A stretch of DNA of 57,191 nt from a virus: IMG/VR virus record IMGVR_UViG_3300024262_000034, positions 1-57,191 of that record. One strand, written 5' to 3'. Of this stretch, positions 1 to 57,191 are shown in pieces (the stretch's first letter is position 1; each line of letters begins with the position of its first letter). A program made the position numbers and the translations under genes. The notes beneath the pieces are model-generated. The model saw nothing but the letters and a program-made list of their open reading frames with translations, ran no database searches and was not told where the DNA came from.

Positions 1-215
1 ACAATCAAGGCTCTGGACAATCAAGGCTCTGGACACTCAAGGCTCTGGACAATCAAGGCTCTGGACAATCAAGGCTCTGGACACTCAAGGCTCTGGACAC
101 TCAAGGCTCTGGACACTCAAGGCTCTGGACAATCAAGGCTCTGGACAATCAAGGCTCTGGACAATCAAGGCTCTGGACACTCAAGGCTCTGGACAATCAA
201 GGCTCTGGACAATCA
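1..215. repeat. 16-bp tandem repeat array
   Basis: Thirteen complete head-to-tail copies of a 16-bp unit plus a 7-bp partial copy. The unit is ACAATCAAGGCTCTGG, and the only variation is ACAA versus ACAC at its start. No gene lies in the array. It begins in register at the first base of the window, so it probably continues beyond it. It is followed by GTCCGATAAT at 226-235, a word shared with the other repeat regions. The function is not known; iteron-like replication or packaging sites are possible. Confidence 0.97.
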
Positions 216-249
216 GACAAACATAGTCCGATAATCTTTAAATCAGGAC

Positions 250-296
250 AAAAAAATATGCTTTTAGTCAATATCTAAAATCAACTAAAAGCATAT
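250..296 (-). terminator. Intrinsic terminator ending the leftmost operon
   Basis: A perfect 13-bp inverted repeat (256-268 and 284-296) has a 15-nt loop. Read on the minus strand, the stem is followed by a run of six T (255-250). It sits just after the last minus-strand gene (322-417) and before the 16-bp array, so it closes leftward transcription. Confidence 0.85.
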
Positions 297-321
297 CGAC
301 AATGAAAAAACAATATTCTAC

Positions 322-417
322 TTAATAAGCACTTGCAAGAAATTGCATAGCAGTCATAAACCCGACAACCAAAACCGTAAAACCCAAACCGATATAAAAT
401 AAATCTTTTGTATCCAT
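322..417 (-). CDS. Small single-pass membrane protein (31 aa)
   Basis: A 31-codon frame starts with ATG after AAGGAA at good spacing. The product has a short polar N-terminus (MDTKD) followed by an unbroken hydrophobic stretch at about residues 6-29, long enough for one transmembrane helix. It is the last gene before the terminator at 250-296 and has its own promoter at 462-489. No family is recognised. Short helical phage proteins of this kind can be holins, anti-holins or superinfection proteins, but nothing here decides the role. Confidence 0.7.
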   Translation of the reverse strand: MDTKDLFYIGLGFTVLVVGFMTAMQFLASAY

Positions 418-461
418 AATCTTTTTTTCCTTATTAATTAGTGTTTTTTATATCCACTAAT

Positions 462-489
462 ATTATAAAATACCAGTGATAAAAAGCAA
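462..489 (-). promoter_or_regulatory. Sigma70-like promoter (TTGCTT-N16-TATAAT)
   Basis: On the minus strand TTGCTT (489-484) and a perfect TATAAT (467-462) are 16 bp apart. The sequence downstream, GTGGATATAAAAAACAC, recurs after the promoters at 5185 and 6671. The -35 element begins a few bases after the stop codon of gene 495-656. It should drive gene 322-417. Confidence 0.75.
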
Positions 490-494
490 ATAAA

Positions 495-656
495 TTATTG
501 TAATTTTTTCAGGTTATAAAATCCGATATTATATGCTTTAAATAATATATCGGTTTTAATATACTGATTATCATAAAATCGGTTTTGACAATGGCGATGC
601 CCCTGTAGTATGGCCGATTGTATTAAACGCAGCATTTTATCGTTGTAAAATATCAT
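495..656 (-). CDS. Hypothetical protein (53 aa)
   Basis: A 53-codon frame sits four bases after the stop of gene 661-789. It is preceded by TAGGATAAAACA, an acceptable ribosome site. The product is basic and rich in Tyr, Asn and Gln, with no recognised motif or membrane segment. Tight packing with 661-789 and 791-1033 suggests one transcript. Function unknown. Confidence 0.6.
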   Translation of the reverse strand: MIFYNDKMLRLIQSAILQGHRHCQNRFYDNQYIKTDILFKAYNIGFYNLKKLQ

Positions 657-660
657 TGTT

Positions 661-789
661 TTATCCTATATATTTTAGTCGTAAACTGGCAAGTTTTAAA
701 GCGGTTGACAAGGTTTTTTCACTATTTACGAGTAAAATTCCCTTGTAATATACTTTAAATCCGGTAATGTCTTTTTTGATTTTTATCAT
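661..789 (-). CDS. Hypothetical protein (42 aa)
   Basis: The ATG lies one base after the stop codon of gene 791-1033, an arrangement typical of translational coupling. The 42-residue product is lysine-rich (begins MIKIKKDITG) and looks like a small beta-rich domain. No family is recognised. Confidence 0.6.
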   Translation of the reverse strand: MIKIKKDITGFKVYYKGILLVNSEKTLSTALKLASLRLKYIG

Positions 790-790
790 G

Positions 791-1033
791 TTATGAACAT
801 AATTCAGGTAATTTTTTCCAATTCATCATATTATAGGCTGTTTTTCGGTCGATTTTTTCACCGTCCCAGTCTTCTTTTATTTCGTCCCAAAAAACACGTT
901 CAAAACGTATTGATTTTTTGATATGGTCAATAGTTATATTCATACAATCATTATTGTGTGGACATTCAAACGACCACAAGATTTTTCCATTTTCCAATTT
1001 ATTCCCTATTTGTTCTGGCGATATTGTTTTCAT
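791..1033 (-). CDS. Hypothetical protein (80 aa)
   Basis: This is the first gene of a three-gene run (791-1033, 661-789, 495-656) downstream of the promoter at 1073-1100. The start follows AAAGGGAAAAAACA. The product has two cysteines near residues 24 and 30 (CPHNNDC) and many Trp and acidic residues. Two cysteines alone do not make a metal site. Function unknown. Confidence 0.75.
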   Translation of the reverse strand: MKTISPEQIGNKLENGKILWSFECPHNNDCMNITIDHIKKSIRFERVFWDEIKEDWDGEKIDRKTAYNMMNWKKLPELCS

Positions 1034-1072
1034 TGTTTTTTCCCTTTAAATAGTGTTTTTTATTCTATATTC

Positions 1073-1100
1073 AATGTATAATATAAAACAAAAAAAGCAA
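1073..1100 (-). promoter_or_regulatory. Sigma70-like promoter (TTGCTT-N16-TACATT)
   Basis: TTGCTT (1100-1095) and TACATT (1078-1073) are 16 bp apart on the minus strand. The -35 hexamer is the end of the terminator stem and the start of its T run (1090-1128), so the terminator of gene 1151-1750 and the promoter of gene 791-1033 are physically fused. The -10 is weaker than in sister promoters. Confidence 0.6.
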
Positions 1101-1128
1101 GGTAGAATTTATTTTTTTCTACCTTGCT
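1090..1128 (-). terminator. Intrinsic terminator fused to a promoter
   Basis: A perfect 11-bp stem (AGCAAGGTAGA at 1096-1106 with its complement at 1118-1128) is followed on the minus strand by a T run (1095-1090). It lies 23 bp after the stop of gene 1151-1750. The 3' part of the stem and the T run form the -35 box of the next promoter. Confidence 0.88.
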
Positions 1129-1150
1129 ACAGAAAAAAAACAATATCGGA

Positions 1151-1750
1151 CTAAAAAGGTATCTTACTGTTTTTTTCATTTAGCCATAAAACCGCTTGCA
1201 ATTGACAAGGTACGATATTACTTATTTTTTCACTTGCTACCTTAAAAGCATCGACAATATTATAATACTGCGTTTTGTTACCGCTTAACATATCCAATTT
1301 TAAAGCATTAAAGATATGTCGGTCAAGTGTTACAAAATCGGGATTGTTTGGGTTGACAATATTCTCATAAAATGCCATTGTTTTAAATGGCCTTTTACCA
1401 AAAATATCAGCAGTCAATAACAAGGGATTATCCAATAATTTCAATGCTTTTTTTATTTGTTGCTTATACGTCGTTAAGGTCAAGCCGTCGATTTTTTTGC
1501 TATGCTGATAGGCTTTCAATAAATGATAGGCTTGTAATTTATTGTTTGGCCATGATACCGCTGGAGATAATAAGGCAATAATGGCCGATGTTACTTCTAA
1601 ACTATAACCGGTTTTTTTCGCAATTCTTAAAGCCGTTTTGTTCGCTTTAAAATACCAGTTTTTTCCCTTGTCAATCGTCGTATTATCGCACTGATTATAC
1701 AATGCAATAATTTTATTGACTAAATGATAGTTTGTTTTTTGTTTTGTCAT
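1151..1750 (-). CDS. Phage protein resembling the HhH-GPD DNA glycosylase fold (DUF7178-like)
   Basis: This is a 199-residue helical protein. Around residues 58-75 it has a LLSPxxxWxxN signature, followed at 117-145 by GKRPFKTMAFYENI and TLDRHIF. From memory this pattern matches a phage family annotated DUF7178. I also see a resemblance to the endonuclease III hairpin and catalytic region (GVGRKTA followed by VDTHIFR): a Lys (K123) and an Asp (D143) fall where the catalytic Lys and Asp of that superfamily lie, 20 residues apart here against 18 in EndoIII. Base excision or modified-base recognition is an inference. No iron-sulfur cysteine cluster is present. The gene has a clear AGGA site and is followed by the terminator at 1090-1128. 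Confidence 0.8.
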   Translation of the reverse strand: MTKQKTNYHLVNKIIALYNQCDNTTIDKGKNWYFKANKTALRIAKKTGYSLEVTSAIIALLSPAVSWPNNKLQAYHLLKAYQHSKKIDGLTLTTYKQQIKKALKLLDNPLLLTADIFGKRPFKTMAFYENIVNPNNPDFVTLDRHIFNALKLDMLSGNKTQYYNIVDAFKVASEKISNIVPCQLQAVLWLNEKNSKIPF

Positions 1751-1765
1751 TATCCTGTTTTTTCC

Positions 1766-2080
1766 TTAAATAAACTTTATATCAACAGCGTTTTTTGACA
1801 CTAAAATACAATCCTGATAAAATTGAGTTTTATAAGCATTACATATCGTTCCTATTTGTGATTGAATATGGAACGTATCATTTAAAATCAATTCTACAAT
1901 CGCAGTATTTTCTTGAGTATTTTCCCAAAAACCCAAAGCATAAATTATTGTAAAACTCTTAAAACATGGTGTGATATGTTTTTCGCAAAAATCAATAAAA
2001 TCGTCTTTTGAGATAATACCGATTTTTTTTGAGAATAACCCAAAATATAAACGAAAACAGGTTTTTTGTTGACTCGGCAT
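1766..2080 (-). CDS. DUF3574-like hypothetical protein (104 aa)
   Basis: The N-terminal half (RLYFGL, then IGIISKDDFIDF, ITPCFKSFTI and GFW) matches the general pattern of the DUF3574 family as I remember it: a small alpha-beta protein of unknown function. The start follows AAGGAAAAAAATA. The gene sits between the hairpin at 2102-2142 and gene 1151-1750 (15 bp gap), so it is probably cotranscribed with the latter. Confidence 0.7.
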   Translation of the reverse strand: MPSQQKTCFRLYFGLFSKKIGIISKDDFIDFCEKHITPCFKSFTIIYALGFWENTQENTAIVELILNDTFHIQSQIGTICNAYKTQFYQDCILVSKNAVDIKFI

Positions 2081-2101
2081 TATTTTTTTCCTTATGTTTT
2101 T

Positions 2102-2142
2102 GACCGGTATAGACTAAAAAACGATTTTACTCTATACCGGTC
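2102..2142. other. Perfect 12-bp inverted repeat between genes
   Basis: GACCGGTATAGA (2102-2113) is exactly complementary to 2131-2142, with a 17-nt loop. On the minus strand the stem follows the stop of gene 2148-2318 by 5 bp and ends before the ribosome site of gene 1766-2080. No T run follows it, so it looks more like an RNA stability or processing element, or an operator, than an intrinsic terminator. Confidence 0.7.
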
Positions 2143-2147
2143 AATTA

Positions 2148-2318
2148 TTAAAATTGGATATGGTTTTTTTCTAATCCGTATCGTCTTACATCTTTATCGG
2201 CCAATTGACGGTTTTCAGCATATCGACGGAAAAAATCACGTCGATTTTTTCTTTTTTCTGCTAACTGTTTTTCGGATAAATCGCTAAACTTGACACGTTT
2301 TAAATAGTTGCAATTCAT
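2148..2318 (-). CDS. Small basic protein (56 aa)
   Basis: A 56-codon frame starts after AAAAGGAAAAAACA. The product is very rich in Lys and Arg (SEKQLAEKRKNRRDFFRRYAEN), mostly helical by composition, and could bind nucleic acid. No family is recognised. It is followed by the hairpin at 2102-2142. Promoter 2363-2391 lies just upstream. Confidence 0.7.
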   Translation of the reverse strand: MNCNYLKRVKFSDLSEKQLAEKRKNRRDFFRRYAENRQLADKDVRRYGLEKNHIQF

Positions 2319-2362
2319 TGTTTTTTCCTTTTAAAATAGGGTTGTTTTTTCTTTACATATTC

Positions 2363-2391
2363 ACTGTAATATATAGGTATTACATTGTCAA
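2363..2391 (-). promoter_or_regulatory. Sigma70-like promoter (TTGACA-N17-TACAGT)
   Basis: A consensus TTGACA (2391-2386) and TACAGT (2368-2363) are 17 bp apart on the minus strand. The -35 lies inside the last codons of gene 2380-2682. The downstream part, with GTAAAGAAAAAACA, is nearly the same as at 2919, which marks these two as duplicated promoters. It would drive 2148-2318. Confidence 0.55.
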
Positions 2392-2682
2392 TTGATTTTT
2401 CCAATATTTTACCGATAAACTATTTTTTTCAACCGATTCAATCGCATTAAATAAATACAATTTTTCGCCCGATTCAAAAGTATCGTTATAGTATATTTTT
2501 TGAAATATACTAGATTTTAGAGTATTACCAGAAAACTTTTTATTATGCAATTCCTGTAAAACAAGGAAAACATCGTATAAGTTTTTTCCATTTAATGACA
2601 ATAAAATATCGACCGTGCAAAACTCATTGTCGGTTATAATGTCGATCAATTCACAGCGTATCATTTTATTGTTTTTTAGCAT
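2380..2682 (-). CDS. Hypothetical protein (100 aa)
   Basis: The start follows AATAAGGAAAAACA, 12 bp after the stop of gene 2695-2874, so the two are likely cotranscribed. The product is an alternating helix-strand protein with no signal peptide and no motif I recognise. Function unknown. Confidence 0.75.
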   Translation of the reverse strand: MLKNNKMIRCELIDIITDNEFCTVDILLSLNGKNLYDVFLVLQELHNKKFSGNTLKSSIFQKIYYNDTFESGEKLYLFNAIESVEKNSLSVKYWKNQLTM

Positions 2683-2694
2683 TGTTTTTCCTTA

Positions 2695-2874
2695 TTATAT
2701 TTTTTGAATTTTTCCTTTTTTGATTATATCTATGGCCAATGTTAAACCGGTAGAAATACCAACATAGTGGTCATATACTCGTTTGTCTTTCGTATGCCGT
2801 GCATGGAAATAAATTTTTTCTTTTGCAATTTTTTTTTGTTCTTTTAGCAGTGCGATAATATTTTGTTTGTCCAT
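2695..2874 (-). CDS. Small basic hypothetical protein (59 aa)
   Basis: A 59-codon frame starts after ATAAGGAAAAAAGACA. The product is lysine-rich (LLKEQKKIAKEKIYF, then a more hydrophobic GISTGLTLAIDII). It is the first gene after the repeat region and is served by promoter 2919-2947. No family is recognised. Confidence 0.7.
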   Translation of the reverse strand: MDKQNIIALLKEQKKIAKEKIYFHARHTKDKRVYDHYVGISTGLTLAIDIIKKGKIQKI

Positions 2875-2918
2875 TGTCTTTTTTCCTTATAATAAGACTG
2901 TTTTTTCTTTACAATATC

Positions 2919-2947
2919 ACTGTAAAATACAAAAAACAAAAAAACAA
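2919..2947 (-). promoter_or_regulatory. Weak sigma70-like promoter (TTGTTT-N17-TACAGT)
   Basis: The -10 region and downstream sequence, TACAGTGATATTGTAAAG, nearly repeat those of promoter 2363-2391. The -35 is poor. It lies between the repeat region and gene 2695-2874. Confidence 0.45.
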
Positions 2948-2966
2948 CAAATAAATATAAATTTTT

Positions 2967-2998
2967 TATAATGACACTGCTATACTATAATGACACTG
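2967..2998. repeat. Pair of 13-bp direct repeats
   Basis: TATAATGACACTG occurs at 2967-2979 and again at 2986-2998, a 19-bp period or just under two helical turns. Each copy contains TATAAT on the plus strand. The pair lies at the edge of the gene-free repeat block and could be an operator for a dimeric protein or a plus-strand promoter. Neither is proven. Confidence 0.7.
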
Positions 2999-3037
2999 GA
3001 AAACAATATCTTATATAGTCCGATAATATCGACGACG

Positions 3038-3307
3038 GAATATACCGTCTGGACCGGTTATGCAGGTTATGCAGGTTATGCAGGTTATGCAGGTTATGCA
3101 GGTTATGCAGGTTATGAAGGTTATGCAGGTTATACCGGCTGGACCGGTTATGCAGGTTGTGCAAATTATGCACGATGTGCCAACTATACCGATTATCGGG
3201 ATTATACCGATTATCGGGATTATAGTGGATATGGTGATTATAACGATAACGCAGAACGTGAGGATTATGCGGATTATGAGAGATGTGCCGATTATGCCGG
3301 TTGTAGG
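3038..3307. repeat. 9-bp periodic array, thirty units
   Basis: Thirty consecutive 9-bp units with no insertion or deletion. Units 3056-3109 are six exact copies of GGTTATGCA; the rest are degenerate forms around GATTATNNN. On the plus strand this stays open as a Gly/Asp-Tyr-X triplet peptide (2990-3355), but a second plus frame is open too and there is no ribosome site, so coding is not supported. The unit has a loose resemblance to a DnaA box (TTATNCA). It is part of the gene-free interval 2875-3630. Confidence 0.9.
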
Positions 3308-3309
3308 GC

Positions 3310-3558
3310 CGCTTCCCTAAAAATCGAGTTATCGGACGAAAGGCCGCTTCCCTAAAAAGTTATCGGACGCTTCCCTAAAAATCCGGCTTCCCTAAAGTTA
3401 TCGGACGCTTCCCTAAAAATCCGGCTTCCCTAAAGTTATCGGACGGAGAGCCGCTTCCCTAAAAAATCCGGCTTCCCGAAAAAAGTCCCGCTTCCCTAAA
3501 ATTCCCCGCCCCCATTGGGATTCCCCGCTTCCCTAAAAAATAAGCCCGCTTCCCTAAA
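3310..3558. repeat. Interspersed CGCTTCCCTAAAA repeats with GTTATCGGAC modules
   Basis: Eleven copies of the core CTTCCC(T)AAA lie at irregular spacing, and four copies of GTTATCGGAC lie between them (3328, 3359, 3397, 3435). A composite 38-bp unit is tandemly doubled at 3370-3407 and 3408-3445. The same CTTCCCTAAAA core makes the regular 17-bp array at 8995-9146. No gene lies here. Confidence 0.92.
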
Positions 3559-3630
3559 AGGAAAAACGGGTTTATTCAAGATTCTTACTGGGGATAAGAA
3601 CCTACAATCAAAACAAAAAGTATCACTCAC

Positions 3631-3735
3631 TCAAAAAAATAACCTACTAATCATGTTGCCGAGATTGCTGCCAATAGTGCCACCCAAAAAGCCCCACCAC
3701 AGCCCGTTATTCCATGTATCAGTGAATATTTTCAT
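3631..3735 (-). CDS. Small glycine-rich membrane protein (34 aa)
   Basis: A 34-codon frame starts with ATG after AATAAGGT, three bases after the stop of gene 3739-4023. The product has WWGFLGGTIGSNLG, a glycine-zipper-like amphipathic or membrane segment, and ends in hydrophobic LFF. It is the last gene of the operon before the repeat region. Role unknown; a holin-like or membrane-disturbing peptide is possible. Confidence 0.6.
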   Translation of the reverse strand: MKIFTDTWNNGLWWGFLGGTIGSNLGNMISRLFF

Positions 3736-3738
3736 ACC

Positions 3739-4023
3739 TTATTCCTTATTCTTGATTTTTCGTTTTCGTTCAATCACAATTCCGTCATAAAACAATCGGA
3801 CTTCCCCTTTGAACTTTATCCACCATTCCCCCTTTTCCTGATAAACTTCAAAGCCCAAGCCAAGATCAACCGCCGCTTCATTCATACGGCGTTTCGTGGT
3901 GGCAGTCTTCCAGCCGCCTGAGTCAAGCTCAATAATTTTTTCATTAAATCGAACTATATCCGTCCGGGATAGCCGTACCATTGTACCGCCGTTTTCAGTC
4001 TTAATCGTGGTTCCAGTTTTCAT
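3739..4023 (-). CDS. Hypothetical phage protein (94 aa)
   Basis: The central GGWKTATTKRRMNEAA followed by LGLGFEVYQEKGEWWIKF matches a type of short phage protein I have seen often in tailed phages, always without a function. It lies four bases after gene 4028-4348. The product is basic and mixed alpha-beta. Confidence 0.75.
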   Translation of the reverse strand: MKTGTTIKTENGGTMVRLSRTDIVRFNEKIIELDSGGWKTATTKRRMNEAAVDLGLGFEVYQEKGEWWIKFKGEVRLFYDGIVIERKRKIKNKE

Positions 4024-4027
4024 TTTT

Positions 4028-4348
4028 TTATTTCCTTACCAACCAAAATTTATTTTCAACATCCGTAAACAATGGTTTAATATCCTCATACGATAATTTG
4101 TAACAACCGATTTTATTATCAAGTCGTAAGGGGTTTGTCCACCGATTGCCGTCTTTCAAGCTAATCAAGTTAAACTCACTGTTCCCCGTTTGGGCCAAAA
4201 TGTAATATTCATCATTGTAATATTTATCATCCTGATATTGAAACAGATCACCGATTGAGAAGAGTATTTTCTTACAGCTAGAAAACATTCGGGTTTCTTT
4301 TACTTCAATAGTTAAGGTTTCTTTTACTTCAACAGTTATTTTCATCAT
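4028..4348 (-). CDS. Hypothetical protein (106 aa)
   Basis: The start codon directly follows the TGA of gene 4349-4507. The first 19 residues contain a short internal duplication (VEVKET twice, 10 residues apart). The rest looks like a small beta-rich domain with several Tyr. No family is recognised. Confidence 0.7.
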   Translation of the reverse strand: MMKITVEVKETLTIEVKETRMFSSCKKILFSIGDLFQYQDDKYYNDEYYILAQTGNSEFNLISLKDGNRWTNPLRLDNKIGCYKLSYEDIKPLFTDVENKFWLVRK

Positions 4349-4507
4349 TCATTCCTTTGTGTAAATTAATTCAGCTATATTCAGAACGGATTCTGCCGAT
4401 TCAGCCGCCAAAGTCCAACCGGCGTTTTCCAGCTTCAACTTTTGGATTTCCGCCTGTTTAATACTTTTTTCATCATCCCAGTCAATCGTGATTTTTTTAG
4501 TTTTCAT
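4349..4507 (-). CDS. Hypothetical protein (52 aa)
   Basis: This short frame overlaps the end of gene 4497-4805 by 11 bp, and its stop codon is directly followed by the start codon of 4028-4348. That pattern supports real, coupled translation. The product is acidic and probably helical (DDEKSIKQAEIQKLKLENAG). Function unknown. Confidence 0.65.
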   Translation of the reverse strand: MKTKKITIDWDDEKSIKQAEIQKLKLENAGWTLAAESAESVLNIAELIYTKE

Positions 4508-4805
4508 GTTCAAAAGGCTCTTGACTCAACTCGCAGTCACAATATTGACAAATAGGTATGCCGACTTCAGCCAGATCGTCATAGTTGACGATCTTTTCTT
4601 CACCGCACTCAGGGCAGGCCCATACCTTGCTACCGTTGGGTTCTAGGATGATCTGAACATTGTTGACCGATTCAAAGGCATCAATCATGTCATCCACCGT
4701 AGCTTTGACCTCTTCAACATAACCGGCCTTTGTGGGCATGACGATTACGCGGTCATCATCCATCAGGTAATCCACAAAATACTTTTTCATCTGTTTCTTA
4801 TTCAT
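4497..4805 (-). CDS. Zinc-ribbon protein (102 aa)
   Basis: The C-terminal part has CPECGEEKIV and, 20 residues later, CQYCDC: two CxxC knuckles of a small zinc ribbon. The N-terminal part is acidic with MDDDRVIVMP. It is the first gene of the operon running to 3631 and lies under promoter 4849-4877. A role in nucleic-acid or protein binding is only inferred from the ribbon. Confidence 0.75.
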   Translation of the reverse strand: MNKKQMKKYFVDYLMDDDRVIVMPTKAGYVEEVKATVDDMIDAFESVNNVQIILEPNGSKVWACPECGEEKIVNYDDLAEVGIPICQYCDCELSQEPFEHEN

Positions 4806-4848
4806 TCTTTTATTCCTTGTTAAAAGTCTTAATCATTCAACCGTATAT

Positions 4849-4877
4849 ACTATAAAATACAATTCAGATCAGGTCAA
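4849..4877 (-). promoter_or_regulatory. Sigma70-like promoter (TTGACC-N17-TATAGT)
   Basis: TTGACC (4877-4872) and TATAGT (4854-4849) are 17 bp apart on the minus strand. The -35 overlaps the stop codon of gene 4874-5149. The spacer ends in TTGTATTT, as at 5185. It drives the operon 4805 to 3631. Confidence 0.7.
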
Positions 4878-5149
4878 AAAAAATCTTTAAAATATCCGTC
4901 ACTATCCTGAATCGGATTCTGGCCGGTTATAAAACTGGTTCCCCGCAAAGCCAAACCGTCCTTTGTATATCCAGAGATAGCACCAAAGGGGCAAGAGTTT
5001 TTTCTCTGTTTTTCCAGAATGCAAAAGACCGGATAGTTTTTGCTATCCACTTCAGCAACGGCGGCAGATGCTTTCTTGAGACTTTTAAAATTGCCGATAT
5101 GCAATTTATACTCAGGCTTGTTTGATATGGCGTAGAGGGAATAAATCAT
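4874..5149 (-). CDS. Hypothetical protein (91 aa)
   Basis: A single gene between promoters 5185 and 4849. The start follows GGAGAAAAAA at usual spacing. The product is a small soluble alpha-beta protein (MIYSLYAISNKPEYKLHIGN), possibly an RNA-recognition-like or SPOR-like fold by pattern, though this is weak. No motif is recognised. Confidence 0.75.
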   Translation of the reverse strand: MIYSLYAISNKPEYKLHIGNFKSLKKASAAVAEVDSKNYPVFCILEKQRKNSCPFGAISGYTKDGLALRGTSFITGQNPIQDSDGYFKDFF

Positions 5150-5184
5150 TTTTTTCTCCGTTAGTGTTTTTTATATCCACCTAT

Positions 5185-5212
5185 AGTATAAAATACAATC
5201 CAGAAAAAGCAA
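5185..5212 (-). promoter_or_regulatory. Sigma70-like promoter (TTGCTT-N16-TATACT)
   Basis: TTGCTT (5212-5207) and TATACT (5190-5185) are 16 bp apart on the minus strand, followed by GTGGATATAAAAAACAC as in the promoters at 462 and 6671. The -35 starts a few bases after the stop of gene 5219-5458. Confidence 0.75.
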
Positions 5213-5218
5213 ATAAAA

Positions 5219-5458
5219 TTAAGAATTTCTTCGAGATAATTCTGCCTCTAATACAACCTTTTCGGCTATACGCCTGTTTAAGAAATCATCCCAATACCCG
5301 TAAAATCCGTTGTTTTCCTTTTTAGCAGTATCTCGGAATTTTTTAGCGTCTTCTATATCATGGGCAGCAATTCGTATTCTCTGCCCAATCCGAGAATTAG
5401 ACGTGTGTTTTGAAAAAGCATGAAACCGCACTCTATCCATTGCTATCTCGAACTGCAT
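5219..5458 (-). CDS. Hypothetical basic protein (79 aa)
   Basis: I chose the ATG at 5458 because AAAGGA stands six bases upstream; a TTG five codons earlier would overlap that site. The product (MQFEIAMDRVRFHAFSKH) is basic with a strand-helix pattern. The terminator at 5472-5513 separates it from gene 5535-6131, so it depends on readthrough or an unseen promoter. Confidence 0.72.
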   Translation of the reverse strand: MQFEIAMDRVRFHAFSKHTSNSRIGQRIRIAAHDIEDAKKFRDTAKKENNGFYGYWDDFLNRRIAEKVVLEAELSRRNS

Positions 5459-5471
5459 AATATATCCTTTC

Positions 5472-5513
5472 AAAAAAAACCACCGGTGGAAAAGTCAAAA
5501 AAACCACCGGTGG
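5472..5513 (-). terminator. Intrinsic terminator made of two identical palindromes
   Basis: The 10-bp perfect palindrome CCACCGGTGG occurs at 5480-5489 and 5504-5513. Being self-complementary, the two copies can pair with each other across a 14-nt loop, and on the minus strand the second is followed by eight T (5479-5472). It lies 21 bp after the stop of gene 5535-6131. On the plus strand it is followed by AAGGAGGGAAAAATG. Confidence 0.85.
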
Positions 5514-5534
5514 TCAACAAGGAGGGAAAAATGA

Positions 5535-6131
5535 TTATCGGTCCATTACTTCCCGCAGGCTAAAAATACCGTCGGTGGCATTTATACCTTTGGGCGTAAT
5601 ACTTTTGTTATGTTTTCGCAGGTGGCCGGATTCAATCAGGCGTTCAACCGCCTCATCCCATTCATACTTTTGGATAGAGGTTTCATCCTGTGCCCGATCA
5701 AAACGGCTCTGGCCGTTATAGGTGGCTTTCATTGATCGGGTGGCAACCAGAACGATCTTTTCTGCAATATCAAGCTCTGCGGCAGGCTCAGTCAACATAA
5801 AAGTAAGGTCTGATTTATTGGCATAAAGTGTTACGCCAGACCACTTACCACAAAAACACCTAAGCTCACCCAATATCATTCGATCAGGCAGTTTGGCCAG
5901 ATAATTCGGGCGATCAGGCTCAAAAATCGGGTGATTGCTGTGGACTGATACCACCTTTTTTTCATCCAAGTGATAAAAGGCGTAAAAATTCCGACTCCCA
6001 CCATCCCAATAACTATGAATATCCGTTGGGATATTATCGGACACGCTGATTTTCTTGCCAGTGTAATCAGGAAAGCAGGCATTTACAATGGCTTTGGTTT
6101 GTTCGTCAATTTTTTCGAGTAAGATATTCAT
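5535..6131 (-). CDS. Hypothetical phage protein (198 aa)
   Basis: An alpha-beta protein with HSYWDGGSRNFYAFYHLD and VSVHSNHPIFE near residues 38-72 and a C-terminal region resembling a winged helix (YEWDEAVERLIESGHLRKHNK near 155-175). I have seen the N-terminal pattern in other tailed phages without a function. It overlaps gene 6128-6400 by ATGA and is followed by the terminator at 5472. Confidence 0.78.
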   Translation of the reverse strand: MNILLEKIDEQTKAIVNACFPDYTGKKISVSDNIPTDIHSYWDGGSRNFYAFYHLDEKKVVSVHSNHPIFEPDRPNYLAKLPDRMILGELRCFCGKWSGVTLYANKSDLTFMLTEPAAELDIAEKIVLVATRSMKATYNGQSRFDRAQDETSIQKYEWDEAVERLIESGHLRKHNKSITPKGINATDGIFSLREVMDR

Positions 6132-6400
6132 TTTTCGTTCCTTGTTTTAAGCTCTTTTTTCAAAATAGCTATTTTGGCCTGATAATAATTAATCCCTTTG
6201 TCCATTCTCTCATAATTAAATGCACTCTTATAATTTGTAGATAAGCCACTTAAACGGCTATCTAATTTTTTAGCAGCATTCCGTGCCTGTTTTCTCTCAA
6301 TCATGCCGTCTTGATATAAATTTAAAAATTCAATTAAAATCATATCCGGTGCTTTTGCTGTTTTTCGCGTAAACTCAATAAGTTTTTCAGCATCCGTCAT
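6128..6400 (-). CDS. Hypothetical helical protein (90 aa)
   Basis: The start follows AAGGATATTATT. It overlaps gene 5535-6131 by four bases. The product is almost entirely helical, with Lys/Arg-rich heptads (ARNAAKKLDSRL, AKIAILKKELK), compatible with a coiled coil. Function unknown. Confidence 0.75.
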   Translation of the reverse strand: MTDAEKLIEFTRKTAKAPDMILIEFLNLYQDGMIERKQARNAAKKLDSRLSGLSTNYKSAFNYERMDKGINYYQAKIAILKKELKTRNEK

Positions 6401-6433
6401 AATAATATCCTTGTTAAAAGTGCATATAACTTA

Positions 6434-6628
6434 TTACCACCCGTTCTTTTCAGAGTCCATTTTGATAGCCGCCCGCAGCACTTCAATCTGTTCTGGCGTA
6501 TATTCTCTGGCTTCTAAATGTTCCATAATCAGACTATTACCTAAGCACTCTTCATCAACAAATTCACACAGCATGGTTTCAGAAAAGGTGAAATTCAGTT
6601 CCAGTAAAGTTTCAATCACTTGCATCAT
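6434..6628 (-). CDS. Hypothetical acidic protein (64 aa)
   Basis: It begins MMQVIETLLELNF after AACAAGGAATT. The product is acidic and helical and carries EYTPEQIEVLRAAIKM, a helix-turn-like stretch without a clear DNA-binding pattern. It is the first gene under promoter 6671-6698. Confidence 0.75.
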   Translation of the reverse strand: MMQVIETLLELNFTFSETMLCEFVDEECLGNSLIMEHLEAREYTPEQIEVLRAAIKMDSEKNGW

Positions 6629-6670
6629 TTTTTTAATTCCTTGTTAAAAGTGTTTTTTATATCCACTTCT

Positions 6671-6698
6671 ATTATAAAATATAAATTTTAGTTGTCAA
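6671..6698 (-). promoter_or_regulatory. Strong sigma70-like promoter (TTGACA-N16-TATAAT)
   Basis: Both hexamers are perfect consensus on the minus strand: TTGACA at 6698-6693 and TATAAT at 6676-6671. The -35 overlaps the stop codon of gene 6695-6931. It is followed by GTGGATATAAAAAACAC, shared with the promoters at 462 and 5185. It is the best promoter in the left region and drives 6628 to 5535. Confidence 0.88.
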
Positions 6699-6931
6699 GC
6701 CGTTTTGTCAAACATAGCTAAAATTTTATTTCCCTGAGAATCATAACAGAATCTGCCATGTTCACCGTAAAAAACAGGACCGCAAATAATGCCAAGCCCT
6801 TGTTTTTTGGACAAAGACAAAAGAGCGTCCGATAAGGTTATACTCTGGTTGGTCGAACATAAATATTTATATTCACCGTAGCCGGTGCGATTGTGAATAG
6901 TTGGTTGTGATACTAATATGTCAATCTTCAT
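6695..6931 (-). CDS. Hypothetical protein (78 aa)
   Basis: The start follows AAAGGTTGAATA. It overlaps the stop of gene 6931-7146 by one base. It is a small mixed protein (LSLSKKQGLGIICGPVFYGEHG). No family is recognised. Its stop codon lies inside promoter 6671-6698. Confidence 0.75.
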   Translation of the reverse strand: MKIDILVSQPTIHNRTGYGEYKYLCSTNQSITLSDALLSLSKKQGLGIICGPVFYGEHGRFCYDSQGNKILAMFDKTA

Positions 6932-7146
6932 TATTCAACCTTTATAGAATTTATTCTGGCATTCGGCGGCAACTTATCAGCAGGCTCAAGCTGTAAAACA
7001 TTAATGTCAAACATCAAGTTATAGCCCCTGAATTGTACAATATATTCATCACAATAGGACACCGTGTATAATGCCCCGCTTACAAAGCCACCAAACCTTT
7101 TCAGGAAAGTCACTCTATATTGTTTTCCGATTTTAGGTTTTATCAT
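6931..7146 (-). CDS. Hypothetical protein, SH3-like by pattern (71 aa)
   Basis: I chose the ATG at 7146; a TTG eleven codons upstream is also open. The product (MIKPKIGKQYRVTFLKRFGGFVSG, then YTVSYCDEYIVQF) has the strand spacing of a small SH3-like barrel, similar in style to gene 9544-9723 (GEKYKVFF, SGEVYEVT). It overlaps gene 7133-7432 by 14 bp. Confidence 0.68.
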   Translation of the reverse strand: MIKPKIGKQYRVTFLKRFGGFVSGALYTVSYCDEYIVQFRGYNLMFDINVLQLEPADKLPPNARINSIKVE

Positions 7147-7432
7147 TTTTTTTAATATCCCACTTTCCTTTTTCTTCAATAAATTTTATCCACCACCAGC
7201 TTGATCGGCTTTTTTGATGAGTGCCGGTTAAGGTGGCCATTGATGGCACTAAATAGGCTGGAAATTGATACCGATTAGCATCATACGCCACAGCCCGTTC
7301 TCGAACATAACAGACAAAGCAATCCCCACAATTGCAACGTGTTTGCAAGGCAACGTCAAGCTGTTGATTGCTTGCGTTTAATAGCGACTTGCGGTTAATA
7401 CCCTCTACGTCTATATAAGCAGATTTTCTCAT
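7133..7432 (-). CDS. Hypothetical Cys/Trp-rich protein (99 aa)
   Basis: The start MRKSAYIDVEG follows GGAAGTTTTAAA. A longer frame to 7549 is a shadow of the membrane protein gene 7434-7592. The middle has CNCGDCFVC, a compact cysteine cluster that may bind zinc, and later SSWWWIKF. No family is recognised. Confidence 0.72.
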   Translation of the reverse strand: MRKSAYIDVEGINRKSLLNASNQQLDVALQTRCNCGDCFVCYVRERAVAYDANRYQFPAYLVPSMATLTGTHQKSRSSWWWIKFIEEKGKWDIKKNDKT

Positions 7433-7433
7433 T

Positions 7434-7592
7434 TTAAAACTTCCAGCCATCAGGCACAAATAAAATAAAATACCGCAAGGCATTGAAAAGTAAAAGTGGT
7501 AGTATAATATAAATAATAATACAGACCACCAGAGAAAGCGGCGAATCATATTTTAATAAAAATTTTTCAACAGGATGTCTTTTTTTAGCCAT
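7434..7592 (-). CDS. Small membrane protein (52 aa)
   Basis: A 52-codon frame starts at an ATG that overlaps the stop of gene 7585-7809 by 8 bp and ends one base before the ATG of 7133-7432. After a basic N-terminus (MAKKRHPVEKFLLK) there is a long hydrophobic stretch at about residues 20-47, one or two membrane passes. Its ribosome site and first codons are a copy of those of gene 7585-7809. Confidence 0.72.
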   Translation of the reverse strand: MAKKRHPVEKFLLKYDSPLSLVVCIIIYIILPLLLFNALRYFILFVPDGWKF

Positions 7593-7611
7593 TCTCTGCT
7601 TTCCTTTTTAA
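7579..7611. repeat. 33-bp direct repeat covering a start region (copy 1)
   Basis: This stretch is identical to 7796-7828. Each copy holds the ribosome site AAAGGAAAGCAGAGA, the ATG and the first codons (MAKK) of a gene, here 7434-7592. The two genes differ after codon 4, so the start region alone was duplicated. Confidence 0.9.
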
Positions 7612-7809
7612 TTCAGACGTAGCTTGTAAGATAGCCTGATCTTGCCAGATGGTGGCGTTTATTGCCAGCGAACCGGATAAACGAGGGTAGCCCCACTCTA
7701 TAATAAGCTGTTTGTCTTTGTAAACATCAACATAAAGCTCTTGCCGGTCATGGAAATGCCAGACTGTTTTGAAACCGTCTTTTTCTAAAGTAACACTTTT
7801 TTTAGCCAT
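7585..7809 (-). CDS. Hypothetical protein (74 aa)
   Basis: The product (MAKKSVTLEKDGFKTVWHFHDRQ) looks like a small all-beta protein with a helical tail (LQATSELKRKAENG). The start follows AAAGGAAAGCAGAGA. No family is recognised. It is cotranscribed with 7842-8354 (32-bp gap) and 7434-7592 (overlap). Confidence 0.72.
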   Translation of the reverse strand: MAKKSVTLEKDGFKTVWHFHDRQELYVDVYKDKQLIIEWGYPRLSGSLAINATIWQDQAILQATSELKRKAENG

Positions 7810-7828
7810 TCTCTGCTTTCCTTTTTAA
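7796..7828. repeat. 33-bp direct repeat covering a start region (copy 2)
   Basis: Identical to 7579-7611. It supplies the ribosome site and first codons of gene 7585-7809. Confidence 0.9.
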
Positions 7829-7841
7829 ATAAAGCTCAATA

Positions 7842-8354
7842 TCACTTGTCAATAAATATCTTTCCAGTAAGCAAAAATTCGTTATCGTTGGCTTTAATAT
7901 TTTCAATAATATATTCGTCGCTGTTGATGTCGTCATACTCTTGAGCCAACATTTTAAGATAAGCACCGGCCAATGCTTTTAAAAAGTTGGTTTCAATCCG
8001 TTCATCCTCTGATTGCCACTGTTCATCATCCTCAATAGACTCACAGGCAGTATGAAATAAATCTTTGTACTCCAAAGCAATTTTATACGTTTGGCAGTCT
8101 TTGCCGTGATTTTCCAGTATTTTTTCAATGGTGAAATCAGCCGCCGCAATCGTGCAATCAACATATTCAATCTTAATAGTTTTTTGATACAGGTCAAACC
8201 CTGTTATTTCCAGACCGACATTTTTTGCATCATCATAAATATAATCCCACCAGTCATGCAGGCAGGAATCTTCACGATGTTGATTGACAACCTTTTCTTG
8301 TACATCTTCAGAAAGCTCTTCAAACGTGTAAACTTTTACTTTTGCAATTCTCAT
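7842..8354 (-). CDS. Phage protein of the YTFEELSEDVQEK type (170 aa)
   Basis: The N-terminus (KVKVYTFEELSEDVQEKVV) is typical of a widespread family in phages and prophages that is sometimes labelled as the N-terminal domain of a toxin-antitoxin stability antitoxin. No toxin-like gene lies beside it, so I do not infer such a system. The rest is acidic and helical with DEQWQSEDERIE near 120. It follows promoter 8394-8422 and AAGGAATAAAGA. Confidence 0.75.
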   Translation of the reverse strand: MRIAKVKVYTFEELSEDVQEKVVNQHREDSCLHDWWDYIYDDAKNVGLEITGFDLYQKTIKIEYVDCTIAAADFTIEKILENHGKDCQTYKIALEYKDLFHTACESIEDDEQWQSEDERIETNFLKALAGAYLKMLAQEYDDINSDEYIIENIKANDNEFLLTGKIFIDK

Positions 8355-8393
8355 TCTTTATTCCTTTTCTTGTTTTATTTCAATATCCGATAT

Positions 8394-8422
8394 AGGATAA
8401 TATATGTTTTCAGGAAAGTCAA
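8394..8422 (-). promoter_or_regulatory. Probable sigma70-like promoter (TTGACT-N17-TATCCT)
   Basis: TTGACT (8422-8417) and TATCCT (8399-8394) lie 17 bp apart on the minus strand. The -35 overlaps the stop of gene 8419-8661, as in the other promoters of this region. Confidence 0.5.
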
Positions 8423-8661
8423 CCCACAATCAAAAACTTTTTTCGGCCTGTGTCACGAATTTCATTTAATGCTTCCATATCCATCTCACCATTGAACATA
8501 AAGCATTGCCACCGAATTAAACGGGCAATCTGTTTTATGGTAACGGCCAGTGATTTAAAGTCAGGCAGGCCGAATCCAAAAAAGCAATCAATACCGGACG
8601 TACTTAAATCTTCACCAGATTGGGCAATCTTGACAGCCTCAGAAAGTTCTTTTTTATTCAT
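8419..8661 (-). CDS. Hypothetical protein (80 aa)
   Basis: The start follows AAGGAATAAAAA. The product is helical with FFGFGLPDFKSLAVTIKQIARLIRWQ near residues 27-52, a pattern common in small phage proteins of unknown function. It is the first gene left of repeat region 8740-9146, under promoter 8688-8715. Confidence 0.75.
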   Translation of the reverse strand: MNKKELSEAVKIAQSGEDLSTSGIDCFFGFGLPDFKSLAVTIKQIARLIRWQCFMFNGEMDMEALNEIRDTGRKKFLIVG

Positions 8662-8687
8662 TTTTTATTCCTTATGTTGTTACTCAT

Positions 8688-8715
8688 AATGTAGAATATA
8701 AAAAATAAAAGGCAA
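8688..8715 (-). promoter_or_regulatory. Sigma70-like promoter (TTGCCT-N16-TACATT)
   Basis: TTGCCT (8715-8710) and TACATT (8693-8688) are 16 bp apart on the minus strand, nearly the same arrangement as at 1073-1100. Just upstream lies GCAAATAAATTTGC, a short palindrome followed by T-rich sequence that could act as a weak terminator for anything entering from the repeats. Confidence 0.55.
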
Positions 8716-8778
8716 ATAAATTTGCAAAAAATTTTTCAGGCTGTATAGTTATGACATGAAGATCGACCGGCAAACGTA

Positions 8779-8994
8779 GTCCGATAATATTTCAACAGAA
8801 ATAATCGCTCTAGGTCCAGTAACCCTAGATAGTTATAGGACCAGTCCGGCCTGAAATGTCCAAAGGTCCGGTAACAATGAAGGTCCGATAATATAACTGG
8901 GAGTGACAATCAAGGTCCGATAATATAGAGAACTGGATAAGTAGATCAAGAAGTCCAGAAAGAGAACTGGATAAGTGGATCAAGAAGTCCAGAA
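8779..8994. repeat. Mosaic repeat block with GTCCGATAAT modules and a 34-bp tandem repeat
   Basis: No gene lies in 8662-9139. GTCCGATAAT occurs at 8779, 8883 and 8915. The third copy is preceded by ACAATCAAG, the start of the 16-bp unit of the array at 1-215. A 34-bp unit is doubled at 8927-8960 and 8961-8994 with one mismatch and runs straight into the 17-bp array. Fragments of one repeat family are built into another. Confidence 0.9.
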
Positions 8995-9146
8995 GCCGCT
9001 TCCCTAAAAGTGCCGCTTCCCTAAAAGTGCCGCTTCCCTAAAAGTGCCGCTTCCCTAAAAGTGCCGCTTCCCTAAAAGTGCCGCTTCCCTAAAAGTGCCG
9101 CTTCCCTAAAAGTGCCGCTTCCCTAAAAGTGCCGCTTCCCTAAAAA
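8995..9146. repeat. 17-bp tandem array, nine copies
   Basis: Nine perfect units of GCCGCTTCCCTAAAAGT (the last lacks the final base pair pattern). The array shares its core with the interspersed repeats at 3310-3558. Its last copy runs into gene 9140-9310 and supplies that gene's stop codon (TAG from CTA in the repeat). Confidence 0.96.
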
Positions 9147-9310
9147 CACTCATCCTCATCGAAAATAATATTTCGCCAAACGATTGGATAGTCATCATCC
9201 TCTAGTTCTCTCAATGTTCGCATAATAGGCACACCAGATAATTCATCGAACCCACACCCTATTGCGTGATGAACCTGTAACTGTAATTGTTTTTTACTTA
9301 TACGAGCCAT
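9140..9310 (-). CDS. Hypothetical acidic protein (56 aa)
   Basis: I start at MARISKKQLQLQ (9310) because AGAGGAACAACA stands upstream; the longer frame to 9391 only overlaps gene 9324-9554. The C-terminus is acidic (IIFDEDECF). The stop codon is provided by the last 17-bp repeat unit, so repeat expansion may have trimmed an older, longer C-terminus. No family is recognised. Confidence 0.65.
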   Translation of the reverse strand: MARISKKQLQLQVHHAIGCGFDELSGVPIMRTLRELEDDDYPIVWRNIIFDEDECF

Positions 9311-9323
9311 TGTTGTTCCTCTC

Positions 9324-9554
9324 CTAAATTCTACGGCGAATACTTGAATCCGGTTCATGTATTGCAAAAACAATTTCTTGATGACGTTCACCCTGCTTGA
9401 CAGCTTCTGCCTCTGTCTCTACCACCGTTCCCCGCACACCGTTGTATAGGCTGAGAAACCTGTACCGCACATAGGTTGGTTGACTACCCAAACGCTCGAT
9501 TGTATATATCGCTCCACCGGTTGGGGGCAATATTCGTTTTGATCTAGTTGTCAT
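9324..9554 (-). CDS. Hypothetical protein (76 aa)
   Basis: The start overlaps gene 9544-9723 by 11 bp and follows GGATGGAAAAGATAA. The product (TGGAIYTIERLGSQPTYVRYRFLSLYNG) is probably a small beta-rich protein with a basic end (SSIRRRI). Function unknown. Confidence 0.7.
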   Translation of the reverse strand: MTTRSKRILPPTGGAIYTIERLGSQPTYVRYRFLSLYNGVRGTVVETEAEAVKQGERHQEIVFAIHEPDSSIRRRI

Positions 9555-9723
9555 TTATCTTTTCCATCCTCAATGTATGCAACAAAAAAACATACGCAGA
9601 ATCTTTAAACCGGACAAGATTCTTTTCGACAGCCGTAACCTCATAAACTTCACCACTTTTAAGACCGGATGAATGTTCCCGGAAAAAGACTTTATATTTT
9701 TCACCTACTTTTATCTCAACCAT
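9544..9723 (-). CDS. Hypothetical small beta protein (59 aa)
   Basis: A 59-codon frame lies between 9324-9554 and 9758-10324, with the start after AGAGGATAAAATATAC. The product (MVEIKVGEKYKVFFREHSS, then SGEVYEVTAVEKNLVRFKD) has the strand spacing of a small SH3-like barrel, as in phage proteins of this size that I have seen without a function. Confidence 0.68.
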   Translation of the reverse strand: MVEIKVGEKYKVFFREHSSGLKSGEVYEVTAVEKNLVRFKDSAYVFLLHTLRMEKINDN

Positions 9724-9757
9724 GTATATTTTATCCTCTAACTGTAGAAGATTTTTT

Positions 9758-10324
9758 TCACCAACACTTCACCCTATACTTACCGGGAACATAAGACAAT
9801 ACCGCTTTCGATTGCCGTATGGTTGTGTTCAGTTCATCAAACGCTTCCTGAATTTCCGTTGGAACATCACCCTCTTCCGGTAAGTCACCGGAGTAATAAT
9901 CATATGGCTCAATCTCGGAGGCGTACACCGGGTCACAGATAATAAGTTTTGCTTGTGCATAATAATTCTTTGGATTTTCATCATCAAGCATTATCTCGTC
10001 ATACAGGTAGTCATTAAGATCACCCTCGCTGAAAAAATAACGATCAAAACATACTGAATAGACCGGTCGCTTTCTATCCCATTCTTTTTCATGCAAAGCA
10101 AAAAACTTTTCTTTTTGCTTTGCATAACTACACTTTTCGCAGTATGAGTTCTTGTCATAGACACACCCACACTCACACTTTTTATGTGTTGCCCCATCCC
10201 ATCTAGCTGATCTCTCATCTGCTCCATAATAATGACCTTGACGGCTCACCCAACCTTTGATGTCAGTCCGGTAAGTTGCCGCAGACTCATCCTCTGGAAA
10301 AATTTTGATGTCTTCATTCATCAT
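9758..10324 (-). CDS. Zinc-finger phage protein (188 aa)
   Basis: I start at ATG 10324 after AAAGAGGTTGGTTTCC; a TTG three codons upstream lies within the ribosome-site region. Residues about 40-70 have THKKCECGCVYDKN and YCEKC, two pairs of cysteines forming a zinc site. The WVSRQGHYYGADERSARWDGATH part before it is characteristic of a conserved phage family of unknown function. The rest is acidic and Tyr-rich. Confidence 0.78.
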   Translation of the reverse strand: MMNEDIKIFPEDESAATYRTDIKGWVSRQGHYYGADERSARWDGATHKKCECGCVYDKNSYCEKCSYAKQKEKFFALHEKEWDRKRPVYSVCFDRYFFSEGDLNDYLYDEIMLDDENPKNYYAQAKLIICDPVYASEIEPYDYYSGDLPEEGDVPTEIQEAFDELNTTIRQSKAVLSYVPGKYRVKCW

Positions 10325-10380
10325 GGAAACCAACCTCTTTATTTAAATTTTATGGTGACGGACTCTAAATTGTTTTAATA

Positions 10381-10427
10381 GGTCGCCAGCAGGTGTGTGA
10401 CTACCGGCGACCAAAGGAGGAAAAATG
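10381..10427. other. Inverted repeat followed by a consensus Shine-Dalgarno/ATG on the plus strand
   Basis: GGTCGCC (10381-10387) pairs with 10406-10412, and the plus strand continues CAAAGGAGGAAAAATG. The same order (hairpin, then AAGGAGGGAAAAATG) occurs at 5480-5534. Read on the minus strand the site lies just after the stop of gene 10433-10600 and contains CCTCCTT, the 16S rRNA anti-SD word. The plus-strand frame of 50 codons is the antisense of a real gene, so the site is either a plus-strand start or a 3' UTR element. Confidence 0.6.
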
Positions 10428-10432
10428 AAAAT

Positions 10433-10600
10433 CTATTTAAAAAATCCCCACAATGCCATAATAAATAGCATTTCAGAGATTAAAAAGAACACACTAAAAA
10501 ACCGGATGAGTGTTCCGTTTCCACAATGCTCTTTAAATATGTTGCTGCAATTCACCATCATGTGCAGACATAAATAAGCTGTAAGATAGATATTAAACAT
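10433..10600 (-). CDS. Small membrane protein (55 aa)
   Basis: The start overlaps the stop of gene 10600-11184 (TAATG) and follows AAGGATTGCACACTA. The N-terminus is Cys/His-rich (LCLHMMVNC). Residues about 33-53 (IRFFSVFFLISEMLFIM) form a clear transmembrane helix. No family is recognised. It is the last gene before the hairpin at 10381. Confidence 0.7.
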   Translation of the reverse strand: MFNIYLTAYLCLHMMVNCSNIFKEHCGNGTLIRFFSVFFLISEMLFIMALWGFFK

Positions 10601-11184
10601 TAGTGTGCAATCCTTATAATCCCCTGTTCTTTACAAAACGAACAACGGCATGGTGGGTCTGACCTGTCATCAGGTTTTCCATCAGGTGCAGCACCATGCC
10701 AACGCCAACGATCTTCGGCTCCCATCAGGCAGTGGTGATTCTTATCAAATTCCGGGAATTCATCATTATGCTCTTCCCAGTGCCGGACATGTTGTTCAAA
10801 ACTTTCCAGCACTTCCTGATCGGTCTGCCCTTCATCAAACGTCCAATGTTCAAACCATGACAGACACCACGTTGTGTCTTCCAGCTTCTTAACCTCATAG
10901 GTCATCGTTCCTTCAATCGCACCGTTATCTTTGTCAACCTGACGTTGAAAGGCTTCTTCACAAAATTTTTGCAATTCTTCAGGAGTTGGCTCTTCTCTGA
11001 AGATTGTATTCCAACCGGTTCCGTTACGGCTTTGACCATCAGGAAGACCACCACAACTGCGGCATGGTTTATCCTTGGTGTCATCGGGGTCAGACTTACA
11101 CCAGCAGTCTTTGCCAACTTCCCGTGTGAAAATCCATTTTAGTTCAAAGCGGTAATGGGGATATTTTTTTACCGACATTTCCAT
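10600..11184 (-). CDS. Cysteine-rich phage protein (194 aa)
   Basis: I start at MEMSVKK (11184) after GGATGGT, inside the end of membrane-protein gene 11169-11267; the frame reaches 11241 but that extension is a shadow. The product has CWCKSD..CRSCGG near residue 30 and PPCRCSFC near the C-terminus, so it likely binds one or two metals, and an acidic Trp-rich middle (SWFEHWTFDEGQ). No family is recognised. Confidence 0.7.
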   Translation of the reverse strand: MEMSVKKYPHYRFELKWIFTREVGKDCWCKSDPDDTKDKPCRSCGGLPDGQSRNGTGWNTIFREEPTPEELQKFCEEAFQRQVDKDNGAIEGTMTYEVKKLEDTTWCLSWFEHWTFDEGQTDQEVLESFEQHVRHWEEHNDEFPEFDKNHHCLMGAEDRWRWHGAAPDGKPDDRSDPPCRCSFCKEQGIIRIAH

Positions 11185-11267
11185 ACCATCCAAAAAAAGA
11201 AAACACCAACCGTAACACAACCAGCCGTGAAAAGCTGGCACAATAAATTATAATTTTCAGCATTCAT
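11169..11267 (-). CDS. Small membrane protein (32 aa)
   Basis: A 32-codon frame follows promoter 11289-11316 and AGAAAGGGTTTTATT. A short N-terminus is followed by CQLFTAGCVTVGVFFFWMVW, one transmembrane helix, and a basic end. It overlaps the start of gene 10600-11184. Its role is not known. Confidence 0.65.
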   Translation of the reverse strand: MNAENYNLLCQLFTAGCVTVGVFFFWMVWKCR

Positions 11268-11288
11268 AATAAAACCCTTTCTCCCTAC

Positions 11289-11316
11289 ATATTACCATCT
11301 AGGGATCAAAAGTCAA
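11289..11316 (-). promoter_or_regulatory. Sigma70-like promoter (TTGACT-N16-TAATAT)
   Basis: TTGACT (11316-11311) and TAATAT (11294-11289) are 16 bp apart on the minus strand, just after gene 11318-11608. It drives the run 11267 to 10433. Confidence 0.65.
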
Positions 11317-11317
11317 A

Positions 11318-11608
11318 CTATTTCAATAAATTTTCATTATAAATCTGGATGGCCTTTTCCACATTCTTGACATGTTGATCAACAAAGTTTTTCAGCCGCA
11401 TCAGATCACTGAAGTGGCGGTTCAGGCTAAGCGGAGCTTTGCTGTCTGTTCCGGGACTCTGGTGATCCCATAATAAGACTGTGCTGCTACCATCACACAG
11501 GGTAAATTCAGCCTCCATTGATCCGAGATACACATTTACATTTGAAGAAGCACTTCTCAGGGGGTTTCGACCCGCCGTACTCAGGAATGTTTGCTTGGCA
11601 ATTTCCAT
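11318..11608 (-). CDS. Hypothetical protein (96 aa)
   Basis: The start follows AAAGGTGTAGT. The product has a beta-rich N-terminal half (NVNVYLGSMEAEFTLCDGSSTVLLWDHQ) and a helical C-terminal half (LMRLKNFVDQHVKNVEKAIQIY). No family is recognised. Confidence 0.75.
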   Translation of the reverse strand: MEIAKQTFLSTAGRNPLRSASSNVNVYLGSMEAEFTLCDGSSTVLLWDHQSPGTDSKAPLSLNRHFSDLMRLKNFVDQHVKNVEKAIQIYNENLLK

Positions 11609-11619
11609 ACTACACCTTT

Positions 11620-12033
11620 CTATTTTACAGGGTTAGTTAGCTCTTCACGATAATTTTCTACCTGACCAGAACTATTGACCGTCCACCGAACAACTCGGCC
11701 TGACAATGGATTCAGCCCGCCACCCACGGTTAATTTTGGTTGTAATAGCCACTGAAGCGTCCTACGTCGAATAACTGGCTGTTTCGGGTCAGCCGGGTCC
11801 AACTCAGAGATTGTCAGTGTGACCCGATAGGGGAAGTCTCTTTTAGGGAGATTCAACCCCAAGTTATACCCGATGTCTTCGGTGATCTTGTCTTGATAAT
11901 TAAAATCGTTAAACTTCTCGACAACCGGGAACACGTTACCAAAGTTGGCTTCCCCATAGACCACCACAAATCCAGCTAAAAAGGCTGCGATTCCCACCAA
12001 CCACGAAGTTATTATTTTAGTTTTTTTATTCAT
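11620..12033 (-). CDS. Membrane-anchored hypothetical protein (137 aa)
   Basis: A basic start (MNKKTK) is followed by one transmembrane helix at about residues 8-27 (ITSWLVGIAAFLAGFVVVYG) and then a soluble domain. The start overlaps gene 12026-12244 by 8 bp and follows GGGAGAGTATA. The soluble part is likely periplasmic. No catalytic motif was seen. Confidence 0.72.
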   Translation of the reverse strand: MNKKTKIITSWLVGIAAFLAGFVVVYGEANFGNVFPVVEKFNDFNYQDKITEDIGYNLGLNLPKRDFPYRVTLTISELDPADPKQPVIRRRTLQWLLQPKLTVGGGLNPLSGRVVRWTVNSSGQVENYREELTNPVK

Positions 12034-12244
12034 TATACTCTCCCATCATTTCAAACCCCTCGGCTAATCTGTCATCCAAAGGGTGAAGATTATAGTCACT
12101 ATCATCATAACACTCCCCGCATACTCGATCATACTTCCCGCAATCTGTTTCACTCTGTACATCCCGTAAGTCTTTCTCTGCCGTTGGGTTTCCACACCAA
12201 TTACAATAGTAGGCTGATCCAGTATATTGTTTGTGCTCGTTCAT
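12026..12244 (-). CDS. Zinc-finger protein (72 aa)
   Basis: I start at ATG 12244, which overlaps the TGA of gene 12241-12549 by four bases; a frame seven codons longer is open but lacks support. The product has CNWCG and, about 25 residues later, CGECYDD, a two-knuckle zinc ribbon, followed by an acidic tail. Confidence 0.72.
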   Translation of the reverse strand: MNEHKQYTGSAYYCNWCGNPTAEKDLRDVQSETDCGKYDRVCGECYDDSDYNLHPLDDRLAEGFEMMGEYNE

Positions 12245-12549
12245 TCTTTCGGTTTCGGCCAACAATCATTCCCATCCAGATAGGTTTCCAGCCCGGCTAT
12301 GCAGGGGCAGACATGAAACCCCTTACTGCTTTTCCACTGTTTATCCTGCAACAACAGGTCAATATATTTCTGATACCTCGGCAGTTCGACCATATCATTA
12401 AATATACCGTCGTGATCCATTGACATCACACTGGCAAATTCAAACCCCTCCATCAACCAGCCGATTGTTTTATCAAACCAAACTTGAAAAATAAAGTCCA
12501 ACAGGTCTTCCTTGAGTTCGGACTCTAATATTTTTTTAACTGTAAGCAC
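12241..12549 (-). CDS. Hypothetical protein with GTG start (102 aa)
   Basis: The start is GTG, seven bases after AGGA, overlapping gene 12536-12922 by 14 bp. The product is helical at its N-terminus (KKILESELKEDLLDFIFQVW) and ends with a Cys pair (HVCPCIAG). No family is recognised. Confidence 0.7.
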   Translation of the reverse strand: MLTVKKILESELKEDLLDFIFQVWFDKTIGWLMEGFEFASVMSMDHDGIFNDMVELPRYQKYIDLLLQDKQWKSSKGFHVCPCIAGLETYLDGNDCWPKPKE

Positions 12550-12922
12550 GATAGCGTCCTATTGATATTTCTTGTTCAATCCGTTCCCGACGCAGAGGTG
12601 GAAAAAGTTCAATTGGTTTGTTTAACTCATGGGCCAACTCGAACTCTTCACCTAAGCCTGTTGATTCTTCCCACCCATTGGCATCCAGATATACCAGTTT
12701 ATCTGCCCACTTGATAAATTCTGTATTCATCTTTTGCCAGAAATTCCAATCATGTGGTAGATCAGTTATCACAGCAATGGGGCGGCAGTGAGTAATGGGT
12801 GAATAAACTATGTGACCTTCTTTCATTAGCTGTGCAGCAGCCGTGGTGACTACGAAATATCGAAACCGCATAATTTCTGCATCCGGGCTGCTATACGGCG
12901 TTGCTAAATATATTTTACTCAT
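12536..12922 (-). CDS. DUF1937-like nucleoside 2-deoxyribosyltransferase-fold protein (128 aa)
   Basis: It begins MSKIYLATPYSSPDAEIM and continues with AAQLMKEGHIVYSPITH, WNFWQKMNTEFIKWADKLVYLD and TGLGEEFELAHELNKPI. This is the Rossmann-like pattern of the nucleoside 2-deoxyribosyltransferase / DUF1937-DUF4406 group, with the E in GxGxEFELA at the usual place. I chose ATG 12922, which overlaps gene 12915-13499 by 8 bp. A nucleoside or NAD-related hydrolase is possible; the substrate cannot be read from sequence. Confidence 0.82.
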   Translation of the reverse strand: MSKIYLATPYSSPDAEIMRFRYFVVTTAAAQLMKEGHIVYSPITHCRPIAVITDLPHDWNFWQKMNTEFIKWADKLVYLDANGWEESTGLGEEFELAHELNKPIELFPPLRRERIEQEISIGRYRAYS

Positions 12923-13499
12923 CCTCATCAATCTCCATCTTAAAAGATAAGGGTCCAAAATCAATAATCATTGGCTTGCCTTTATAAACCCGCATGTTTG
13001 ACACCTGATTGTCATACCACTTGGCCTTTAAATGTTTGTAGCAAAGCTGCTCTAGTTGCTCAATATACCGCTTATACACCAGCTTCATTCGCACATATCG
13101 CTTTCCCACCTCATAGACTTCCTTTGGATTGTCTCCGGGTATCCTTTGAGTTTCATAAGCCCAAAGGCCTTTTTTGCCTTTCTGGATAAAGTCAACTATG
13201 TCCGTCGCCCCCATCCAGTCCGTATTGGTGCAAATGACTTCAAACAAGGCCGCCGTTGGAATAACTGGAAAACAAAGTGTCAATACTTCGGGTGCAAAAT
13301 TATGACTATGTGCTATGCTTTGTTTAAGAAAGGCATATTGACAGGACTTTTTAGTTGGGTAGATTTTGAGTGCCGACGTTCTCCCCGTAGGAAAAAATAT
13401 ACACTCACTCCCACCAACAATCGCCGCTTTGTTTGAACAGGGAATGTCTTGGATGATTCCGCTAGGTACGTTCTGTAACAATAATTTTTGTGTTGCCAT
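12915..13499 (-). CDS. Small protein-kinase-fold protein (194 aa)
   Basis: Three elements lie in kinase order: ALKIY at residues 43-47 (K45 as the VAIK lysine), then WYDNQVSNM with D163 and N168 at the D-x4-N spacing of the catalytic loop, then IIDFG (178-182) as the DFG motif. At 194 residues it is shorter than a canonical kinase, as are the phage kinase-like proteins I remember. Whether it phosphorylates anything is not known. It lies upstream of the DUF1937-like gene, overlapping it. Confidence 0.7.
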   Translation of the reverse strand: MATQKLLLQNVPSGIIQDIPCSNKAAIVGGSECIFFPTGRTSALKIYPTKKSCQYAFLKQSIAHSHNFAPEVLTLCFPVIPTAALFEVICTNTDWMGATDIVDFIQKGKKGLWAYETQRIPGDNPKEVYEVGKRYVRMKLVYKRYIEQLEQLCYKHLKAKWYDNQVSNMRVYKGKPMIIDFGPLSFKMEIDEDE

Positions 13500-13519
13500 T
13501 TATTTATTATACCACATCT

Positions 13520-13768
13520 TTAAATATAATCAATTATTTTTTTAAGTTTTTCCAGTAATTCTTCCACATTTAGCGACTCACTATTCTTATAAAGTGCCTC
13601 AATCTGATCTATGTGGATTATGCCGGACATAACATCTGGAAGGATGTCTGACAATTTTGAAACGTAATACCCAGTATAGACATCAAACCGGACCACCGCA
13701 AAGGCATGAGGTCTTTGTAGGTAGCTTATCATTGCCCCTTTTATTTTGGCCTGCGTTTTTGTCAGCAT
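13520..13768 (-). CDS. Hypothetical protein (82 aa)
   Basis: I start at MLTKTQAKIKGA (13768), overlapping the stop of gene 13770-13949 region by adjacency and following GGGGTGGTGGTAAC. The product is alpha-beta with AFAVVRFDVYTGYYVSKL in the middle and a helical C-terminus. No family is recognised. Confidence 0.7.
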   Translation of the reverse strand: MLTKTQAKIKGAMISYLQRPHAFAVVRFDVYTGYYVSKLSDILPDVMSGIIHIDQIEALYKNSESLNVEELLEKLKKIIDYI

Positions 13769-13769
13769 G

Positions 13770-13949
13770 TTACCACCACCCCTCAAAAACAGCCTTATTC
13801 CCTTTGGCATCGGTACGATGAACTCGGTATTTCCCCCCAGTCTTTTTGACTTGTCGCTTGAGAAGTCGAAGGTCCGATATTAAATCATCGACATCCTGTT
13901 CAGACTCAAGCGGAATTACAACATCTTGTGCTTTTTCATTTGTTTTCAT
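13770..13949 (-). CDS. Hypothetical protein (59 aa)
   Basis: A 59-codon frame starts after AGAGGATACACT, close to promoter 13975-14002. The product is charged, with a helix (SEQDVDDLISDLRLLKRQVKK) and a C-terminal YRVHRTDAKGNKAVFEGWW. No family is recognised. It is followed one base later by the ATG of 13520-13768. Confidence 0.68.
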   Translation of the reverse strand: MKTNEKAQDVVIPLESEQDVDDLISDLRLLKRQVKKTGGKYRVHRTDAKGNKAVFEGWW

Positions 13950-13974
13950 AGTGTATCCTCTAATAGTTAATTAA

Positions 13975-14002
13975 AAGATACAATATAAAAATGAAAAGTC
14001 AA
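13975..14002 (-). promoter_or_regulatory. Sigma70-like promoter (TTGACT-N16-TATCTT)
   Basis: TTGACT (14002-13997) and TATCTT (13980-13975) are 16 bp apart on the minus strand. The -35 overlaps the stop codon of gene 13999-14292. It drives 13949 and the genes to its left. Confidence 0.65.
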
Positions 14003-14292
14003 TCCAAACCTATAATTTTTTCGTCTTCCACCTTACCATAGAGTTTTTTAATTTCCGTTCCCTTTTCTACCAGAACCTTATTCATGTAGTTGATGAAGCC
14101 CTCCGTCGCTTTGCTGTATTCATCCATTACGTCGAACACCAACTCCGCCGCTTCCGGGTGTTCTGTGTCCAATAAAAATCCCTGCTGCAACTCAATCAAT
14201 AATTTAAGCCGGTCTAAAACGGCACGAGATTTCGCCCCCCGTTGGGCCATGATTTTAATATACTCTTTTAATCTTGAATTCATATCACTCAT
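13999..14292 (-). CDS. Hypothetical helical protein (97 aa)
   Basis: I start at MSDMNSRLKEY (14292) after AGGAACGTTATT; a TTG eight codons earlier overlaps that site. The product is almost entirely helical and Lys/Glu-rich, compatible with a small coiled-coil or bundle protein. Function unknown. Confidence 0.72.
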   Translation of the reverse strand: MSDMNSRLKEYIKIMAQRGAKSRAVLDRLKLLIELQQGFLLDTEHPEAAELVFDVMDEYSKATEGFINYMNKVLVEKGTEIKKLYGKVEDEKIIGLD

Positions 14293-14334
14293 AATAACGT
14301 TCCTGTTGCTGCCCAAAACAGTGTCCAGACAGGT

Positions 14335-14619
14335 TTACCCAGTTGACTCTGGATGGTTAGGGTTTCGAGCTTTGACCACAGTAACATCCAACGGGAGCAA
14401 CTGTTCCCCGGCTGCTTTCCATGCGGCATCAATGAGGTTGTCGTGAAATTCTTCATCATCAATCAGTTCTTTGTACTCACTCTCAAACAGCCATCGGGTA
14501 TAAACAAATTCGTTGTCATTAATCTGTAAGTGAACACACAACGCCGCCACTTGTTCAGGATGCTGGCGGTGCTTCTGAACATATTGAGATTCATAATCAT
14601 ATAGTATAAGTTGGATCAT
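14335..14619 (-). CDS. Hypothetical protein (94 aa)
   Basis: It overlaps the stop of the DUF3326 gene by ATGA. The product (MIQLILYDYESQYVQKHRQHPEQVAALCVHL) is acidic and helical with a short C-terminal beta segment. No family is recognised. The overlap suggests it is translated with the DUF3326 gene. Confidence 0.7.
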   Translation of the reverse strand: MIQLILYDYESQYVQKHRQHPEQVAALCVHLQINDNEFVYTRWLFESEYKELIDDEEFHDNLIDAAWKAAGEQLLPLDVTVVKARNPNHPESTG

Positions 14620-15623
14620 ATAATTCTTGTTTGCTCTAACGGTCTTCTCACAGAAGCCGGAACAACTCCAGCTTTCTTTGCGGCAACCACACCAGCCGCT
14701 TCAAGATAGTTATTCACATATATTATGTTGTGTTCGTGTGCATTAAAAAAAGCGTCATCACTGCGGCACACGCAGGTATTTTCCTCTACGACAATGATAG
14801 GGATGCCAAAAGCACAACATGCGTCATGCGGTGGACCCCATATACCAGCCGGGCTTATTAGGAAGTCCATATCCTGAACCCGTAAATCTCCACCAGTGTG
14901 AACTATCTTAGGGGCAACATGTGCTCCCTTGAAACAACAATGAATGTAACAGGTAGATACCGTTTCGGCTGCCTTGCGGGGATCAACAGCCTGATTGAAT
15001 TCAGACATGTCCATGTTTTCAACCGGGGCATGAATGACTGGCCGGTTCAGTTCACGGGACATAATTTTTGATAGTTGGGCTTCAACCCACCCCCATGGAT
15101 TAACACCACCGGGCTTTTCTAAATAGTCAAACACCACCTCCCGGTCAACCCTGATTGGCGTGTGTACTACCAGCACATCAAACGGAAGATACTGAACCTG
15201 TTTGATTGCTTCTTTGGCGTTCTTGATTGTTCCCGTTGCCAAGCCAGACTGCGGATCAAGGAACCCCTCCATTTTCAGACTACGATTAAGCTCAACAATC
15301 GTAATGTCTGCCCCCATGGTGGCTCTAGCTGCCGATGCAGCATTAACGACAGCCGGGGTGACTTCATTCACGGCCAATAGAATTTTATTGCCCTTGGCTT
15401 TTTTCAGTTCAATCTTACCATCTAAAAACCGAGTCAATATTGAACCCTCAACATAAAGCATGTTGTCAGTCATTTCATTGATGTCGGCTGCATTAACCAC
15501 GTTGGGGTGAACGATCAAATTGTCACACACCGCCGCTATCAGTTTGGCGGCTGGTGTGGCATCACCTGAATGACCACCAATCTCTGCTCCAAGTCCTGTG
15601 GGTATGATAAATACACAATTCAT
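14616..15623 (-). CDS. DUF3326 family protein (335 aa)
   Basis: The N-terminus (FIIPTGLGAEIGGHSGDATP, then CDNLIVHPNVVNAADINEM) and the C-terminal FLISPAGIWGPPHDACCAFG are the signature regions of DUF3326 as I remember it: a full-length family of roughly 340 residues known mostly from bacterial genomes, with no assigned reaction. Conserved Asp/His/Asn and several Cys look enzyme-like. The start follows GAGGTTATAATT. It lies two bases after the SpeD-like gene and ATGA-overlaps 14335-14619, so the three form one translational block. Its presence in a phage suggests an auxiliary metabolic role, but the substrate is unknown. Confidence 0.85.
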   Translation of the reverse strand: MNCVFIIPTGLGAEIGGHSGDATPAAKLIAAVCDNLIVHPNVVNAADINEMTDNMLYVEGSILTRFLDGKIELKKAKGNKILLAVNEVTPAVVNAASAARATMGADITIVELNRSLKMEGFLDPQSGLATGTIKNAKEAIKQVQYLPFDVLVVHTPIRVDREVVFDYLEKPGGVNPWGWVEAQLSKIMSRELNRPVIHAPVENMDMSEFNQAVDPRKAAETVSTCYIHCCFKGAHVAPKIVHTGGDLRVQDMDFLISPAGIWGPPHDACCAFGIPIIVVEENTCVCRSDDAFFNAHEHNIIYVNNYLEAAGVVAAKKAGVVPASVRRPLEQTRII

Positions 15624-15625
15624 AA

Positions 15626-15997
15626 TTATAACCTCGGAATAATTTCATAACGACATTTTTGAGCACCAAACCACTGTTTACTAAAATCCATAGCAACAAA
15701 AGTATCAAACTCTTTACAGGAAAAAATGTTGAGAAATACTTTTTTCAATCTATCCAGACAATGGATAGTAATGTTACTTGTTTTAATAAACTGGATTGCT
15801 GAAGTTCCAATTAAGTGATCTTCTTCATACCCGGCAACATCAGGATGTGTAAGGTCATCCCACCAATGAACTTCGACTCGTTCCATATCAATCAGATCAC
15901 ACAGTTTGACAAAATACTCTCCAATACATTCTCGGTTAAATGTCTTGGGGTCACAACCCTGTAAATCCAGTATTAATTCTTTACCATACGTTTCCAT
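15626..15997 (-). CDS. SpeD-like pyruvoyl decarboxylase homologue (123 aa)
   Basis: The frame matches bacterial S-adenosylmethionine decarboxylase over its whole length: YGKELILDLQGCDP at the N-terminus, then TSNITIH and IFSCKEFD. Relative to T. maritima SpeD (S63, H68, C83), the serine that becomes the pyruvoyl group (S74), the His (H79, +5) and the Cys (C94, +20) are all present at exact spacing. The residue before the cleavage serine is Thr, not the usual Glu, so self-processing or substrate may differ. SpeD homologues have been reported to have turned into ornithine or arginine decarboxylases in some bacteria and phages. I start at ATG 15997 after GAGGGATAAAACT; an ATG five codons upstream overlaps the previous gene. 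Paired with the DUF3326 gene (2-bp gap). Confidence 0.85.
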   Translation of the reverse strand: METYGKELILDLQGCDPKTFNRECIGEYFVKLCDLIDMERVEVHWWDDLTHPDVAGYEEDHLIGTSAIQFIKTSNITIHCLDRLKKVFLNIFSCKEFDTFVAMDFSKQWFGAQKCRYEIIPRL

Positions 15998-16001
15998 AGT
16001 T

Positions 16002-16271
16002 TTATCCCTCATGTGTCATTTTACAAACTATATTAAAACACAAATCATTTAAAAACTCTTCCTCAGCAACTTCAGGCTGAACAACTTTAGGGCAATTCGG
16101 GCATTGGACTTCATCACAAATTTGCTTCCGCCATTGGGGGTGGTACACAAAAAAATCGTATTTAACTGTAAATTCTTTTAAGCAGTCATGGCACAAGAAT
16201 TTCCCCGTAATTTTATTGTTACGCTCATAGGGATCAGAAATTTGTTGTATATTTATCAGTTCATAACTCAA
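16002..16271 (-). CDS. Zinc-ribbon protein with TTG start (89 aa)
   Basis: The start is TTG, overlapping the TGA of the primase-helicase by four bases, after GAGGAGATTCCGTT. The product has CHDCL at about residue 27 and CPNC about 30 residues later, the two knuckles of a zinc ribbon. It is the first gene of the SpeD-like/DUF3326 block. Role unknown. Confidence 0.72.
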   Translation of the reverse strand: MSYELINIQQISDPYERNNKITGKFLCHDCLKEFTVKYDFFVYHPQWRKQICDEVQCPNCPKVVQPEVAEEEFLNDLCFNIVCKMTHEG

Positions 16272-18688
16272 AACGGAATCTCCTCATTTACCTGTGTCGG
16301 AGCATCAACAATATCTTCAACAATGTCCCAGTTGTGGGGGCCACCAAAGTGAGTGTCCCAATGCTCCCGGCAGGTTTTCAGGTCTGGAATCAAATAGTAA
16401 CGGGGTCGTTCCTGAATCTTCGGGGGGCCACCATCTAAGGGCATGACTTCAACCGCACCACCACCCTGTTTGTTTTTGGGGAATTCACCCGGCAATGCTT
16501 TTTGTAAAAACTGGCCAAGCCTTGTGGCTGTGCTGCGGCGATTGCTGGATGAGAATGTTCGCATGTAACCGGTGTAGCTCAAGAGCATGTGGTTCTTGAG
16601 AACCATTGTTCGCCATTCAGCATCCCCATCAAGCAGGCGACCATCCTGTAATTTATTGTACCACCACTCTTCCTCAGTAGTCATGCTGTATAGCTTCTGT
16701 TCTTGTAAGGCTTTTGTCTTAGGGATGTCTCGCACATTATACTCAGACAGATCATAGTGCATCAAGTGATGTAACAATGCTTCATAACCACCGGATTCCA
16801 GTTCCGCAATAATATCTTTAAAATAGGCAGAATCTTGCATCTTCGTATCGGCAACATCCAATACAAAAAATCGACGATCATCCAGACCGGCAGGCACTAC
16901 CCAGTTGTTGTTAGAGGCCATGATGACATGCAGGCAGGAGCGACAAACGATTACATCTATTCCCTTAGCTTCGATAGCCAACTTATCTTCCGTCACCAAT
17001 GTCTTTAAAATGGATTCATTCTTAACATCCCCCGCATAGAATGCCTCATCCGCAAACAGGAAGACACAGCTTCGCAGATGAGAATTGAAATTACCGATCA
17101 GGTGTTTGGGGTTGGTCACTTGTAGGAAGTGCCGACCAAATAACTTTCCAATTGAACTTGCAAATACACCCTTACCCGCCCCGGCTCGACCCCGCATTAC
17201 CACCGCCGTATGCCCTTGTTGTTCTGGAATTTGTACGGCGGTAGCCAACCAGCCCATTAAATAATTAAAACATTTTTCATCATTGTTACAGATATTGTGT
17301 TGTACATGTTGTAAGAATTTTTCGCAGTCACCCTTTTTCGGCTCATACTTGAATCCATACCACATATTATATATGCCCTTTTCTTCTAGGTCTTTGTTAG
17401 GTATGAATTCGATGTTGTTATACTGCCGCCTCGCCGGTTGATCGAGCCACCATGAACCTTTTTTCTTTTTAATGGTTTCTATTTCGCCATCCTTATTCTT
17501 GATCTTAATGTCCACAGTCTCATTATCATGCTGTTTTTTAAAATCGGCAAAGGCTTGAAAAACCAACTCCGGCCTATCCAATGAATAGTCATACTGCTCA
17601 TAAACCACCATGCACTTGCCAGAGATTGTGACCACGGCATACTTCTCATTCATTCTGACAAGTTCTGGATGGACAACCGCTTCCCTTGCCCGGAGAATTT
17701 GTCGCTTAGCACAACGATCTGGATTTTTTTGTGCCAGCACATGTGCAGAAATTCCCCAATCTGGATCGGTAATGATGCTATATATGGTATCATCAGGAAC
17801 TTTAGCCACAACCAAACCGCATACAGCAGCAAATAACGCCTCAGACTTGGAAGCATACCGGTCAGGGTCTTCGTGGTCCTGACCTGTGGCAATAATCCGC
17901 TTTATTCTCTTAGAAAGACATTCCGGCAATTCAAGATCAATATCTTCTATCCTCTTGATATTACCAGAGATATGAACCTTACGGCTGTCTGTAAATCCTG
18001 TGGACCCATCATCCACCTCAGCCGCCATGTTGAACGTTTTTATATCATAAATGACATCATTAAAGTAGATAACTTTCGCTAAAGCCTCTTTGCGTCCACG
18101 TTTACGTTTGTTCTCATCCGGGCGGTTGATCGTGCCGGGCAGACGCATTATCCTATCCACATTATGACACTTATCACCCCCCAACTCCTGCTCCAGATAT
18201 TTGTTATAACGCTTGGCCTGCTCATACTTATCTGCCTGACCGTTAATCTCAACGGGGTCTTCAAGCCTCCAGAATGCCTGATAGCCGCCGCCAGAGAAGA
18301 TTATGCAGGTTGGGGCCGGAATGTCCCCCGGTGGCTGTCTGAGCAAGGATAGGGCACGTTCCTGCTCTTTTAGCAGGTCTTCCCCGCCCCTTGGGTCAAC
18401 ATCGACATGCAACCAAGCCATTTCCTTGATGTCTTCTCGTTGGGCCTTGGATTTTATGGCATTGATTACCGGATTGACATGAAAGTAGATATTACGCTCT
18501 GCCCCATACTCTTCCAGCCATGCTGCGGCGGCCTCTGTGGTGTCGGGAAAGAAGGTATCGGCCCGGAACACCTTCTTATCTGGATGAATGGCTGATAACG
18601 CCCATGGTCCATCTGGAGCGAACTTGCCAAGAAACTCAATTGATGCTATATAGTTTGGTTCCATATCTTCCAGCTTTAAGTATATCAT
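16268..18688 (-). CDS. Primase-helicase: AEP-type primase and SF3 helicase (about 806 aa)
   Basis: The N-terminal third has LHVDVDPR (about 94-100), IIFSGGGYQAFW and DRIMRLPGTINRP, the active-site motifs of an archaeo-eukaryotic type primase-polymerase domain. The C-terminal half has a Walker A GRAGAGKG (about 500), Walker B FLFADEA (about 545) and IMASNNNW (sensor/motif C), a superfamily 3 helicase of the phage D5/DUF5906 kind. It should prime and unwind at the phage fork together with the DNA polymerase. The last residues NEEIPF mimic the C-terminal tip of bacterial SSB. ATG 18688 is chosen; ATG 18664 (MEPNYIAS) is an alternative. It overlaps the nuclease gene upstream. Confidence 0.92.
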   Translation of the reverse strand: MIYLKLEDMEPNYIASIEFLGKFAPDGPWALSAIHPDKKVFRADTFFPDTTEAAAAWLEEYGAERNIYFHVNPVINAIKSKAQREDIKEMAWLHVDVDPRGGEDLLKEQERALSLLRQPPGDIPAPTCIIFSGGGYQAFWRLEDPVEINGQADKYEQAKRYNKYLEQELGGDKCHNVDRIMRLPGTINRPDENKRKRGRKEALAKVIYFNDVIYDIKTFNMAAEVDDGSTGFTDSRKVHISGNIKRIEDIDLELPECLSKRIKRIIATGQDHEDPDRYASKSEALFAAVCGLVVAKVPDDTIYSIITDPDWGISAHVLAQKNPDRCAKRQILRAREAVVHPELVRMNEKYAVVTISGKCMVVYEQYDYSLDRPELVFQAFADFKKQHDNETVDIKIKNKDGEIETIKKKKGSWWLDQPARRQYNNIEFIPNKDLEEKGIYNMWYGFKYEPKKGDCEKFLQHVQHNICNNDEKCFNYLMGWLATAVQIPEQQGHTAVVMRGRAGAGKGVFASSIGKLFGRHFLQVTNPKHLIGNFNSHLRSCVFLFADEAFYAGDVKNESILKTLVTEDKLAIEAKGIDVIVCRSCLHVIMASNNNWVVPAGLDDRRFFVLDVADTKMQDSAYFKDIIAELESGGYEALLHHLMHYDLSEYNVRDIPKTKALQEQKLYSMTTEEEWWYNKLQDGRLLDGDAEWRTMVLKNHMLLSYTGYMRTFSSSNRRSTATRLGQFLQKALPGEFPKNKQGGGAVEVMPLDGGPPKIQERPRYYLIPDLKTCREHWDTHFGGPHNWDIVEDIVDAPTQVNEEIPF

Positions 18689-19088
18689 GTAGTTCCGTCT
18701 TGTCAAGCCCTTTTTCCCAGTATTTATGGCAGTTGTCAAGCAGTGCTTGACGGCTCACCCGACCAACCTTGAGTGCCTGTTCACCCGTAAACAGTAGCCA
18801 TTCATCCGTAGCCTCAACACGCAGCAGCAGCCAGCAGGAGCCACCACGGAGCCAACGGCGGTATAGGAACACCCTCTGGTGCGGCTTATAGTGCGGAATC
18901 CGCACCGGCGTTGCCGCCCGTTTGGGCCATTCAGGTAGTCGTTTCAGTTCGATCTCCCCACCAATATAGTTGGTGTCCGGGTATCCAATCTGCCCACCCC
19001 GATAGACATCGTTCTCGATGGCAACAGGGTCCAACTTTCGGATTGCCTTGTGTACGTCCTGCCGCATTTTTGATTCTGGTTTTGGCAT
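18636..19088 (-). CDS. PD-(D/E)XK nuclease (150 aa)
   Basis: Residues about 34-50 have GYPDTNYIGGEIELKRL: PD, then ExELK, the catalytic core of PD-(D/E)XK nucleases such as VRR-NUC and Holliday-junction resolvase-like enzymes. Small basic phage nucleases of this type commonly sit beside replication genes and process recombination or replication intermediates. The start follows GAGGATTACTG. It overlaps the primase-helicase by about 50 bp. Confidence 0.85.
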   Translation of the reverse strand: MPKPESKMRQDVHKAIRKLDPVAIENDVYRGGQIGYPDTNYIGGEIELKRLPEWPKRAATPVRIPHYKPHQRVFLYRRWLRGGSCWLLLRVEATDEWLLFTGEQALKVGRVSRQALLDNCHKYWEKGLDKTELHDILKAGRYGTKLYSIN

Positions 19089-19318
19089 CAGTAATCCTCA
19101 ACATGGATTCCTAATATGACATCCATTCTGAATGAGCCAACGGCCTCACCCCGATCCGCCCGATCAAAAAAGCCGTGGACCTTCAAAAATTTACTGGCAT
19201 TTCCAGTAACATCCCCTTGAAATTCTTCCCACTCAATAACTTTACTTAGGAAATAGTCTCTATCCTTTCCAATAAATGTAAATATTGAATCATTAACATT
19301 GACAACTAATTTATACAT
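19088..19318 (-). CDS. Hypothetical protein (76 aa)
   Basis: I start at MYKLVVNVNDS (19318) after AAGGACCAAC; the longer frame reads into the previous gene. The product is probably a small beta-rich protein (TFIGKDRDYFLSKVIEWEEF). It shares one base with the nuclease gene (TGATG). Function unknown. Confidence 0.72.
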   Translation of the reverse strand: MYKLVVNVNDSIFTFIGKDRDYFLSKVIEWEEFQGDVTGNASKFLKVHGFFDRADRGEAVGSFRMDVILGIHVEDY

Positions 19319-19326
19319 GTTGGTCC

Positions 19327-19977
19327 TTAAAATGGTGTGTTCCAAATGTCGTAAAGTGTTACCTGAACTCCGCACTCATCAAACAGCTTTTGTGATTGGT
19401 TCAAATCGCTCGCCCAACGCTCCTGATCGGACCCCGGCTGGATGATTGGTGCTACCACCCGCCCTATTCCAAAACCAATCATGTGGGTGGCACACCTAGA
19501 GCAGGGCATAAACGGCCAAGTATAGAGGGTAGAATTTCTTAAAACTGGCACTTCACGACAGTTTTGTGCTGCATTCATTTCAGCGTGGATGACTCGTTTA
19601 TACTTCTCTTCCCGGTTATTCCACCATTCCGGCTTGTCTTCCATTTTGGCTGGAAAGTCGTTGTGACCTTCACCAACTATTCGGTGGTCCTCTGCCACAA
19701 AAAGAGCACCAGTTTTTGTACTGGGGTCTTTTGACCAGCGAGCGATTTCTTCCGCAAGTCGAAGAAATCGGTGATCCCAAAGAGAAACTTGGCAGTTTTC
19801 TGTGTACTCTAAATCCAGTGCTTTAAATGCTGTTTCAACCGCACCACCGTAAAAATCATACAGATATGCCACTTTATCCGGTGTAACCATAGCTAACATA
19901 TCTTTTTCACCATAGCCCACATGTTTTTTGATGTAGGACCGCAAATCGTTCTCGAACTTAAGAGCACCCATCGCCAT
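19327..19977 (-). CDS. Deoxycytidylate (dCMP) deaminase
   Basis: A zinc-dependent cytidine-deaminase fold: HAEMNA (H131, E133) and PCSRC (C159, C162) bind zinc and supply the catalytic Glu. The substrate region WSKDPSTKTGA at 81-91 is typical of dCMP deaminases. It converts dCMP to dUMP, feeding ThyX. An N-terminal extension of about 60 residues is longer than in the usual family. The start (MAMGALKF) follows AGAGGAAACAAAAAG and lies inside the end of membrane-protein gene 19958-20104. Confidence 0.93.
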   Translation of the reverse strand: MAMGALKFENDLRSYIKKHVGYGEKDMLAMVTPDKVAYLYDFYGGAVETAFKALDLEYTENCQVSLWDHRFLRLAEEIARWSKDPSTKTGALFVAEDHRIVGEGHNDFPAKMEDKPEWWNNREEKYKRVIHAEMNAAQNCREVPVLRNSTLYTWPFMPCSRCATHMIGFGIGRVVAPIIQPGSDQERWASDLNQSQKLFDECGVQVTLYDIWNTPF

Positions 19978-20104
19978 CTTTTTGTTTCCTCTTTAATTCT
20001 TCAAGTTCTTGTTGCAATGCTTGATCATAATCTCGCAATACATGTGCTCGCAGGATCATAACACCAGCCGTTAAAACGCTCAATATGGTTATTACACTAA
20101 ACAT
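19958..20104 (-). CDS. Small membrane protein with charged tail (48 aa)
   Basis: The ATG overlaps the stop of gene 20104-20697 (TAATG). Residues about 2-19 (FSVITILSVLTAGVMIL) form one transmembrane helix, followed by a charged helix (DYDQALQQELEELKRKQKD), the pattern of an i-spanin- or Rz1-partner-like protein, but no lysis gene neighbours it. Overlaps the deaminase start by 20 bp. Confidence 0.68.
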   Translation of the reverse strand: MFSVITILSVLTAGVMILRAHVLRDYDQALQQELEELKRKQKDGDGCS

Positions 20105-20697
20105 TATAAATTACTCACGACTCGATACAACTCATTCGGATGGGGTGGTATATCATTGGGGTGTAAAAAATCCTTCAATATACCAAAATGCACATCAAAC
20201 CGTTCTGTGGTTTCACTGCAATAGTCGGCATTCTTACTTGGCCTAATAATATGCAGCCGTTGTGAAATAAATCCCAATACCCCCACCACATCGTACTTCC
20301 GGCCAGACTGAGTTTCACACCATTGAATAGCAGTGTGCTGTTTTTCCACAGACATGTGGAACTTAACTTCAGTCCACTTTTGAGGCTCAACATCAATCAG
20401 CTTGAGTCTTACACCTTTGTCCAACAAAGAGGATGACCAGCACAGCCGCAGGTGGCCTCCCATGATAGCAGCATACAAACTCCCGTAGTGCTCGAACTGT
20501 CCCTTAGATCGCAATAACAGTTTTTCGTACACATTAGATGGCTCAGGAGTAGCCAAGAGTCTTTGGACATATTGCCATGAAGCCATTTTGCTAAACATAA
20601 CTTCTGAATGAGAGTAGGGACCACCGGTAAACCAAGCAATAAACTTACTACCCCATGTTCCGTACTTCCAACCCTTATAAAAAATATTTGATACCAT
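20104..20697 (-). CDS. YiiX/NlpC-P60-like permuted papain-fold hydrolase (197 aa)
   Basis: GGPYSHSEVMF at about residues 25-35 supplies the conserved His, and GRKYDVVGVLGF plus NADYCSET at about 130-165 supply the following segment and a Cys. His before Cys is the circularly permuted order of the YiiX/YaeF papain-like group. Members hydrolyse amide or ester bonds in peptidoglycan or lipids. A role in lysis or entry is possible but its place among replication genes is unusual. It overlaps the DNA polymerase stop (TAATG). Confidence 0.72.
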   Translation of the reverse strand: MVSNIFYKGWKYGTWGSKFIAWFTGGPYSHSEVMFSKMASWQYVQRLLATPEPSNVYEKLLLRSKGQFEHYGSLYAAIMGGHLRLCWSSSLLDKGVRLKLIDVEPQKWTEVKFHMSVEKQHTAIQWCETQSGRKYDVVGVLGFISQRLHIIRPSKNADYCSETTERFDVHFGILKDFLHPNDIPPHPNELYRVVSNL

Positions 20698-22691
20698 TAC
20701 ACAACCTTTCTTTCTAATTGTTTAATATCAGCCCAGTTCTTACCAACCTCTACATCAACCGCAGTAGGAACTAACATTTTAACAGCATCCACCATTAAAT
20801 CATGTAGATGCCAAATCTCTTCTTCACTGTCAGAACTAAAATCAATCTCGTCGTGCACTTGAAGCTGAATGGGTATTCCTGCTTCATCCGCAGTCACGAT
20901 AGCCATCTTTGCTTGATCGGCTGCTGATCCCTGTATCACCCGATTCAGTGCTTTGCTGGTCCAATCATAAATAAACTTCTCATGCTCATCACCATTAGGC
21001 ATGTGAATGAGTTGGCGTTCTTTAATTGGAAAGTGACAGTGCCTACCCAGTGCGGTCATTACATATCCCCGGTCTTCCGCAGTGGCTTGAGCAAACTTAG
21101 CAAGCTGTTTGGCAAAGGGAGCCATCTGATCAAACTTACGAAGTTGTGCGTCACCCTCTGGTCCCGCTACCTCAAGCATTTTACCATAACATTCTTTCAT
21201 CATGGTGGGCAAACCAACCCCATGGCAATACCTTGCACCCCCCATATTATACAACTTACCAAGGAATATTTGTTTTGCACAATCTCGTACCAAGCCTGTA
21301 ACATCAGCCATTTGCTGGTGGAAATCCAGCCGGGGATTAGCCTGATACGCATCCAATAGTTTGATTGCGGATGGACAGCTTCCCTTATTTGTGGCAACCA
21401 GATACCGGTGCATCCTCACCGCCCGATCTACCGCCCATCGGGGTTCCTGTCCAGAGTAATCAGCACACACCCACATCTTGCCCTCGTCCGGCAAGTAAAT
21501 CCTACGCCACGTCTTGGCCAGTGCCCCCCGCTTCGGCTGCTGCTGAATGTTGGGATTACTGCTTGACAGGCGACCATAGGCTGCACCCTTAGTGCCTTCA
21601 GGATCATTGGGGTCTTCACCCTTCATTTGATTAAAGGTGGAGTGAATCCTATCACCAATAGCGTGCTTGCGAATGGATTCAATAAACATGGTGCGGTAGT
21701 TATTGGCTTTTTTACAGGCTGTTACCAGTTGAACAATCGGGTTGTCTTTGTGTTTGTCAGTGAACTCAACATTCGTACATATCTTATTTGTTGCTGTCCG
21801 TTCAATCGGAAGTCCTATCTTTTCAAATAGTCTTCCTATTGATGCTGCTACAGAAATCTCTCCAAAGTCAAAACTGAATCCCGTTTGATCTTTTATTTCC
21901 TGATAGCATCTTTTTTCTTCTTTAATAAAACCAGCCTCGTGTGCATTCAACTGTTCAAAATCAATTCGCACCCCACGGATTGTCATTCTCAGGAGTGCAA
22001 TTAAGAGTTTGGATTCCATCCTGTATATATCCCACAGGCCACGGTTCTCAAGCATTCGTTCCTGCTTACGCAGCAACTTCAGAGGAAGCTGTGCATCATA
22101 CTCAGCATAGGGACCAACATACCGGGCCGGGAGCTTCCAGAGGTTGCCCTTCCAGCCGGTCTTCGGCTTCTTTTTGGTCATCAGGTCGTACATCTTGGCC
22201 GCTTCCAACAGCAGGATTTCATCCTTTGGCTCTAAACCATGACGCTTGGCAATTGCGTTTAAATTAAACGTCAGAGGAAGTTCATCTATAAGTGGTTCAG
22301 CAATCTGCACGTCACCATAATAGCTAACATTGTCAAAATTAATGCCATGTTTAACCCTCATATACCCCAAGTCGTACTTTAAGTTTGCACCAACGAGAAC
22401 ACCCTTGAAGTTTCTGGATTGGTCTGCCAGATATTGAAACACCTTGTCTTTGGGTAGATTATCACCACCAAGATGCCCAACGGGAAGATAGTACGGTCTG
22501 TCGTCCTCAATGCAGAACGATACCCCCACAACCTCGCCATCTGCAATGAATCCGGGGCCAAGGTCTTGCCCGATACGATCATCATGGGTTTCCGTATCGA
22601 AACCAACCCGCTTGGCGTTTGTCCAATCGGGTAGTTTGTTCAGATCAGGAAGTTGCCAGTCTGATTCGGGTTTAAATAGGGGTTCTTGCAC
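20697..22691 (-). CDS. Family A DNA polymerase with 3'-5' exonuclease (664 aa)
   Basis: The exonuclease domain has FDTET (31-35), GANLKYDLGY (101-110) and the YxxxD segment near 195. The polymerase domain has GRLSSSNPNIQQQP (373-386), motif A DYSGQEPR (411-418), motif B VRDCAKQIFLGKLYN and motif C QVHDEID near 618. There is no 5'-3' exonuclease domain, as expected for phage enzymes such as T7-like and YuA-like polymerases. The start is GTG, overlapping the previous stop as TAGTG. It is the phage replicase. Confidence 0.95.
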   Translation of the reverse strand: MQEPLFKPESDWQLPDLNKLPDWTNAKRVGFDTETHDDRIGQDLGPGFIADGEVVGVSFCIEDDRPYYLPVGHLGGDNLPKDKVFQYLADQSRNFKGVLVGANLKYDLGYMRVKHGINFDNVSYYGDVQIAEPLIDELPLTFNLNAIAKRHGLEPKDEILLLEAAKMYDLMTKKKPKTGWKGNLWKLPARYVGPYAEYDAQLPLKLLRKQERMLENRGLWDIYRMESKLLIALLRMTIRGVRIDFEQLNAHEAGFIKEEKRCYQEIKDQTGFSFDFGEISVAASIGRLFEKIGLPIERTATNKICTNVEFTDKHKDNPIVQLVTACKKANNYRTMFIESIRKHAIGDRIHSTFNQMKGEDPNDPEGTKGAAYGRLSSSNPNIQQQPKRGALAKTWRRIYLPDEGKMWVCADYSGQEPRWAVDRAVRMHRYLVATNKGSCPSAIKLLDAYQANPRLDFHQQMADVTGLVRDCAKQIFLGKLYNMGGARYCHGVGLPTMMKECYGKMLEVAGPEGDAQLRKFDQMAPFAKQLAKFAQATAEDRGYVMTALGRHCHFPIKERQLIHMPNGDEHEKFIYDWTSKALNRVIQGSAADQAKMAIVTADEAGIPIQLQVHDEIDFSSDSEEEIWHLHDLMVDAVKMLVPTAVDVEVGKNWADIKQLERKVV

Positions 22692-22993
22692 TATTTATTT
22701 TCCCAGTATTCAATGGGTATGACGGCAGAAGTTTCACCTGCGATATAAAAGTGTAAGTTCAATTTACTGCGACTAGGCCAAGTGCCTGACTGTTTTACCC
22801 GGTCGAACATAATTTCGCAACCACCGGGCATCCGTATTGTGCTGTGGTTGTGATACCAAACAATTTCATACCGTACATCATTAATTATAAACTCACGCTC
22901 ACGACAAAATACACCGGGGGCACATCCAGTCTGTGTCCGTTGTACCTTGATATTTGGATGATCTAAAGCTCTATCCAGTTCTTCGATAGTCAT
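22691..22993 (-). CDS. Hypothetical protein (100 aa)
   Basis: Starts within TGATG shared with gene 22993-23574. The product has a helical start (TIEELDRALDHPNIKV) and then a beta-rich core (YEIVWYHNHSTIRMPGG). Its place just before the polymerase suggests a replication-linked role, but no family is recognised. Confidence 0.72.
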   Translation of the reverse strand: MTIEELDRALDHPNIKVQRTQTGCAPGVFCREREFIINDVRYEIVWYHNHSTIRMPGGCEIMFDRVKQSGTWPSRSKLNLHFYIAGETSAVIPIEYWENK

Positions 22994-23574
22994 CAGTCGA
23001 TAGCTCCATCAACCACACCAAGCCCTAATCGTGAATAGTTAGCACTGAGCACTTCATGTAGAAAATCTACGATCTGGATTGGAAGATCATCATTACGCTC
23101 ACCGAACCAGACCATTAGATTTTCAATGATGTGATTAAGCCGTTTACTTCCAAGCTCTCTCTCATCCATGCAAAAAAGCAGTAGCTCTAACTTATCACAG
23201 CACTTTAAAAAGAAATATTTCTCTTCTGACAGGTTGATGTCAACATTAAGTTGGTTCAACACATCCTGACTCACCGAAGACTCAACATCCTTTATAATAG
23301 GCTGCATAGCTTTAAAGCTGCCCGGAATATCACCAGTCCATTTTTCTGCAACATCATGGTATAAAGCGGCTTGGATCATTGTCAACCGGTCTGAGTCATC
23401 AGAGTCTGAAGTCATGCCAAACTCATCCTTAATTACGGGGTACAACTGATCGACCAACATGGCAACACCATACGAATGCTGCCCATTGGTGTAATGTTCT
23501 TGCAGGAGAGGATGGGTGTGCAAGCGTTTAACTTCCGATGCCCGACGAATAGCAATGATCTTGGATATGTTCAT
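22993..23574 (-). CDS. HD-domain 5'-nucleotidase-like hydrolase (YfbR-like, 193 aa)
   Basis: NGQHSYGVAMLV (H33), YHDVAEKWTGD (H73, D74, E77, D82) and a later CDKLELLLF are the metal-binding pattern of the YfbR-like HD family, which removes phosphate from deoxynucleoside monophosphates. In this phage it could tune dNMP pools alongside the dNMP kinase and dCMP deaminase. It shares TAATG with the RNA ligase gene. Confidence 0.85.
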   Translation of the reverse strand: MNISKIIAIRRASEVKRLHTHPLLQEHYTNGQHSYGVAMLVDQLYPVIKDEFGMTSDSDDSDRLTMIQAALYHDVAEKWTGDIPGSFKAMQPIIKDVESSVSQDVLNQLNVDINLSEEKYFFLKCCDKLELLLFCMDERELGSKRLNHIIENLMVWFGERNDDLPIQIVDFLHEVLSANYSRLGLGVVDGAID

Positions 23575-24551
23575 TAAAATAACTCCGGCTTTAGTTCTTT
23601 AACCTTGCGATTGCATTCACGCTGTAACACTTTAAAATTGATCGTTGGGTTCTTATATTTTTTGGTAGCATCCCACAGGCACTCGATTATGAGGTCGTGG
23701 TAAACCGTAGAGAGTAATTGAGGAATATCTTTGGACGACCAAGCTGGTTGAGAGGGGTGTCCCTCAAAGTCCATTTGATTGGTGAATGCAATATTAGCAA
23801 CCGCCTTGTCAACAATATCTAACATCAAATACTTATCAACAATCTTCTGCTCCACACCATCAGCATACTCAGTCTTAGCGTGTCCCATTTCCCGGACATG
23901 CTTTTCTTTGAATTCTGATGTAACAATCTTTGCCCACGTCTGGCGGCCATACTTATTAACAAAATCGTAATTTTTGATAACAAGCCCCTCACCAACACCT
24001 TTTCCATCTTCGATCAGGAAAGTGTTCTTGTCAAGCCAGTCGTAAAGTTTATCCTGTTGAGCATTCTTGATGGACACAATGGGGGATATGTAATCAATTG
24101 CATGTTGTTTTAATTCAAACTCGTAATCATCAAACGGAATATACCGCAATCCATTTTCAGTCTCAATGCCAATGTCAAAAACATAAAACTTACGCCAAGC
24201 ATCCGGGCGATAAGTCTTCAACGTGTGGGGAACCAACCACTCACCAAACACATGAAGCTGATCTGAAGATTGAATAGTTCCTTTGCCAAGCTGCTGCATA
24301 CACAATGCAAGGATTGTTCCTTTGAGATTATTATTGGTATCAGCCCATGCGGAAAATCCGTGGTTGTCGTTATCACCGGGAACCAGTCGGCGGCGGCGGG
24401 AGCCATAAAAGAACTCTTCACCATTAAACCAAATTTGTGCATTGGTCCCATCAATCTTGGGGAAGACATGAACTGTGCCTTCCAAAATTCCTTCGACCTC
24501 ATCGGAATCCAAACGCTCAATGTGTTGATACTGAATGTACGGTTTAGTCAT
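23574..24551 (-). CDS. RNA ligase, Rnl2-like nucleotidyltransferase (325 aa)
   Basis: The lysine of motif I (KIDGTN, K32) that takes AMP is followed by YGSRRR, FGEWLV (motif III region), GEGLVIKNY (motif IV) and WAKIV (motif V), the order of T4 Rnl2/DraRnl-type ligases. It joins RNA ends; in phages this usually repairs host-cleaved tRNA. No polynucleotide kinase is visible nearby. ATG 24551 follows GAGGAATTAATT; a TTG seven codons earlier overlaps that site. Confidence 0.9.
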   Translation of the reverse strand: MTKPYIQYQHIERLDSDEVEGILEGTVHVFPKIDGTNAQIWFNGEEFFYGSRRRRLVPGDNDNHGFSAWADTNNNLKGTILALCMQQLGKGTIQSSDQLHVFGEWLVPHTLKTYRPDAWRKFYVFDIGIETENGLRYIPFDDYEFELKQHAIDYISPIVSIKNAQQDKLYDWLDKNTFLIEDGKGVGEGLVIKNYDFVNKYGRQTWAKIVTSEFKEKHVREMGHAKTEYADGVEQKIVDKYLMLDIVDKAVANIAFTNQMDFEGHPSQPAWSSKDIPQLLSTVYHDLIIECLWDATKKYKNPTINFKVLQRECNRKVKELKPELF

Positions 24552-24553
24552 AA

Positions 24554-24721
24554 TTAATTCCTCTTCTTCCAAGTATGTACAACAGCATTTAACGAATCCA
24601 TAGTAACTATTTTAATTGTGTTGCACACATAAAGCCATAATGACAAAAGGTACAAAGGAACGATTAATAGGATAAGTGCTGCTCGACGCAACCAAGTGTT
24701 TTTTATCTCATCCACACTCAT
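24554..24721 (-). CDS. Small membrane protein (55 aa)
   Basis: I start at MSVDEIKNTWLRR (24721) after GGAGCAAGATACG, overlapping gene 24708-25331 by 14 bp. One strong transmembrane helix lies at about residues 14-35 (AALILLIVPLYLLSLWLYV). No family is recognised. Confidence 0.7.
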   Translation of the reverse strand: MSVDEIKNTWLRRAALILLIVPLYLLSLWLYVCNTIKIVTMDSLNAVVHTWKKRN

Positions 24722-25331
24722 CGTATCTTGCTCCGTAAGCCACCGTAACATCTGCCATGTGAATTAAACGGGTGAAGCAGCTTCGCTCCCACCCGTAACA
24801 ATCATTAACAATTCCTTTGGAATCTGTGTGCTGTTTGGTCCATCGACCCATGTGGTAACGAATACCATCGGCAATTTCCAACTGCCGCCAATCCAGATCA
24901 CCCTTGAAAAGATCAAAGATAGCGGCAGCAAGTTGGTGTCCGTGCGTACCAGTAATATCCTCTTCGGCTGGTCGAGGATACATCTTTTTTTGAGTTCCAT
25001 CAATATTGGCAATTTCAGTAATTTCCCTATCATACTGCCTACCAAACTTAATTAGATCATGCAACATACAGGCTGCACTAATCTCATCCGCAGCATCTTC
25101 CAGACGAAACACCGGAGCCAACTTCAGACCAGCATTACAAACTAAAAGGGTGTGGTCGATAATAGACAACCCTTTGTGGTGCGTACCGGGTATAGAAGCA
25201 GGAGCATGGAAAAAATAATCCGGGCACAGGTTCTCGACGATCTTCAGGATGAACGTTTGATGCCGGTTAGCCTTTAAGCCTGCCTCATAATTGAAGAGAT
25301 CAATAAACTGTTTTACTTTGAGATTAGCCAT
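24708..25331 (-). CDS. HD-domain phosphohydrolase (207 aa)
   Basis: HHKGLSIIDHTLLVC (H60), CMLHDLIKFG (H91, D92) and later GTHGHQLAAAIF and IADGIRYHMGRW give the metal-binding His/Asp pattern of HD hydrolases, close in style to those that act on nucleotides. Substrate unknown. It starts inside the last codons of the gene upstream (25324-25671). Confidence 0.82.
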   Translation of the reverse strand: MANLKVKQFIDLFNYEAGLKANRHQTFILKIVENLCPDYFFHAPASIPGTHHKGLSIIDHTLLVCNAGLKLAPVFRLEDAADEISAACMLHDLIKFGRQYDREITEIANIDGTQKKMYPRPAEEDITGTHGHQLAAAIFDLFKGDLDWRQLEIADGIRYHMGRWTKQHTDSKGIVNDCYGWERSCFTRLIHMADVTVAYGARYDECG

Positions 25332-25671
25332 TTAGTTTGCAATCCTCTACCAACTTATCCAGACGTTCAGCCTTGTTCACCAGTTTGTCATAATCTTCGT
25401 CAGCCAGATCATCCAAGACCGGAACAAGGATTTTATGGATATGTCTTATGTTCAATCCGGTTCCCTTACAGGATTCACACTCCGGGAGTGGCTGTCCAGT
25501 AATTTCGTGTATTCCAAATATAAAATTCCTAACGTTTGAATCAATTCGCATACTACGACATGTACCGTTGCAAGTCTTACATAGATATTTCTTTAAATGA
25601 AACAATGGACGCAAGGTATCAAGCTCTTGCTTGATACATCTAAACTCATGCACGATTTCTTTATGTTTCAT
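25324..25671 (-). CDS. Zinc-finger protein with DnaJ-like CxxCxGxG knuckles (115 aa)
   Basis: CKTCNGTC at about 31-38 and, some 35 residues later, CESCKGTG are two DnaJ-type zinc knuckles. The ends are helical and charged. I start at MKHKEIVHEF (25671) after GGAGAGTGGGCA; it overlaps the small zinc-ribbon gene by ATGA. It might bind RNA or partner proteins; no function is known. Confidence 0.75.
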   Translation of the reverse strand: MKHKEIVHEFRCIKQELDTLRPLFHLKKYLCKTCNGTCRSMRIDSNVRNFIFGIHEITGQPLPECESCKGTGLNIRHIHKILVPVLDDLADEDYDKLVNKAERLDKLVEDCKLNG

Positions 25672-25784
25672 TGCCCACTCTCCTTCCAACCACAAGTTAC
25701 ACAACTTGTTTCACCTGTATCTGAGTCATACACAACCAGAGATTTGCACCTAGGACAATAACCTGAACATATCTCATTACTCAT
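25668..25784 (-). CDS. Tiny zinc-ribbon protein (38 aa)
   Basis: A 38-codon frame overlaps the ribonucleotide reductase stop (TAATG) and the start of 25324-25671 (ATGA). YCPRC and CVTCGW, 17 residues apart, form a complete minimal zinc ribbon. Its coupling to the reductase makes a transcription- or enzyme-linked role possible, but this is only context. Confidence 0.7.
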   Translation of the reverse strand: MSNEICSGYCPRCKSLVVYDSDTGETSCVTCGWKESGQ

Positions 25785-27496
25785 TATTCGCATTCCTTCT
25801 TTCCACTCTCATCAATATAGCAGGCTGTCTTTTCTGAAGACTTCAGTATGCCTTCACGCTTACACCCTACACGATAGGTTGTGCAGCCTTTGCAGCCAAG
25901 CTCCCATGCTTTCATATAGACACCCTTAAAGTCTTCCCATGCAATATCGTGAGGAACGTTACAGGTTTTAGAAACCGCAGAGTCAACCCATTTCTGAGCA
26001 TTCGCCAGTACATTCAAGTGCTCTTCAACGGTTACATGTTCACAGGTTTTACTGATAGCACTTAAAAATTTTCTACCATAGTCCTGTACAGTATAAAGTT
26101 GTGGCTCATCATTATCGGCCCTTAGCACCAACCGGTCTATCGAATAAGCGTACACGGGTTCAATCCCGGATGACACATTATCAGCACATACAGATATAGT
26201 ACCACACGGGGCGATAGAAGTCAAGTGAGAATTTCGGATTCCAAACTTTTTAATTAACTTCCTGTGTTTGGGTGTCAACACTTCCTGCACAAATTTAGAA
26301 TCTAAATAGGCAGAATCGTATGCCGGAAATCGCCCCTTTTCTTCTGCTAGATTTATTGACGCATAGTATGCTTGATGGGTGATCTCTTTCAAGAACACAT
26401 CCTGATGAATTAAATACCCCGTTGAACCATAGAGTCCACTCTCTCCGAACAACGCTTCGATACAGTTGGCTACTCCCGTGACTCCAAGGCCCATACGCCT
26501 CTTGGCCGTGGCCTCTTTCTCTTGCTCGTATAGAGGATACTTGGCATGGTCAATCACATTGTCCATGGCTCGAACCACAGCCGGGATGTCTGCCTTGAGT
26601 TGTGGCCAATTGAATTCCCATGGGGCATTCTCATAGGTTTGATACAAATATTTTGTTAAATTAAAACTACCTAACAAACACGCACCGAAAGGTGGGAGTG
26701 GTTGTTCACCACATGGGTTTGAAGCCGCAATCGTTTCACAATACCAGAGATTATTATACTCATTGATCCGATCAATGAACAGGATACCCGGCTCCGCCCA
26801 ATCATAGGTGGACCGCATGATCATTTCCCAAAGGGCACGGGCTTCAACCTCACTATACACTTCACCCCCAAATCGCAGAGCAAAGGTTTGGTTGTCCTTA
26901 ACGGCCTGCATAAACTCATCCGTCACTGCAACACTAATATTAAACCCAGTTAGTCGGCTTTGGTTTTGTTTGGCGTTGACAAACTCTTGAATGTCCGGGT
27001 GGTCAACTCGAAGCACCCCCATTTGTGCTCCCCGGCGATGGCCGGATGATGATATACAACGACACAAAGCATCGTACACCCCCATAAAACTGATCGGCCC
27101 TGTGCTATTGCTTGCGAGCTTTTTAATGATTGCCCCACGAGGTCTGAGCGTGCTGAAGTCATACCCGATACCCCCACCCATTTGCATCGTGGCTCCGGCC
27201 TGAACCAGCCGATTTAAAATAGAACCTTCTCCGGCCACCAATGAATCTTCAATCGTTCCACTAACAAAACAGTTGTATGGAGTCACCCCCTTGGTTGAAC
27301 CTACCGCAGTCTGGATACGACCACCGGGGAGAAATCGTTGATGCAATAACGCATCACGAAATTGATCATAGTGTTGATCGTTATCCGTTAGTGCCGCAGA
27401 AATTCTGTTCATTGCTTCACGGAACGATTCACCCTTGCCACGATATTTTTCAGCGTGGAGTGATTCAGCAAATTCTGTTTGAGGTCCAATATTCAA
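25784..27496 (-). CDS. nrdJ: Adenosylcobalamin-dependent (class II) ribonucleotide reductase (570 aa)
   Basis: The motifs are those of NrdJ: RFLPGGRIQ, YNCFVSG with the first active-site Cys, SNPCGEQPLPPFGACLLGS with the radical Cys and Glu, and APCGTISVCADNVSSGIEP. The C-terminal part has GCKGCTTYRVGCKREGIL and a final Cys pair (C-x11-C) for reduction by thioredoxin-like partners. It makes deoxynucleotides without oxygen or a second subunit but needs host B12. No ATG is near the start; TTG 27496 stands seven bases after AAAGGA and is the best start. Confidence 0.94.
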   Translation of the reverse strand: MNIGPQTEFAESLHAEKYRGKGESFREAMNRISAALTDNDQHYDQFRDALLHQRFLPGGRIQTAVGSTKGVTPYNCFVSGTIEDSLVAGEGSILNRLVQAGATMQMGGGIGYDFSTLRPRGAIIKKLASNSTGPISFMGVYDALCRCISSSGHRRGAQMGVLRVDHPDIQEFVNAKQNQSRLTGFNISVAVTDEFMQAVKDNQTFALRFGGEVYSEVEARALWEMIMRSTYDWAEPGILFIDRINEYNNLWYCETIAASNPCGEQPLPPFGACLLGSFNLTKYLYQTYENAPWEFNWPQLKADIPAVVRAMDNVIDHAKYPLYEQEKEATAKRRMGLGVTGVANCIEALFGESGLYGSTGYLIHQDVFLKEITHQAYYASINLAEEKGRFPAYDSAYLDSKFVQEVLTPKHRKLIKKFGIRNSHLTSIAPCGTISVCADNVSSGIEPVYAYSIDRLVLRADNDEPQLYTVQDYGRKFLSAISKTCEHVTVEEHLNVLANAQKWVDSAVSKTCNVPHDIAWEDFKGVYMKAWELGCKGCTTYRVGCKREGILKSSEKTACYIDESGKKECE

Positions 27497-27521
27497 TTTA
27501 AATTCCTTTGTATTTTATGTG

Positions 27522-27555
27522 TGGGGTGCAGGATTCCGCACTCTCCTGCACCCCA
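27522..27555. other. GC-rich 12-bp inverted repeat without T tail
   Basis: TGGGGTGCAGGA (27522-27533) pairs perfectly with 27544-27555, with a 10-nt loop, in the gap between the lipoprotein gene and nrdJ. No T run follows on either strand, so it is more likely an mRNA stability, processing or rho-linked element that sets nrdJ expression apart from the genes upstream. Confidence 0.75.
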
Positions 27556-27570
27556 TGACCGTAAATATAA

Positions 27571-27963
27571 TTAAACAGAGTCAACAGAGGCTGGTGGCTT
27601 AGCCGTAGCCTGAGCTAACTTTCGACGCTGCAAATAAGCAAGTACACCAAGTCCCACGGCTATGTATCCTCCGTAGGGTTCAGGCACTAACGGTATCAAA
27701 TAATTACCGATGTGATGTACTTGTTCATCCTCGGTAGCTTCTGCCGGGATTTTGCTAACTAAATCTTCAACCTGTGCTCGCACAGCCTCAACCTTTTCGA
27801 GATTTTCTTCCTTCAGAGCTAACTGAAGTAACGACTGAATCTCGACCAAATCCTGCTGCACAACAGGCTTATCCTGCTGCCAAGTGGAACACCCGGCAAT
27901 CAGACCGGCTCCCAAACACAATATCAATACCATAAGTATTGAAGTTACTACACTACTTTTCAT
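27571..27963 (-). CDS. Lipoprotein with C-terminal membrane segment (130 aa)
   Basis: A type II signal peptide, VVTSILMVLILCLGAGLIAGC, ends in a lipobox (IAGC), so the Cys is lipidated. A helical middle (VEIQSLLQLALKEENLEKVE) follows, then a second hydrophobic segment near the C-terminus (YGGYIAVGLGVLAYLQ) and a basic end. This would sit in the envelope of a Gram-negative host. A spanin or superinfection-immunity role is possible. ATG 27963 follows AAAGGAAACTTTGTA. Confidence 0.78.
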   Translation of the reverse strand: MKSSVVTSILMVLILCLGAGLIAGCSTWQQDKPVVQQDLVEIQSLLQLALKEENLEKVEAVRAQVEDLVSKIPAEATEDEQVHHIGNYLIPLVPEPYGGYIAVGLGVLAYLQRRKLAQATAKPPASVDSV

Positions 27964-28017
27964 TACAAAGTTTCCTTTCAAAATTAAAAATCAGTTACAA
28001 AACATGAACACCACAAA

Positions 28018-28194
28018 CTATTTGAGCATCGCATCATCCTTTCTTTTATTCCAACAGCAATTTTTATATTTCCTACCAGACTTACACGGGCATGGATCGT
28101 TGCGGCTTATTTTATGACCTCTTCGTACCAACTGCCCGGAAATTATATACTTTGTGTTCAGTTTGGGGCACACCCGATCTTTATTCTCGACCAT
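28018..28194 (-). CDS. SEC-C motif zinc-binding protein (58 aa)
   Basis: The C-terminal half has [16 protein letters not shown], the SEC-C zinc motif first seen at the end of SecA and in many small proteins. I start at [10 protein letters not shown] (28194) after GGAGATTCATTC, overlapping the protease gene by 14 bp. In SecA the motif binds SecB and ribosomes; here the partner is unknown. Confidence 0.8.
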
Positions 28195-28864
28195 GAATGA
28201 ATCTCCAAATAGCATACGCTGCCATACACACTTCAGACGCAATGCTCTTACCCATGTCTGACTCCGGCGTGCGTAGGCTGGAAATACCTACAATGTTGTC
28301 GTGGTAGAGTATAGGTCCACCAGAGTTGCCGGGGTTAATATCTAAGTCTGTACATAAATAATGCTGGCTATTTTGTCGAGCTTTATGTCCGTAGCTATGC
28401 CACAGCCGGACCTTATAGGGAAAACCAATGGCTTCGAGCTTATTACCAACAGGAACTTTCTTCGATGGATATAAATCCAACCAGTGGTGCTTCGGGGGAT
28501 GCTTTAATTGAATAATGGCAACGTCATACTTTTCCAGCAACAACGTCTTGTTTGGGTCAATCTTATACTGGTTTGCACCAACAGAGACGGTAATGACTGA
28601 AGGAATCTTGAACTTCGTGCCGAACAACTCCAACTCAAAATCATCAATGATGTGTGCTGCCGTAAGTATCACACCATCAGGACCAATGAATACGCCTGAA
28701 CCACTGGATGTCTCGGTGGATATTTCGACCACAGCCTCTTCATTCAAAGGTTGTGTGAAATGAAAACCTGTATAACTACACACTGTTAAAGCTATACATA
28801 TCACTAAAGCTATTCCAGTAATTGATAAAGCAATCGTACCAAAATTTACGTTATCATTTTTCAC
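28181..28864 (-). CDS. Membrane-anchored trypsin-like serine protease (227 aa)
   Basis: A transmembrane helix at about residues 9-32 precedes a protease domain of the DegP/trypsin fold: [18 protein letters not shown] (His71), KYDVAIIQL (Asp114) and NPGNSGGP (Ser181), so the full triad is present. No PDZ domain follows. The start is GTG with the 4-base GTGA overlap to the helicase. If inserted N-in, the catalytic domain is periplasmic and could cleave host or phage envelope proteins. Proteases of this kind are not a standard part of siphophage genomes. Confidence 0.88.
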
Positions 28865-30099
28865 ACCACCACCGTCACCCTTTCTGCGGCTCTGGTAATA
28901 GCCGTGTACAACCATTTTTTAGCATTCTGCTTGAAGCAAGCACTCTCATCAAACACCACCACTGAATCCCACTGGCTGCCCTGAGCTTTATGACATGTCA
29001 GAGCATAACCAAAATCAAACTCTTCAGCGTCTTTGTGTTCCCATGGGCTGATCTCGGAGCCTTTGCCGAGGAAGTGGAGTGTATGAACCATACACTCCAC
29101 GGACTCATCATTATCATCAGCCCGGACTTGCAGGGCAAGCTGGTCCATCTTGCCGTTCATCAGTTGATCATACCTATCATCAGACTTTAAATCTTCCTCA
29201 TACTTAACGTCGGTGACTGTCCAGAGACTTCCGTTAAGCAGGCCAAGATCGTGGTTGTTGCGAAGACACACCACCTTGTCTGTCAACATTGGTAGTGGGT
29301 TCATAAACTGCCCGTGTTTACGAATCTTGGCATTGGCGGCGTACCGGGTGGTGTTCTTACCAACTATCACTTGATCAAACTTCGAGACAGCTTCAACCCC
29401 AAGTGTGCCCCTCTTGACAACATGCGATTCACCATATTGGCCAAGCACCAGACCCCCGTTGGCCCTTACGTCGGTGGCCAGCCGCAGAATAGGGTTGTCC
29501 CTCGCCTGACGATGTATCTCTTCCAACTGAAAGTCCGGCGTTCTTTGGGTAAAAAACCCACGTCCCCTGACAGGTGGTAGCTGGCCGGGATCACCCAACA
29601 CCAAGACTTTGCTCCCGAAGCTCAACAGGTCTGTGGCCATAAACTCATCAATCATAGAGCACTCATCCAGAATAACCAGAGAGGCTTCCCGGACGACGCT
29701 ATCCATGTTGAGGTTGAAGGCGGGCTTCTTGACGTTCTCACTCTCCAGCTTGATCTGGCGTTCAAGCTCGTGAATATCTTTCTCCGGGGAATTCATGGAA
29801 AACAGGTACTTCAGTTTATCCTGAAGCTCTTTCAGACGAGACTTGCATTTATTCTTAGGCAGATAGATCAGTTTGTGGAGGGTGTTTGCCGGACAGCCTT
29901 TTTTATTCAGGACGTGTGCTGCCTTACCAGTAAAGGCGGCAAAGAGAACTGTGCCCTTGACACCCTCGGCAAAATACTTTGCCAGTGTGGTTTTTCCCGT
30001 TCCAGCATAGCCTGCCAGATAAAAGAGTTGGTCCTCTGGTCGAGACATCCAATCTTTGACGGCGTTCAGGGCGTTGTCTTGCTCTGCGGTTATTTCCAT
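28861..30099 (-). CDS. SF1 DNA helicase, RecD/Dda-like (412 aa)
   Basis: Walker A GYAGTGKTT (30-38), TGKAA, motif II ILDECSM, motif III GDPGQLPPV, and motifs V-VI YALTCHKAQGSQWD and LYTAITRA are all in order. This is a compact SF1B helicase, 5'-3' in the family, used for replication restart or recombination. It overlaps the protease gene by GTGA. Confidence 0.93.
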   Translation of the reverse strand: MEITAEQDNALNAVKDWMSRPEDQLFYLAGYAGTGKTTLAKYFAEGVKGTVLFAAFTGKAAHVLNKKGCPANTLHKLIYLPKNKCKSRLKELQDKLKYLFSMNSPEKDIHELERQIKLESENVKKPAFNLNMDSVVREASLVILDECSMIDEFMATDLLSFGSKVLVLGDPGQLPPVRGRGFFTQRTPDFQLEEIHRQARDNPILRLATDVRANGGLVLGQYGESHVVKRGTLGVEAVSKFDQVIVGKNTTRYAANAKIRKHGQFMNPLPMLTDKVVCLRNNHDLGLLNGSLWTVTDVKYEEDLKSDDRYDQLMNGKMDQLALQVRADDNDESVECMVHTLHFLGKGSEISPWEHKDAEEFDFGYALTCHKAQGSQWDSVVVFDESACFKQNAKKWLYTAITRAAERVTVVV

Positions 30100-30299
30100 T
30101 ATCCAGATGCCTTTAAGTTTTTAGTGAGGTCTGAAATGTGGCACAAAACTTTAGGGTTAACACTACACCAGTGCCTACCTATATCATTCTCCGGTCCAGA
30201 TAGTTGAATACCAGTCCAAATATTATCACAACTACCTGCAATAAGCAATCCCAACACACCTTGTCCATTCGTTGCAACCATACCTTGTTTTGGTTCCAT
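30099..30299 (-). CDS. Hypothetical protein (66 aa)
   Basis: The ATG overlaps the ThyX stop (TAATG). The product (MVATNGQGVLGLLIAGSCDNIWTGIQL) is a small beta-rich protein I recall from other phages beside ThyX or helicase genes, without a function. Confidence 0.7.
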   Translation of the reverse strand: MEPKQGMVATNGQGVLGLLIAGSCDNIWTGIQLSGPENDIGRHWCSVNPKVLCHISDLTKNLKASG

Positions 30300-30997
30300 T
30301 AAAATAGTATCCATTTATTGGGGTTTTCAAGTAGTTCGGCCAACTGATCTCCAAAAATATTGGGCAGTTGACGGCCAAGCTCTCGCAATGCTGTTTGCAT
30401 CAGACCACGAATTTGCCATTGTGCGTGAGCGTTCAGGGCACGCTCTTTGAACAAGTGTCGCCACACTCTAAGGTTGTACGTCGCCACTACTTCAGTCTTA
30501 CTGCATCCGGGCAAACAACATCGGGCGTCTTCTGGTTTAATCCCCCGATCAATATATTCCAGATATTCCTCTACATTACGTTGGCGTTTCTTATACCAGA
30601 TCAAATAGGCTTCCGGGTTTTCTTGAATAGACGGTGGACAGATAAATTGAAACCCACGCTTGCCATAGTTACAATATCGTTGGCTTTCCTGTGAATACGC
30701 AGCGATACGATGACGCACCAACTGGTGGCTGGCAGTTCTATCTAATATAAACCGAGCCGTAACAATCTCATGCTCGATCACGGACACATGTTCAGACTTA
30801 ATCAACATCTTAATAAACTTACTTGCTGATTCATCCGTGATTTTAGCTTCGGATTTATAACAAACCCTACCAGCCATTTCAATACGCTGTTCCATGCCGT
30901 GAAGAATATTCAATGGCGTGATTATCTCCACACTGGGAGTAATGACATCGACCATGGAATGTTTCTCATTCAACCTATCTATTTCTGAAATATCCAT
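30299..30997 (-). CDS. thyX: FAD-dependent thymidylate synthase
   Basis: The ThyX signature RHRX7S is present as R95-H96-R97 to S105 (RHRIAAYSQESQRY), with ARCCLPG as the downstream motif and a long helical C-terminus. The enzyme makes dTMP from dUMP with methylenetetrahydrofolate, FAD and NADPH. With dCMP deaminase and dNMP kinase it completes a phage dTTP route. Confidence 0.95.
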   Translation of the reverse strand: MDISEIDRLNEKHSMVDVITPSVEIITPLNILHGMEQRIEMAGRVCYKSEAKITDESASKFIKMLIKSEHVSVIEHEIVTARFILDRTASHQLVRHRIAAYSQESQRYCNYGKRGFQFICPPSIQENPEAYLIWYKKRQRNVEEYLEYIDRGIKPEDARCCLPGCSKTEVVATYNLRVWRHLFKERALNAHAQWQIRGLMQTALRELGRQLPNIFGDQLAELLENPNKWILF

Positions 30998-31260
30998 TAT
31001 TTTTTGCTTTTAACCTTGGCTTGTACTGATACCTTTAGTTTATTCAAATCAATTAATTGCTTGACACCCACACAGGTAGGTCCATAAATGGTATAGGCGT
31101 TTGAGATAGAATGATCTAGTGTATCCCGGAGTGCTTCCGCTTCCTCTAGTTCTAGTGTAATCAAACCATCAACCGAGCCAGTAACTATTTCAATTGTATT
31201 ATGCACTCCGCCTCCAAAGAAAAAACGATGAACAGGACTTATTATTATATGCCTGTTCAT
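30997..31260 (-). CDS. Hypothetical protein (87 aa)
   Basis: I start at ATG 31260 because the TTG two codons earlier has no better ribosome site; the site here is weak. The product (MNRHIIISPVHRFFFGGG, then a helical ELEEAEALRDTLDH) is alpha-beta and unrecognised. Stop and ThyX start share one base. Confidence 0.65.
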   Translation of the reverse strand: MNRHIIISPVHRFFFGGGVHNTIEIVTGSVDGLITLELEEAEALRDTLDHSISNAYTIYGPTCVGVKQLIDLNKLKVSVQAKVKSKK

Positions 31261-31298
31261 CTGCAACGACCAACTTACATCAGAATTTATATTCTTGG

Positions 31299-32123
31299 CT
31301 AAAAGGGAGCGTCAGCATCCACCGAACCGGAACCGCTTGGAACCGCAGCCTGATCGTCATAATCAGCCACTTTCTCACCCGATTTAATGGAATCAACCAA
31401 TGCTTTACCAAACGCCAGAACTGCATCAGACTCCCCGGGCAAGTTTAAAGATGCCGCCAGCGTTCCGTTAGCCGGTTCAATCTTCAAGCGATAATAGCCC
31501 TTGTTGTCCGGGCAGTAATAGGTGCTGACACGGAACCGGTACGCAAAGAACGGCCAGCCTTTGCCACGGGACGGTTTGAACTTATCAATCGCATCCGTCA
31601 TATCCGTGATCGCCGTGATCTTTGATTTCTTGAACGGAATGATGACTGGATCGGAATCAGCCACATTCTCTTCATTCAGGATGAACCCGAACAGATACCG
31701 GGTGTCCGTCAGGGTATTACCATTATTGGGGTTGACGTAATCATTCTTGTCATTGCGACCACCCTTGACCGCTTCAATCACCACGGGATCATTGCACTCA
31801 AGACGAGCCACAAACCGGGCATCATCATCGGCAGTACGCTCAATGAAGAACCGTTCCTTGAGGCAGGGCACAAAAACCACGCCGCCGTCAGAAGAATACA
31901 ATTCCTTACTGGTACTGTTAAACAACATACCCGGCTCCGCACCCGGAATCTTCTGCTCCGGGTCTTTCACCATTGGGGTGTTATCTTGCAAGAGAATGAG
32001 ATATGGCACACGCCTCTCATCCGCTTGAATATCTGGAGCGTAACTTTCGTCCACTCCAAAATCCACTGTAGCCAACGCACCAGCTTCACGCTTGGCAAGT
32101 GCTTCCTGTTCCTTTTTAGACAT
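31299..32123 (-). CDS. Single-stranded DNA binding-like protein (274 aa)
   Basis: An acidic, beta-rich protein (VPYLILLQDNTPMVKDP, FVPCLKERFFIERT, WPFFAYRFRVSTYY) with a flexible Ser/Gly/Ala linker and the C-terminal tip DADAPF, which mimics the acidic-PF tip of SSB (DDDIPF). Phage proteins of this size, place and tip usually coat single-stranded DNA and recruit partners. No OB-fold motif can be proved by eye. It follows CGGAGAAATATT. Confidence 0.7.
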   Translation of the reverse strand: MSKKEQEALAKREAGALATVDFGVDESYAPDIQADERRVPYLILLQDNTPMVKDPEQKIPGAEPGMLFNSTSKELYSSDGGVVFVPCLKERFFIERTADDDARFVARLECNDPVVIEAVKGGRNDKNDYVNPNNGNTLTDTRYLFGFILNEENVADSDPVIIPFKKSKITAITDMTDAIDKFKPSRGKGWPFFAYRFRVSTYYCPDNKGYYRLKIEPANGTLAASLNLPGESDAVLAFGKALVDSIKSGEKVADYDDQAAVPSGSGSVDADAPF

Positions 32124-32167
32124 AATATTTCTCCGTCTAAAGGGTTAAAAAAATAAAAAGTTTATTG

Positions 32168-32755
32168 TTACTTCACCTTTGCGATTTTTACACGATGGGT
32201 GCTGAACAAGCCAGTGGGTATCTTGGAACCTTCCCCCTCTTCAAACATAGTCTTGCCCCACGCCTTGAGTGTTCCGGCGTGGACATTGGCTTCCTGCTTA
32301 ATGTCGGAAGAAACCACCGTCTTACGGGCTTGAAGTTGTTTCATCAGCTTATTGGCCAATGCCTTTTCTTCCCTCGGATAGCTGACGACAATGTTTGATT
32401 TAATCATACCCCCATACCCATTGTCTTCCAACCACTGTAACGCTTGCGGCTTCATGGCAGCAATAATACTGGTTTGAATGCTGTCAGTAAGCTCCACTGT
32501 CTTACCGTTGTTCAAGACAAAGGAAGTCATACCAGCCTCATTCAAAAGCTCCGGCAGCACTTCCATGGATATGTTTTTAAGCTCCCGATTCTTGATGTCA
32601 ATCTTGGCCTGCAAGTCAACAATATCAGAATCAAGCACAGCCATTTTTTCCCCGTAGGCCATAATCTTTTCCAGCCGATCTTCAATCTCGGCGGGGTCAA
32701 CCACATCGGTAAAAGCGTCAAACGATACGTTATCTAAGTCTTTAATTTCAGGCAT
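32168..32755 (-). CDS. Conserved replication-linked phage protein (195 aa)
   Basis: Residues about 25-70 form a coiled coil (YGEKMAVLDSDIVDLQAKIDIKN), followed by MEVLPELLNEAGMTSFVLNNG and, near the end, VHAGTLKAWGKTMFEEG and PTGLFSTHRVKIAKVK. I recall this layout from many podo- and siphophages, next to the SSB gene, without a proven function. It is the first gene after promoter 32785-32812. Confidence 0.8.
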   Translation of the reverse strand: MPEIKDLDNVSFDAFTDVVDPAEIEDRLEKIMAYGEKMAVLDSDIVDLQAKIDIKNRELKNISMEVLPELLNEAGMTSFVLNNGKTVELTDSIQTSIIAAMKPQALQWLEDNGYGGMIKSNIVVSYPREEKALANKLMKQLQARKTVVSSDIKQEANVHAGTLKAWGKTMFEEGEGSKIPTGLFSTHRVKIAKVK

Positions 32756-32784
32756 GTTAGTGTGTTCCTTGGGTATCAGTTATA

Positions 32785-32812
32785 AGTATATCACAAAAAA
32801 TCGAAAAGTCAA
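32785..32812 (-). promoter_or_regulatory. Sigma70-like promoter (TTGACT-N16-TATACT)
   Basis: TTGACT (32812-32807) and TATACT (32790-32785), 16 bp apart on the minus strand. Spacer and hexamers (TTGACTTTTC, then TTTTTTGTGATATACT) are nearly identical to the capsid-gene promoter at 56872, so replication and capsid genes share one promoter type. It lies 10 bp after the SNF2 helicase gene. Confidence 0.85.
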
Positions 32813-32821
32813 ACTAATTAT

Positions 32822-34300
32822 TTATATTTTCTGTAACCATTCTCTCAACCTGTCTCCATTTAATTCAGCAGCAATATCGTACTTGTTCTTTAACGAGTCC
32901 ACAATGTGCTTGTCCTCTGTCCCTTGGGCCACCAGATCAATATAAAGAACCTTGTTGGTTTGCCCAATGCGGTGGGCACGGTCTTCGGACTGGAGCCGGT
33001 TTTTCAGGTTGAAATCATTGCTGTAATAAATGACCGTCCGGGCTTCAGTCAATGTATGCCCCTCGCCAAGCGTTGCCGGAGTCGCCACGATTGCCTGAAC
33101 AGAATCAGAAGTCTTAAATAGATGCTTGGCTTCACTTCTCTGCGTGACATCCATCGCCCCGTAGTATGTGACACATCGTTCTTGTAAAGCCTCTTTGATC
33201 TGTTCGATGTCTTGCCGAAACCTTGCCCACACAATAACCTTGTGTGAAGTTTCTTCCATGATCTCTTTCAGCAATTCAATCCTTGGGTTCTTGCCTGCAA
33301 AACGGTGTAAGGGAGCATCATCATCGACCGTATCCAGTGGGATGTACCCACAGGTAATTTGTTGTAGTCGCAACAGCATGACGATGGCCATGGTTGCCGT
33401 CACCAGACCATCCCCAATCTGGAGCATCATATCAGACTTCAAAGCGTCATACGCTCGTCTTTGATCGTTGGATAGCTCAAAGAAACGATAGGTGTACAGC
33501 TTAGGCGGTAAATCAATCTCATCAATATCTTCCTTCAGCACTCGTGAACGAAAGGGAGCCGTCATCCGTTCAATCGTCGCAATATCTTTGTAGTCCACAC
33601 AGTCCGGGTAATGCTGTTCTTTAATCGTATCATCCGGCATCTTAATGTGTCTTGTACCCCTACGCCAGACACCAAACCGGGTAGTGAAGGCTCCATAAGA
33701 TCGACACCCAACCTTCCACCAGAACTTTTGGTCAAGAAATCTATATTGCGAGTACAAATCAAACGGGCCTTGAGTAACCGGAGTTCCACCGGCAATTCTT
33801 CGATAGGGGGCAAGCTCACTGGAAGCTACAATCAGTTTGGTGCGTTCTGCGGATGGGGTCTTTATGTTGTGGCACTCATCCACAACATAATAGCACTTAC
33901 GACTCGTCAAGACTTCTTTAGCGAATGCCCTGCCGGTCTTGGTAATGAATGAATTAAATGACATAGCCACCACGATCAGGCCGGGCGTTCTGATTAGCTT
34001 AGAGAGCATTCTCTGATAACGCTTGCCTTTTGCCTTGGATGTCTGATAAAAGACAGCCTCATAATCTACCGGCATGTGTGTTGTAATTTCGTGCACCACC
34101 CAGTTCTCAGGAAGTCCGGGGGGGCAAACAACTAACAAGCAATCAATCTTGCCAGCAAGAAAAAGAAAAGCCGCTTGGTCAATCATTTCCTTTGACTTAC
34201 CAGTTCCCTGCTCCCACAGGATAGCACGAACCGAGTCCTGTCCGTGCTCTACAAATTCCTGCTCTTGATGCTTAAAAGGTTTGGTTTTAAACTCAAACAT
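32822..34300 (-). CDS. SNF2-family helicase (492 aa)
   Basis: Walker A QGTGKS (31-36), VVCPPGLPENW, motif II YVVDECHN near 137, GGTPVTQGPFDLYSQ, and C-terminal SEDRAHRIGQTNKVLYIDLVAQGT (broken here for motif naming) are SNF2 hallmarks. Such phage proteins probably remodel or translocate on DNA during replication or repair. It overlaps the dNMP kinase gene by 8 bp. Confidence 0.92.
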   Translation of the reverse strand: MFEFKTKPFKHQEQEFVEHGQDSVRAILWEQGTGKSKEMIDQAAFLFLAGKIDCLLVVCPPGLPENWVVHEITTHMPVDYEAVFYQTSKAKGKRYQRMLSKLIRTPGLIVVAMSFNSFITKTGRAFAKEVLTSRKCYYVVDECHNIKTPSAERTKLIVASSELAPYRRIAGGTPVTQGPFDLYSQYRFLDQKFWWKVGCRSYGAFTTRFGVWRRGTRHIKMPDDTIKEQHYPDCVDYKDIATIERMTAPFRSRVLKEDIDEIDLPPKLYTYRFFELSNDQRRAYDALKSDMMLQIGDGLVTATMAIVMLLRLQQITCGYIPLDTVDDDAPLHRFAGKNPRIELLKEIMEETSHKVIVWARFRQDIEQIKEALQERCVTYYGAMDVTQRSEAKHLFKTSDSVQAIVATPATLGEGHTLTEARTVIYYSNDFNLKNRLQSEDRAHRIGQTNKVLYIDLVAQGTEDKHIVDSLKNKYDIAAELNGDRLREWLQKI

Positions 34301-34901
34301 TTTCTACCAGATCATACATTTTAATTATAGATTCTAACTGCTCTTCAAGTAAGTCCAATTCTCCGGTGTTGGCGGTGATGGTGTGATCAAAACAAAGTTC
34401 ATGTCCATCGAGTGCACAGTCTGCCACATCTTTCGTTGGAGTCAAGTCCGGTCGTTCTACATGAATAGCAATACCACCAAGACTTTGAATAAGCCTTAAC
34501 TCATTCAAGAATCGAACATCAGAGATCAGGCTGGTAAAACCAAGCTCCCGATTAACGGCAATCTTCTCTCGCATGATTTCCAGCCAAGTATCTTCAAACA
34601 CATTCTCCCGAATTGCCTTAGTGCCTAGTTTGATTAAAAGCTCCCGGTAGGTCATGCCAATCTTAGGTAAGACTGTTTCACGATCTTCAGGAAGATCACC
34701 ACGATCTTTGTACCAGTCAGCAGAGTAAACTCCAGCCCACGAATACAGCGTATGGGCAATATGCTTTAACGGATCAGCAAAAGATAATATTCTGGCTGAT
34801 GAAGAACTACCATTCTCCCAAAGCCTGCGAGCCAAGTAGCTGCAAGCGTAGTCCTTGCCAGTACGCTTTTTAAATCCAAAACCAATTAAATCTACTACCA
34901 T
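34293..34901 (-). CDS. Deoxynucleoside monophosphate kinase (202 aa)
   Basis: The P-loop variant GFGFKKRTGKD (7-17), FADPLKHIAHTLY, SLISDVRFLNELRLIQ and the C-terminal CFDHTITANTGELDLL match T4 gp1-like dNMP kinases, which phosphorylate dNMPs to dNDPs. It works with ThyX and dCMP deaminase. The stop overlaps the SNF2 start. Confidence 0.88.
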   Translation of the reverse strand: MVVDLIGFGFKKRTGKDYACSYLARRLWENGSSSSARILSFADPLKHIAHTLYSWAGVYSADWYKDRGDLPEDRETVLPKIGMTYRELLIKLGTKAIRENVFEDTWLEIMREKIAVNRELGFTSLISDVRFLNELRLIQSLGGIAIHVERPDLTPTKDVADCALDGHELCFDHTITANTGELDLLEEQLESIIKMYDLVENV

Positions 34902-35164
34902 TACTTCTGTTCCTTTAACATTTTTCTAAAATAAGCATTCTCTCTTCGGAGAGCTTCGTTATCAAACATAATATATTTAATCACAATGCGAATGTATTGA
35001 AGAGATTCAAACACCTTTTCAAAAAACGGCTTTTCTCTCTTTGGCAAAACAGTCTGCTTACCGACAAAGGTATCCAGCTTGTGTCGTTCAGTCGGAGATA
35101 AAGAATCAAACGTCTGGAGTATTTTCATAATTTCTTCATGCAACAGTGTACTGTTTTTATCCAC
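34901..35164 (-). CDS. Hypothetical helical protein with GTG start (87 aa)
   Basis: I choose GTG 35164, which overlaps the previous stop (TAGTG) and follows GGAGGGGGGAGTA. The product is helical with SLSPTERHKLDTFVGKQ in the middle and ends in a charged helix (NEALRRENAYFRKMLKEQK), possibly a leucine-zipper-like dimer. Function unknown. Confidence 0.7.
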   Translation of the reverse strand: MDKNSTLLHEEIMKILQTFDSLSPTERHKLDTFVGKQTVLPKREKPFFEKVFESLQYIRIVIKYIMFDNEALRRENAYFRKMLKEQK

Positions 35165-36753
35165 TACTCCCCCCTCCACTTACCGTTCCAACAAGTCAAT
35201 AAAGTTCTTTGGCCATTTGGATAAATAATAATATGAGTGTGTGACCAACTGGATGGTCCATTATTATACCCCTGATCCATCGCACAGCTTGTTCCAGCCT
35301 GATACAGCCCTTCAATAATACAGGCTGAGTGACTATGCCCGATACAGAGCTTTCTGCCGATCTTATGTAGTGAAGCAGCCGAACCTCTGGAACCATTTGG
35401 CCCAAGGTGGCCGTGCCAGCCACACTCAATGCTGTCTTTGCAGATTGTGTAGGAGTCATCCACATCTAAGAACTTTATGTCTTCAGGACATTGCAGATGT
35501 TCCATGGCCCAACGGACAGGGTTGAATGAGTCACCCCGGTCCAGAGCTTCATAATAGGCCAGTTGAATCCGCAGGAACAGGAGTGCGTTCTTCGGATCGT
35601 CCCGGTAGTCACACCACTTCAACCACCGATTCAAAAAGTCATCATGGTTGCCGTAGCTGCAAATAATTTTGCCCCCGGATTCTTGAATGAATATTAGCAA
35701 AGTAATAAAATCTTTGAGTTCATCCTGAACCGAGTCCTGACAGTTTGCATAATTCTTGAATAATTCATGGGGGTCTTTCTGTTTATGTGGATTTATTGCA
35801 GCATTGTCAAGACCGTCATTAATAAACTGGTACTTTGGTTTAAGCGTTTTAGCAATACCATCGTCACCCCAATTAAGTTTTTCCATGTTGTCATCAATAT
35901 TTGCCGCATGGAGATCACCCCAAAAGATGGCTTCCACATCTTGATCTGTTCTTACCAGCTTGCCCCCTTGGAACAGGCAATTCAAATCCTGAATCTCCCC
36001 CCTCGGTCCAGAAGATATTTGTCGAACAAACCAATCGCCGCTTGCGTCAACCTCTACAAGCGTGGCGGCGTATTGGTGGTGGAATTCAGCCTTCAAACCT
36101 TCTTTTTTCTTAATGTAATTCCGTTGTGTTACCGTGCCCGTGGTGTAATTAAACTTGGTGTTCTGAAAACGACCGGATGCAACAGACTGCATAGACACCT
36201 TAACATGCGGAAAAATACCGGAGCGTCTTCGAGTGTATGTCTCCAAACCGGATAGTGGTCTGACAGCAGTAGGTAAAATATTCATTTCCCCACACCAGAC
36301 AAGGCCGGGGGCAATCTCCAGACTCTCATCAGAAACATAAATATTTAATTCTGGAGCGTACCATAAAGTATCTTGATGTTCCTCACTCCCCGGCTTAACG
36401 GATAGTTTACCAAACGCATTCTTGTTATAGGTGAATCGAGACACATGAACTTCAGCCTCATAATATACTGCCAAAGCCAATAAATTATTCCAAAATGGTT
36501 TATTTATTCGAGTATTGTTCTGAGCACAGGTTAGGATGTACCGTTTGACTCCAGATTCTGGAAGTGCCAACTGCTCAGAAGTCATGCTCTTTACGGAGCC
36601 ACCTGCAATTGGACCTTCAATCCCTTTCTTGCGAAGGTGGTGCTGCACAGTCTTCCGGTGTACCCCAAACCGCCGAGCCGTTTCCCGCACACAGGCTGTT
36701 TCTTGATAGACCCCAACCACTTCATCCGTATTAAGATTTTTATTTGCAGCCAA
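35164..36753 (-). CDS. HTH plus metallophosphoesterase protein, T5 A1-like (529 aa)
   Basis: The N-terminus has a helix-turn-helix (VRETARRFGVHRKTVQHHL, 22-40). The C-terminal half has the calcineurin-like motifs GDLHAAN (about 279), GNHDD (about 370), GWHGH (about 450) and GHSHS (about 474) that hold two metals. The same combination occurs in the T5 A1 protein, linked to DNA transfer and host DNA breakdown, and in related phages. The start is TTG, nine bases after AGGAT. It probably cuts or binds DNA; whether host or phage DNA is unknown. Confidence 0.82.
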   Translation of the reverse strand: MAANKNLNTDEVVGVYQETACVRETARRFGVHRKTVQHHLRKKGIEGPIAGGSVKSMTSEQLALPESGVKRYILTCAQNNTRINKPFWNNLLALAVYYEAEVHVSRFTYNKNAFGKLSVKPGSEEHQDTLWYAPELNIYVSDESLEIAPGLVWCGEMNILPTAVRPLSGLETYTRRRSGIFPHVKVSMQSVASGRFQNTKFNYTTGTVTQRNYIKKKEGLKAEFHHQYAATLVEVDASGDWFVRQISSGPRGEIQDLNCLFQGGKLVRTDQDVEAIFWGDLHAANIDDNMEKLNWGDDGIAKTLKPKYQFINDGLDNAAINPHKQKDPHELFKNYANCQDSVQDELKDFITLLIFIQESGGKIICSYGNHDDFLNRWLKWCDYRDDPKNALLFLRIQLAYYEALDRGDSFNPVRWAMEHLQCPEDIKFLDVDDSYTICKDSIECGWHGHLGPNGSRGSAASLHKIGRKLCIGHSHSACIIEGLYQAGTSCAMDQGYNNGPSSWSHTHIIIYPNGQRTLLTCWNGKWRGE

Positions 36754-36759
36754 AACAAA

Positions 36760-36996
36760 CTATCCTAAGAAGTATTTTTTGAGTCCAAGAGCAATCATAG
36801 CAAGTGCCCCTAAAGAAAGAGCACCAATAATGGTAAGAACACTCTTGCTTTTAATGCTTTCCGACATCAAGCGAAGATCACGGAGGTAGCTAAAATCTTT
36901 TTGCATATCCAAGGGATCATGAGGCTCAATGCCAAGAGATAACAAAGTCTCTTTTACTGTATCCATTACGACCTTTCGCAATTCTTTTTCATCCAT
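36760..36996 (-). CDS. Phage membrane protein, DUF6127-like or holin-like (78 aa)
   Basis: A soluble helical start (KVVMDTVKETLLSLGIEPHDP, QKDFSYLRDLRLMSESIK) precedes one C-terminal transmembrane helix at about residues 52-74 (VLTIIGALSLGALAMIALG). The pattern is common in phages near tail and lysis genes and has been labelled DUF6127; a holin role is sometimes proposed. It is the first gene after promoter 37014-37042. Confidence 0.8.
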   Translation of the reverse strand: MDEKELRKVVMDTVKETLLSLGIEPHDPLDMQKDFSYLRDLRLMSESIKSKSVLTIIGALSLGALAMIALGLKKYFLG

Positions 36997-37013
36997 GGTG
37001 TATCCTTCTTAGA

Positions 37014-37042
37014 ACTATACTCTATTCTCAGGTGGTTGTCAA
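37014..37042 (-). promoter_or_regulatory. Sigma70-like promoter (TTGACA-N17-TATAGT)
   Basis: A consensus TTGACA (37042-37037) and TATAGT (37019-37014), 17 bp apart on the minus strand, lie in the short gap after the tail-tip gene. It starts the replication half of the genome (36996 leftward). Confidence 0.8.
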
Positions 37043-37044
37043 GT

Positions 37045-39957
37045 CTAATTATATAAAATTGCGTAAGCATCTGCGGTTGACGGGTTTGTACACCGCAGAA
37101 ACGTCATAATCGTTCCAGTCGCTGTATCTTTATGGCGTATTTCTAAAATATCCGTATCTATAAGACCAACCACCGATCCAGATGTACCACCAGCCGTAAT
37201 AAGAGTCAGCCAACCACCAGTGTTTAATTGGTACTCAACATCACCCGCTATGGCTGCCGGTAGAGTAAATGTATGAGTTCCCGCCGTGCTTGCAGTAATG
37301 GTTCTGGCACTACTGGTTACATCATGGTCCAACACACCGTAAAGAAAATCATTATCCAACTCAGACGCAGAAATATCAAAATCGTGTGTCCACTTCTGTA
37401 AACTGATTTGAGTTCCACCTAATTGGTGTCGGACAGAAATTTCGGCCCGCAACCTTGAAGGAACAACTCCGGCGTTATTTCGTAAAATCTCCGTCCGAGT
37501 TGCATCAATATAGCCAACCGAAGCAGCATCCCACGCCGTGGTGAACAAGGACACGTCCCCAACACCGGGGTCTTCAATGATCTCAAGCTGGTACTCAGTC
37601 ATGTTGGCCGTTGGAAAGTCTGAGTTTATATCAGCCGCATCATTCTCAATATTGACAATCTCATCAAGAATTCTAAAGTCTCGTCGATTAAACGTAAATC
37701 GAATTCCATCTTCGTCATCCGTACCATAGTTAGTATCAATACTGGTAGTGGACGGAAAATCAGCAGAATTTATTTGCACGGCTGCCGGGGGGTATGGTTT
37801 AACTTCTCGCTCGGTTGATGTCACAGACATCACAAGAGCAGATGCCTCAAGCAACTCATCAGACGTGCTCTTTGGAATTAACTTAATGTCAACATTATTC
37901 CCTTGTGAAAACGAGGTCACTGCCAAACCTCCCACCATAAAGTACACTGGATCGTTGGTTGAATACGTTTGAGGTACTGTATCCAGCAAACCCCTGTGGG
38001 TGTTGTTCAATCGAATTCTATCTGGAGAAGTCAATACATCAAAAGATTCAAACGCCATAAACTCACCTACAATTGGGTCGGGATCGTCTGAAGCGTCTGT
38101 TGTGACGTAGATAAGGTTTGCCAACCGGCTACCAATATCTCCAGATGTGATAGCTCCAATGGCATCGTAATATTCTTCAATCTCATCCAATGTGCTCTGA
38201 TCTGCAAGAATATAAACAGTGCTGGTTCCATTCTCCGCAGATATGTTGGCTTGCAACTTGCCCTTTAAGAGTGAGTTGTTAAGTTCACCAGAATCATAAT
38301 ATGCCCCTGTCGGGGTTCCAGATGAATTTCTCTGACGAATAATAATCTGTGCTTCATTACCTTGAGTAATACCCCCAGTCCAAACCCGATTGGCTCCTGC
38401 CCCATCTGGATCACGAACTGTGATAGCTCGTGGAGCTTCCATGGCCACTTGATCAGATGCAGGTATAACAACAAGTGCATCCTCTGGATCAGACCATCCA
38501 GTTCCACCGGGATCACCAAAGGACGGAACAGCAAACTCAAAGAAATCTTCCAGCAGGTATAGAGTAATAGTATCATCAATGGGATCACCACCATCTATCT
38601 TAATGACCCGATAGGCTGCCTTATTCAAACCAAGTGTATCACTCTGAAGTGCGACTGGATCACCGGGAGCAACACCCCAAAAGGCACGATCAACCTTTAC
38701 GGTAGCCTTGGACATAGTGACCCCCTCAGATCGAAGATCACGCCAAGCAAGGCTGTTTGCTAGGGTCGCATCCTTAACCCCAATGTACTTTCGAGTAGAG
38801 GGAATGTTGACATTCTGTTGACGAAACATTGCCTGATCCTGAGCAAGAGCAAAGTCCTCCCCGTAATCAATCTCCCGATTACTAAATGAAATCCTTACAG
38901 CATTGGTACTCTGCTCCCACGTTGACCGTGAAAAGTCTTCAATAGCATTCACGGTAGCATCATTCAATTGTGGGATGGTGTCAATATCATACCCACCACG
39001 GATGGGATTGACTTTCCACTTTTGGTCCAAAGGATCAAAATAGAATACACAATCACACTGCTCTTGAATCTCAATCAACAAGTCTCCAGCCTCTATGGGC
39101 CGATCAATCATAAGACTTATACCATTACCCTTAGTTGATCCGTTTACTTCATCATACAGTGTATTACCAAAAGTAATAAAGCCCGCAGTATCTATGTCTG
39201 CCGGATCAATGCCCATACCCCAATCGGTATCAGTCATTATTTCGTAGGCCATGCACATGGGATTGGCATCATAAGTATTGACGATGTGTTTACCCGCAGA
39301 CATGCCCAGTTGATTAGGCAGCCGTTGAAGCTCAAAAGCCCACGGCTTGATCTGTGTACTGTTGCCAAGCCACCCCTGCTTCCAAACACAATAGCAGGTT
39401 CCCCGGTATGCAGGTGTATCCCCAGTAACTGCCGGTTCTTTTTGAAAGTCAGATAGATATGTGTTAGCTACTTGAGAATTGTCTCCAACAAGAAAATCTA
39501 AATTGCCAGTGATCCCACCATTGCCGAGTTCGCTGCCACCAAATAGATTGGGCTTATTAATAGTAATGGTTCCTGCCCCTGTTTGTCCCGTGTCCCAAAC
39601 AAGATCATCACCCACCCAAACACGCAGGAGCTTATCCACTGTACCCCGGCACAAAGCAAACTGAACGCCGAGAAAATATCTATACCCCACCACATACTCT
39701 TTTGTTGACCCAAACAAACCGGGATCAACATGACGAGTAAACGCCTTCTGTTTCAAGTCTCCATACCAAACCACGTTTGGCCCTTTGACCTTCATAGTCC
39801 CCCATAGCAATGGAACCACCCGGCCCTGTGTTGCAGTTGGAAACTGGAAGTCACCCAGTGATGCTCGCTTGGCCTCTTGAATATCTGGTTTGGGACGAAG
39901 TGCTTCTGCCGCCACATAAGAAATCGCCCACATTGCTACTAAAGCCCAAAAGCCCAT
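37045..39957 (-). CDS. Tail tip / host specificity protein (970 aa)
   Basis: It begins MGFWALVAMWAISYVAAEAL and PTATQGRVVPLLWGTMKVKGPNVVWYGDL, the opening typical of the large central tail-tip protein of YuA-like phages and gene transfer agents (J/TipJ type). The middle has hub-like domains and the C-terminal half reads as fibronectin/Ig-like beta modules likely to meet the host surface. It overlaps the DUF2163 gene by TAATG, the usual tail-tip order. Confidence 0.88.
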   Translation of the reverse strand: MGFWALVAMWAISYVAAEALRPKPDIQEAKRASLGDFQFPTATQGRVVPLLWGTMKVKGPNVVWYGDLKQKAFTRHVDPGLFGSTKEYVVGYRYFLGVQFALCRGTVDKLLRVWVGDDLVWDTGQTGAGTITINKPNLFGGSELGNGGITGNLDFLVGDNSQVANTYLSDFQKEPAVTGDTPAYRGTCYCVWKQGWLGNSTQIKPWAFELQRLPNQLGMSAGKHIVNTYDANPMCMAYEIMTDTDWGMGIDPADIDTAGFITFGNTLYDEVNGSTKGNGISLMIDRPIEAGDLLIEIQEQCDCVFYFDPLDQKWKVNPIRGGYDIDTIPQLNDATVNAIEDFSRSTWEQSTNAVRISFSNREIDYGEDFALAQDQAMFRQQNVNIPSTRKYIGVKDATLANSLAWRDLRSEGVTMSKATVKVDRAFWGVAPGDPVALQSDTLGLNKAAYRVIKIDGGDPIDDTITLYLLEDFFEFAVPSFGDPGGTGWSDPEDALVVIPASDQVAMEAPRAITVRDPDGAGANRVWTGGITQGNEAQIIIRQRNSSGTPTGAYYDSGELNNSLLKGKLQANISAENGTSTVYILADQSTLDEIEEYYDAIGAITSGDIGSRLANLIYVTTDASDDPDPIVGEFMAFESFDVLTSPDRIRLNNTHRGLLDTVPQTYSTNDPVYFMVGGLAVTSFSQGNNVDIKLIPKSTSDELLEASALVMSVTSTEREVKPYPPAAVQINSADFPSTTSIDTNYGTDDEDGIRFTFNRRDFRILDEIVNIENDAADINSDFPTANMTEYQLEIIEDPGVGDVSLFTTAWDAASVGYIDATRTEILRNNAGVVPSRLRAEISVRHQLGGTQISLQKWTHDFDISASELDNDFLYGVLDHDVTSSARTITASTAGTHTFTLPAAIAGDVEYQLNTGGWLTLITAGGTSGSVVGLIDTDILEIRHKDTATGTIMTFLRCTNPSTADAYAILYN

Positions 39958-40775
39958 TAATCAATTCCTACTTCAAAGGGGTTTTTAAGTGGTACAAATG
40001 GAAAACCACCATAGTTCAAAACATTATTAAACTTGGATTTACATATAGCCACTGTGTGAGCACAACCGGCAAACACGTTGCACACTTCGTCCAGCACATC
40101 AACCCGGAACGGTAATCGAAGTGTAAGTACATCACCAGTTTGATCAATGATTAGTCTCTGGTCACTCACCCCCGGAACCTCAATATGCCCACCAGTCGCC
40201 CATCCAGAACCCTTAGACGCTGAAAGACCATTAACAGTGATCGAAATACCAGACACTGTATCACAAGCTCCAGTAAACTTGAAGCTGGCATCTGACACCT
40301 GACACCGGGCATCATAGAGAATATGATTACACACACCCTGATACATAAACCGAGGAATCTCTCGGCCAACACTTGCAGTAGCGGGAAGTCCACTTAATCT
40401 GGCAATGCTTCCGTTATTAAAAAAGCCGACACTCTGAACAAACCCATCGAATATCTGAATGACTTCTGGAGTTGGTGTGTCTGTCCGATGGGACTTAAAT
40501 ATTTTCAGTGTGGGCCTGTCGGACGGTATGAGATTTACATACATCTGCACAAACGCATGAGTAGCTGGTAGCTCAACCTGTACACCGTCTGAATGATCTT
40601 CCATGGTGTTTTGAATCTCCCCCCGGTTGATCTGTTCTGGAGAGTATGTCTTCAGGCCAACAACAATCTCATCCTCATGGCTGGTCAGTAAATAGTTCGT
40701 TGAACCAACACTAATCTCAAATAGCTCTACCGGCTGGCCAGATGCTTGACTTATTTCTTTTGCATCAAAACTCAT
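39957..40775 (-). CDS. DUF2163 / phage BR0599-like tail tip protein (272 aa)
   Basis: The C-terminal NVFAGCAHTVAICKSKFNNVLNYGGFPF (motif named by its CxH...CxxKFNN...NYGGFPFVP pattern) is the hallmark of the DUF2163/BR0599 family, a tail component with a metal- or cluster-like Cys/His site in gene transfer agents and siphophages. It stands before the tail-tip protein, as in those systems. Start overlaps gene 40772-42505 by ATGA. Confidence 0.88.
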   Translation of the reverse strand: MSFDAKEISQASGQPVELFEISVGSTNYLLTSHEDEIVVGLKTYSPEQINRGEIQNTMEDHSDGVQVELPATHAFVQMYVNLIPSDRPTLKIFKSHRTDTPTPEVIQIFDGFVQSVGFFNNGSIARLSGLPATASVGREIPRFMYQGVCNHILYDARCQVSDASFKFTGACDTVSGISITVNGLSASKGSGWATGGHIEVPGVSDQRLIIDQTGDVLTLRLPFRVDVLDEVCNVFAGCAHTVAICKSKFNNVLNYGGFPFVPLKNPFEVGID

Positions 40776-42505
40776 GCTTCAAAAACTGCCTTTACTGGAA
40801 ATATTGTTTGTGCTTCACCAAGTGCATTGTTGTGAAAAATATCAACCACGTCTGAGTCCAAGCGTACTCGATCTAACCACTCAATCCTATCTATACCCTC
40901 TGGCTCTATATTGCTTGGCCAAGTTGTATCTAAAGTCAACTGTTCAGTTGTGCTGCTGATGACAGATGATCCCTGTATAACTCTATCTAGGGTTGTTCCG
41001 TCAGTTAGGTGGACCCGAATATTCTTCTTAGGATCATTCTCATTAACAAAAACAGAATAGCCAACATTAACAATGCTCATCGAGCTATTCCCACTAACCA
41101 GTGTAGCGTTGGGGGTCAACTCTTTAAAGAAAGAAGGTACATAAAAGGATACCGTCTTCCCTTTAAGATAATGCAAAAGCTGCCTCAACTCCCACAGGGA
41201 TTGGCGGCTGTTGGTTTTGAAACCCTTGGTGCTCAATAGTTTTCCAAAGGTATGACGACTTACAGTTTGAATCCTGCCTGTTTCATTATCTATGACTGTA
41301 ACTTGTCGCTCCCATGATTCACCAAGAGAGTCCCCTGACATTAAGTTGGGGCCGTCCAAAATAACCGCACCATTAAACGTATTAAACGCAGAAGCATCCG
41401 CAAGGTTTGCGTCATTATTATCAACCACAAAATTAACATCAAAATCCTGAACATTCAGTCGTCTTTTTGGTTTTCTAACTGCTCCAGATACAATTGCCGT
41501 TCTCACCGGGAATACTTCTGATCCAACACCATACGCATTAGTAACAGCCGTATTAAACGTGATTGTGTTAGCAGTAATACCACTTATTTCAAGTGCATCA
41601 AAGGTAAAACGATCTGTAAACACCACAGCCAATCCACCAACTCGGAAGTCCCCGTAGCTGGTATCATCAACATTAATTACAGTATCTCCAATAGAGATGA
41701 CCGAAGTAACAACCGATGGCTCCCACCAGATGGGCACACCAAAGATACTTGCCGACCAGTTAAACAACATTATGTCCAGTGCCTGTCTGTCCTCAGCATC
41801 CAATGTAACTCGATAGTTTAATAATTGGCGGGGGTTTTTTCGCTTTGTAATTCTCTGTTCTGTCCCATCAAGTCGCTCGTGTACGGTTGTTAAAAACTCC
41901 AATGTTTCTTTAACTGGAACTTCAGGGCGGAATGAAAACAAGACCAACCGTTGTCCAGTAACCGGTAAGTACGCTGTGTACAAACCAGTAAATTCAAAAT
42001 CCAGCGTACCGTCAATATTCGGTGCTCCATCAGAAGCAACATTGAAATCAAGCACAATACTTCGCAGTGGTAGAATATCTTCCGGGGGAGTTACCGCAGG
42101 ATCAGTTATGTCCGTTATTCCAACATCCGCATTGTTCGCAAAGCTGGCATACTCTTGGGTTGTTTCTTTAAATGCGTTGAATAACTCGACCTGAAAAACT
42201 TCTTCCGTAATGATGTTACCAAGAGTGATAGCTCTAGGAATCACATGGACCTTCTCAAACCACTCGGCTCCGGCTCCAAGGGCAAGTTCTGTGTGTCCCA
42301 CATAATTTACACTGGGGTTTGAAGTACCGAACCCTGTAGTTAAGTAGCCAGCAGTTGCCTGCGGTGTGGGCTGTAAATCTGCAATTGTATAATTAGCCCG
42401 GTCCACGCCAGCAATAGATTGCCAACCGGAGTAGTTATTACTAACACCCCCAAGTTGATCTGACAGCCCGTGATCATCCTGAGATATTCCAACGAAGTTG
42501 GCCAT
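40772..42505 (-). CDS. Minor tail / distal tail-like structural protein (577 aa)
   Basis: A large beta-rich protein with RLLNYRVTLDAEDRQALDIM, VPIWWEPS and SLWELRQLLHYLKGK, patterns shared with tail-tip assembly proteins of YuA-like phages as I remember them. It stands between two tail genes and is cotranslated with both. A baseplate-hub or distal-tail role is inferred from place. Confidence 0.75.
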   Translation of the reverse strand: MANFVGISQDDHGLSDQLGGVSNNYSGWQSIAGVDRANYTIADLQPTPQATAGYLTTGFGTSNPSVNYVGHTELALGAGAEWFEKVHVIPRAITLGNIITEEVFQVELFNAFKETTQEYASFANNADVGITDITDPAVTPPEDILPLRSIVLDFNVASDGAPNIDGTLDFEFTGLYTAYLPVTGQRLVLFSFRPEVPVKETLEFLTTVHERLDGTEQRITKRKNPRQLLNYRVTLDAEDRQALDIMLFNWSASIFGVPIWWEPSVVTSVISIGDTVINVDDTSYGDFRVGGLAVVFTDRFTFDALEISGITANTITFNTAVTNAYGVGSEVFPVRTAIVSGAVRKPKRRLNVQDFDVNFVVDNNDANLADASAFNTFNGAVILDGPNLMSGDSLGESWERQVTVIDNETGRIQTVSRHTFGKLLSTKGFKTNSRQSLWELRQLLHYLKGKTVSFYVPSFFKELTPNATLVSGNSSMSIVNVGYSVFVNENDPKKNIRVHLTDGTTLDRVIQGSSVISSTTEQLTLDTTWPSNIEPEGIDRIEWLDRVRLDSDVVDIFHNNALGEAQTIFPVKAVFEA

Positions 42506-43497
42506 TACGGAACCTTCTTATATGCTAAGCCACCATTCCAAGACTGTTGAGTATCATCTAAATCATACTTCTTTCTTACGATAGGAAATATAATCCAAGT
42601 ACCCCCACCAACAGTGATTTCCTGTGCTTCAGTAAACCCACCAATATTAAGGTGCTTCACATTAGACAAGAAGCCCAACAGATAATACTCGTCATTGCCA
42701 ACAGGTGTTTCATCTACATACCAAAGTGGTATGGGTATCAAAGGAACAAAAGCATTGACCAAGTTAGATGGAAGCCACCCAAACTGGGTGAGATAGGTAC
42801 TCGCTCTACAACCCCCCTGAATAATAACTCTAGCTACAGCCCCCCTGTCTGTACCCTCAGTTATATTAGCACCACCAATAACACCCCACTTGCCAGAACC
42901 ACCTTGATTAGGAAGTCCTTCACAGTGAAGAGTGGCCGACACCTTAACGGCTGAATTTTGAATAGTTATACCATCTGCTAATACAGAATGCCAGCTATAC
43001 GCGGGATCGTCTGACGTACCACCTGTTGTCCAGTAGTGTCCTGCAACAAACTCACCACCAGTCCAGTCTCCAATCTTAGCAATATTACCAAACGCAAAGT
43101 GTCGGTATATGCCGGGGCTAAACTCCAGAACAACATACACAACATCTGGTGATGTGCTCAAGAAAAAATCAGTTCGAGTGAATGAACCATTACCAATACC
43201 ACTGATGCGGCGTTCCGTTGTAAATGGTCCTGACGTACTGGCAACCCCATTACCAGAATCATCCGTGTGTGCCCAGGGATTGGCCCCTGCACCTGCATAA
43301 CCTAAAGACTGGTACATAGCAATGCTATCACTATTGTCCCACTGAAACGACACATAGCAGCTTCCCTTGTGAAAAGTAGCTTTTTCGTTAGTGGTGTCCA
43401 ATAAATCTTCTGTCCAACCATTGGCTGTTATAAATGTAGATAGTGTTTGAATCAACGACTGTTGGTTGCTTATACTTAATGACTTTTGATAGGCCAT
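42505..43497 (-). CDS. Virion structural tail protein (330 aa)
   Basis: The FAFGNIAKIGDWTGGEFVAG core and the fold-like N-terminus (SIQTLSTFITANGWTED-type opening) match a tail protein family in siphophages of this group. Beta-rich, Gly/Trp-rich, no catalytic motif. It overlaps gene 40772-42505 (TAATG). Confidence 0.75.
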   Translation of the reverse strand: MAYQKSLSISNQQSLIQTLSTFITANGWTEDLLDTTNEKATFHKGSCYVSFQWDNSDSIAMYQSLGYAGAGANPWAHTDDSGNGVASTSGPFTTERRISGIGNGSFTRTDFFLSTSPDVVYVVLEFSPGIYRHFAFGNIAKIGDWTGGEFVAGHYWTTGGTSDDPAYSWHSVLADGITIQNSAVKVSATLHCEGLPNQGGSGKWGVIGGANITEGTDRGAVARVIIQGGCRASTYLTQFGWLPSNLVNAFVPLIPIPLWYVDETPVGNDEYYLLGFLSNVKHLNIGGFTEAQEITVGGGTWIIFPIVRKKYDLDDTQQSWNGGLAYKKVP

Positions 43498-43498
43498 T

Positions 43499-45052
43499 TT
43501 ATTCTTCCTTTATAGCAAGAAAATTAAACTGATCTGTTTTATTGCAATTTGGAAATACCCGATAAACATCAGAACCCACTGTAATGGTGTCCAAAGCCAC
43601 AGGTGTAGGATTGGCAAGAAAATCTGCTACGTTGCTGTACCAGAACACACCATCCATCTCACCAAGCAACTGCCTATCTTCAACCGGAACTTTTACTGCA
43701 AGTGTGGCCGGAATCATTACATACTGATGACCACCAGAGTCTGGTGTTGGCATCAATTTCTTAGTTGTCGCCCCCGGATTACCTGTATTGGGAATAAAAT
43801 CATCCCATTCGGCAATAGTAACCGAGTTTGTGTCAAAGTACAGGTCTGCCCCTGATGGTACTAAACCAATATCCTGCGAAGGCATGACAATGCGGTTAGT
43901 GACAGCATCATCATCTGCCTCTCTATTAGCCACATTACGCCAAGAACCCCCCGGAAACCGCACCTCACCGGGACCATCATGTGTTTCCGTTAATATTTTT
44001 GCTATAGGGTTGGTTAAACCACCAAAACCGAATCCTGACGTACCAATCAAAAATTCTTCATCACTGGTACATCCAGCGATATACAGTGGATACGGATATT
44101 CAGAGGTGGTGGAGAATGGGTTCAAAAACCCCATGTACATGTTTGGATATTGAGAGCCAATCTTGGCTACCATGATAATTCGATTGCTGTCCACAGCAAA
44201 CCAATAATCCATTGTAACATCATCAAGAGGAATCCAACAGCCACCGTTGGTTGGTGATTCATGCCGACCGGGGCTAATACCCGCTTGTGAGGCCCATGCC
44301 AAGTTAGCGTCGAACCCGGTAAAGCCCGCAAGCTCCCACTGTTTGTAGCCATTGGCTGGTGAAAGAAATGTTCGTACACCAACATAAATCTCATCCGAAC
44401 CGGCTCCAGTTCCTTGAAGAATTACTTCTCTCTCAGAAGGGGCGTTGCTGCGTTGAATGTTCCAGCCCCCATTGGCCATGGTTAGGGTGAGTGTACATCC
44501 AGAACCACCAGCCGGAGAAACAGTTGTTGCAATAGGGTTTGACGGATCAGCCGAATAAATTCCACAGCTTGCAACACGAACCGTCAAGACTGCTCCACCA
44601 CCATCGACAGTTAAAACTTCAAACTCAGCAGTGTGTCGGGTTTTAAATATAAGATCAAGCGTACAACCTGTGCCGGATGCTGAGGCTGTCGTAGATACTG
44701 AATTACTTGGATTAGATGAATATGCTCCTGCTTCAAGGACAACAACTTCGGTGACAGCCCCGGAAGAAACCTTCGTAACCGTTGCTGTAGCTGTGACTGA
44801 AGCTGTGCCCCCGCTTATTGTAAGTACCTCACCCACAACATAGGATGCTCCCCCGGATGCTACTTCACACTGAACTACAAAATCATGCGTACCCGAAGCA
44901 TCCGTCAGTGTATCTCCAACAGAATAAGTAGTCCCACCAGCAGCTACAACTGCCGAGGCCACATGCCGTTCAGTACATAAAGCCACCATAATATCAAGCA
45001 AGTCTTTACGATCTGTTGCTTGTTCACCAGATTTACTTTTAAGCCATGCCAT
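43499..45052 (-). CDS. Virion structural tail protein with internal repeats (517 aa)
   Basis: The first 200 residues hold at least three beta-sheet repeats with YSVGDTL or YVVGEVL, TVTKVSSG and AGAYSSNPSNSV-like elements (about 45-60 residues each), typical of phage structural proteins. The remainder (ASQAGISPGRHESPTNGG) is like gene 42505-43497 in composition. Likely part of the tail tip. Confidence 0.75.
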   Translation of the reverse strand: MAWLKSKSGEQATDRKDLLDIMVALCTERHVASAVVAAGGTTYSVGDTLTDASGTHDFVVQCEVASGGASYVVGEVLTISGGTASVTATATVTKVSSGAVTEVVVLEAGAYSSNPSNSVSTTASASGTGCTLDLIFKTRHTAEFEVLTVDGGGAVLTVRVASCGIYSADPSNPIATTVSPAGGSGCTLTLTMANGGWNIQRSNAPSEREVILQGTGAGSDEIYVGVRTFLSPANGYKQWELAGFTGFDANLAWASQAGISPGRHESPTNGGCWIPLDDVTMDYWFAVDSNRIIMVAKIGSQYPNMYMGFLNPFSTTSEYPYPLYIAGCTSDEEFLIGTSGFGFGGLTNPIAKILTETHDGPGEVRFPGGSWRNVANREADDDAVTNRIVMPSQDIGLVPSGADLYFDTNSVTIAEWDDFIPNTGNPGATTKKLMPTPDSGGHQYVMIPATLAVKVPVEDRQLLGEMDGVFWYSNVADFLANPTPVALDTITVGSDVYRVFPNCNKTDQFNFLAIKEE

Positions 45053-45055
45053 TAT

Positions 45056-47086
45056 TTATAACCCTCTCAAAGATCGTCTATTTTTACGCAAAACATTTAA
45101 CACGGCTTTTTCACCACCGGGGGTATTCAGTGCTGAAGCCACCTCATTCGGGTCAGTCACATTAACAACATTCAAGTTTACCTGTGGGGGAGCCATAATA
45201 CTTTCAGTGTTAGTATTGTTAATTATCGTTCCATTCTGTTGTGGAACAAACAGTTCTCGTCTGCCACCCTCACCAACCATGAGTGGGCGACCAGCTTGAT
45301 TAAAACCCCCAATGGCTTGGCCTTTAGGTGCAGGTGTGCCCCCGGCTAAGCCTGCAAAAGGATTACCACCAAACACTGCTTCAACAGATTTAATGATTAA
45401 AATCTTCGCCAACACTTTCGTCAGATCGGCCAAGATACTGTCTGCTAATTTACTAAAGCTCAACTCTCCGGTGGTAACAAAATCAGCAAAAGCATCCCCC
45501 ATACCATCCAACACATTTTCTATCGTTTGTGCCCCTATAAGAGCAAATGCCTGTACGTCTTCCTTGACTTTATTCCACCCGTTTGACATGCCCTTGAAAA
45601 ACTTATTGCCCTTTTCGGTTGAGTCCGTTATTTTTTCATCTGCATCCGCAAACACTTTAGCAAGATCATCAATGGCCCGTGCCCGTTCCTTTTCCAGTTG
45701 AATTAGATTCTCTTGTGCCAGATCAATAATACCGAAACTGGAACCCTGCTCAAAAGCAGTGGTAAATGCAGCCGCAGCATCTGCCCCTGCTTCAGCCAAT
45801 GTCTTGGGGGCTTGTTCCGTAATTGTACCAAAAAGGTCTTGTGCGTCAAGACTAGCCAAATTATCTTCAAAAGTTTTGCCAAACGAGCCGAAAGATCGTT
45901 CAAAAGATTTTCTCATTTGAAAAGCCGCTTCGCTTGCAATCTGCTCAGCAACTTCAAAATTACCGGTCATAGAATTTTGAACAGCCGCCCCCAACTGCTG
46001 AAATGCCGCAGCGTTGATTTTTACAAAATTAATTGTTACATCCCCAATAGTTTGGAAGAATGCAAGTGTACTATCTAACATGCCCTCAAGAGCACTAAGT
46101 GTTGCGTTTATACCCCTAACTACGGAAGCAAGAAGAATAGCCCCAAGATCACCCCATGCAGACTCGATAGCCGCAACAGAACCATTAAATGCACCAATTA
46201 CCCTAGATAAAAACAAACCAATATCAAAAAGAAGATTATTAATTAAAATATCAAACTCTATACCAAACAACTGCATAGACTGAGTAATAAACTTGACTGA
46301 TTCTGCTGCACTCAAAATAAGTGTTGTTAGGGTGCTGAACGTCCCCGTAGATTTATTGATCTCTCCTACAAATAAAGACAAATTGTTCTTCAATACCACA
46401 AAAGATTCTGCAACCGTAGGTATTACACGACCAAATTTATCCTCAATTTCATCCTTAGCATTTTCAAATGCAGCAATAAGAATTTTAGAAGTAACTGCCC
46501 CCTCGTTAGCCAGCTTCCGCAACTCCCCAGTAGCAATCCCCATTTCTTTAGCAATCAACTGAGTCACAAACGGCAACTGCTCCAACACAGAGTTTAATTC
46601 CTGCCCGGACAATCTATTACCACTAAATGCCTGCGACAACTGCCGCAAAGCACCCGTAGCTTCCTGTGCGGTTGCACCGGAAATTCGTACAGATTTAGTA
46701 ATTGATTCGGTTATATCCAATAATCGTCTTTGTGAAAGTCCAAGCTGACCTGCTGAAATACGAAATCGTTGATACACCTCAGAAGATGCCGCAATACTCA
46801 CCCGTGTTTTATTGCTTATTTCAGCAAGCTCTTTAATAACAAAATTAGCCCCTTTCTGGCTCTCCGTAAAAATACGAACCCGGTTCGTCAATGATGTAAA
46901 CTCATCAGACAAATTAATGATACCACGAATAACAAAAATAGCACCAAAACCCAACAGAGCTTTCTTTAAGAAGCTCACGCTGGTTGCCGTTTTCTGTGCA
47001 GAAGAACCAAGTTTATTAAACTTATCCCGAACAACCTCCACCCCATCGGCTGTAACTCGTATAATAATTCCTTCAACAAGAGGCAT
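45056..47086 (-). CDS. Tape measure protein (676 aa)
   Basis: A long helical protein with the tape-measure N-terminal domain (LNELTNRVRIF-like LTNRVRIFTESQ, VYQRFRISAGQLGLSQRRLLDITE, GQELNSVLEQLPFVTQLIAKEMG), two hydrophobic stretches (about 300-330), and a helical C-terminus. 676 residues fits a tail of roughly 100 nm by the usual 1.5 A per residue. It is followed by the tail-tip genes. Confidence 0.93.
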   Translation of the reverse strand: MPLVEGIIIRVTADGVEVVRDKFNKLGSSAQKTATSVSFLKKALLGFGAIFVIRGIINLSDEFTSLTNRVRIFTESQKGANFVIKELAEISNKTRVSIAASSEVYQRFRISAGQLGLSQRRLLDITESITKSVRISGATAQEATGALRQLSQAFSGNRLSGQELNSVLEQLPFVTQLIAKEMGIATGELRKLANEGAVTSKILIAAFENAKDEIEDKFGRVIPTVAESFVVLKNNLSLFVGEINKSTGTFSTLTTLILSAAESVKFITQSMQLFGIEFDILINNLLFDIGLFLSRVIGAFNGSVAAIESAWGDLGAILLASVVRGINATLSALEGMLDSTLAFFQTIGDVTINFVKINAAAFQQLGAAVQNSMTGNFEVAEQIASEAAFQMRKSFERSFGSFGKTFEDNLASLDAQDLFGTITEQAPKTLAEAGADAAAAFTTAFEQGSSFGIIDLAQENLIQLEKERARAIDDLAKVFADADEKITDSTEKGNKFFKGMSNGWNKVKEDVQAFALIGAQTIENVLDGMGDAFADFVTTGELSFSKLADSILADLTKVLAKILIIKSVEAVFGGNPFAGLAGGTPAPKGQAIGGFNQAGRPLMVGEGGRRELFVPQQNGTIINNTNTESIMAPPQVNLNVVNVTDPNEVASALNTPGGEKAVLNVLRKNRRSLRGL

Positions 47087-47541
47087 TATAAAATACTCCC
47101 TGAATTAAAAGCAGCCTGTGCCGCAGCCAATGCCGGTTTAACCATGCCTGTTCTAGCTTGGGCTGAAGAACCTTCGTTCAATTTATTAATATAGGGAACA
47201 CCGTTTGAAATAACAATGTCCTGCCCAATAGTAATCGTCCAAGCGGATATAGCCTGTAATCCCTGAGCCAAAGAACGGGAATTGGCTGCTGAGATTGCAG
47301 CCGATCTATTACCTTCTCTGCCATCCACATCTGGGGGAGTATTTGTTAAAATGGGAACACCAATAGAAGCAATCCAATTACTTCGTGCACGGGATGTGTC
47401 CACGGGAGTACCGGTAACTAAAACCTGATCCAAAACCAGTGCAACCTTTCGGACACGAGTTTCTGCCCCCTTCTCAATCCGTTTACTCAGTATTCGGAGA
47501 GTCTTATCAAAATTTTTAATGTCATTTTTGTTGCTTGGCAT
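47086..47541 (-). CDS. HK97 gp10-like tail protein (151 aa)
   Basis: RVRKVALVLDQVLVTGTPVDTSRARSNWIAS (motif by the TPVDTSRARSNW pattern) and GVPYINKLNEGSSAQ are those of HK97 gp10-like tail completion proteins. Here it sits after the chaperones and just before the tape measure, which is not the most common place. It begins inside the end of the -1 frame of the chaperone. Confidence 0.82.
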   Translation of the reverse strand: MPSNKNDIKNFDKTLRILSKRIEKGAETRVRKVALVLDQVLVTGTPVDTSRARSNWIASIGVPILTNTPPDVDGREGNRSAAISAANSRSLAQGLQAISAWTITIGQDIVISNGVPYINKLNEGSSAQARTGMVKPALAAAQAAFNSGSIL

Positions 47542-47857
47542 TGAAATACTCTATATACACGTTGTCCATCTGATAAGCGTAGTACACTAATTCATCTGCC
47601 TGTTCTTTTGTAAACTCATGGTACTCTATATACTGCACTATTGCTGTCCACGGTATCGGACCAACACCCATACCAATCTGCCTACAGGTGCTCAATGCTG
47701 AGTATGCAGTATAGAAAAGCTCCAGCCCCGGTAAAAGAACCGGAGCATTTTCTACACTGTCTGGTAAAGGTAGTTTCTTCCGTTTACAGACACTGGCAAT
47801 ATTTTTTTCACTCCGCCCTAGCCGCAGATGATAGCTTAGGACGGCTGTAAGTTTTTT
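47522..47857 (-). CDS. Tail assembly chaperone T-like part, expressed by -1 frameshift
   Basis: Starting at the slippery heptamer A-AAA-AAC (47857-47851), the -1 frame stays open for 109 codons to a TGA at 47522, inside gene 47086-47541. It has no in-frame start near its beginning and no ribosome site. It encodes IPWTAIVQYIEYHEF, typical of the T part of gpG-gpGT chaperones. The fusion protein would have about 248 residues. It binds the tape measure during tail assembly in lambda-like phages. Confidence 0.85.
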   Translation of the reverse strand, partial: KKLTAVLSYHLRLGRSEKNIASVCKRKKLPLPDSVENAPVLLPGLELFYTAYSALSTCRQIGMGVGPIPWTAIVQYIEYHEFTKEQADELVYYAYQMDNVYIEYFNAKQQK

Positions 47858-48267
47858 GCGTTGACTTCCTGTTGAGCCGCCATGAACAGGGCCAAGCTCT
47901 GTGACTGTTCACGAATATCCGCAAACAAGTGTGGGTACTTCTTAAAGACCCGGACACAATTTTCAACAGAGAATGGAATCTCTGGAGCATCCTCATCCTC
48001 AATATCTGGCTCAGTAATTCCCTGCCAATCCAGAACAATCGTCTTGGCATAAACCTGATGAAGGAGTTCATTGCCCTCTTCATCATCCAGAGTTTCCAGT
48101 TGAATCGCCCGACGATATTTCTTTTGAAGCCGATTCATTTCCTTCTGAAATTCGGTGTTGTGGGGACTAACCATACTGATTTTGATTTTCTCATCATCAC
48201 CATAATTAATCCAAACACCCTCTTTAACAGTTTCCTTTGTCACACCAAATGTGGCTTTAATTCCCAT
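47836..48267 (-). CDS. Tail assembly chaperone G-like part (143 aa)
   Basis: I start at MGIKATFGVTKETVKEG (48267) after GGAGATTTAGA. The acidic helical product (WINYGDDEKIKISMVSPHNTEFQ) is typical of the G-type chaperone before the tape measure. Near its end the codons GCA AAA AAC contain the slippery A-AAA-AAC, five codons before its own stop. Confidence 0.85.
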   Translation of the reverse strand: MGIKATFGVTKETVKEGVWINYGDDEKIKISMVSPHNTEFQKEMNRLQKKYRRAIQLETLDDEEGNELLHQVYAKTIVLDWQGITEPDIEDEDAPEIPFSVENCVRVFKKYPHLFADIREQSQSLALFMAAQQEVNAKNLQPS

Positions 48268-48350
48268 TCTAAATCTCCAAAACAAATTTCTACCTAAACC
48301 AGTCAAATACTATTATGTACCATTATTTACAAAAATAGTATATACAATAC

Positions 48351-49943
48351 TTATTCAGCCGCATCAGGCAAATAGTCCCAATGGACCATCAGCAGGGTGT
48401 GATCCATGTTGGCATCCACCGCAGCACCAGAAGCCGCCTCGTGGTTCAAAGGAACCTTGATAGGCTGATCCGACTCAATACTTAACAGGCCACCACCAAG
48501 AGCAATCAACGGAATGTCCAGCGTAATACCAGCGTTATCCTTCACCACTTGAACGTCCATGGTAACATCTGAATTACCTTCCACAGCCGCCTTAGACGCG
48601 ACATCCGCAAAATACCCGGTGGCCGAACCATTGACGGTAAAGTTCCCAGTGGACACATCAAACGCACCAATCGTGCCAATGGCTTTGTTGGGCGTAACGC
48701 CGTTAGAAATTGCAATGGTGAACTCTTCAAAAAACCCAAGCAAGGGGGTCGGAGCCGCATCAGTAGAACTGATAACGTGCATATTCACCCGAACCACATT
48801 GGATGAAGTATTGAAAGCATCAGACTCCGTAACAGTAACCACCGTTCCGGCTGCACTTCGCAAAGCAACATCACCAGCAACGGTAGCGGAATCTCCGGCC
48901 ACAAACGTCAGATCAGCAGTAAGTTTATCCGCCGTGCTGAAATTAAAAGTAATCTCATTAGGAACGGCCCCTTCAAGATACTCTGCCTGAATTTCAGCAG
49001 GTTCCTCATCGTCAGGAGCACCAAGTTCACGCTCAAGATGGTAGGTTCGACGAGTAATCAAAGAACCTGTTTCATTCTTCAACACCCGACCGCAGAAAAT
49101 GCGAATCAACTGTCCGGCTCCACCAGCACCATCAATCGTACCGTCATCAGCCACCATGGTGGACTCTGTTTTGTCCAGAGTAATTACGGTAGCCGTAACA
49201 GACTTCACACGGGCAAAGCCATTGTTGACAGCATTGAAGAATTTCTTAGTAGCTCCGTCACCACCCACATAAATGAACTCGCCGGGGATCAAGCCAAGCT
49301 CAGTCAAGTCTTTGCCTCCAGCCGACACAATCGTTGGCAAGTCACCAGAAACAACCACGGAGAGATCACCAGCCGTGAACTCATGCCCCACCATGGTGAG
49401 CCGTGCGGCTGCCGGGGGAGTCTCATCCACCAAGTTCTCGTCCACGGTAATTGCCGTAGCACCCACAGTTGCGACAACGTGGAGTCCATTGTTGGCAGAT
49501 TCCGTAAAACCAGTGCCTAAAACTATATCATTGGCCAAGAACCCACCACCACCAGCAGTGTAATCCCCGCCAGAAGCCGTGTAGGTATCCGCAAGCGTAG
49601 TCACATCATCAATGACAATCTTTGCACTACCAAAGGATGTGGTGTCAGGCTTCTCCCGCACATCAGCAAAAAAGAATCCTTGCAGCAAACGCTCAAAATT
49701 CGTTTGCGTCACATCCTGTTGGAGTGCACCAGAAGCGTCCTTATCGGTAATCACCCCCTTCTTATTTTGACGACCCGCATTAATCGGGTTGCGAGCCAAA
49801 AGGGTGCTGTTGCCGCCGAAGTCGCCGTAACTATTCGGCTCCAAATCGTACCAGTTCACAGCACCGGGGTTAGCCTTGAAGGTTGCTTCCTCAGCAAACC
49901 TTAGAGCAGTTACGTTACTATCAATCTTGTTTACAGCAGCCAT
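48351..49943 (-). CDS. Major tail tube protein (530 aa)
   Basis: The large all-beta product (MAAVNKIDSNVTALRFAEEATF, repeated Ig-like insertions with DTYTASGGDYTAGGGGF and TAITVDENLVDE) stands exactly where the tail tube gene lies, between terminator-type connector genes and the chaperone pair. Its size is large for a tube protein (often 150-300 residues) because of decorating Ig-like domains. Confidence 0.8.
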   Translation of the reverse strand: MAAVNKIDSNVTALRFAEEATFKANPGAVNWYDLEPNSYGDFGGNSTLLARNPINAGRQNKKGVITDKDASGALQQDVTQTNFERLLQGFFFADVREKPDTTSFGSAKIVIDDVTTLADTYTASGGDYTAGGGGFLANDIVLGTGFTESANNGLHVVATVGATAITVDENLVDETPPAAARLTMVGHEFTAGDLSVVVSGDLPTIVSAGGKDLTELGLIPGEFIYVGGDGATKKFFNAVNNGFARVKSVTATVITLDKTESTMVADDGTIDGAGGAGQLIRIFCGRVLKNETGSLITRRTYHLERELGAPDDEEPAEIQAEYLEGAVPNEITFNFSTADKLTADLTFVAGDSATVAGDVALRSAAGTVVTVTESDAFNTSSNVVRVNMHVISSTDAAPTPLLGFFEEFTIAISNGVTPNKAIGTIGAFDVSTGNFTVNGSATGYFADVASKAAVEGNSDVTMDVQVVKDNAGITLDIPLIALGGGLLSIESDQPIKVPLNHEAASGAAVDANMDHTLLMVHWDYLPDAAE

Positions 49944-49956
49944 TTCAGCACCTTTC

Positions 49957-50376
49957 TTATTTTATGAGATCATACTCAAAACTTACAAACACATCTGTTC
50001 TAAACCTATTACCTGTTTTACCAAACTCATTGGAAAACGCACTACGAAACCAAACTCCACTGGGAGATTCCTTACCTTCAAACCCATCCTCAAAAGCCTG
50101 TGCAAAGGTATCACTATTTGCAAGCCCACCACCGGCTGCGGTATATATCTGTATCGTCAATAACCCGGATTTTTCATACCGCCTCTGGCCCCCACTATTG
50201 GCCAAGGTTGCTTGATTACCTGCTTGATGAACAAGCAGCGTTTTAATATAGTCCACACTATCTGGAATGTCATCCGGCACATCATCATAAATATCTTCAA
50301 TACCTTGAGCATCCGCAATGGCCTTCACCATAGCTAATATCTCATCCCGTGCGGCTGTTCTACTTGCTGGCGGCAT
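49957..50376 (-). CDS. Tail terminator-like protein (139 aa)
   Basis: The small alpha-beta protein (MPPASRTAARDEILAMVKAI, GLLTIQIYTAAGGGLANSD) precedes the tube gene, the usual place of the lambda gpU / HK97 gp10-like tail terminator. It overlaps gene 50376-50741 by TAATG. Confidence 0.72.
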   Translation of the reverse strand: MPPASRTAARDEILAMVKAIADAQGIEDIYDDVPDDIPDSVDYIKTLLVHQAGNQATLANSGGQRRYEKSGLLTIQIYTAAGGGLANSDTFAQAFEDGFEGKESPSGVWFRSAFSNEFGKTGNRFRTDVFVSFEYDLIK

Positions 50377-50741
50377 TACTCGTGCCTCAACTGCAATTTA
50401 TACAGGTATAAAGTTATTCCCGGCTTAACGGGTTTAACACCCACAATAGCCCACTCAACTCCGTCTGAATCGACAAAAACATTATACCCTTCAAGATCAA
50501 CATCAGTAATTGGAGCAACTAATGCCTTCATATCTCCGGCCTTAATAATCTCACCATCAATCTCACCACGAGCATAATCAATCAACACTGCCGGAGCCGT
50601 AGTTGTTACAACGGGATCAGCAATTGTACCCGTAGCTCGCCACGGCTTGTCTGAATCCACGGGAGTTCGGCTAAGTTTCTTCATGGTCACAGTACGACCC
50701 TTGGCCAATATCAATCTTGTTGCTGTTTCTACTAAACCCAC
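50376..50741 (-). CDS. Head closure-like protein (121 aa)
   Basis: The start is GTG, overlapping the previous stop (TAGTG) after GAGGCGGTTA. The beta-rich product (ATRLILAKGRTVTMKKLSRTP, GVKPVKPGITLYLYKLQLR) fits a head-tail stopper (gp16/FII-type) in place and size. Confidence 0.68.
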   Translation of the reverse strand: MGLVETATRLILAKGRTVTMKKLSRTPVDSDKPWRATGTIADPVVTTTAPAVLIDYARGEIDGEIIKAGDMKALVAPITDVDLEGYNVFVDSDGVEWAIVGVKPVKPGITLYLYKLQLRHE

Positions 50742-51256
50742 TAACCGCCTCTAACTAAACCACGTTTTGAAACAATCAACCCTCGAACCTTTAACTTTAA
50801 ATCCGCAACCGGGTACTCTGGTAGTTGCAAAGAACCACCAAGAAAAGTGACATCTACTTCAATAACATCCACCTTCTCTTTTATCCGCTTAATGTTACGG
50901 CCATGAGCATCTATCTCCGGCGTTGGATTCAAAGTGGTTGTTAATGCAATAAACGCATACTCTGCGGTGGCCTCTTCAACTGGAACAGGAATACCACTTA
51001 ACAAGTAGCCTTCACTATCATAAGCATCCACTCTCGGCCAACTCACCCGTTGATCCGTAGTACGCCGCCCACCAACAAACGAAAACCGTTGATCCAAATA
51101 GTCTGTAGCCTTCACGATAGCTTTCTGAATAGCAGAATTTCCATAGGTAGAAATAACACCACCACGATCATTATGATAATCCTTAAATTGCTGTACAGTA
51201 ATATAAGCATTCGCAGTCGCCGTGATATTATCAGAATCAATTACTTCAAAAGCCAT
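50741..51256 (-). CDS. Head-tail connector adaptor-like protein (171 aa)
   Basis: The N-terminus (NAYITVQQFKDYHNDRGG, AIQKAIVKATDYLDQRF) has the helical DnaT-like/gp6-type connector pattern common in this phage group. It precedes the stopper and terminator genes, in the order adaptor, stopper, terminator. Confidence 0.8.
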   Translation of the reverse strand: MAFEVIDSDNITATANAYITVQQFKDYHNDRGGVISTYGNSAIQKAIVKATDYLDQRFSFVGGRRTTDQRVSWPRVDAYDSEGYLLSGIPVPVEEATAEYAFIALTTTLNPTPEIDAHGRNIKRIKEKVDVIEVDVTFLGGSLQLPEYPVADLKLKVRGLIVSKRGLVRGG

Positions 51257-51265
51257 CTCAACCTC

Positions 51266-51637
51266 TTATGGTAAGTTTGGATCAGTTATGTCAGAACCCA
51301 CAACCCAACGCCCGGCTGCTACGGTGCAGACCACACCAGCATCCGTAACAATCTGTATGTCATAATAGTATTCATCAGGAACCTGTTTGGCATTGGCTGC
51401 GGAAAGAGGAAAATCAATTATTCCACTAGCGGGGGTTGTCAATACACCTGTTATCTCAAACAACTGGTTCGTTTCATCCGTAGGCTCATCCTGAGTATTG
51501 ACAGATAACTTTGCGGAATAACCAGTCACGTCAATTGCAGAACCCGCAGAGTCCTTAACAGTAATTCGTTGAGTTTTCGTATCCCCACGAACCACATAAA
51601 TATCTTGATTTAATCGACCATATAAATCATCAGCCAT
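51266..51637 (-). CDS. Ig-like/BppU-N-like structural protein (123 aa)
   Basis: The product (DIYVVRGDTKTQRITVKDSAG, GYSAKLSVN, YYYDIQIVTDAGVVCTVAAGRW) has the beta-sandwich pattern of the N-terminal domain of baseplate upper proteins and Ig-like phage domains. Its place in the connector cluster suggests it joins the fibre-like proteins upstream to the virion. Confidence 0.72.
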   Translation of the reverse strand: MADDLYGRLNQDIYVVRGDTKTQRITVKDSAGSAIDVTGYSAKLSVNTQDEPTDETNQLFEITGVLTTPASGIIDFPLSAANAKQVPDEYYYDIQIVTDAGVVCTVAAGRWVVGSDITDPNLP

Positions 51638-51639
51638 TT

Positions 51640-51777
51640 TTATGCACCTATATCTTCAACAGTAGTTAAGACCACATCGTAATCTTCAATCTCTTCTAAA
51701 GTTACTTCCAGCCCATCAACAACCGCCTGTGTGGTTTGAAGCTGCGTAAACACAGGAAACATTCCTTGCAATGCCAT
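51640..51777 (-). CDS. Small acidic hypothetical protein (45 aa)
   Basis: A 45-codon frame overlaps the previous stop (TAATG) and ends two bases before the start of 51266-51637. The product (MALQGMFPVFTQLQTTQAVVDGLEVTL) is acidic and could be a linker peptide between structural proteins. Confidence 0.62.
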   Translation of the reverse strand: MALQGMFPVFTQLQTTQAVVDGLEVTLEEIEDYDVVLTTVEDIGA

Positions 51778-52724
51778 TACACAACCGTCCTTGTATTTCC
51801 ATCCGCACTTACATTTAAAGTAAACGCCGGAGTAGAATCATCGTCCTCATACACCACAACAACACTGGGGCTTCCGGGAGTCACCACCACCCGGTTACTC
51901 AACGTCTTTCGGTTCTTTTCGACGGATGTCAATATAGTATCAACGATTCCATCAATCGTATCAACCTTACCATCCACAGTTGACAATGCCGAAGCAGTTG
52001 CGAGCGTTGCCAGTGTAGCGGGTAGGGTTGTTCCGGTATCCAGAAGTACGGCATCCACATTTGTACTAATCGTATCAACCTTACCATCCACAGTTGACAG
52101 TGCCGAAGCAGTTGCGAGCGTTGCCAGTGTAGCGGGTAGGGTTGTTCCGGTATCCTCAACAATCAACACTGTTTCTGCCTTCACTGCCGCAACGTCTGCT
52201 GAAACAGAAGCACCAGCAGGAGCACCTAACCGAGCGAAGTTGTCCCCAGTTTGTTTGGTGTTGCCCGTATAGGTAGTAACAGTTCCTATGGTTGAGGCTG
52301 ATTTATTGTAGCCGGTTCCATCATAATCATCCTCAAGATTATTTAAAGCAGTTGTCAACCCTTTAAGTTTAGAAACATCCACCCGACCAGAAGAATCTGC
52401 AATACCTACAGTTTCCACAATAAGATTCTGCATGATTGCATTCAAGGCCAGTTCCCGCTTGGTCAATAAGAATGGCTTATACCGATCCGAATCTACCAAG
52501 GTTGCACCACCATCAATCAAACCAACCAAATCTTCTCCAACAACATCCCAAGGGGCAGTGCCGAGTGTGACGGTGAACCTATACCAGCCGTTACCTAACT
52601 CAGTGAACGATGGCTTACTTGCCATCTTGTCTGTCTGGTTAGTGGCAGTCTCCAACGCAATGAAGACTGGTGTGAGGCCAGTCGCCGCCACGCCCGCATC
52701 AGAAAAATATTTAAAATAAAGCAT
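51777..52724 (-). CDS. Fibre-like structural protein with duplicated segment (315 aa)
   Basis: After a beta-rich start (YFSDAGVAATGLTPVFIALE) and linkers, residues about 200-280 hold two near-identical copies of DTGTTLPATLATLATASA with a 38-residue period. This style of repeat occurs in fibre-like and neck proteins of phages I recall from marine metagenomes. The position between connector and head genes is unusual for a fibre; it may decorate the neck. Confidence 0.72.
   Translation of the reverse strand: MLYFKYFSDAGVAATGLTPVFIALETATNQTDKMASKPSFTELGNGWYRFTVTLGTAPWDVVGEDLVGLIDGGATLVDSDRYKPFLLTKRELALNAIMQNLIVETVGIADSSGRVDVSKLKGLTTALNNLEDDYDGTGYNKSASTIGTVTTYTGNTKQTGDNFARLGAPAGASVSADVAAVKAETVLIVEDTGTTLPATLATLATASALSTVDGKVDTISTNVDAVLLDTGTTLPATLATLATASALSTVDGKVDTIDGIVDTILTSVEKNRKTLSNRVVVTPGSPSVVVVYEDDDSTPAFTLNVSADGNTRTVV
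51954..52155. repeat. 88-bp direct repeat inside gene 51777-52724
   Basis: 51954-52041 and 52068-52155 differ at one base and are offset by 114 bp (38 codons). The frame is kept, so the protein gains one extra module. Unequal recombination or slippage is the likely origin. Confidence 0.9.
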
Positions 52725-52733
52725 TATAATGTC

Positions 52734-54233
52734 CTATGTCGTAAACTGGTTGACCAGTGAGTTTTCACCAGATCGGGACGGAATCTCAATAGTTGGTGGT
52801 CCTAGCTGTGTCGCATTTCCGTGAATATCTGTTATCCCGGAACGCTTGATTTTAGTGTTGCGAATTCGTAAGTCTCCACCTGCCACGTTAGCCAGCCTTG
52901 GGTCATCCGTAACATTGTCCGTTGGGTGCGGAAAGACATTACTTATGGCTCCGGTGTCTATCGTCCCGTTTATCACTGAGTTTATGCTTCGCAAGGCTCC
53001 ACCACTCCCCTGTTCAACCTCACTCTGCGTATTATCAGAAATAATGCTGTTGATGAGATAGCCTTGATTGATCGTTCCACGCTTTTTCCAGCCGTCGAGA
53101 TTACCGGCAATAATGCCATTAACCCACATTCCACTTTGGTTGGTTGTGTCCACACCGTAGAGTCCATTGTTATAGGAAGCACAGCCAAAGGCAGAAGCCC
53201 CTCGCATAGAAAATCCAACGTGGGTGTTTCCGTATGCCCGACAGTTGACAAAACCAATATGCCCGTACTGTTGATTCGCTACGCTTGTTACGGTCATACC
53301 AGAAGAATCACCGTCATAAAAATCGCAATCAATGAATAAGGCTTGAATTTCGCTACCACTTGCCTGATAGTACCGCATAGCGTTAATGCACTTACCACCA
53401 CCGGCCCCATCGCCGCCATCATAAAAATCACACTTATAAAACAACAGTCCTCGGATGGCATAAGTGTTTGAGTATATTTGCAGATTATAGGTATAACTGG
53501 CTCCATCCCCCACCCCTCGAACATGGAAGTTCTCAAACTGGGTGTTATACATATTTGCAACAGCCCCAGTCCCTATGTATAGCCCATGACCAGCACCCAC
53601 GGGATTGTTGCCATTGTAGTTATAAAGAACAGGTCCATCATCCTCCGGCGTTGTCTGAAATCCCTTTATTCGCAAGTACGCATCGGTAGCTTCCGAGCCA
53701 CCACGGGTCCATGCTATCGTTGCTGATCGGTTGCTGTCTCCCTTGTTGTCGTATAGTGTTACGTCCTGATAACCAGCATCAACCTCATCATGTGCCGTCT
53801 GAATATCATTAAACGCCCCACCAATCGTAACATTGACGGTGGGGACCGAAGTGGTGTAGCCTATAAGGATGTCAATATAATTGCCACTGGCATCGACTGC
53901 GGTAACTTCGTAATAATCATCTGGATAGGTGGCAGAAAAATCAAAATACCCCACCATACCAACTTCAGTGTTTGTGAATGCTCCACTCTTGGTAATACGG
54001 AGTTTCCCACTGCCGTTATTGGAGATCGCTGCTGTCGTAGCACTGTCGATTGCACCCCCATTCGTGCCAATCAATGCAGCCATCGCTGCCGCTTCCCCGA
54101 CCGAAATTACTTTAGCATCCCACCATTCTTTAGTGCAACCTCCGGGGTTGGCTAGACCGGCCTTAGTGCCTGTGCCACCAACAAAGAACACACTGGATTT
54201 ACCATCAACAACATCAAAAATATCATACGACAT
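52734..54233 (-). CDS. Right-handed beta-helix protein (499 aa)
   Basis: The middle has stacked turns with strand-Asn/Gly patterns typical of parallel beta-helix proteins (YNTQFENFHVRGVG, FYKCDFYDGGDGAG, FIDCDFYDGDSSG, FVNCRAYGNTHVGF, ASYNNGLYGV). Such domains bind or cut surface sugars in phage tailspikes. Here the gene is among connector genes, so a neck whisker or head fibre is more likely. No catalytic residue set is apparent. Confidence 0.85.
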   Translation of the reverse strand: MSYDIFDVVDGKSSVFFVGGTGTKAGLANPGGCTKEWWDAKVISVGEAAAMAALIGTNGGAIDSATTAAISNNGSGKLRITKSGAFTNTEVGMVGYFDFSATYPDDYYEVTAVDASGNYIDILIGYTTSVPTVNVTIGGAFNDIQTAHDEVDAGYQDVTLYDNKGDSNRSATIAWTRGGSEATDAYLRIKGFQTTPEDDGPVLYNYNGNNPVGAGHGLYIGTGAVANMYNTQFENFHVRGVGDGASYTYNLQIYSNTYAIRGLLFYKCDFYDGGDGAGGGKCINAMRYYQASGSEIQALFIDCDFYDGDSSGMTVTSVANQQYGHIGFVNCRAYGNTHVGFSMRGASAFGCASYNNGLYGVDTTNQSGMWVNGIIAGNLDGWKKRGTINQGYLINSIISDNTQSEVEQGSGGALRSINSVINGTIDTGAISNVFPHPTDNVTDDPRLANVAGGDLRIRNTKIKRSGITDIHGNATQLGPPTIEIPSRSGENSLVNQFTT

Positions 54234-54242
54234 AGTTCATCC

Positions 54243-54596
54243 CTAAGCAGGAAGCACGTCTGGCGACGGTGGAAGTCCTTGAAGCCAAATCTTTACAAAT
54301 TGATATTCATTACCGTCTTCTCCAACAACCTGTCCACGTTCAGTAGTCCAATTGGGAAAGTTTGCATCAAGATACGTTTTAACAGCATTCTTAATTTCTT
54401 GCAGTCTGTTATTATCACGGGCTTCATCAAAAGCTCCGATGATGATCTGCTTAACCTTACGAATAAATGATGCGGAAACAGAGTGTCCAAGAAGATTCTT
54501 AAACTGCTGTTGAGTTGCATTAACAACCTGCTGTCGTGTTAGGTTGTTATCTCGGACATACTTCTGGATAACGATAAAGTCAGGATTTTCCCGCAT
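54243..54596 (-). CDS. Hypothetical head-region protein (117 aa)
   Basis: I start at MRENPDFIVIQKYV (54596), one base after the previous stop and after AGCAGGGAATGAT; the longer frame is a shadow. The product is helical (QQVVNATQQQFKNLLGHSVS, SFIRKVKQIIIGAFDEAR) with a beta C-terminus. Place suggests a virion or head-assembly role. Confidence 0.72.
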   Translation of the reverse strand: MRENPDFIVIQKYVRDNNLTRQQVVNATQQQFKNLLGHSVSASFIRKVKQIIIGAFDEARDNNRLQEIKNAVKTYLDANFPNWTTERGQVVGEDGNEYQFVKIWLQGLPPSPDVLPA

Positions 54597-54597
54597 A

Positions 54598-55083
54598 TCA
54601 TTCCCTGCTAAATTCAGGATTAATAAAATCAATATCCACACGAGTGACTTCATGCACACCAGAAAGTTTCGACACCACATCAACGGAAGGTTTACCATCT
54701 TCGGTCCAGTGTTCCTCATTCTTAGGGTCTAGTTCCAACAAAGCATGTGCAATCTTTCTGCGATTAATGTCCCCAATATCTTCATCAGACTCTTCTATAA
54801 TTTCATCCTCATCGAAATTATCCTGATCTTCTTCTACTGGATCAGGATCATCACTCTCCACCTCTGGAAATGTATATAGACCCTGTTCGGCGGCCCGGAT
54901 TAATTCGTCCGAATTTTCCGGGTAGGCTCGGATGGTTCGACCTAAGTATGAAATAGGACCGGCAAGTTTTTCCAGATCGCCCCTGAGTGGACATTTGCCG
55001 TTTACAAACTGAAATCCATTGCGTTGAAATGTTTTACCCTGACGACCCCCGGTTGCAATCAGCGTGATACTGCCTTGAGACAT
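54598..55083 (-). CDS. Acidic hypothetical head-region protein (161 aa)
   Basis: A globular N-terminal half (GKTFQRNGFQFVNGKCPLRGD) is followed by a very acidic stretch (EEDQDNFDEDEIIEESDED, about 85-105) and a small C-terminal domain (DVVSKLSGVHEVTRVDIDF). It is the first gene after the hairpin at 55110. Function unknown. Confidence 0.72.
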   Translation of the reverse strand: MSQGSITLIATGGRQGKTFQRNGFQFVNGKCPLRGDLEKLAGPISYLGRTIRAYPENSDELIRAAEQGLYTFPEVESDDPDPVEEDQDNFDEDEIIEESDEDIGDINRRKIAHALLELDPKNEEHWTEDGKPSVDVVSKLSGVHEVTRVDIDFINPEFSRE

Positions 55084-55109
55084 TTTATTCTACCTTTATA
55101 GATGAAATA

Positions 55110-55153
55110 AACGCACAGTGTTTATCCTACCAGAAAAGAAAACACTGTGCGTT
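55110..55153. other. Perfect 14-bp inverted repeat after a head gene
   Basis: AACGCACAGTGTTT (55110-55123) is exactly complementary to 55140-55153, with a 16-nt loop, in the gap between genes 55169-55753 and 54598-55083. On the minus strand only TATTTC follows, so termination would be partial. It may limit transcripts of downstream genes relative to the capsid region or protect the 3' end of the upstream mRNA. Confidence 0.78.
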
Positions 55154-55168
55154 GAAATAACAAAATGC

Positions 55169-55753
55169 TTAGCTAGATTTACCAGCAGCATAGAACACTG
55201 GAATGGCATTCGCCGGAACCAGAGCCACAGTCAGTGCGGCTGTAGAAACACCCTCATCCACAATCGCTCCGACCATACCCGCAATGCTAATTGTCGGATC
55301 ACGCCAATCATCACTATCCACCGGGGGTAAGAACTCGACCGTGACAATGTGATCACCAAGATCATCACCACCGGAACCCGTTGCAATCGTTAAGTTCGGG
55401 GTTAAGTATGATGCGTTGTCAATTGCCGAAGCATTCAACAGAATAACCATGGCAGCAGCAGCATCATCTACACCATCCGTCACAAGCATGGTATGGGCTG
55501 CATCCACAACCACAGCACCAGTCGTTGGATGAACAACCTTAACATGCAAACGCCAACCAGTCCACGCCGTACCAACCACGGCAGCCGTAGCAGTCGCCCC
55601 ATCCCACAACTCATCGCCACCACCGGCAATTGCCTGAGCAGCGAGCTTGGCATCCGCAGCATCCTCAGCCCATACAACAACAGAATCCACGTTATCTTTC
55701 AGGGTTCGTCCTGAAGTTACCGCAGGTTCAACAACAAAAATCGAAGCAGCCAT
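55169..55753 (-). CDS. Probable head decoration or structural protein (194 aa)
   Basis: A highly Ala/Val/Asp-rich product (TSGRTLKDNVDSVVVWAEDAADAK, AAAAMVILLNASAIDN) lying directly after the capsid gene, the usual place of a capsid decoration protein. The start follows AAAGGGCTATT. No family is recognised. Confidence 0.7.
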   Translation of the reverse strand: MAASIFVVEPAVTSGRTLKDNVDSVVVWAEDAADAKLAAQAIAGGGDELWDGATATAAVVGTAWTGWRLHVKVVHPTTGAVVVDAAHTMLVTDGVDDAAAAMVILLNASAIDNASYLTPNLTIATGSGGDDLGDHIVTVEFLPPVDSDDWRDPTISIAGMVGAIVDEGVSTAALTVALVPANAIPVFYAAGKSS

Positions 55754-55797
55754 AATAGCCCTTTCTTTTTAGAATAAATGTTATAACTAAATAAAGT

Positions 55798-55828
55798 TTT
55801 ATAGTGCGGAATTTAACCGCACTATAAA
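55798..55828 (-). terminator. Hairpin terminator after the capsid gene
   Basis: A perfect 12-bp stem (TTTATAGTGCGG at 55798-55809 with 55817-55828) and a 7-nt loop lie 11 bp after the capsid gene. On the minus strand AACTTTATTT follows, a broken T run, so it would stop many but not all transcripts. That would keep capsid messages above those of downstream genes. Confidence 0.72.
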
Positions 55829-55838
55829 TTATTTTTAC

Positions 55839-56762
55839 TTAGTTAGTAATACCATCGGCGTAAGCAATAGCTTTTTCGCTGAACAGAGCCAGACCGCAAT
55901 ACCACTTGACACGCCAGATATGCTCATCCTTGGTTTCACTGACTCCGGCATCTTCGACCTGAATACCAGCAGCATTGGCCGCAGTTAAACCGGCGAGGCC
56001 AACCTTCTGGCTACCATCGTCGAAACAGCCAGCAAAAATATAGCCACAAACACCGGTTGAAGTTCCTTTGTCGTCATCAATCGGAATCCAATCATTGCGA
56101 AATACCGGCACACCGCTATACGCAATAACTTTTCCACCATCAGGAAGTTCAAACGTCTCATCAATCGAAGCCCCGCCAAGAGCACGAAGGGCCGACCGGT
56201 AAGAACGACGAGTACGGGCATTCATGCAGAAATAATCAACCTGTCCATCCTTGGCCGTAACCAAGTCCATCAGTTCGTCCATGATGGGGAAGGTAAAGAC
56301 CGAACCGTTTGCACCCGTATCAACCTGTTGGCCAGCCGCCGTAAGGTTCAAAAGGCCATCAAACTGATCCGACGCACCAGTACCATTGATTAACATGTCC
56401 TGATATTTACGACCAGCAGATTTTGCTTTGGATGCAACCTGAATAGCCGTCTGGTCATTACCAGAGTTTGACATCGTGGCTTGAATCAGCCCATTAACTT
56501 CAGCATCACCGATGATCGTAGTCAAGCTGGAAGTGACCTGAGTAAAGGTCGCAGCCGCTTTACCAGCAATCGTCCCACCAACTGGCTCAACATCTACATC
56601 ACCGAGAGCGTTCTCCCGGCTATAGCTGATTGCATTGCCGGAAATTGCCTGAAAAGGCAAGACTTGAAACATTTGGTTGACGGTAATAACATTCTCAATC
56701 ACACCGGCAACAAGGGGATTTTGCGACAATTTAGCCGCTTCAACAAGAGTTACAGAAGCCAT
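55839..56762 (-). CDS. Major capsid protein, HK97 fold (307 aa)
   Basis: The product (QNPLVAGVIENVITVNQMFQVLPFQ, SYSRENALGDVDVEPVGG, AGRKYQDMLINGTG, MDELMDLVTAKDGQ, NARTRRSYRSALRALGG, IAYSGVPVFRNDWIP) has the layout of HK97-type capsid proteins of siphophages. It lies after the scaffold-like gene, has its own strong promoter and long leader, and is followed by the hairpin at 55798. Confidence 0.88.
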   Translation of the reverse strand: MASVTLVEAAKLSQNPLVAGVIENVITVNQMFQVLPFQAISGNAISYSRENALGDVDVEPVGGTIAGKAAATFTQVTSSLTTIIGDAEVNGLIQATMSNSGNDQTAIQVASKAKSAGRKYQDMLINGTGASDQFDGLLNLTAAGQQVDTGANGSVFTFPIMDELMDLVTAKDGQVDYFCMNARTRRSYRSALRALGGASIDETFELPDGGKVIAYSGVPVFRNDWIPIDDDKGTSTGVCGYIFAGCFDDGSQKVGLAGLTAANAAGIQVEDAGVSETKDEHIWRVKWYCGLALFSEKAIAYADGITN

Positions 56763-56871
56763 AAGTAATCCTTTCTAATTTTTAAGGTTCAACAACTACA
56801 TAGCAATGATTTCGGATCACCCTAATAACATTGTTGGACCGTGGATCACCCATAGTCCGATAACTATCAAC

Positions 56872-56899
56872 AGTATATCACAAAAATGAGAAAAGTCAA
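56872..56899 (-). promoter_or_regulatory. Strong capsid-gene promoter (TTGACT-N16-TATACT)
   Basis: TTGACT (56899-56894) and TATACT (56877-56872), 16 bp apart on the minus strand. It shares spacer and boxes with 32785. The -35 lies in the second arm of the terminator 56882-56929. The leader, about 100 nt, contains GTCCGATAAC on the plus strand at 56855, two copies of GGGTGATCC and the AGAAAGGATTACTT ribosome site. Confidence 0.88.
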
Positions 56900-56929
56900 G
56901 TAAAAAATTTAAATTTCTTGACTTTTCTC
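56882..56929 (-). terminator. Intrinsic terminator after the scaffold-like gene, overlapping the capsid promoter
   Basis: A perfect 13-bp inverted repeat (GAGAAAAGTCAAG at 56888-56900 with 56917-56929) is followed on the minus strand by A and five T (56886-56882). It starts 9 bp after the stop of gene 56938-57191. The stem contains the -35 hexamer of the capsid promoter. Confidence 0.85.
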
Positions 56930-56937
56930 CTAAGTGT

Positions 56938-57191
56938 TTATTTACCAGCCATTTGTGCAAGACCTTGAGAAATCTTATCCACCGAAGAAGCCTCACCCGT
57001 GTTCAAGGTTCTCCGGCCATCCACCGGATTTGCTCCACCACCGGGGCGTTTGTCTGATTTAAACAAATAATCATGCTTGCCAGAACTTTTCAAATCTTCC
57101 GCAAATTCAGCAACCGTCTTGTGCTCTCCAGCCCCATTAAACGCTACTTCACCATTGGCATCCAAAACTCGTGGTACAATACGACCATCAG
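56938..57191 (-). CDS. Capsid scaffold-like protein, 5' end missing
   Basis: The reading frame is open to the window edge, so the start lies beyond it. The visible 84 residues (VPRVLDANGEVAFNGAGEHKT, FAEDLKSSGKHDYLFKSD, GGGANPVDGRRTLN) match the C-terminal end of phage capsid scaffolding proteins, which end in a Gly-rich, basic stretch that binds the capsid shell. Its place just upstream of the capsid gene agrees. Confidence 0.72.
   Translation of the reverse strand, partial: DGRIVPRVLDANGEVAFNGAGEHKTVAEFAEDLKSSGKHDYLFKSDKRPGGGANPVDGRRTLNTGEASSVDKISQGLAQMAGK

Follow-up and report, generated by a model that had tools for sequence, protein, structure and literature searches.

A SpeD-like pyruvoyl decarboxylase gene paired with DUF3326 in a phage, and the recurrence of the pair in viruses, bacteria and archaea

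Described SpeD families and the phage gene run

Li et al. 2023 (PMC10407285) give Gln, Thr, Phe and Tyr as the diagnostic residues of the pyruvoyl ornithine decarboxylases (SpeDC), and a conserved Pro (HTWPE) as the residue that sets S-adenosylmethionine decarboxylase (AdoMetDC) apart; the positions used for these residues below were deduced from sequences and not from the figure of that paper. SpeD homologues of phages can decarboxylate ornithine or arginine (PMC9992855), and operons that join AdoMetDC to DUF350, DUF1190 and a glutathionylspermidine-synthase-like gene have been described (PMC11237479). DUF3326 is found in cyanobacteria, where a fed3-DUF650-DUF3326 arrangement is reported for Synechocystis (PMC4284462), and is annotated in plants, without an assigned reaction. 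No report of a SpeD-DUF3326 pairing was found in the open literature searched. Since the phage and bacterial SpeD papers do not mention DUF3326 in their main text, and DUF3326 is rarely named at all, the pairing appears to be undescribed in the literature searched.

The window, i.e. the whole 57,191-base stretch of an IMG/VR virus record, carries the pair within a minus-strand run (Table 1). The three neighbouring genes picked out by an earlier sequence-only reading were recovered as open reading frames at the same places, and both the 2-bp gap (SpeD stop TAA, two bases, DUF3326 ATG) and the ATGA overlap of DUF3326 with the next frame were borne out. The longest SpeD-like frame encodes 128 residues, the numbering used here. 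AGGG, a Shine-Dalgarno-like sequence, lies 8 nt upstream of the second ATG, which also agrees with the usual start of the family in the alignment; this second ATG is the likely start, and the resulting length matches the 123 residues first read. The flanking 89-aa frame had been called a zinc ribbon. Two CxxC pairs suggest one, and no Pfam model matched the frame above cut-off. No such neighbour recurs at other SpeD/DUF3326 loci, placing this frame outside the recurrent unit, and the 94-aa frame on the other side is likewise not recurrent in other loci.

Table 1. Positions of the features discussed, in the window (no prefix) or in the locus named
Feature	Position	Strand	Remarks
SpeD-like pyruvoyl decarboxylase (probable)	15626..15997	minus	123 aa from second ATG (15997); AdoMet_dc match
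SpeD-like ORF, longest form	15626-16012	minus	128 aa, first ATG at 16012
Codon of Ser79	15776..15778	minus	predicted self-cleavage site and pyruvoyl precursor; Ser in 78/78 relatives
Codon of His84 (Ser+5)	15761..15763	minus	putative processing/catalytic His; 78/78 relatives
Codon of Cys99 (Ser+20)	15716..15718	minus	putative catalytic Cys; 77/78 relatives
DUF3326 protein	14616..15623	minus	335 aa; PF11805 E 5.4e-67
89-aa ORF	16002..16271	minus	CxxC pairs CHDC and CPNC; upstream of SpeD-like gene
94-aa ORF	14335..14619	minus	overlaps DUF3326 stop by ATGA
Primase gene	16268-18739		precedes 89-aa ORF in the minus-strand run
Nucleoside 2-deoxyribosyltransferase-like gene (DUF1937)	12539-12964		
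dCMP-deaminase-like gene	19330-19977		
Short PSD-family proteins	L119:7035-7880, L120:7035-7880, L123:7040-7822		directly downstream of DUF3326
PtuA-PtuB-like genes	L018:4172-6188, L040:1-1381, L047:4126-6127, L050:5289-7358		directly upstream of SpeD-DUF3326
Homing endonuclease genes	L004:813-1592, L147:6389-6973		
Long ORFs with SpeD domain	L118:4131-5981, L121:2273-5980		617 and 1236 aa
Enolase paralogue	L065:171-1580		
Glutamate-dehydrogenase-family gene	L128:4173-5420		
130-aa protein gene	L081:7516-7902		

The DUF3326-linked SpeD as a separate subfamily

The SpeD-like protein matches Pfam AdoMet_dc (E 2.4e-13) and PHROG 3125, S-adenosylmethionine decarboxylase (E 8e-14). An AlphaFold model built with 78 sequences reached a pLDDT of 91.6 and has the SpeD fold, its best PDB match being the T. 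maritima AdoMetDC 1vr7 (Foldseek E 2e-9, TM 0.77); as single sequences, neither this protein nor DUF3326 gave more than chance matches in a phmmer search of the PDB. The pyruvoyl Ser, His and Cys spacing of 0, +5 and +20 that had been read from the sequence holds, with Ser79, His84 and Cys99, and in the profile alignment Ser79 falls on the cleavage Ser of the T. maritima enzyme. Across 78 relatives from viruses, bacteria and archaea, the triad is conserved as Ser in 78, His in 78 and Cys in 77. The product is thus a probable self-cleaving pyruvoyl decarboxylase. The sequence-only reading had further remarked on a Thr in place of Glu at the cleavage site: Thr78 is indeed present, but it is no anomaly, since Thr precedes the cleavage Ser in 66 of the 74 distinct motifs of the DUF3326-linked subfamily as well as in 30/30 SpeDC-type motifs. 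At two loci (L118, L121), the SpeD domain forms the C-terminal part of a long frame with DUF3326 directly after it; the N-terminal parts matched no Pfam family over cut-off.

Comparison of the diagnostic positions separates the DUF3326-linked proteins from both described groups. Viral SpeDC-type motifs (n = 30 distinct) carry Gln, Thr and Phe without exception and Tyr in 29, whereas the DUF3326-linked motifs (n = 74 distinct) have Gln in 73, Thr in 66, Tyr in 46 and Phe in none. The window protein shares the SpeDC Gln and Thr (Q74, T78) but has Cys85 at the Phe position after the His and Phe93 at the Tyr position; the AdoMetDC Pro is replaced by Asp87, and Pro is found there in 3 of the 78 relatives. 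Likewise, in a tree of 77 sequences the canonical SpeD proteins form one clade (100/100) that contains no DUF3326-linked SpeD, and the SpeDC clade (100/98) excludes every DUF3326-linked row, while DUF3326-linked and SpeDC sequences are joined to the exclusion of canonical SpeD (100/100). The SpeDC clade possibly branches from within the DUF3326-linked sequences, though internal tree support is weak. By motif and tree, the DUF3326-linked SpeD is classed as a distinct subfamily belonging to neither the AdoMetDC nor the SpeDC clade. AdoMet, which had been listed beside ornithine and arginine as a conceivable substrate, is not supported, because the AdoMetDC proline is missing and the clade is separate from the canonical one. 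The subfamily would add to AdoMetDC and ornithine decarboxylase a further, undescribed SpeD branch that spread between viruses, bacteria and archaea and close to which SpeDC arose.

One genome (G019) encodes three SpeD-family proteins, scoring 141 bits (canonical), 78 bits (SpeDC-type) and 49 bits (DUF3326-linked). The first two share a cluster with SpeE and the third lies elsewhere; as canonical and SpeDC-type enzymes are already present, the DUF3326-linked protein is probably not redundant and does something else. A separate record, described as a phage (Microcystis phage MaAM05, MW495066.1; L203), has a cluster annotated speH_2-speH_1-speE-speB, in which the second SpeD, being near agmatinase, may be an arginine decarboxylase.

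Recurrence of the pair and decarboxylases beside DUF3326

Scanning viral contigs with DUF3326 alone returned 40 loci, 35 of them distinct. SpeD lies directly upstream on the same strand in 26 of the 35 and within 0.9 kb in 4 more, and the gap in the adjacent loci is mostly -1 to 7 nt. When SpeD alone was the query of the reciprocal scan, 47 distinct loci resulted: DUF3326 adjoins SpeD in 28, is present elsewhere in the locus in 6 and is missing from 13. In cells, SpeD is immediately upstream in 23 of 80 DUF3326 loci, from Planctomycetota, Pseudomonadota, Myxococcota, Nitrospirota, Omnitrophota, Bacteroidota, Patescibacteria-type MAGs, a Thermoplasmatota MAG and others. For some of the short-form cellular loci (L016-L021), viral contigs may have ended up in MAGs through binning; whole chromosomes are represented among the long-form loci (L048, L053, L055). 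In viral SpeDC-type loci, which served as a control, DUF3326 was found within about 4 kb in 0/54 cases. The pairing, for which the sequence-only reading had proposed a search of other genomes, is confirmed and stronger than first stated, being both real and specific. At two loci (L004, L147) a GIY-YIG/NUMOD3 homing endonuclease is the sole gene splitting SpeD and DUF3326. No DUF3326 match was found in phage isolates and plasmids.

Assignment of the 335-aa protein to DUF3326 (PF11805) is certain, at 226.6 bits against a cut-off of 25 over residues 3-325. Its AlphaFold model (111 sequences; pLDDT 93.9, pTM 0.91) has two alpha/beta domains. A set of 15 conserved polar residues (T9, D21, N41, N44, N54, Y57, E59, N79, N94, Y167, E181, H198, E220, Y306 and E308) is complete in the window protein, each residue being present in 95-100% of 111 relatives; no near-invariant Lys or Cys was found among these relatives. 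Foldseek against the PDB gave a best E of 9e-3 at a TM of about 0.2, and viral structure comparison (VIA) a best Z of 9.1 with an rmsd of 3.3 over 118 residues. As the Foldseek match is weak and the VIA matches are mixed, unrelated alpha/beta folds, no fold is claimed. A resemblance to methylaspartate ammonia-lyase (E 0.0035) was far below cut-off and was treated as chance.

About half of the cellular DUF3326 loci are without an adjoining decarboxylase (Cyanobacteria, Vampirovibrionia-type and one planctomycete/verrucomicrobial group), and DUF3326 can therefore work without a linked one. In Prochlorococcus it comes after a 2Fe-2S ferredoxin gene, in line with the arrangement reported for Synechocystis (PMC4284462). 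Other neighbours comprise an enolase paralogue overlapping the DUF3326 start in a Polyangia MAG (L065), a glutamate-dehydrogenase-family gene upstream of DUF3326 in a viral contig with no SpeD (L128) and, in Gastranaerophilales (L081 and relatives), a conserved 130-aa protein of no assigned family encoded directly upstream.

Elsewhere the SpeD gene is replaced by genes for unrelated decarboxylases. In 11 cellular loci the start of DUF3326 is overlapped by the gene of an NspC-like PLP enzyme; genome searches re-found several of these loci and added two (L180, L197), giving 13 genomes in all. The NspC-like enzymes match TIGR01047 at E 1e-74 to 1e-89, under its equivalog cut-off (250-298 bits vs 409), and in those that could be parsed the lysine and cysteine motifs are as expected. 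DUF3326 is encoded by 11 of the 27 genomes of one alphaproteobacterial order; SpeD is upstream in 7, the NspC-like gene in 4 and both in 0. At a single locus (L182) an Orn/Lys/Arg decarboxylase (PF01276, E 2e-50) is the next gene downstream. Two SpeD-less viruses encode a phosphatidylserine-decarboxylase (PSD)-family protein directly after DUF3326 (L119 and L123, E 2.5e-14 and 6e-19), and clustering places the same gene in L120, making 3 viruses in all. WGSQTV takes the place of the usual cleavage motif in these proteins; by our own reading, the pyruvoyl Ser would lie at its Gly-Ser. Without a coupling of DUF3326 to decarboxylation, it would be difficult to account for four unrelated decarboxylase families beside it, and a functional coupling to amino-acid decarboxylation appears to exist. 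The known substrates of PSD-type and NspC-type enzymes differ, so that a common substrate is not certain. The coupling offers a tangible lead on what DUF3326 does, one that a two-protein assay could test.

A polyamine-type setting, as first suggested, is supported by the NspC-like, Orn/Lys/Arg and PSD-family replacements together with GSP_synth-like genes upstream in three loci: DUF350-DUF1190-GSP_synth stands directly before SpeD-DUF3326 in L055, and GSP_synth also lies ahead of SpeD in L057 and of the NspC-like gene in L060. The idea that hosts are without other polyamine genes was dropped; the picture is mixed, and many have speD/speE elsewhere. In the closed planctomycete chromosomes G012 and G015 the linked AdoMet_dc is the only one, no deoxyhypusine-synthase-type enzyme was found and Spermine_synth occurs only in long multidomain proteins. 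For DNA charge neutralisation or base modification, the uses proposed by the sequence-only reading, no evidence was found, and among the best 25 of 111 families in a window-wide scan none was specifically a DNA base-modification gene. The phage also encodes ribonucleotide reductase and thymidylate synthase families in the same scan, and the nucleotide-metabolism-type genes listed in Table 1.

A proposed amine module, its alternatives and known systems

The phage pair is rather likely to be a copy of a two-enzyme metabolic module of viruses, bacteria and archaea that makes or uses an amine. The SpeD-like protein would cleave itself between Thr78 and Ser79, the serine becoming a pyruvoyl group, and would then remove the alpha-carboxyl of an amino-acid-type substrate other than AdoMet to give a primary amine. 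Judged from the decarboxylases that replace SpeD, the substrate may be ornithine-like or an N-substituted basic amino acid. DUF3326, which is enzyme-like, would either make that amino acid or use the amine, and in the infected cell the pair may serve as an auxiliary metabolic module raising a polyamine-like compound. Such a two-enzyme pathway around an amine would be undescribed.

A simpler account would have the SpeD-like protein act as a plain phage pyruvoyl ornithine or arginine decarboxylase (SpeDC/SpeDA) yielding putrescine or agmatine, with DUF3326 as a loosely linked accessory. Phage SpeD homologues with these activities are already known (PMC9992855), and the shared Gln and Thr as well as the grouping with SpeDC against canonical AdoMetDC (100/100) point the same way. 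We nevertheless find this account doubtful, given that the diagnostic Phe is missing from 74/74 motifs and Tyr is present in just 46/74, that SpeDC forms its own clade (100/98), that no viral SpeDC-type locus out of 54 has DUF3326 and that G019 keeps its SpeD, SpeDC-type and SpeE genes in a separate cluster. Far less probable still is a catalytically dead SpeD-like protein that activates or scaffolds DUF3326 in the manner of the trypanosome AdoMetDC prozyme. The small size of the protein, its tight coupling to DUF3326 and its divergent substrate pocket would suit such a partner, but the near-complete conservation of the triad from viruses to archaea, and the replacement of SpeD by PLP decarboxylases with the expected lysine/cysteine motifs where parsed, speak against it.

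The pair could also belong to phage-host conflict, working in cells with PtuA-PtuB-like (Septu) proteins and carried by phages as counter-defence; the amine, or RNA or a nucleotide modified with it, would perhaps protect self or arm the nuclease. In four loci from different phyla, SpeD is preceded by PtuA-PtuB-like genes that end 0-47 bp away from it, with PADLOC matches to PtuA (E 1e-47 to 1e-56 in L018, L047 and L050; the L040 gene is cut by the contig end) and to PtuB (E 1e-29 to 1e-59, at every one of the loci), and PtuA-PtuB-SpeD-DUF3326 is possibly a four-gene defence operon. Septu is reported to cut tRNA-Tyr (PMC13096335). Against this, PtuAB-like genes occur at just 4 of the 23 cellular SpeD-DUF3326 loci, the other cellular pairs adjoining GSP synthase, glycosyltransferase, cyclase or unrelated genes; no defence model matched SpeD or DUF3326, and no link between Septu and a decarboxylase was found in the searched literature. 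A role in conflict is quite unlikely in our estimate. An equally long shot is an immune system of four genes, so far undescribed, in which the product of SpeD and DUF3326 (an amine, or a nucleotide or RNA modified with one) acts together with PtuAB-like nucleases; phages would then have the biosynthetic pair as a means of surviving it.

The metabolic-module reading can be set against the closest known systems. With AdoMetDC of SpeD class 1b (T. maritima TM0655, 1tlu/1vr7) the window protein has the fold (TM 0.77) and triad in common, but its subfamily carries HTLD/HCLD rather than HTWPE, lacks the conserved Pro and has Thr instead of Glu before the Ser; identity is 18% and the clades are separate. 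SpeDC (Li et al. 2023, PMC10407285; phage examples in PMC9992855) shares the SpeD fold, the Ser/His/Cys spacing, the Gln at -5 and the Thr before the Ser, and differs in the diagnostic Phe (0/74 in DUF3326-linked SpeD), in the Tyr (variable, Phe in the window) and in the pairing with DUF3326. From NspC, the carboxynorspermidine/carboxyspermidine decarboxylase (TIGR01047; 9eaf, 3n29), the NspC-like clade that occupies the place of SpeD upstream of DUF3326 diverges in having Ala, Phe, Asp or Thr, not Glu, after EPG; relative to SpeD it is a non-homologous PLP enzyme. As for Septu (PtuA-PtuB), the PtuAB-like genes stand directly before the pair in the four cellular loci, and a Pfam scan of the window neighbours found none beside the phage pair. 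Septu is not known to contain a decarboxylase or DUF3326. The operons of PMC11237479 are matched in L055 by DUF350-DUF1190-GSP_synth before SpeD, with the differences that this SpeD belongs to the DUF3326-linked subfamily and that DUF3326 is added; the phage has just the last two genes of this arrangement.
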